Shown here piece after piece: positions 1-20,425 of a stretch of 20,425 nt of DNA. This DNA is from a virus, in the IMG/VR virus record IMGVR_UViG_3300006922_000250, positions 1 through 20,425 of that record. One strand, written 5' to 3'. Position 1 is the stretch's first letter. Every line of letters starts with the position of its first letter. The notes beneath the pieces are model-generated. The model saw only the letters and a list, made by a program, of their open reading frames with translations, had not been told where the DNA came from and did no database searches. The translations under genes and the position numbers were made by a program.

Positions 1-10
1 ATAATCTAAA

Positions 11-268
11 ATGTCAAAAAATTTAACACCAGAAGAGTTACAGAATTTACAAGCTCTTAATCAAGAATTTACTCAAGTAAAACTAAAATTAGCTGATTCA
101 GTTTATCAACAAGTTTTATATACAAAAGACTTGGATACAATAAGAGAAAAGTTTTCAGCTGTTGAAAAAGAGTTGTCAGAAAAGTACGGAGCTAATTCTG
201 TTATTGATTTAGCAACTGGAGAAGTAAAAGAAAATCAACCAGCTGAAACAGCAGAGGTTATAGAATAA
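11..268 (+). CDS. Small helical phage protein, function unknown
   Basis: This 85-residue protein has no recognisable enzyme motif. Residues about 5-60 are hydrophilic with regularly spaced Leu/Val (ELQNLQALNQEF, KLADSVYQ, EKELSEKYG), which suggests a short coiled coil or helical hairpin. The acidic tail (EVKENQPAETAEVIE) looks disordered. The fragment YGANSVIDLATGEV resembles the end of short coiled-coil proteins common in marine tailed phages, from memory only. The ATG follows an A-rich stretch with no Shine-Dalgarno. A TAA at 7-9 may be the stop of an upstream gene cut by the window edge. The next gene starts 6 nt after this one ends, so they are probably co-transcribed. Confidence 0.75.
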   Translation: MSKNLTPEELQNLQALNQEFTQVKLKLADSVYQQVLYTKDLDTIREKFSAVEKELSEKYGANSVIDLATGEVKENQPAETAEVIE

Positions 269-274
269 AAAAAC

Positions 275-505
275 ATGGCAAAAATTAGCAACACATCAGC
301 GTACCCAAATATTACAGTTATTGACTCAGACGATTATTTAATTCTTACTGATGCAGAAAATAATCTAATGACTAAGTCTTGTAAAATTTCAACGCTTTCT
401 AATTTTATAATAGATGGTGGTGTTGTAAAATTAATTGCGCCAGATAATAGTGTTTGGAGACTTTTAGTTAGTAATACAGGAGTTCTTTCAACTGAGGCTG
501 TTTAG
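275..505 (+). CDS. Small virion-protein-like polypeptide, possible tail/baseplate decoration
   Basis: A 76-residue protein not assigned to a named family. The N-terminal part (KISNTSAYPNI, then a DDYLILTD motif) looks like the start of phage tail-fibre or baseplate proteins, which often open with a similar segment that positions a beta repeat. The C-terminal part (PDNSVWRLLVSNTGVLST) fits the short beta-hairpin pattern 'apdGs.y.l.vsn.G.ls' seen at the ends of phage appendage proteins. It may therefore be a tiny structural protein, but it sits far from the tail genes. It is separated by 6 nt from the previous gene and 11 nt from the next. Existence of the gene is well supported; the role is a guess. 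Confidence 0.7.
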   Translation: MAKISNTSAYPNITVIDSDDYLILTDAENNLMTKSCKISTLSNFIIDGGVVKLIAPDNSVWRLLVSNTGVLSTEAV

Positions 506-516
506 CCAAATTAAAA

Positions 517-741
517 ATGGACATAAGAAAAATTTCAATTGGAGCAGACTATAAGTCTGGTGCTATGCATTACATAGTAGGCCAGGATGTTTTAGGCGGC
601 AGTTATGGAATACATCTTATACAGCATGATGTTTCAGCAGATTCATATAAGATATGGATTATGAAAAAAGATGAAGTTTTACTTTGGAAGGAATTCAAAT
701 GCACTCTACCTATATCTTTAGAATATAATATAAACTTTTAA
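517..741 (+). CDS. Small conserved-looking phage protein, function unknown
   Basis: A 74-residue, probably soluble beta-rich protein. It shows MDIRKISIGADYK, MHYIVGQDVLGGSYGIHLI and a C-terminal PISLEYNINF. It has no signal peptide, membrane segment or catalytic motif. From memory, short proteins with this 'IRKISIG.DYK..MHYIVGQ' layout recur in marine phage genomes without assigned function. Its stop codon TAA (739-741) overlaps the ATG of the next gene by one base, so translation of the GroES-like gene is probably coupled to it. Confidence 0.72.
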   Translation: MDIRKISIGADYKSGAMHYIVGQDVLGGSYGIHLIQHDVSADSYKIWIMKKDEVLLWKEFKCTLPISLEYNINF

Positions 742-1310
742 TGAAATCACCTTACTCATTTATTGTTAAACCTTATAACAATAGAAGGTATGACAACATC
801 AAAAACTACGGTGATGTAGAGTTTATCACAAGTACTTCGGAAGAAGATCACAAAGCCTCTAATCGCTTTGCTACTGTAGTCTCTACTCCTATAAATTATA
901 AAGGTCCTATAAAAGAGGGCGATATACTTTTAGTGCATCATAACGTGTTTAAATTTTATAATGACATGTATGGTCGCAGAAAAAGTGGTAAAAGTTTTTT
1001 CAAAGACAATTTGTTTTTTGTAGACCCAGATCAGTTTTATCTTTATAAAAGTAAAGAAGAATCTAATTGGATGGGCTATAGCAAATATTGTTTTATAAAA
1101 CCATTGAAAGCAAAAAAATCTTATCTTGATAAAAATTCTAAAAATGAACCATTAAGAGGTATTGTAAAATACATTAACAATGAGTTAATTGAAAAGGGAG
1201 TTAAAGTAGGTGATGAGGTTTTATATGAACCTGACTCTGAATACGAGTTTGTAGTAGATGATGAAAAATTATATAGGATGTTTACAAGAAATATAACAGT
1301 GGTGTTATGA
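741..1310 (+). CDS. Putative phage co-chaperonin with two GroES-like halves
   Basis: This 189-residue protein has the layout of GroES/Cpn10 twice. The first half (about 1-105) has a basic N-terminal strand ending in VKP, a loop with G24-D-V-E-F-I-T30 where GroES has its mobile-loop GGIVL, and then a strand before IKEGDILLVHH (G60-D61). The second half (about 108-189) repeats FIKP, a GIVKYI strand and VKVGDEVLYEPD (G157-D158). It closes with LYRMFTRNITVVL, matching the GroES ending pattern 'G.-vL-m-e-dIl-av'. Co-chaperonins cap GroEL in the cytosol; T4 gp31 does this for the T4 capsid protein, and chloroplast Cpn20 is a known tandem form. The second half lacks an obvious mobile loop. The gene overlaps its neighbours by 1 nt upstream and 4 nt downstream (ATGA), implying coupled translation. 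The assignment is from motif reading only. Confidence 0.6.
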   Translation: MKSPYSFIVKPYNNRRYDNIKNYGDVEFITSTSEEDHKASNRFATVVSTPINYKGPIKEGDILLVHHNVFKFYNDMYGRRKSGKSFFKDNLFFVDPDQFYLYKSKEESNWMGYSKYCFIKPLKAKKSYLDKNSKNEPLRGIVKYINNELIEKGVKVGDEVLYEPDSEYEFVVDDEKLYRMFTRNITVVL

Positions 1311-1780
1311 TAAAATTTTATCAAAACGTAATTTCTAAACCTGATTTTTATGTAGAAGAAATATTAAAAAAAGGTTTTTATGATTTACCAGATGGAGAAA
1401 ATTTATTTAAAAATGTTTGTCAAAAACATGAAGATGAATTTTATGAATTTCTTTTAAATAACGTACCTAATTATAAAGTTGTTTTAAATTTTGTTCGTCA
1501 ATCACCATTAGGTCAAAAAGAACCTAACTACATTCATACAGATGATATGATGGGTGATTTAACTGCTGTTTTGTATTTAAATAAAAAACATCCTGATGGA
1601 TATGGAACAACATTATATGATGATGATGATAATAAGATATTAGTATCCAAAGCGAAATATAATTCTGTTTTTATATTTCCTTCAAGTGTTAAGCATTCGA
1701 GAAATACATTAGATAACTTTGGTAAAAAAAACGAATCAAGATTGGTTCAAGTAGCGTTTTTAAATAAAAAAAATGAATGA
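1307..1780 (+). CDS. 2-oxoglutarate/Fe(II)-dependent oxygenase (prolyl-hydroxylase-like)
   Basis: A 157-residue single-domain protein with the facial triad of 2OG-Fe(II) dioxygenases. The HxD pair is H77-T-D79 (in YIHTDD), and the distal His is H130 (in FPSSVKHSRN). R145 (in SRLVQVAF) is placed to bind the 2-oxoglutarate carboxylate. The strands between (LTAVLYLNKK, GGT-like GYGTTLY, NSVFIFPS) match the double-stranded beta-helix of the prolyl 4-hydroxylase-like family. Such enzymes couple O2 and 2-oxoglutarate to hydroxylation of a protein or small-molecule substrate and are frequent in marine phages; the substrate here is unknown. The gene is very AT-rich (12 G/C in 60 at 1321-1380). It starts inside the stop of the GroES-like gene (ATGA) and ends overlapping the SET gene by 8 nt. 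Confidence 0.88.
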   Translation: MIKFYQNVISKPDFYVEEILKKGFYDLPDGENLFKNVCQKHEDEFYEFLLNNVPNYKVVLNFVRQSPLGQKEPNYIHTDDMMGDLTAVLYLNKKHPDGYGTTLYDDDDNKILVSKAKYNSVFIFPSSVKHSRNTLDNFGKKNESRLVQVAFLNKKNE

Positions 1781-2165
1781 TTTTAAGGAAATGCTAAATG
1801 AATTAAATATTAACCTTGAAGAGTTAAATATTTATATAGAGTCAGATAAATTTAAAAAAGAAGCTGGACCTGTTGTTGATGATAACAATAAAAATTATAA
1901 AGTGTTACCTTCAAAAATAGAAGGAAAAGGAATATTTGCTTGTAAAGATTTTAATAAAGGAGATTTTATAGGCTATGGTAAGTTAAATAATACACGAACT
2001 TTAGCAGGGAGATATACAAATCACTCTAATTTAAACAATGCTAAATTTTATTATATTAAAAAAAACAGTAATTTAGTTTTAATAGCTGAAAAAGATATTA
2101 TTTCTGAAGATGAAATATTAGTTAATTACAGACATCACACCTATAATAAAGAATATTATGAGTAG
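1773..2165 (+). CDS. Minimal SET-domain protein, putative protein lysine methyltransferase
   Basis: A 130-residue protein. Residues 1-40 are a helical, acidic leader. Residues about 42-120 follow the SET order: G51-K-G-I-F-A56 (the SAM-binding N-terminal 'G.GvfA' motif), a KGDFIGYG strand, R80-Y-T-N-H-S85 (the 'R.iNHS' pseudoknot motif), then LIAEKDIISEDEILVNY with Y119 where SET enzymes have their conserved C-terminal tyrosine. SET proteins transfer methyl from S-adenosylmethionine to lysine side chains. The variable SET-I segment between the first strands and RYTNHS is nearly absent (about 13 residues). The Cys usually following NHS is Asn, and no post-SET zinc Cys cluster is present, so activity is uncertain. 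The gene is very AT-rich (8 G/C in 60 at 2041-2100). It overlaps the oxygenase gene and the next small gene by 8 nt each. Confidence 0.82.
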   Translation: MNDFKEMLNELNINLEELNIYIESDKFKKEAGPVVDDNNKNYKVLPSKIEGKGIFACKDFNKGDFIGYGKLNNTRTLAGRYTNHSNLNNAKFYYIKKNSNLVLIAEKDIISEDEILVNYRHHTYNKEYYE

Positions 2166-2325
2166 AGAATGGGATTGGATGGATGATTTAAGTGAAGAAA
2201 TTTATCCAATAAAAAAAGTAAAGCGTATTAAAAATGAATACAAAAGAAACAAAATTAAAAATAATAGAAGCGGGTCACGAGGCGGTCAGGCAACTGATCA
2301 AAGTAGCGAAGGAAGACATTATTAA
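2158..2325 (+). CDS. Possible 55-residue small protein overlapping the next gene
   Basis: An ATG at 2158, inside the last codons of the SET gene, opens a 55-codon frame ending at TAA 2323-2325. The N-terminal half (MSREWDWMDDLSEEIYPIKK) is acidic and aromatic, followed by a strongly basic stretch (VKRIKNEYKRNKIKNNR) and a Gly/Ser/Gln-rich tail. The final 92 nt overlap the terminase small-subunit-like gene in another frame. In favour: the 8-nt start/stop overlap copies the preceding gene junction, and without this gene there would be a 68-nt gap in an otherwise packed operon. Against: its short length, and the tail composition may simply reflect the overlapping gene. Function unknown. Confidence 0.45.
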   Translation: MSREWDWMDDLSEEIYPIKKVKRIKNEYKRNKIKNNRSGSRGGQATDQSSEGRHY

Positions 2326-2509
2326 ATATGGTACAGATGATGAGTTAGCTGCAGATAGATTAAAGAATGCAGCTGCTACAAAAAAGCTATGTATCATGGA
2401 TGCTTTTGAAATTTTAAAAAAAATACAAGAAGAAAAAGATTTATTAGAAGGAGTTGACACTAAAGTAAATAACACACCAAAAGGATTTGCAGAATCAAGA
2501 TCAAAATAA
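2234..2509 (+). CDS. Terminase small subunit-like protein
   Basis: A 91-residue, mostly helical protein immediately upstream of the large terminase. Visible segments are an amphipathic helix (LKIIEAGHEAVRQLIKVAKEDI), a basic/Ala-rich centre (LAADRLKNAAATKKL), a second long helix (MDAFEILKKIQEEKDLLEG) and a flexible tail ending GFAESRSK. Position directly before TerL and the small helical make-up fit a small terminase, the DNA-recognition partner of TerL, but there is no clear helix-turn-helix. The family assignment therefore rests on context. It overlaps the 2158-2325 frame by 92 nt. The apparent TTG start of TerL lies 23 nt inside its 3' end. Confidence 0.6.
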   Translation: MNTKETKLKIIEAGHEAVRQLIKVAKEDIIKYGTDDELAADRLKNAAATKKLCIMDAFEILKKIQEEKDLLEGVDTKVNNTPKGFAESRSK

Positions 2510-4736
2510 ATTATATGTAGAACTAAAAAATATAGTTCCTAAAAATGTTTTGACTACAAAAAACAAAGCAAGAACCTGGACCTACGGTTATAATGAAAAA
2601 TACAATTTTGTTGTAGTATCTAAAACAGGTCAAATTGATCAGATAATAAATATTAGTGGATTAAATGTTGCGCTTCCCAAAGCTCCTAAAGACATTTACA
2701 AAAGATCTAAAAAAAAAGAAGAACAATACTGGGAGCCTAAAATACTACCAAAACAATTAACAAGAATTAAATCTATATTTCAATGGCATGATACTCCTTC
2801 GAGTTTTAAAAACGAGTGGGTAGATTATATTGAAAATGAATTTAATTATAGAGAAGAAGGTTTTTGGTTTGTAAATAAAGGAGTTCCTACTTATATCACT
2901 GGAACGCATTACATGTATTTACAGTGGACTAAGATTGATGTTGGATTTCCAGACTTTAGAGAAGCTAACAGAATATTTTACATTTTTTGGGAAGCCTGTA
3001 AGGCAGATAAAAGAAGTTTCGGAATGGACTATTTAAAAATAAGACGTTCTGGATTTTCATTTATGGCCTCATGCGAGGGAGTTAATATGGGTACAATAAC
3101 TAAAGATGCTCGTATAGGTATACTCTCTAAAACAGGTTCTGATGCAAAAAAAATGTTTACAGATAAAATTGTTCCTATATCTAATAATTATCCATTCTTT
3201 TTTAAACCCATACAAGATGGTATGGATAAACCAAAAACAGAATTAGCTTATAGAGTTCCTGCTGCAAAGATTACTAAAAAAAATATGTATTCAAACGAAG
3301 AGCAAGAGCTTGAAGGATTAGATACTACTATTGACTGGAAAAATACTGGAGACAACAGTTATGATGGTGAGAAGCTTCGATTACTTATACATGATGAAAG
3401 TGGTAAATGGGAGCGACCTGATAATATTTTAAATAACTGGAGGGTTACAAAAACTTGTTTACGTTTAGGTAGTAAAATAGTTGGTAAGTGTATGATGGGT
3501 TCTACATCTAATGCATTAGAAAAAGGTGGTGGTAATTTTAAAAAATTATATAACGATTCTAATGTAGGATCACGAAACTCTAATGGTCAAACTAAAAGTG
3601 GTTTATATTCACTTTTCATCCCAATGGAATGGAATATGGAAGGTTTTATAGATAGGTATGGAATGCCTGTATTTAATAATCCATCAAGTCCAGTATTAGG
3701 GATTGACGGTGAGATGATACATCAAGGTGCTATAGATTATTGGCAGAATGAAGTTGATTCATTATCTAATGATCCTGATGCTTTAAATGAATTCTATAGA
3801 CAGTTTCCAAGAACTGAGTCTCACGCATTTAGAGATGAGAGTAAACAATCTTTATTTAATTTAACTAAAATATATCAACAGATTGATTATAATGACTCAT
3901 TAATTATGGGTCAAAATATAACTCAAGGATCGTTTTCTTGGCATAACGGAATCAAAGATACCAAGGTAATTTGGACTCCAGATAAAAGAGGAAGATTTTT
4001 TGTATCTTGGTTACCAGAAATGTCGTTACAAAATAAAGTAACAATAAAAAATGGGAGAAAATATCCAGGGAACGAGCATATTGGATCGTTCGGTTGTGAC
4101 TCTTATGATATTTCTGGAGTTGTAGTAGGTAAGGGATCTAATGGTTCTTTACATGGTATGACAAAGTTTAATATGGATAATGCTCCAAGTAATGAGTTTT
4201 TTTTAGAATATATAGCACGTCCTCAGACTGCTGAAATATTTTTTGAAGAAGTATTAATGGCTTGTGTGTTTTATGGGATGCCAATATTGTGTGAAAACAA
4301 TAAACCTCGATTACTCTATCATTTTAAAAATAGAGGCTATAGAGGGTTTAGTACAAATAGGCCTGACAAAACATTTAATAAATTATCTAAAACAGAAAAG
4401 GAATTAGGAGGGATACCAAATTCAAGTGAGGATGTAAAACAGTCTCACGCTTCTGCAATAGAGTCTTACATAGAAAAGCATGTAGGTTTAGATTTAGTTC
4501 AAAATTATAGAGATAGTGATGAGATGGGTGTAATGTATTTTCAAAGAACATTAGAGGATTGGGCAAAGTTTGATATTAACAACAGAACTAAGTTTGATGC
4601 TTCTATAAGTTCAGGGTTAGCAATCATGGCTAATCAAAAACACTTGTATACCCCAGCTAAAGAAAAATCGAAAATAAGCATTAACTTTGCAAGATATAAT
4701 AATAAGAATTCAGTTAGTCAATTACTTAATAAATGA
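2487..4736 (+). CDS. terL: Terminase large subunit (packaging ATPase-nuclease)
   Basis: This 749-residue protein is the motor that threads DNA into the procapsid through the portal and cuts concatemers. The ATPase half has a degenerate Walker A region K184-I-R-R-S-G-F-S191, followed by ILSKTGSDAKKMF (strand plus arginine-rich-helix region), and a Walker B LRLLIHDE with D303-E304. The nuclease half has an RNase H-like acidic set: D538 and D541 in GCDSYD, E603 in LCENNK and D649 in SSEDVKQSHA. It is longer than many TerL proteins (about 500-650), with an N-terminal extension of roughly 140 residues. The only conventional start in this frame is TTG at 2487, because an in-frame TAA lies at 2466-2468 and the next Met is about 140 residues in. 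The end overlaps the portal start by 4 nt (ATGA). Confidence 0.93.
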   Translation: MQNQDQNKLYVELKNIVPKNVLTTKNKARTWTYGYNEKYNFVVVSKTGQIDQIINISGLNVALPKAPKDIYKRSKKKEEQYWEPKILPKQLTRIKSIFQWHDTPSSFKNEWVDYIENEFNYREEGFWFVNKGVPTYITGTHYMYLQWTKIDVGFPDFREANRIFYIFWEACKADKRSFGMDYLKIRRSGFSFMASCEGVNMGTITKDARIGILSKTGSDAKKMFTDKIVPISNNYPFFFKPIQDGMDKPKTELAYRVPAAKITKKNMYSNEEQELEGLDTTIDWKNTGDNSYDGEKLRLLIHDESGKWERPDNILNNWRVTKTCLRLGSKIVGKCMMGSTSNALEKGGGNFKKLYNDSNVGSRNSNGQTKSGLYSLFIPMEWNMEGFIDRYGMPVFNNPSSPVLGIDGEMIHQGAIDYWQNEVDSLSNDPDALNEFYRQFPRTESHAFRDESKQSLFNLTKIYQQIDYNDSLIMGQNITQGSFSWHNGIKDTKVIWTPDKRGRFFVSWLPEMSLQNKVTIKNGRKYPGNEHIGSFGCDSYDISGVVVGKGSNGSLHGMTKFNMDNAPSNEFFLEYIARPQTAEIFFEEVLMACVFYGMPILCENNKPRLLYHFKNRGYRGFSTNRPDKTFNKLSKTEKELGGIPNSSEDVKQSHASAIESYIEKHVGLDLVQNYRDSDEMGVMYFQRTLEDWAKFDINNRTKFDASISSGLAIMANQKHLYTPAKEKSKISINFARYNNKNSVSQLLNK

Positions 4737-7168
4737 AAGACGTAAAGATACAAGTAAATGCCTCTGCCTTTCCAGACCAATTTGTTTCAGATTCTGTTAA
4801 AGACACAATGGAGTTTGGACTACAGGTTGGGCAAGCAATACAATACGAATGGTTTAGGAGAGATAGTGGTTCTTGTAGGTTTTATTCACAATGGAGTGAT
4901 TTCAACAAACTAAGACTTTATGCTCGTGGAGAACAATCAGTTTCTAAATATAAAAATGAATTAGCAGTAGATGGTGATTTAAGTTATTTAAATTTAGATT
5001 GGACACCAGTACCTATAATACCAAAATTTGTAGACATTGTAGTTAATGGAATGAACGACAGGCTTTTTAAAGTAAAAGCTGTTGCTCAAGATGCATTGTC
5101 AGCAGAAAAAAGAAATCAATATCAAGAAATGGTTGAAGGAGATATGCTCGCTAAACCATTACTACAACAAATAGAATCTGATTTTGGTATTGATGCCTTT
5201 CAAACAAAAGAAGAAGATTTACCAGAAAATGATGCAGAGTTAGAACTTTTCATGCAAATGAATTACAAGCCTGCTATTGAGATTGCAACAGAAGAAGCTA
5301 TAGATACTTTATTCCAAGAGAGCCATTATAGTGACACTCGAAAGAGAGTTGATATGGATATTACTACTTTAGGTATTGGTATGGCAAAGCATCTTTTTAT
5401 GCCAGGTGAAGGTGTTAGAGTTGAATATGTTGATCCTGCTAATGTTGTTTACAGCTATACTGAAGATCCTTATTTTAAAGACACATTTTATTGGGGAGAA
5501 ATAAAAACAGTTCCAATAACTGAATTAATAAAAATAGATCCTTCTTTGACTAACGAGGATTTAAAAGAAATTTCCAAGTACAGTCAGTCTTGGTATGACT
5601 ATTATAATTCACAGCAGTTTTATGAAAACAGTATGTTTCATAGAGACACAGCTACCTTATTATACTTTAACTACAAGACCACACACACTTTTGTTTACAA
5701 AAAGAAAAGTATGGCTGATGGTACATTCAAAACTGTTGAGAAGGATGATCAATTCAATCCTCCACAAGAAATGATGGATGAAGGAAATTTTGAAAAAGTA
5801 ACTAAAACTATTGACGTATGGTATGATGGTGTTATGGTTATGGGAACTAATATAATGCTCCAGTGGAAACTTGGAGAAAATATGGTAAGACCAAAATCAT
5901 CAAGTCAGTATGCAATGCCTAATTATGTTGCATGCGCACCAAAAATGTACAAGGGTCAGTTAGAGTCTTTAGTTAAAAGAATGATACCTTTTGCTGATTT
6001 AATTCAGATTAGTCATTTAAAAATACAACAAGTAGTTTCAAGAGTAGTTCCAGATGGTGTTTTTATAGATGCTGATGGTTTAAATGAAGTTGATTTAGGA
6101 ACAGGAAACGCATACAATCCAGAAGATGCGTTAAGACTTTACTTCCAAACAGGTAGTGTTATTGGTAGAAGTTATACTCAGGATGGAGAATATAATAACG
6201 CGCGAGTTCCAATTACTCAATTGACAGCTAATAGTGGTGCGAGTAAGATGCAAATGCTTATTGGTAACTATAATCATTACTTAGATATGATTAGGTCTGT
6301 AACAGGTTTAAATGAAGCTCGTGACGGATCAAGTCCAGATCCTAACTCTTTAGTTGGTGTTCAAAAATTAGCTGCATTAAATTCAAATGTAGCAACAAGA
6401 CATATTTTAAATGCAAGTTTATATATAACAAAAACTTTAGCTGAGTGTTTATCTATAAGAACAGCAGATGTTTTAGAGTATGCTGATTTTAAAGATGAGT
6501 TTGCTATGCAAATTGGTAAATATAATTTATCAATATTAGAGGATATTAAAAATTTGTATTTACATGACTTTGGAATATTTATAGAGCTGATGCCTGATGA
6601 AGAACAGAAGGCTATGTTAGAACAAAATATACAAATGGCTTTATCTAAAGAAAATATAAGTTTAGAAGATGCTATAGATATTAGAGAGATTTCTAATATA
6701 AAAATGGCTAATCAATTACTTAAAGTAAAAAGAAAAGCTAAACAAGATAGGGAACAGCAGCAGCAAATGCAACAACAGCAAATGCAGGCACAAATGCAAA
6801 TGCAAGCGCAACAAGCTCAAGCTCAGTTAGCAATGCAGACACAGCAAGCTGAAACACAATCTAAGATGGCTTTAAAAGAAGCAGAGGTTAATTTTGATAT
6901 ACAAAAATTACAAAAAGAAGCAGAACTAAAACAGCAGTTAATGCAAGTGGAATTCCAAATGCAGATGCAAATAAAAGGCCTGGAAGCTTCTAATTTACAG
7001 TCCAGAGAAACTGAAAGAGAAAAAGCAAAAGACAACAGAATAAGTCAACAGTCTACTCAGACGTCAAAAATGATAGAGCAAAAAAAGAGAGACCTTCCAG
7101 CAATAAACTTTGAGTCTAACGAAGATAGTTTAGATGGTTTTGACTTAGCAGAATTTAACCCAAGATAA
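4733..7168 (+). CDS. Portal protein
   Basis: An 811-residue protein directly after TerL and before the scaffold/capsid genes, the standard portal position. A dodecameric portal sits at one capsid vertex, docks the terminase and is the DNA channel. The N-terminal segment shows an aromatic/basic YEWFRRDSGS, then RLYARGEQ (the R-x-YA-x-G-x-Q pattern common in portals of Bacteroidota phages) and PVPIIPKFVDIVVNGM near residues 90-105, a clip/wing-type region. Around residues 500-620, SVTGLNEARDGSSPDPNSLV and the following Ala/Leu helices fit the stem and crown. Residues about 675-735 are a Gln/Met-rich repeat (QQQQMQQQQMQAQMQMQ) within a long predicted coiled coil running to about 770, then a charged tail. 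No frameshift or truncation. Identification rests on size, order and these patterns. Confidence 0.88.
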   Translation: MKDVKIQVNASAFPDQFVSDSVKDTMEFGLQVGQAIQYEWFRRDSGSCRFYSQWSDFNKLRLYARGEQSVSKYKNELAVDGDLSYLNLDWTPVPIIPKFVDIVVNGMNDRLFKVKAVAQDALSAEKRNQYQEMVEGDMLAKPLLQQIESDFGIDAFQTKEEDLPENDAELELFMQMNYKPAIEIATEEAIDTLFQESHYSDTRKRVDMDITTLGIGMAKHLFMPGEGVRVEYVDPANVVYSYTEDPYFKDTFYWGEIKTVPITELIKIDPSLTNEDLKEISKYSQSWYDYYNSQQFYENSMFHRDTATLLYFNYKTTHTFVYKKKSMADGTFKTVEKDDQFNPPQEMMDEGNFEKVTKTIDVWYDGVMVMGTNIMLQWKLGENMVRPKSSSQYAMPNYVACAPKMYKGQLESLVKRMIPFADLIQISHLKIQQVVSRVVPDGVFIDADGLNEVDLGTGNAYNPEDALRLYFQTGSVIGRSYTQDGEYNNARVPITQLTANSGASKMQMLIGNYNHYLDMIRSVTGLNEARDGSSPDPNSLVGVQKLAALNSNVATRHILNASLYITKTLAECLSIRTADVLEYADFKDEFAMQIGKYNLSILEDIKNLYLHDFGIFIELMPDEEQKAMLEQNIQMALSKENISLEDAIDIREISNIKMANQLLKVKRKAKQDREQQQQMQQQQMQAQMQMQAQQAQAQLAMQTQQAETQSKMALKEAEVNFDIQKLQKEAELKQQLMQVEFQMQMQIKGLEASNLQSRETEREKAKDNRISQQSTQTSKMIEQKKRDLPAINFESNEDSLDGFDLAEFNPR

Positions 7169-7177
7169 ATATAAGTA

Positions 7178-7312
7178 ATGATAGAAAAGGCAGCAGGTCC
7201 ACAATTAAATCAAACAAGAGATGATTTTAATAAAAGAGTGGGTAAAAAAAGTATGCTTGGTAGAACCAAGAAAGTACAATGGGAAGCAAGGAGGCGTTTT
7301 TCAAACATTTAA
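7178..7312 (+). CDS. Possible 44-residue basic protein (frame ambiguous)
   Basis: The 198-nt interval between portal and scaffold contains a 44-codon frame (MIEKAAGPQLNQTRDDFNKR, then a very basic GKKSMLGRTKKVQWEARRRF). Its ATG lies 9 nt after the portal stop. A second overlapping frame, 7221-7322 (33 codons), ends GKQGGVFQTFKIP and is an alternative. Both are short, basic and intact, and neither is recognised as a family. One of them is likely a real small phage gene, because the rest of the cluster leaves no space unused; the first has the better start position. If real, it would be part of the packaging operon ending just before the promoter-like box at 7343. Confidence 0.4.
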   Translation: MIEKAAGPQLNQTRDDFNKRVGKKSMLGRTKKVQWEARRRFSNI

Positions 7313-7342
7313 AATACCCTAAAAATTAATTAAAATAAATAT

Positions 7343-7350
7343 TAACTTTG
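7343..7350 (+). promoter_or_regulatory. Bacteroidota-type -7 promoter box before scaffold gene
   Basis: TAACTTTG matches the Bacteroidota -7 consensus TAnnTTTG and ends 16 nt before the scaffold ATG at 7367, within a 54-nt AT-rich spacer. No clear TTTG/TTG element is visible at the expected -33 position. The same box at almost the same distance from ATG precedes two other genes in this window, which is the main support. Transcription would begin only about 10 nt before the start codon. Confidence 0.5.
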
Positions 7351-7366
7351 TTAAAAATATAATCAA

Positions 7367-8515
7367 ATGGAATTTAAAGTAAAAGCAGTAGACGCAAACG
7401 TTGAAGAAAAATCAAGGGCGCAAGTTGAAGAAGCATTATTAAAAGAACATGCAGAACAATTTGAAAACCAACAAGATAATTCTCAGCAAGCAGAAAAAGT
7501 AGATTTAAGTGAAAATGAAAATTCAACTACCGAAGAAATATCGGTTGATGAAACTAAAAACGAAGAAGCATCGTTACCAGAGTTAGGCGATGATGATGTT
7601 CTTTCGTATATAAAGAAAAGATACAATAAGGATATAAATTCTATTGATGATTTGTTTGAGGAAAAAAATTCAAACGATGAGTTACCAGAAGATGTGTCTG
7701 CGTATTTGAAGTACAAGCAGGAAACTGGTCGTGGAATTAATGACTTTTATAAATTACAAAAAGACATTGATGCTATGGATGACAATGCTGTACTTGCTAA
7801 TTATTATGAATCAACTGAAGAAGGGTTAGATTCTGATGATATTCAAGACATCATTAGTGATAAGTTTTCATATGATGAAGACTTAGATGATGAGAAAGAT
7901 ATTAGAAAAATAAAATTAGCGAAAAAAAGAGAACTTTCTAAGGCAAAGAAGTTTCTTAATGAACAGAAAGACAAATATAAAATTCCTCTTGAGTCAAGCG
8001 GGGGTGGGTTGTCAAATGATCAACAAGAAAAAATCAATGCTTATAAAAAGTATATGGAGGAATCTAAAAGTATTGAAGATTTAAACAAAAAGAGGTACAG
8101 TTATTTCTTAGATAAAACCGAGTCGGTTTTTAACAATGAGTTCAAAGGTTTTGAGTTTTCAGTTGGTGAAAAAAATATTTCTTTTAAACCAGGAGATGCA
8201 CAAGAACTAAAAAATGTCCAATCCGATGTTAATAATTTCATTAACAAATTTATGGACAAAGATGGTTTAATTGCGGATCCTGTTGGATATCATAAGGCCT
8301 TTTCGGTAGCTATGAATCCTGATAAATTTGCAAAGCACTTTTACGAACAGGGAGTTGCGGCAACTGTTGATAATGTTTCAAGAAAATCAAAAAACATTAA
8401 TATGGATGTCAGACAACAATCTCAATCGGTTTCCAAAAATGGAATTACGATTAGACCTATGAGTGTAAGCAACGATAGTGGAAGAGGACTCAAAATTAAA
8501 AGTAGAAAAAAATAA
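7367..8515 (+). CDS. Scaffold-like acidic head protein
   Basis: A 382-residue protein between portal and major capsid protein, where tailed phages encode the scaffold that guides procapsid assembly and then leaves or is degraded. It is very hydrophilic. Residues about 40-190 are dense in Asp/Glu (LPELGDDDVLSYIKKRY; EEGLDSDDIQDIISDKF; DEDLDDEKDIRK), followed by Lys-rich helices (KIKLAKKRELSKAKKFL). The C-terminal third has DPVGYHKAFSVAMNPDKFAK and a basic end GRGLKIKSRKK, as expected for a scaffold whose C-terminus binds capsid protein. No protease motif is evident. It starts 17 nt after the promoter-like box and ends 18 nt before the capsid gene. Assignment is by context and composition; an alternative is a non-scaffold inner head protein. 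Confidence 0.7.
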   Translation: MEFKVKAVDANVEEKSRAQVEEALLKEHAEQFENQQDNSQQAEKVDLSENENSTTEEISVDETKNEEASLPELGDDDVLSYIKKRYNKDINSIDDLFEEKNSNDELPEDVSAYLKYKQETGRGINDFYKLQKDIDAMDDNAVLANYYESTEEGLDSDDIQDIISDKFSYDEDLDDEKDIRKIKLAKKRELSKAKKFLNEQKDKYKIPLESSGGGLSNDQQEKINAYKKYMEESKSIEDLNKKRYSYFLDKTESVFNNEFKGFEFSVGEKNISFKPGDAQELKNVQSDVNNFINKFMDKDGLIADPVGYHKAFSVAMNPDKFAKHFYEQGVAATVDNVSRKSKNINMDVRQQSQSVSKNGITIRPMSVSNDSGRGLKIKSRKK

Positions 8516-8533
8516 TTAAAAAAAAACAAAATT

Positions 8534-9994
8534 ATGGCAGTAAATGTAACTCCAGGATTTGACTTGCAGCCAAGTGCGCAACAAACTCCTTTATCAACAA
8601 ACTACATAACTAACTTTGATTTCTTGAACCAATATCTTCCAGATGTTCATGAAAAGGAATTTGAGCGTTATGGAAATAGATCAGTAGCATCATTCTTAAG
8701 AATGGTAGGCGCTGAAATGCCTTCTAATTCTGACCTTATCAAATGGGCAGAACAAGGAAGATTACACACTAAATATCAAGCTTGTACATCAGCTGCGGCT
8801 GCTGGATCTGATGATGGTGTTTGGACTATTCCAAATAACCTTACTAACTTCAATCCAGCTTTAGGTGGAACAGCAAGTCAAGCAGCTTTAAGAGCTGGTC
8901 AAACTGTAATGATCTCTGACAACACAGCAGGTTCAACTTTACAAAACAAAGGTATCATATCTGTAGCTCCAACAGCTGCTAATCCAAACCAAGTAACAAT
9001 TGCTTACTACGAAAATGGTGGACAAACAATGGCTCTTGGAACTTCATGTGATATATTTGTATATGGTTCTGAATTTGCAAAAGGAGTAAGCGGAATGCAA
9101 GGTTCTTTAGAATCTGATGATTTCTTCTTCCAAAACAAACCAATCATTATCAAAGACAAGTATTCTGTTTCTGGTTCTGACATGGCTCAAATTGGATGGG
9201 TAGAAGTAACAAGTGAAGGCGGAGCAAACGGATACTTATGGTATTTAAAATCTGAACACGACACAAGATTGCGTTTTGAAGATTACTTAGAAACAGCAAT
9301 GATTGAAGCAGTACCAGCAGCAGCAGGTTCTGGTGCAGGAGATTACTTACAAGGTACAGCGGTAGGAGCTTCTGTAGCTAATGAGTCTGGATCTGAAGGG
9401 ATTTTCTATGTAGTAGGAAACAGAGGTAACGTATTCGGTGGAGGAAACCCAACGACTTTAGCTCAATTTGATTCTATAATTCAAAGACTTGACAAGCAAG
9501 GATCTATTGAAGAGAATGTTATTTTTGTAGATCGTCAGTTCTCATTTGACATTGATGACATGTTAGCAGAACAGAACTCTTATGGAGCAAATGGTACGTC
9601 TTACGGATTATTTGACAATGACAAAGATATGGCATTGAATTTAGGGTTTACAGGATTTAGAAGAGGTTATGACTTCTATAAGTCTGACTGGAAATACTTA
9701 AACGATCCTACAATGAGAGGTGGTATCAATGCAGGTAAAATCAATGGACTTTTAGTACCAGCAGGATCTACAACTGTGTACGATCAAGTATTAGGTAAAA
9801 ACGCTAAGAGACCATTCTTACACGTTAGATATAGAGCTTCAGAAACTGAAGACAGACGTTACAAGTCTTGGATCACTGGTTCAGCTGGTGGAGCAAGAAC
9901 AAGTGACTTAGATGCTATGGAAGTAAACTTCTTGAGTGAGAGAGCTGTATGTACTTTAGGTGCAAACAACTTCTTCTTATTCCAAGATGCATAG
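8534..9994 (+). CDS. Major capsid protein
   Basis: A 486-residue protein following the scaffold-like gene and followed by a strong terminator. It is the likely shell subunit, presumably HK97-fold as in all known tailed phages. Residues 1-75 form a helical N-arm region (FDFLNQYLPDVHEKEFERYG). A long beta-rich stretch follows, and the C-terminal quarter (RRYKSWITGSAGGARTSDLD, MEVNFLSERAVCTLGANNFF) resembles the end of capsid proteins in marine Bacteroidota phages. Composition is Gly/Ala-rich, unlike its neighbours. Codon use is also distinct: by hand count about 15 of 27 Phe codons are TTC, and AAC is frequent, while TerL uses TTT almost throughout. This is consistent with very high expression. 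The start is the ATG after an A-rich run; no Shine-Dalgarno. Confidence 0.88.
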   Translation: MAVNVTPGFDLQPSAQQTPLSTNYITNFDFLNQYLPDVHEKEFERYGNRSVASFLRMVGAEMPSNSDLIKWAEQGRLHTKYQACTSAAAAGSDDGVWTIPNNLTNFNPALGGTASQAALRAGQTVMISDNTAGSTLQNKGIISVAPTAANPNQVTIAYYENGGQTMALGTSCDIFVYGSEFAKGVSGMQGSLESDDFFFQNKPIIIKDKYSVSGSDMAQIGWVEVTSEGGANGYLWYLKSEHDTRLRFEDYLETAMIEAVPAAAGSGAGDYLQGTAVGASVANESGSEGIFYVVGNRGNVFGGGNPTTLAQFDSIIQRLDKQGSIEENVIFVDRQFSFDIDDMLAEQNSYGANGTSYGLFDNDKDMALNLGFTGFRRGYDFYKSDWKYLNDPTMRGGINAGKINGLLVPAGSTTVYDQVLGKNAKRPFLHVRYRASETEDRRYKSWITGSAGGARTSDLDAMEVNFLSERAVCTLGANNFFLFQDA

Positions 9995-10010
9995 TAGACA
10001 GTAGTAATAT

Positions 10011-10048
10011 TTACCCTCGTTATAAAGACGGGGGTAATTATTTTTTTT
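10011..10048 (+). terminator. Intrinsic terminator after the capsid gene
   Basis: A 10-bp stem, TTACCCTCGT (10011-10020) with ACGGGGGTAA (10028-10037) including one G-U pair, encloses a 7-nt loop and is followed by a run of eight T (10041-10048). It lies 17 nt after the capsid stop codon. It should end or attenuate the capsid transcript. The downstream 251-residue gene has no visible promoter of its own, so it may be read by leak-through at reduced level. Confidence 0.88.
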
Positions 10049-10071
10049 AAATCAAATTAAATTATATTATA

Positions 10072-10827
10072 ATGAAAGCAAAAAAAGAACAGTACAAAGC
10101 AAAGTCGTATAGACTAAAAGGAGACAAAGCGCCTCTATCATACATGTTATCTTCACGACATTCACAAAGATCACCCTTATTATATTTTGACGAAAAAACA
10201 GGTGTCAATGAACCATTACGTTACGCACGTAATCAAAAGTCACCTTTTGAAAACGAACAAGATGGAAATGCTATTTTAGAACCTATTGTGTTTGAAGATG
10301 GTATGCTATCAGTTTCAAAAGAAAATCAAGTATTACAGAAGTTTTTAGAAATACATCCAAGTAATGGATATGTATTTGAAGAGATAAACAAAGAGCGTGA
10401 TGCTGTCACAGAATTAGAACAAGTAGAGTTTGAATTAGAAGCTCAATTAGAAGCTAAAAAAGTAACTACAGATCTTTCTAAGTTGACGCAAGTATGTCGA
10501 GTATTGATGGGTAATGCTGTAGAAAATATGACAACAGCAGAACTAAAAAGAGATATATTAGTTTACGCTAAAAACAATCCAGATGATTTCTTAGACACTG
10601 TAAATGATCCAATGTTAGAGCTTATGGATGATGTGTATCAGTTTTTTAACTTATCACTTTTATCCACAAGAAACAATGGAAAAGATGTTTACTATAATCT
10701 TCCAAACAACAAAAAGAAAATGCTTACTATTCCTTTTGGTGAAGACCCCAATTTTATTGTAGCATCATTTATGAAAAGTGATGATGGTTTAGAAGTGTAT
10801 AAGCTTTTGAAAAACAAGATAAAGTAA
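10072..10827 (+). CDS. Head-region protein of unknown function
   Basis: A 251-residue soluble protein isolated between two terminators. The N-terminal 100 residues have a compact pattern: KSYRLKGDKAPLSYMLSSRH, PLLYFDEKTG, LRYARNQKSPF and a beta segment ILEPIVFEDGMLSV, then FLEIHPSNG. The middle (about 105-145) is a charged coiled-coil-like helix (ELEQVEFELEAQLEAKK). The C-terminal part (AELKRDILVYAKNNPDDFLD; KKKMLTIPFGEDP; GLEVYKLLKNKIK) looks like a small folded domain. No catalytic motif is recognised. Position directly after the capsid gene suggests a head decoration, completion or maturation factor, but this is inference. There is no TAnnTTTG box in the 77-nt upstream spacer, so expression probably depends on read-through of the capsid terminator. 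Confidence 0.75.
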   Translation: MKAKKEQYKAKSYRLKGDKAPLSYMLSSRHSQRSPLLYFDEKTGVNEPLRYARNQKSPFENEQDGNAILEPIVFEDGMLSVSKENQVLQKFLEIHPSNGYVFEEINKERDAVTELEQVEFELEAQLEAKKVTTDLSKLTQVCRVLMGNAVENMTTAELKRDILVYAKNNPDDFLDTVNDPMLELMDDVYQFFNLSLLSTRNNGKDVYYNLPNNKKKMLTIPFGEDPNFIVASFMKSDDGLEVYKLLKNKIK

Positions 10828-10851
10828 TATAAATACAACTAACTGAAAATT

Positions 10852-10880
10852 AGCTACCTCAAAAGGGTAGCTTTTTTTTT
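10852..10880 (+). terminator. Intrinsic terminator before the tail operon
   Basis: AGCTACC (10852-10858) pairs perfectly with GGTAGCT (10866-10872) across a 7-nt loop, and the stem ends in a run of nine T (10872-10880). It lies 24 nt after the stop of the 251-residue gene and about 45 nt before a promoter-like box. Together these mark a transcription boundary between head and tail genes. Confidence 0.88.
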
Positions 10881-10921
10881 ATATTATAGTAAGATTTTAA
10901 AAAAAATAAGGCCTCTTTTTT

Positions 10922-10935
10922 TTTGCTATCTTTGT
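10922..10935 (+). promoter_or_regulatory. Bacteroidota-type promoter box before tail operon
   Basis: TTTGCTATCTTTGT contains TATCTTTG (10927-10934), matching the Bacteroidota -7 consensus TAnnTTTG, and ends 15 nt before the ATG at 10950. The identical 14-mer occurs once more at 19754-19767, before the acetyltransferase gene. No clear -33 TTG is visible at standard spacing. Position just after an intrinsic terminator supports a real promoter. Confidence 0.65.
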
Positions 10936-10949
10936 GAAAAGAATTAATT

Positions 10950-11927
10950 ATGCCAATAAATGAAGTAAGAAATACTGTGTTAGCAATAGCTAATAAAAAT
11001 AATTACGGATACATATCTCCACAAGATTTTAATCTTTATGCTTCTCAGGCGCAAATGGATATGTTTGAAGATTACTTTTATCAATATAATAATCAGTTAG
11101 TAAAAGAAAACCAAAGAACTTCAGGTACTGGATACGCAGATATAACAAAAGGTTTATCAGAAGTTATTGATACTTTTTATGTGGACACACCTTTATTAAA
11201 CTCAGCAACAACGCAATCAGGGGATATACAAACAAATTTATATACACTGCCAGCTGATTATTATTTAATTAATAAGATGATGGTATATACAAAAGAGTTA
11301 GCTGCAGGTACTACAACCTCAACCAATGGCGGCAGTGTGGCTGTAAACGACACTACAGCAGATTTTATTGCAGCAGGAGTAGAGCCTGGAGATATAGTTT
11401 CTACTATTACAGGGGGAGTGGTTTATAATACAGTAATTTCTCAAGTTGTTAGCGCAACAAATCTTTTGGTTTTTCCAACAGCTGGTGCAATGGTGTGGAA
11501 TGCTGTGGGGAAAACATATAATATATATTCAGCTAATCATATTATGGATGCTGAACGTGTTTCACAAGCTAAGATAACTATGCTAAATAATTCTATATTA
11601 ACGAAACCAACTTTAGGATATCCTGCGTATACTCAAGACGCTTTAGTCGCTCAAGCTTTTCCTATTACAATAAATAAAATAGGACAACTTACATCACAGT
11701 ATGTTAGGTATCCATTTACACCAAATTGGACTTATGCTACTTTGCTGGCTGGCGAACCTTTGTTTGATCCAACTGCAGCAGATTATCAGGATTTTGAACT
11801 ACCTTTATCAGATGAACCTGCATTGATTGCAAAAATATGTCAGTATGTAGGTATAGAAATAAGAGAGGCTGACGTTTATAATTTTGGTACTCAAGAATTA
11901 CAACAAGAACAAATAACACAAGGATAG
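10950..11927 (+). CDS. Neck/connector-type structural protein with inserted beta domain
   Basis: A 325-residue protein that opens the tail operon. The N-terminal part (NEVRNTVLAIANKNNYGYIS; FNLYASQAQMDMFEDYFYQY) is helical and aromatic. It is followed by LYTLPADYYLINKMM, a pattern seen in proteins that bridge portal and tail. Residues about 120-195 look like an inserted small beta domain (ADFIAAGVEPGDIVSTITGG and onward), because helical/structural sequence typical of the family resumes after it (HIMDAERVSQAKITMLNNS). The C-terminal region (YQDFELPLSDEPALIAKICQ; VGIEIREADVY) suggests a repeated ring subunit ending in a helix. Its stop abuts the next ATG with no spacing (TAGATG). Exact homology to P22 gp4 or T7 gp11-type adaptors is not established. 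Confidence 0.68.
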   Translation: MPINEVRNTVLAIANKNNYGYISPQDFNLYASQAQMDMFEDYFYQYNNQLVKENQRTSGTGYADITKGLSEVIDTFYVDTPLLNSATTQSGDIQTNLYTLPADYYLINKMMVYTKELAAGTTTSTNGGSVAVNDTTADFIAAGVEPGDIVSTITGGVVYNTVISQVVSATNLLVFPTAGAMVWNAVGKTYNIYSANHIMDAERVSQAKITMLNNSILTKPTLGYPAYTQDALVAQAFPITINKIGQLTSQYVRYPFTPNWTYATLLAGEPLFDPTAADYQDFELPLSDEPALIAKICQYVGIEIREADVYNFGTQELQQEQITQG

Positions 11928-12851
11928 ATGGCATATATAAACGACTACGCGTATTACGCAAACTCAGGAGCAACTCCAACTAATTCAAACTGGGGATCAT
12001 ATCAGTATGTTTCATTAGCAGATATAGTTAACAACTTTATGTTAATGTATCAAGGAAATCATGAGCTAATAAATAACATTGAAAGATATCAGATATTATT
12101 TCACGCTAAAAGAGGAATACAAGAGTTAAATTATGATGCAATGAAGGAGATTAAAATTCTTCAATTAGACATCACACAACAATTAAGATTTGTATTACCA
12201 CAGGATTATGTAAATTGGGTTAGAATTTCTCAATTCAAAAACGGTGGTTTATATCCTTTGTCAGAAAACATACAAACAAACTGGTCTTCTTCTTACTTAC
12301 AAGATAATCAGTCTAATGTTTTGTTTGATGAAAATGGAAACGTTTTAAGACCGCAAGACTCACAGCTTGATTTGTCAACTATTTTAAGAGGAAATAAAAG
12401 TATTTATTTAAATCAAAACAGTCAATACAATGGAGCTGAAGGATATAACTATGAAGGCGACTGGTATTTTGACTACCCTATAGGATCACGTTTTGGTTTA
12501 AATACTGAGACTGCAAATGCAAATCCCACATTCACTATTGATAAACAATCTGGTGTAATTAATTTTAGTAATATATCAGGAGCTGCATCAGTTGTTTTAG
12601 AGTATGTGTCGGATGGAATGAAGAATGGTGTAGACAGTGAAGTACAATTAAATAAGTTATTTGAAGAGTATATATATGCTTACATTAGATATTCTATTTT
12701 AAATGGTAGATTAGGGGTTCAGGAGTATGTCGTAAATAGAGCAAGAAAAGATAAATCTTCTTTACTAAGAAATGCAAAAATACGTTTAAGTAATATACAT
12801 CCTGGAAGGCTTTTAATGAATTTAAGAGGTCAAAATAAAATTATAAAATAA
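11928..12851 (+). CDS. Tail adaptor/tubular protein-like structural protein
   Basis: A 307-residue protein starting immediately after the preceding stop codon. Residues about 25-75 (VSLADIVNNFMLMYQGNHEL; YQILFHAKRGIQELNYDAM) form a helical bundle like the adaptor domains of short-tailed phages (P22 gp4 and T7 gp11 play this part). A beta-rich core follows, including QLRFVLPQDYVNWVRIS and, late in the protein, VVLEYVSDG. The end is helical (LFEEYIYAYIRYSILNGRLG) and then basic (RLSNIHPGRLLMNLRGQNK), suitable for packing around DNA or the portal. It is spaced 1 nt from the nozzle gene, so the three structural proteins are likely translated together. The role as a ring between portal and nozzle is inferred from order and shape. 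Confidence 0.7.
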   Translation: MAYINDYAYYANSGATPTNSNWGSYQYVSLADIVNNFMLMYQGNHELINNIERYQILFHAKRGIQELNYDAMKEIKILQLDITQQLRFVLPQDYVNWVRISQFKNGGLYPLSENIQTNWSSSYLQDNQSNVLFDENGNVLRPQDSQLDLSTILRGNKSIYLNQNSQYNGAEGYNYEGDWYFDYPIGSRFGLNTETANANPTFTIDKQSGVINFSNISGAASVVLEYVSDGMKNGVDSEVQLNKLFEEYIYAYIRYSILNGRLGVQEYVVNRARKDKSSLLRNAKIRLSNIHPGRLLMNLRGQNKIIK

Positions 12852-12852
12852 T

Positions 12853-15800
12853 ATGCCAATAGTTACAACAAATTTTATTGCAGGTAGAATGAATAAATCT
12901 GTGGATGAAAGACTTCTTCCACCAGGTGAATACATTGACGCTATGAATGTTCGTTTAGGATCTACTGAATCTACTGAAATAGGAGCTGTAGAGAACTCAA
13001 AAGGAAACGAGCAACTAACTACAATACAATACAATGGAGTTCCTCTAAGCTCTTCTGCTGTCTGTATAGGAGCATATGAAGATGGTGTTAGAGAAAATAT
13101 TTATTGGTTTATTCATGATGGTTCAAACACTCAAAGCCCTAAAGGGGTAGTTGATTTAGTAGTTTCTTATAACACTACAAATGAGATAGTTAATTACCAC
13201 GTTGTAACAGTAGATTTATTAAATTTTGATCCTAAGTTTTTAATTACAGGTGTTGATTTAATCGAAGATCTTTTGTTTTGGACAGATGATAAAAATCCTC
13301 CAAGAACAATAAATATAAACAGAAGTTATGCAGAGCCTATTTCAAACGTAGATCAAATTGTAGAAGAAGATATATCTGTAATTGTAAAACCACCTGGTTT
13401 TGAAAGCGCTGTAGGGACACATGTTCCACTACCAGCACCAACAATAAATTTTTTAAATATTTCAGGAAACCAAAACTATATTGAAAACAGATTTTTATGT
13501 TTTGCTTACAGATATAGATATGACGATGGTCAATACAGTGCAACATCTTTATTTACAAACCCAGCATTTGTACCTAAACCTTTTGCTTTTAGTACAAAAA
13601 ACTATTGTAATGATGGAATGCTAAATCTTTACAATGGTGTAGAGATTAAATTTTCTACAGGAAGTTCAAGAGTAAAAGAAGTAGATTTATTATTTAAAGA
13701 TACAAACTCTACTACTTTAAATGTAATTGAAAGATTTAAAAAAGAAGATTATGGCTGGGCAAATAACACAAATAAAACCTATACATTTACTAACAACAAA
13801 ATATATACAGTATTAGGTAATGATGAATTACTAAGACAATATGACAATGTTCCAAGGTTAGCAAAAGCTCAAACCATACAAGGAAACAGATTGATGTATG
13901 GTAATTATGTAGATGGATACAATATAACAAGACCAGATGCGGATGGAAATAACATTGCTATTGATTATAATACAAGTTTAGTTAATACACTTTTAGGTTT
14001 TTCTGAATTACCTTTTGGTTTACTAAATAATGGTGAAACATATACAATAGATCCTAATCCAGGACAGAGCGAAAACATAGAGAACTCTAAGGTTACAATA
14101 GACTTAACAGCAATAGCTGATAAATTAAATGCTAATGCTTTGATAGGATTGACATTTGATTTTCATAGTGACAAAAGAGTTTTCTTTCCGTCTAACACTA
14201 CTGCGGCTACAGAAAATGTTGATTTTGAAAACCAACCATTTACTCTTAATGTAAATATAACTTTAGATCAAGACTATGCAACTCCATATGATTTCTTTAA
14301 CAGTCCTTTGTTTGCAGAACGTATTGGAACTATTCTTAATACAAACTTTCAACCTCTTGCTACAGCAGATCAAGGAAACTCATTAACAGATTTTTTTAAT
14401 AATGAACTTTCTTCTCCAGCTATAGGAACATATCCTTTTGTTAAACATAATAGTAGTATTACAGACGCGACTAATCAGCAAGGTTTTACACTTTCTAATT
14501 TTGCTCCAGGATCAAATACGTGTGACATTCAAGTAATTGCTATGGCTTTTCAGAGTACGGATTTAACTAATCCCTCTTCTCCAGTAGTAACCACACTATA
14601 TGAATACTTTAGGTTTGTTAGCGTTCAAGGATCATTTAACACAGATTTAGATACAGGTAGTTTACATAGTGATCGTGACTTTGAAACAGGTATTGTTTAT
14701 AGTGACGAGTATGGAAGATCATCTACAGTTTTAGTTTCTGAATACAACACTGTTTATGTAGAGCCTGGTAATAGTGTTACAGCAAATAGTATACAAGTTG
14801 CTATATCTTCAAGGGCGCCTTATTGGGCAGAAAGATATAAGTTTGTTGTAAAGCCAAGTAAGGGAGGTTATGAAACTATTTTTTCTAACTTTTATTATGT
14901 TAGGCCAAGTGATAACATGGTGTTTTTTAGGCTTGAAGGTGACAACGCAAACAAAGTTCAAAAAGGACAAACTCTTGTGGTTAAAGCTGACGTTAGTGGA
15001 CCTCTTACAAGAGTAGAAAAATGTGAGATTTTAGAAATAAGTGCAGAGCCATCTAATTTTTTAAATGACGTAAATGAATATGGTGAAGACTCTTTTCAAC
15101 TTAAAGGTCTTTACATGTTAATCAAAAATCAAAATTTTGATATTGTTATTCCAGAGGATTCTATTATTGAGTATGGAATGATTAAAAAAAGAAGTGCTTC
15201 AAGAGGATGTACAGACGCCAGAAAAATTGGGTATAAATGTTTTACTACAGATTCTGACACAGGTGTTACTACAAACTACGAGGTTCCAGGAGGTTCAGTT
15301 ATTAGAATAGAAGTAAGAATGTTTCGTAATGATACATTTAATGGAAATAGCTGTGAAGAAAGAGAGTGGAAATGGGAGCAAGAATATGTTGCAAGTAGAG
15401 ATTATGTTGATATGAGAAGATGGTGGATTGGAGATAATGTAAACCCATCTCTTGGTCTACCTGGAAATATCTCGCAAGAAACAGATATAATAAATGATAC
15501 TACTTTAGCAACGCCTAATGGAACTGGTAATGATGTTGCAAATAATATGGCGTGTACAGTTTGGGCTGTAACATTTCAATGGATACAAGATAGTAGTCAA
15601 GGTGTTAATGACCCTTTATATTTAGGCGTTTCATCTGGAGTTAAAGGATGTAATAGACCTTGGCCTCAAAGCGACAGAACTTCTGATTTAGAAGTTGAGC
15701 TTATAGTTTTTAGAGCAAACACATTAATGGTTTTTGAAACAGAACCAAACGATGCGAATGCTGAATTATATTATGATGCATCTCAATCTTTTCCTATATC

Positions 15801-17643
15801 TCAGCCTGATGGATTTCATATGTCTGGAGTTAATTCAGATTTAGGAGACCAAAATCAAACTGCTTCACAAGATGCTGTAATAAATTTAAATTTTATAGAT
15901 TGTTATACTTTTGGAAATGGTGTTGAAAGTTTTAAAATAAAAGATCAGTTAGCTGGAAGACCTTTTCAATTAGGTCAAAGAACATTAGCTGTATCTAATC
16001 AAGATTTTAAAGAAGCTGATAGATTTGAAGGTATAACATACAGTGGAGTCTATAGTAGCAATAGTGGTGTTAATAACTTAAATGAATTTAATTTAGGTTT
16101 AGTAAACTTTAAAGATTGTGAAACATCTTTCGGTCCTATACAAAAAATGCATCCAAGAGAAACTGACATATTAGTTTTACAAGAAGATAGAATTACTTAT
16201 GTTTTATCAAGTAAAAACTTAATAAGCGACAGTACAGGTGGAGGTGTTATTGCATCTATTCCTCAGATATTAGGAACTCAAATTGCACGTATTGAAGAAT
16301 TTGGTATTAGTTATAATCCAGAAAGTTTTGTCTCTCATGGTTATGATATGTTTTTTACTGATGTAAAAAGAAGTGCTGTGTTAAAATTAAGAGGTACAAG
16401 CAGGAACAATGATTCTTTAGAAGTAATTTCTGATATGGGAATGAGGTCGTGGTTTAGAGATGAATTTCATAACTCAATACAAACTCAAAAATTAGGAGGA
16501 TATGATCCTTATATGGATGAATATGTTTTAGGAATGAATTGTAAAGAAGTTCCTTTACCACCAGAAATCTATCAATGTGGATATAAACTACAAAGAAATA
16601 ATTTAGCTGTTGGGTCGTCTAATGCAATTGTTAGCGATATAAATTATGGTTCATTAATTGGTACAGCAGGATTTAGTTATAACGTTACTTCTGGTTCAAT
16701 AATTATTTCTGTACTATGGAATGGAACAACAACAACAAGCTCAACGCTAACAGGTAATGGAACATTTACATTTGATAAAACTTTAAACAGCCCTGCTATT
16801 GCAGAAGTAACAATTACAGCTGTATCAACAGCATCGTTTGTTGTAACAGCTAACTGTGTTGAATCAGAGTCTATAACGGTTGTAAAAGTAGTTATGAACT
16901 CTCCAAATGAAAGTGGAGAATTTATTCATGCTGAATACTTTTGGGAGGATAGTGTAAATATTAGTCCAGTAGATTCAGATTTAGCAGAGTTTGGTAATAA
17001 TAATTTAACAGCATCTTACTATGACGCACAAGTTGGAGTAAGATCATTAGGAGTTTTTCCATACGATGGTGTTGATTTAACAATCAGATCTAATAAGATT
17101 AATTTTGATACATATGACTGGAATTATCCTAACGATAATTTTAAATATTTATCAAGCAATACCTTATACTCTAATAATCAGGCTGATATAGCGTCGTTGT
17201 TAGCAGCTGCAACTACAGTGCCAGACAGTTCGGTAACTAATCCATCTGCAGGCCTGTATCAAACAACTATTAGTAGTTTATCATTGCCTACTGCAAATCA
17301 ATATTTGTATTTAATATATGATTACAGATTAGTTAGCTGTCAAGAGTTTTGTTATGACGCAAGTTCAGCTGCAGCAGCATGCTGTGAATGTGCATTTACA
17401 TACACCGCTTATCCAAGTAGTACTGTGTTTACCGTTGAAGCAAATGTTTGTAACCAACCATTAAATAATACATACTATCATTCAGGAAGTGGAACTTTGC
17501 CAGCATATGGAGATTTTGTATATTATGCATCAGATGGTGCAGTTGGTAGTAATTTAGGAGTAGGACTCTATAAGGTGAGCGCAACAGATTATATAACAGT
17601 AAATCAATTTGGCTTAGTTACTGCGGTAACTACATGCCCATAA
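12853..17643 (+). CDS. Giant tail nozzle / stabilisation-type protein
   Basis: This 1596-residue protein is the largest gene here. The N-terminus (NFIAGRMNKSVDERLLPPGEY, DAMNVRLG, then IGAVENSKGNEQ) fits the start of tail nozzle or DNA-stabilisation proteins (T7 gp12, P22 gp10 class), which form the distal tube of short tails. About residues 208-235 carry FLCFAYRYRYDDGQYSATS. Residues about 610-690 have IVYSDEYGRSSTV and APYWAERYKFVVK, resembling fibronectin-type segments in phage tail proteins. Residues about 1196-1228 (MRSWFRDEFHNSI, GGYDPYMDEYVLGMN) look like a propeller closure. Beyond about 1240 come extra modules, ending in a Cys-rich stretch (CQEFCYD, ACCECAF) and a beta module of roughly 85 residues closed by the terminal CP. 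It is much longer than T7 gp12 (about 790 residues), so fused receptor- or fibre-binding domains are likely. Confidence 0.75.
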   Translation: MPIVTTNFIAGRMNKSVDERLLPPGEYIDAMNVRLGSTESTEIGAVENSKGNEQLTTIQYNGVPLSSSAVCIGAYEDGVRENIYWFIHDGSNTQSPKGVVDLVVSYNTTNEIVNYHVVTVDLLNFDPKFLITGVDLIEDLLFWTDDKNPPRTININRSYAEPISNVDQIVEEDISVIVKPPGFESAVGTHVPLPAPTINFLNISGNQNYIENRFLCFAYRYRYDDGQYSATSLFTNPAFVPKPFAFSTKNYCNDGMLNLYNGVEIKFSTGSSRVKEVDLLFKDTNSTTLNVIERFKKEDYGWANNTNKTYTFTNNKIYTVLGNDELLRQYDNVPRLAKAQTIQGNRLMYGNYVDGYNITRPDADGNNIAIDYNTSLVNTLLGFSELPFGLLNNGETYTIDPNPGQSENIENSKVTIDLTAIADKLNANALIGLTFDFHSDKRVFFPSNTTAATENVDFENQPFTLNVNITLDQDYATPYDFFNSPLFAERIGTILNTNFQPLATADQGNSLTDFFNNELSSPAIGTYPFVKHNSSITDATNQQGFTLSNFAPGSNTCDIQVIAMAFQSTDLTNPSSPVVTTLYEYFRFVSVQGSFNTDLDTGSLHSDRDFETGIVYSDEYGRSSTVLVSEYNTVYVEPGNSVTANSIQVAISSRAPYWAERYKFVVKPSKGGYETIFSNFYYVRPSDNMVFFRLEGDNANKVQKGQTLVVKADVSGPLTRVEKCEILEISAEPSNFLNDVNEYGEDSFQLKGLYMLIKNQNFDIVIPEDSIIEYGMIKKRSASRGCTDARKIGYKCFTTDSDTGVTTNYEVPGGSVIRIEVRMFRNDTFNGNSCEEREWKWEQEYVASRDYVDMRRWWIGDNVNPSLGLPGNISQETDIINDTTLATPNGTGNDVANNMACTVWAVTFQWIQDSSQGVNDPLYLGVSSGVKGCNRPWPQSDRTSDLEVELIVFRANTLMVFETEPNDANAELYYDASQSFPISQPDGFHMSGVNSDLGDQNQTASQDAVINLNFIDCYTFGNGVESFKIKDQLAGRPFQLGQRTLAVSNQDFKEADRFEGITYSGVYSSNSGVNNLNEFNLGLVNFKDCETSFGPIQKMHPRETDILVLQEDRITYVLSSKNLISDSTGGGVIASIPQILGTQIARIEEFGISYNPESFVSHGYDMFFTDVKRSAVLKLRGTSRNNDSLEVISDMGMRSWFRDEFHNSIQTQKLGGYDPYMDEYVLGMNCKEVPLPPEIYQCGYKLQRNNLAVGSSNAIVSDINYGSLIGTAGFSYNVTSGSIIISVLWNGTTTTSSTLTGNGTFTFDKTLNSPAIAEVTITAVSTASFVVTANCVESESITVVKVVMNSPNESGEFIHAEYFWEDSVNISPVDSDLAEFGNNNLTASYYDAQVGVRSLGVFPYDGVDLTIRSNKINFDTYDWNYPNDNFKYLSSNTLYSNNQADIASLLAAATTVPDSSVTNPSAGLYQTTISSLSLPTANQYLYLIYDYRLVSCQEFCYDASSAAAACCECAFTYTAYPSSTVFTVEANVCNQPLNNTYYHSGSGTLPAYGDFVYYASDGAVGSNLGVGLYKVSATDYITVNQFGLVTAVTTCP

Positions 17644-17655
17644 ATAAAATAATAA

Positions 17656-18918
17656 ATGGCAGCATTAGGAACATATTGTTTTGATGGATTAAATTTTTCG
17701 CAAGCTACGGCTTTGTATACAGATTCAACATTAACAACCCTATCTCCTGACGGATGGTATTCTCAGGGAAATATTATAAGACAACAATTAAATGGTGTGC
17801 TGTTAAATGCACAACCTTGTGGAGAATGCTTAGTTCCTTGTGGATCAGGTATCAATGCTTCTTTTAGTAGCAATGGATTCTTTAGTGCAGATGTTGACTT
17901 AGCAAGTGATACTGGAGCAGTAGTTTTATATTTTTATATGGGTTCTTCTATACCTGATGGTGTTTTAGCTACATATAACTCTAATACATACAACAGACTT
18001 ACTTGTCACGGAAACCACAATACTGATACTATCGTTGATGGAGCTAATAATCAAGTTGATTATGCAGGTGTATTTAATCAAGGCACTGGAAGAATTACTT
18101 ATGTTGGAAATAGTAATCCATCACTATTAAGTGATTCACCTTATAATAATATACCATCTGGCTCTTGTACATCAGGTGATACCCCTCAGAATTATACATA
18201 TACTGGATCCGCGTATGTTGCACAAGGTACTTTTGAAACAGTAACTGTAGCTTCAAACGAAATTGGAGTTAATCCAGGAACAGCAAGTAAAGTTTTTACA
18301 ATGGTTGTTCCTAAAACTTCAGCGGCAGTAACTTCAATAAACCTTTTAATTGCTGCGCCTATGTGTGGTACATTTTTTAAATGGGAGGTAGATTGTCCAG
18401 TGGCTTTACCAAGTTTTTATGGGTCAGCGTCTCAAAGCACAACAGCTTGTGCAACATCGACAACAACATACTATTTTGCAAGAAACGCCGTAGGAACATC
18501 TAATGTGTTTACGGTAGACACAAATATAATTCCAAACGTGGGTAACTGGGTTTTTACAGATTCAGACGGATCTACATATTTAAATGACACGTCTCTTTTA
18601 CTTTATTACATAGTAGGTGGAACGACTGCAATAGGTGTACGAAATGGAGTTGTTGTGTCATCAGCGCCTTGTTCAGGAGGTTCTACTGGGTCTAATATAG
18701 TTATTGAAGGTTGTGAAACAGGAAATATAGAAAATGCAGTAAACACATACAACAACGTTCTTGGAGACGTTATAGAAATTCAAACTGGTACTCCAGGAGC
18801 AGGAGCGGTGTATTGTGGTACTGTGATTTCAGTAAATCAACCAGGACCTGCAACCTCAACTGTTTTAAATGGACAGGCAAGACCAGGATGTAACGATACA
18901 ATACATTGTTTCCAATAA
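17656..18918 (+). CDS. Tail fibre/appendage-like protein with Cys-bounded beta modules
   Basis: A 420-residue, Ser/Thr/Gly/Asn-rich, low-charge protein directly downstream of the nozzle. Residues about 8-55 (ALYTDSTLTTLSPDGWYS ... NGVLLNAQPC) and 265-339 (WVFTDSDGSTYLND ... NGVVVSSAPC) are copies of one module that also ends the nozzle protein. The centre (about 68-255) has TGAVVLYFYMGSSIPDGVLA and a YNSNTYNRL segment, a pattern of beta-sandwich tail proteins that may bind a surface sugar. The C-terminus has VYCGTVISVNQPGP and several Cys (PGCNDTIHCFQ). There is no signal peptide. It is probably an exposed tail component involved in host binding. The start codon lies 12 nt after the nozzle stop. 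The specific receptor cannot be read from sequence. Confidence 0.65.
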   Translation: MAALGTYCFDGLNFSQATALYTDSTLTTLSPDGWYSQGNIIRQQLNGVLLNAQPCGECLVPCGSGINASFSSNGFFSADVDLASDTGAVVLYFYMGSSIPDGVLATYNSNTYNRLTCHGNHNTDTIVDGANNQVDYAGVFNQGTGRITYVGNSNPSLLSDSPYNNIPSGSCTSGDTPQNYTYTGSAYVAQGTFETVTVASNEIGVNPGTASKVFTMVVPKTSAAVTSINLLIAAPMCGTFFKWEVDCPVALPSFYGSASQSTTACATSTTTYYFARNAVGTSNVFTVDTNIIPNVGNWVFTDSDGSTYLNDTSLLLYYIVGGTTAIGVRNGVVVSSAPCSGGSTGSNIVIEGCETGNIENAVNTYNNVLGDVIEIQTGTPGAGAVYCGTVISVNQPGPATSTVLNGQARPGCNDTIHCFQ

Positions 18919-18934
18919 TAAAAATATATATTAT

Positions 18935-19750
18935 ATGAGTTTAAATTGCGAGTCATACACATTATCATACAGCGAAACATCTAAAGGATGGCCGTCGTTT
19001 TATTCATTTAACCCTGACTTTATGATAGGGATGAATAGTTACTTTTATAGTTTTAAAGGTGGTAACATATGGAGACATAACACTGGAGTTAATCGTAATA
19101 CTTATTATGGTCAATTTAGAAATGCCTCTATAAGAAGTGTTTTTAATCCTGAGCCAACACTAAGTATAAAATTATTTAAAACATTGTCATATGAAGCCAC
19201 TACAACTGTGGATGATACTAATCAAGCAAGATGGGAATGTACATCGTTGTTTACTGATTTGACAGATGGCAACCCAGGATCTATGTTAGATACTTATTTT
19301 GAAGAGAAAGAAGGGGAGTGGTTTAGTTATCTTAGAACAAATTCTGGAACAGTAAACTGGAAGCAAAGATCAGCTAATGGTGTTGGTGTATGTACTAATG
19401 TAAGCGGACCAAGCACCGCTGTTATAGTTACATTTTCAACTCCTATTGGAACAATTTTAAATATTGGAGATAATGTTTATGCTGCTACTCTGACAGCTGG
19501 AGTTGCAACAACACAGCCTATTTTAGCAGGAGTAGTTACTGGTAAAACTTCTACAACCATAACAATAGATAGTTCGTCAGCATCTGCTACAATACCAACG
19601 ATTGGACAGTTTATAATGTTTATAAAAAATGCTGTAGCAGAGTCTCATGGAGCAAGAGGATATTATTTAGAGTTTGAGCTTGAGAATGACTCAACAAACC
19701 CTGTAGAACTGTTTTCTGTAGGTAGTAGCGTCATGAAAAGTTATCCATAG
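18935..19750 (+). CDS. Tail structural protein with KGWPSFYSF motif and inserted beta domain
   Basis: A 271-residue protein. The start is placed at ATG 18935 (MSLNCESYTLSYSETSKGWP), 16 nt after the previous stop. An in-frame ATG at 18869 would overlap the preceding gene by 50 nt and add an unrelated-looking 22 residues. The N-terminal region carries KGWPSFYSF, MIGMNSYFYSFKGG, IWRHN and YYGQF, a motif series found in large structural proteins of marine phages, where it usually forms part of a longer chain. Residues about 150-230 (GDNVYAATLTAGVATTQPIL; GKTSTTITIDSSSASATIP) resemble an inserted beta domain like that in the 325-residue connector. The end (GYYLEFELENDST; VELFSVGSSVMKSYP) is beta-rich. 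Likely a virion tail protein; precise role unknown. Confidence 0.68.
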   Translation: MSLNCESYTLSYSETSKGWPSFYSFNPDFMIGMNSYFYSFKGGNIWRHNTGVNRNTYYGQFRNASIRSVFNPEPTLSIKLFKTLSYEATTTVDDTNQARWECTSLFTDLTDGNPGSMLDTYFEEKEGEWFSYLRTNSGTVNWKQRSANGVGVCTNVSGPSTAVIVTFSTPIGTILNIGDNVYAATLTAGVATTQPILAGVVTGKTSTTITIDSSSASATIPTIGQFIMFIKNAVAESHGARGYYLEFELENDSTNPVELFSVGSSVMKSYP

Positions 19751-19753
19751 AAA

Positions 19754-19767
19754 TTTGCTATCTTTGT
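19754..19767 (+). promoter_or_regulatory. Bacteroidota-type promoter box before acetyltransferase gene
   Basis: This is the second copy of TTTGCTATCTTTGT, identical to 10922-10935. Its TATCTTTG core (19759-19766) ends 17 nt before the ATG at 19784, inside a 33-nt spacer. No obvious -33 TTG is present at standard spacing, and no terminator precedes it, so transcription from the tail operon probably also reads through. Confidence 0.6.
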
Positions 19768-19783
19768 TATTAAATTATATTTA

Positions 19784-20191
19784 ATGGAATTTAATATACG
19801 AAAGCTTGAAGAAAAGGATTGGGACACATTAGTGTCTTGGTGGGATGAATGGCCAGATTGGCAAAATCCTCCAAAAGATTTTTTACCAGACAATGGCACA
19901 GGCGGTTTGATGGTAGAAAAAGATGGCACTCCTATTGTTGCGGGATTTATGTATTTTACAAACTCTAAGGGAGTTTTATTAGAGTGGATTGTTTCTAATC
20001 CTTCTTATAGAGATGACGACAGGCAGGATGCTATTGAGTTTTTAATTTTAACATGTGAAGAATACATAAAGGCTAATGGCAAAAAATATATATTCAGTAT
20101 TGGTAGAAATAAACATTTAATAGATACTCACAAAAAATTAGGGTATAACGTAGATACAAAAGTGTCTCATGAAATAATAAAAAAAATATAG
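19784..20191 (+). CDS. GNAT-family N-acetyltransferase
   Basis: A 135-residue protein with the GNAT order. The opening strand-helix is NIRKLEEKDWDTLVSWWDEW. A strand and glycine turn follow (TGGLMVEKDGTPIVAGFMYF). Motif A is LLEWIVSNPSYRDDDRQDAI, with V-x-N-P-x-Y-R leading into the helix that normally binds acetyl-CoA pyrophosphate. Next comes the strand KYIFSIGRNKHLI and a C-terminal helix HKKLGYNVDTKVSHEII, the usual LGY motif. The Q/RxxGxG/A loop is replaced by YRDDDRQDA, so the CoA site is atypical. Such enzymes acetylate amines on proteins, nucleotides or antibiotics; no substrate is indicated. It sits between tail genes and has its own promoter-like box. Confidence 0.8.
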   Translation: MEFNIRKLEEKDWDTLVSWWDEWPDWQNPPKDFLPDNGTGGLMVEKDGTPIVAGFMYFTNSKGVLLEWIVSNPSYRDDDRQDAIEFLILTCEEYIKANGKKYIFSIGRNKHLIDTHKKLGYNVDTKVSHEIIKKI

Positions 20192-20192
20192 T

Positions 20193-20425
20193 ATGGCAGC
20201 AGCAACAGCAATAGCAGCAACAGGAGTAGCAATAAGTGCCACTTCTGCTGGTATGAGTTTTTCTCAAGCAGCAAAAGCAAGAAAGCAAGGTGAAAAAGCA
20301 CAGAAAGCAAGTAAAGAATTAATGAAGGAGGCAGAGCGTAAGGCTGAAGTTGAATTCATGCAAAAGTTAAATGTACCTTTAGATGCTTATGGAAGAGAAG
20401 AGCGTCAAATTATACAAAGTCAACA
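20193..20425 (+). CDS. Internal virion / ejection-type protein, N-terminal part (cut by window end)
   Basis: An ATG 1 nt after the acetyltransferase stop opens a frame that stays open to the window end (77 codons plus 2 nt). The first about 25 residues are Ala/Gly-rich and hydrophobic (AAATAIAATGVAISATSAGM), then a highly charged helix follows (AARAK-like QAAKARKQGEKAQKASKE, LMKEAERKAEVEF), and then LNVPLDAYGREERQ. This order of a short hydrophobic helix, charged coiled coil and 'l.vp...ye.er' is typical of small internal or ejection proteins of short-tailed marine phages, delivered into the host envelope with the DNA. It is partial, so total size and further domains are unknown. Confidence 0.65.
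   Translation, partial: MAAATAIAATGVAISATSAGMSFSQAAKARKQGEKAQKASKELMKEAERKAEVEFMQKLNVPLDAYGREERQIIQSQ

What the first reader, a model, noticed from the sequence alone, without database searches (positions are those of the whole stretch)
17370..18680. Cys-closed beta module repeated across two adjacent tail genes
The nozzle C-terminus (last about 85 residues), and residues 8-55 and 265-339 of the 420-residue protein, share the pattern of a (V/L)(Y/F) strand followed by a short D/S-rich turn, a (L/W)Y(K/S/Y) strand, then G(V/L)(V/L)-x(2-4)-C at the end. One module type placed at the end of one protein and twice in the next suggests duplication and shuffling of a receptor- or disulphide-linked unit between neighbouring tail genes.
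Basis: partly seen in the sequence, partly recalled or inferred. Interest (0 to 1): 0.5.

Follow-up and report, generated by a model that had tools for sequence, protein, structure and literature searches.

The report
Modular insert in split phage tail-tip
In this crAss-like phage the tail-tip "muzzle" gene is cut in two inside a conserved region, and the gap is filled with small swappable, cysteine-framed protein modules that may be the phage's contact surface with its host.

Summary
The nozzle C-terminus and residues 265-339 of the 420-aa protein are copies of one ~78-aa module (type B) with a conserved Cys at both ends. A profile built only from nozzle tails of other phages finds the second copy (E 6.7e-5), with 0 of 1092 decoys at E<=0.01. 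Residues 8-55 are a related shorter type (A); that link is weaker. The setting matters more. The "nozzle" is the first part of a crAss-like muzzle; the ORF after the 420-aa gene carries its C-terminal domain. Fused muzzles have a turn of a few to ~15 residues at this point. Here ~370 residues plus a whole gene are inserted and the muzzle is two chains. All 80 loci kept from a type-A scan hold a muzzle-chain match. Nozzle and middle-gene copies form separate subfamilies, so the duplication between the two genes looks old. Whole modules do move: between phages, and by in-frame gain or loss in a second tail locus of close relatives. No Pfam or NCBIfam model matched more than one of 32 middle proteins. 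Most likely the array is an exchangeable adhesin-like decoration. Receptor binding and disulphides are inferred.

The parts
12853..17643 (+).
   Evidence: phrog_14478 E 6e-232; homologues in phages of Flavobacterium, Cellulophaga, Tenacibaculum and Maribacter
16492..16533 (+). LGGYDPYMDEYVLG: last conserved motif before the insertion point (residues 1214-1227)
   Evidence: position; in fused muzzles the next conserved stretch follows after a short turn
16561..16866 (+). Inserted beta-sandwich domain in the N-chain (residues ~1237-1338)
   Evidence: AlphaFold mean pLDDT 88.8; VIA Z 11.0, rmsd 2.2 over 95 residues to SIDT1; Z 10.2, rmsd 2.6 over 93 to ColG collagen-binding domain
16870..17334 (+). 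Second inserted beta region of the N-chain (residues ~1340-1494)
   Evidence: AlphaFold model; present in the alignment of 29 tails
17350..17391 (+). Cys-rich hinge CQEFCYDASSAAAACCEC; in relatives different modules, or none, follow it
   Evidence: conserved Cys columns; low pLDDT; 5 of 47 representatives (L065, L071, L074, L078, L079) end at or just after the equivalent hinge
17407..17640 (+). Type-B module, nozzle copy (residues 1519-1596)
   Evidence: profile hit E 7.9e-23 (profile iterated from this copy)
17656..18918 (+). Middle gene, 420 aa, module string A-D-B-C
   Evidence: modules; AlphaFold mean pLDDT 80.9, residues 343-420 below 50 except one residue
17668..17829 (+). Type-A module (residues 5-58)
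   Evidence: profile hit E 2.1e-30 (iterated profile); opens the middle gene in 75 of 75 loci fetched with the muzzle-C query that have one
17824..18441 (+). Type-D domain (residues 57-262), jelly-roll-like
   Evidence: profile; VIA Z 8.2 SIDT1 and 7.4 ColG collagen-binding domain, weak; Foldseek gave no match at E<=0.001
18448..18675 (+). Type-B module, middle-gene copy (residues 265-340)
   Evidence: nozzle-only profile E 6.7e-5 over residues 246-339
18691..18909 (+). Type-C module (residues 346-418), four conserved Cys
   Evidence: 9 aligned copies; no reliable model
18935..19750 (+). Muzzle C-chain, 271 aa; the ATG at 18869 listed by the ORF finder overlaps the middle gene and is probably not the start
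   Evidence: PF25729 crAss_MUZ_C E 2.9e-10; near-identical relatives L008, L009, L011 have only the 271-aa form, L007, L010, L039 also show the longer ORF; family profile maps to PhicrAss001 gp44 1200-1290, E 7e-15 for a one-sequence search

Best explanation
The window carries a crAss-like tail-tip muzzle encoded as two chains, with an exchangeable module array at the break. SHOWN by sequence: (1) the muzzle is cut at one short turn corresponding to PhicrAss001 gp44 residues ~1198-1200; (2) the first chain carries two extra beta regions, a Cys-rich hinge and, here, a type-B module; (3) a separate middle gene, opening with a type-A module in every locus counted, carries further Cys-framed modules (here A-D-B-C); (4) module content differs between phages by whole modules, some near-identical where the muzzle core is diverged, and type B is re-used in a second tail locus next to a fibre gene. 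INFERRED: the two muzzle chains refold together by completing a propeller blade; the middle protein docks on the muzzle, probably by its type-A module, and displays the array at the tail tip, where it binds host surface structures or shields the tip; each B module is locked by a disulphide between its two terminal Cys; making the array a separate gene lets it be swapped without disturbing the DNA gate.
For: Split: PF25729 in the downstream ORF; fused in Callevirus phi38:1 (1324 aa) and elemo (1470 aa), split in Baltivirus phi13:2 and MW202828; short turn in phi38:1 and gp44, ~15 residues longer in elemo; muzzle-C profile on gp44 1200-1290, E 7e-15, N-core weakly but colinearly on 1049-1148, E 0.0016; gp44 is solved as 7QOK. 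Separate genes: N-to-middle frame offsets 0/1/2 in 24/13/8 of 45 representatives, N stop TAA in 45 of 45, gaps 0-26 nt. Site association: of 80 loci kept (of 189 confirmed) from a type-A scan, 80 hold a muzzle-chain match, 78 an N-chain ORF of at least 1100 aa, and in 77 the first type-A ORF starts within 60 nt of the N-chain (74) or is fused to it (3); a C-chain follows within the fetched stretch in 55. Independently, 75 of 77 muzzle-C loci with both chains have a middle gene, all 75 beginning with A (near-duplicates not removed). Fusions of N-chain and middle gene: L188-L190, A at residue 1472-1474. Middle-gene dN/dS 0.09-0.27 in 7 comparisons. Exchange: L021/L023, N-core 74.7% nt, middle D and B 92.6% and 96.8%. 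Gain/loss: L289 has three B modules, L295 one; 535 nt in L289 face 7 nt in L295, flanks 86.6% and 92.7% identical. Proteins of this locus end with a Cys: 42 of 47 N-chains within the last 4 aa, 48 of 51 middle-region proteins within the last 6.
Against: No experiment shows the middle protein in a virion or binding anything. The D-domain fold matches are weak (Z <= 8.2; Foldseek none at E<=0.001), and such sandwiches are common. The N-core to gp44 match is weak (hmmsearch E 0.0016, hhalign probability 2%), and profiles of both chains found no PDB chain, so placing the cut in a propeller blade rests mainly on the C-chain match and on colinearity. 2 of 77 muzzle-C loci (L062, L063), phi13:2 and Panino have no middle gene, so it is not indispensable. 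dN/dS shows no positive selection, and 5 of the 12 excess-similarity rows are type-A modules, which may simply be more conserved.
Confidence: 0.62

Rival explanations
1. The modules are structural spacers or protective decoration of the tail tip, not receptor binders; their variability is neutral or reflects stability needs.
For: Two B copies can be gained or lost between close relatives; 5 of 47 representative N-chains end at the hinge with no module; dN/dS gives no sign of positive selection.
Against: Whole-module replacement at a tail-tip site and re-use of B beside an S74-type fibre gene fit a host-contact role better. Neither point is decisive.
Confidence: 0.25
2. The split is an assembly error, a stop-codon readthrough or an intron/intein product, and a single muzzle chain is made.
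For: In the window the middle gene is in the same frame as the N-chain; crAss-like phages are known for recoding, introns and inteins (PMC7886860, passages).
Against: Same split in many contigs and in two named records; all three frame offsets occur; between N-chain and middle gene stand the N stop and two further in-frame TAA; no Rfam match in the window at gathering thresholds; the intervening ORF is a constrained protein.
Confidence: 0.04
3. The middle protein is an assembly chaperone or scaffold that joins the two muzzle chains, and its variable modules are incidental.
For: Constant type-A opening module and constant gene position; conserved Cys.
Against: Some split muzzles have no middle gene (L062, L063, phi13:2); in the window type A is ~54 of 420 residues.
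Confidence: 0.12

Closest known systems
PhicrAss001 muzzle protein gp44 (PDB 7QOK; PMC10172136, section 9 read)
   Same: C-chain profile matches gp44 1200-1290; Pfam crAss_MUZ_C
   Different: gp44 is one chain with a tight turn where this phage has ~370 residues plus a gene; section 9 reports length variation by insertions into the crass and IG2 domain regions and does not mention an insertion here or a gene split
BACON-domain tandem repeats of crAssphage tail-associated proteins (PMC6949934, passages seen)
   Same: Small modules duplicated and transferred horizontally in crAss-like phages near tail genes
   Different: No BACON match at E<=1 in the 32 middle proteins or 29 tails scanned; modules here are Cys-framed and sit at the muzzle
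Bacterial collagen-binding / PPC domains and related jelly rolls (ColG 1NQJ)
   Same: Fold-level match for the N-chain inserted domain (Z 10.2) and weakly for D (Z 7.4)
   Different: Sequence identity 6-9%; no function implied; covers D and the N-chain domain, not the A or B modules. Foldseek's best rows for the tail model were streptococcal pilins (E 2.8e-4)

Membership tests
Crassvirales muzzle protein | C-terminal muzzle domain (PF25729) | tested here: met
   E 2.9e-10, 40.9 bits against cut-off 27
Crassvirales muzzle protein | Homology to PhicrAss001 gp44 on both sides of the split | tested here: inconclusive
   C-chain profile gp44 1200-1290 E 7e-15 (clear); N-core profile 1049-1148 E 0.0016 and hhalign probability 2% (weak, colinear)
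Crassvirales muzzle protein | Single polypeptide | tested here: not met
   Two ORFs separated by a third, in varying frames across relatives; hence described as a split variant
Crassvirales muzzle protein | IG1, IG2 and crass-fold domains | tested here: inconclusive
   N-chain matches phrog_14478 'virion structural protein', but its profile found no PDB chain and that part was not modelled
BACON domain repeat protein | BACON domain in Pfam scan | tested here: not met
   No BACON row at E<=1 for 32 middle proteins or 29 N-tails
Type-B module family defined here | Cys at both ends of a ~78-aa six-strand unit | tested here: met
   89 aligned copies: 100% and 98% Cys; strand order read from two models
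Diversity-generating retroelement target | Adjacent reverse transcriptase with template and variable repeats | not tested
   No DGR search was run
Receptor-binding protein | Binds a host surface ligand | not testable with these tools
   Inference from position and modularity only

The most novel reading that the evidence does not exclude
A virion gatekeeper protein has been permanently split inside a propeller blade, and the break serves as a dedicated docking and exchange site for a string of Cys-framed adhesin modules. The tail tip is then a two-chain gate plus a replaceable cassette, with the same module family also used in the fibre locus: a way of changing the host-contact surface by swapping whole modules rather than by point hypermutation.
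Probability: 0.42. Interest if true: 0.7.

Novelty: new variant of a known kind. Interest (0 to 1): 0.57.

Why it matters
crAss-like phages are the most abundant viruses of the human gut (abstract of PMC10172136) and have aquatic and Flavobacteriia-infecting relatives, yet how their tail tip recognises a host is open. This locus gives a concrete, testable candidate: a conserved gate with one insertion point and a naturally varied module set. Natural fusions, losses and swaps supply ready-made comparisons. The modules are not covered by Pfam or NCBIfam models in the scans made here and explain several short tail ORFs without annotation.

Tried and rejected
Single-sequence PDB searches of the three proteins gave nothing useful (one chance-level fibronectin row, E 0.11), and profile searches of both muzzle chains found no chain; the link to a solved muzzle came through gp44 itself. 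Fold searches were dominated by the D-type and N-chain sandwich domains; Foldseek gave 0 matches at E<=0.001 for the middle protein and 4 for the tail (best a streptococcal pilin). Stray single-member family matches: best Pfam Ig_VWA7 E 0.001 and best NCBIfam soxB E 0.0074, each in 1 of 32 middle proteins; FlgD_ig E 0.0053 in 1 of 29 tails. Readthrough, frameshift and intron explanations were considered and rejected. Recent N-to-middle shuffling was looked for and not found. Positive selection was looked for and not found; in 5 of 7 comparisons middle-gene dN/dS exceeds that of the N-core, and dS is near or above 0.8 in 4 of 7. In a genome scan for type A, 27 stretches matched the pattern and none was confirmed; type A hit 0 of 395 Bacteroidota genomes (positive control 3 of 3 phage records). 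Type B hit 0 of 3 genomes and 2 of 395: L287 in a 534-aa ORF with no Pfam hit, next to an ORF that looks like a tail-collar protein (recalled, not scanned), and L288 in a protein whose Ig/He_PIG matches lie just below the curated cut-offs. A tblastn of the three-B protein against named phages found nothing. Literature: full-text searches; in what I read of the results I saw no description of a split muzzle or of these modules; most listed papers were seen as listings only, and the library lacks most subscription journals. Papers: PMC10172136 passages and section 9; PMC10136315, PMC12386605, PMC6949934 and PMC7886860 passages only.
Full report
WHAT IS THERE. The window is a 20.4-kb virus record with terminase, portal and capsid genes of a crAss-like phage. 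By terminase the nearest named record is MW202828 (73.5% identity), then Flavobacterium elemo phages at 46.2%. Between them lies the 420-aa middle gene, for which no Pfam, PHROG or NCBIfam family was found. Among 32 aligned middle proteins, window included, two PHROGs without description recur (phrog_21885 in 8, phrog_13374 in 2); Pfam and NCBIfam rows each touch one member.

THE MODULE. Within the window the likeness is modest and one pair passes a shuffle test (2 of 500; the others 25 and 86 of 500). A profile from 28 nozzle tails of other phages, with no middle-gene sequence, settles it: 56 hits in 41 of 52 middle-region proteins, the window copy at E 6.7e-5, 0 of 1092 decoys and 0 of 268 other ORFs at E<=0.01. 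I call this type B. It is framed by a Cys at each end (100% and 98% of 89 copies), and the two copies in the window show the same six-strand order in the models (read from DSSP strings). Residues 8-55 are a shorter relative, type A, matching roughly the last two thirds of B. The evidence is above controls but weaker: hhalign score 23.5 against a control maximum of 17.9, probability 31%; 78 of 121 type-A segments against 2 of 1210 shuffles, the window's own just missing at E 0.016. Cys content is 3.3% in this protein and 2.7% in the inserted nozzle tail, 1.1% in the C-chain, and 0-0.9% in the seven other ORFs counted.

THE SITE. In phi38:1 the strand ending KEYVMHEK is followed after a residue or two by FTTAYS; in PhicrAss001 gp44 the same place is DVYFTYK-D-HCLCYSE, residues ~1198-1200; elemo has about 15 residues more. 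This lies in the part of gp44 after the IG2/crass region that ends at residue 1021 (PMC10172136 section 9); that it is a blade of the propeller is my inference. In the window ~370 residues follow LGGYDPYMDEYVLG before the first chain ends, then comes the middle gene, then the C-chain resumes with YTLSYSE. The better start of the C-chain is 18935 (271 aa), the only form in near-identical relatives L008, L009 and L011. The N stop and two further in-frame TAA precede the middle gene, and across 45 representatives all three frame offsets occur (24, 13, 8), so the genes are translated separately. phi13:2 and MW202828 carry separate N and C genes in public annotation.

HOW GENERAL. A scan with the C-chain confirmed 133 stretches and kept 78 loci. 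Of 77 holding both chains, 75 have a middle gene, and in all 75 it opens with type A; near-duplicates were not removed. A scan with type A alone kept 80 of 189 confirmed loci. All 80 hold a muzzle-chain match; in 74 the first type-A ORF starts within 60 nt of the N-chain, in 3 it is fused to it, and in 3 (L150, L166, L184) it lies 146-926 nt away. Middle genes range from A alone to A-D-B-C, A-D-B-D-B or three genes in a row made of A and B units. In L188-L190 the middle gene is fused to the N-chain. Such fusions support a joint function.

HOW IT CHANGES. Nozzle and middle B copies are separate subfamilies (45 of 45 and 99 of 107 best matches stay in class and in other loci; highest cross-class identity 55%), so the duplication between the neighbouring genes looks old. 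Movement is elsewhere. Among 943 locus pairs with any match, 12 module comparisons are at least 8 points more alike than the muzzle core, for example L021/L023: core 74.7%, D 92.6%, B 96.8%. Caveats: in 4 of the 12 rows the core alignment covered only 55-58% of the segment, and 5 of the 12 are type A, which may be under stronger constraint. A second tail locus upstream of the terminase, beside a fibre with an S74 chaperone domain, carries a small protein with one B module in a near-identical relative of the window and three in another close relative. The difference is a 535-nt block facing 7 nt, in frame, between flanks 86.6% and 92.7% identical. Middle-gene dN/dS is 0.09-0.27 in 7 comparisons, against 0.10-0.16 for the N-core: constrained, with no sign of positive selection.

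HOW IT MOST LIKELY WORKS. The muzzle gates the tail, and its distal crass domain is thought to contact the cell (PMC10172136, section 9). The array is encoded within the muzzle, is variable while the gate is not, contains sandwich domains resembling adhesive ones (best Z 11.0 for the N-chain domain, 8.2 for D; such values are not rare), and shares a module family with the fibre locus. The simplest reading is an exchangeable host-contact array hung on a split gate. Binding, disulphides, docking and blade completion between chains are not shown. Against it: some phages with a split muzzle lack the middle gene, fold matches are weak, and I saw no virion data for the middle protein.

BOTTOM LINE. 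The more interesting finding is the conserved split and its module array, which I did not see described in the searches listed under Tried and rejected.

Noticed in passing
L083, L084 (6106-7326): A gene between the middle gene and a longer muzzle C-chain (466 aa) encodes a GlcNAc-type glycosyltransferase (PF11397, E 1.3e-76 in L083).
   Followed up: partly
G004 (contig of L041), around 17000-32000 and 83600-85200: A 105-kb contig holds two different split-muzzle loci: a chimeric or joined assembly, or a real duplication.
   Followed up: no
L006 (Maribacter phage Panino), 4834-8747: Muzzle split at a different, earlier point (946 + 320 aa), the second part carrying the ends of crAss_MUZ and crAss_MUZ_C.
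   Followed up: no
window 1773-2165: A phage ORF with a SET domain (PF00856, E 2.2e-8), next to a 2OG-oxygenase-like ORF at 1307-1780 (below the cut-off).
   Followed up: no
window 741-1310: A 189-aa ORF with a weak co-chaperonin (Cpn10) match just under the cut-off.
   Followed up: no
L037, L137: Three middle genes in tandem built of A and B modules (AB | AAAB | ABBB in 7 loci and ABBBB | AAAB | ABBB in one).
   Followed up: partly
L285 4283-4750, L284 790-1254: 154-155-aa ORFs beside the S74 fibre share an MAVPTSGALS-type start and a Cys-ended tail; no Pfam hit for the L284 one.
   Followed up: no
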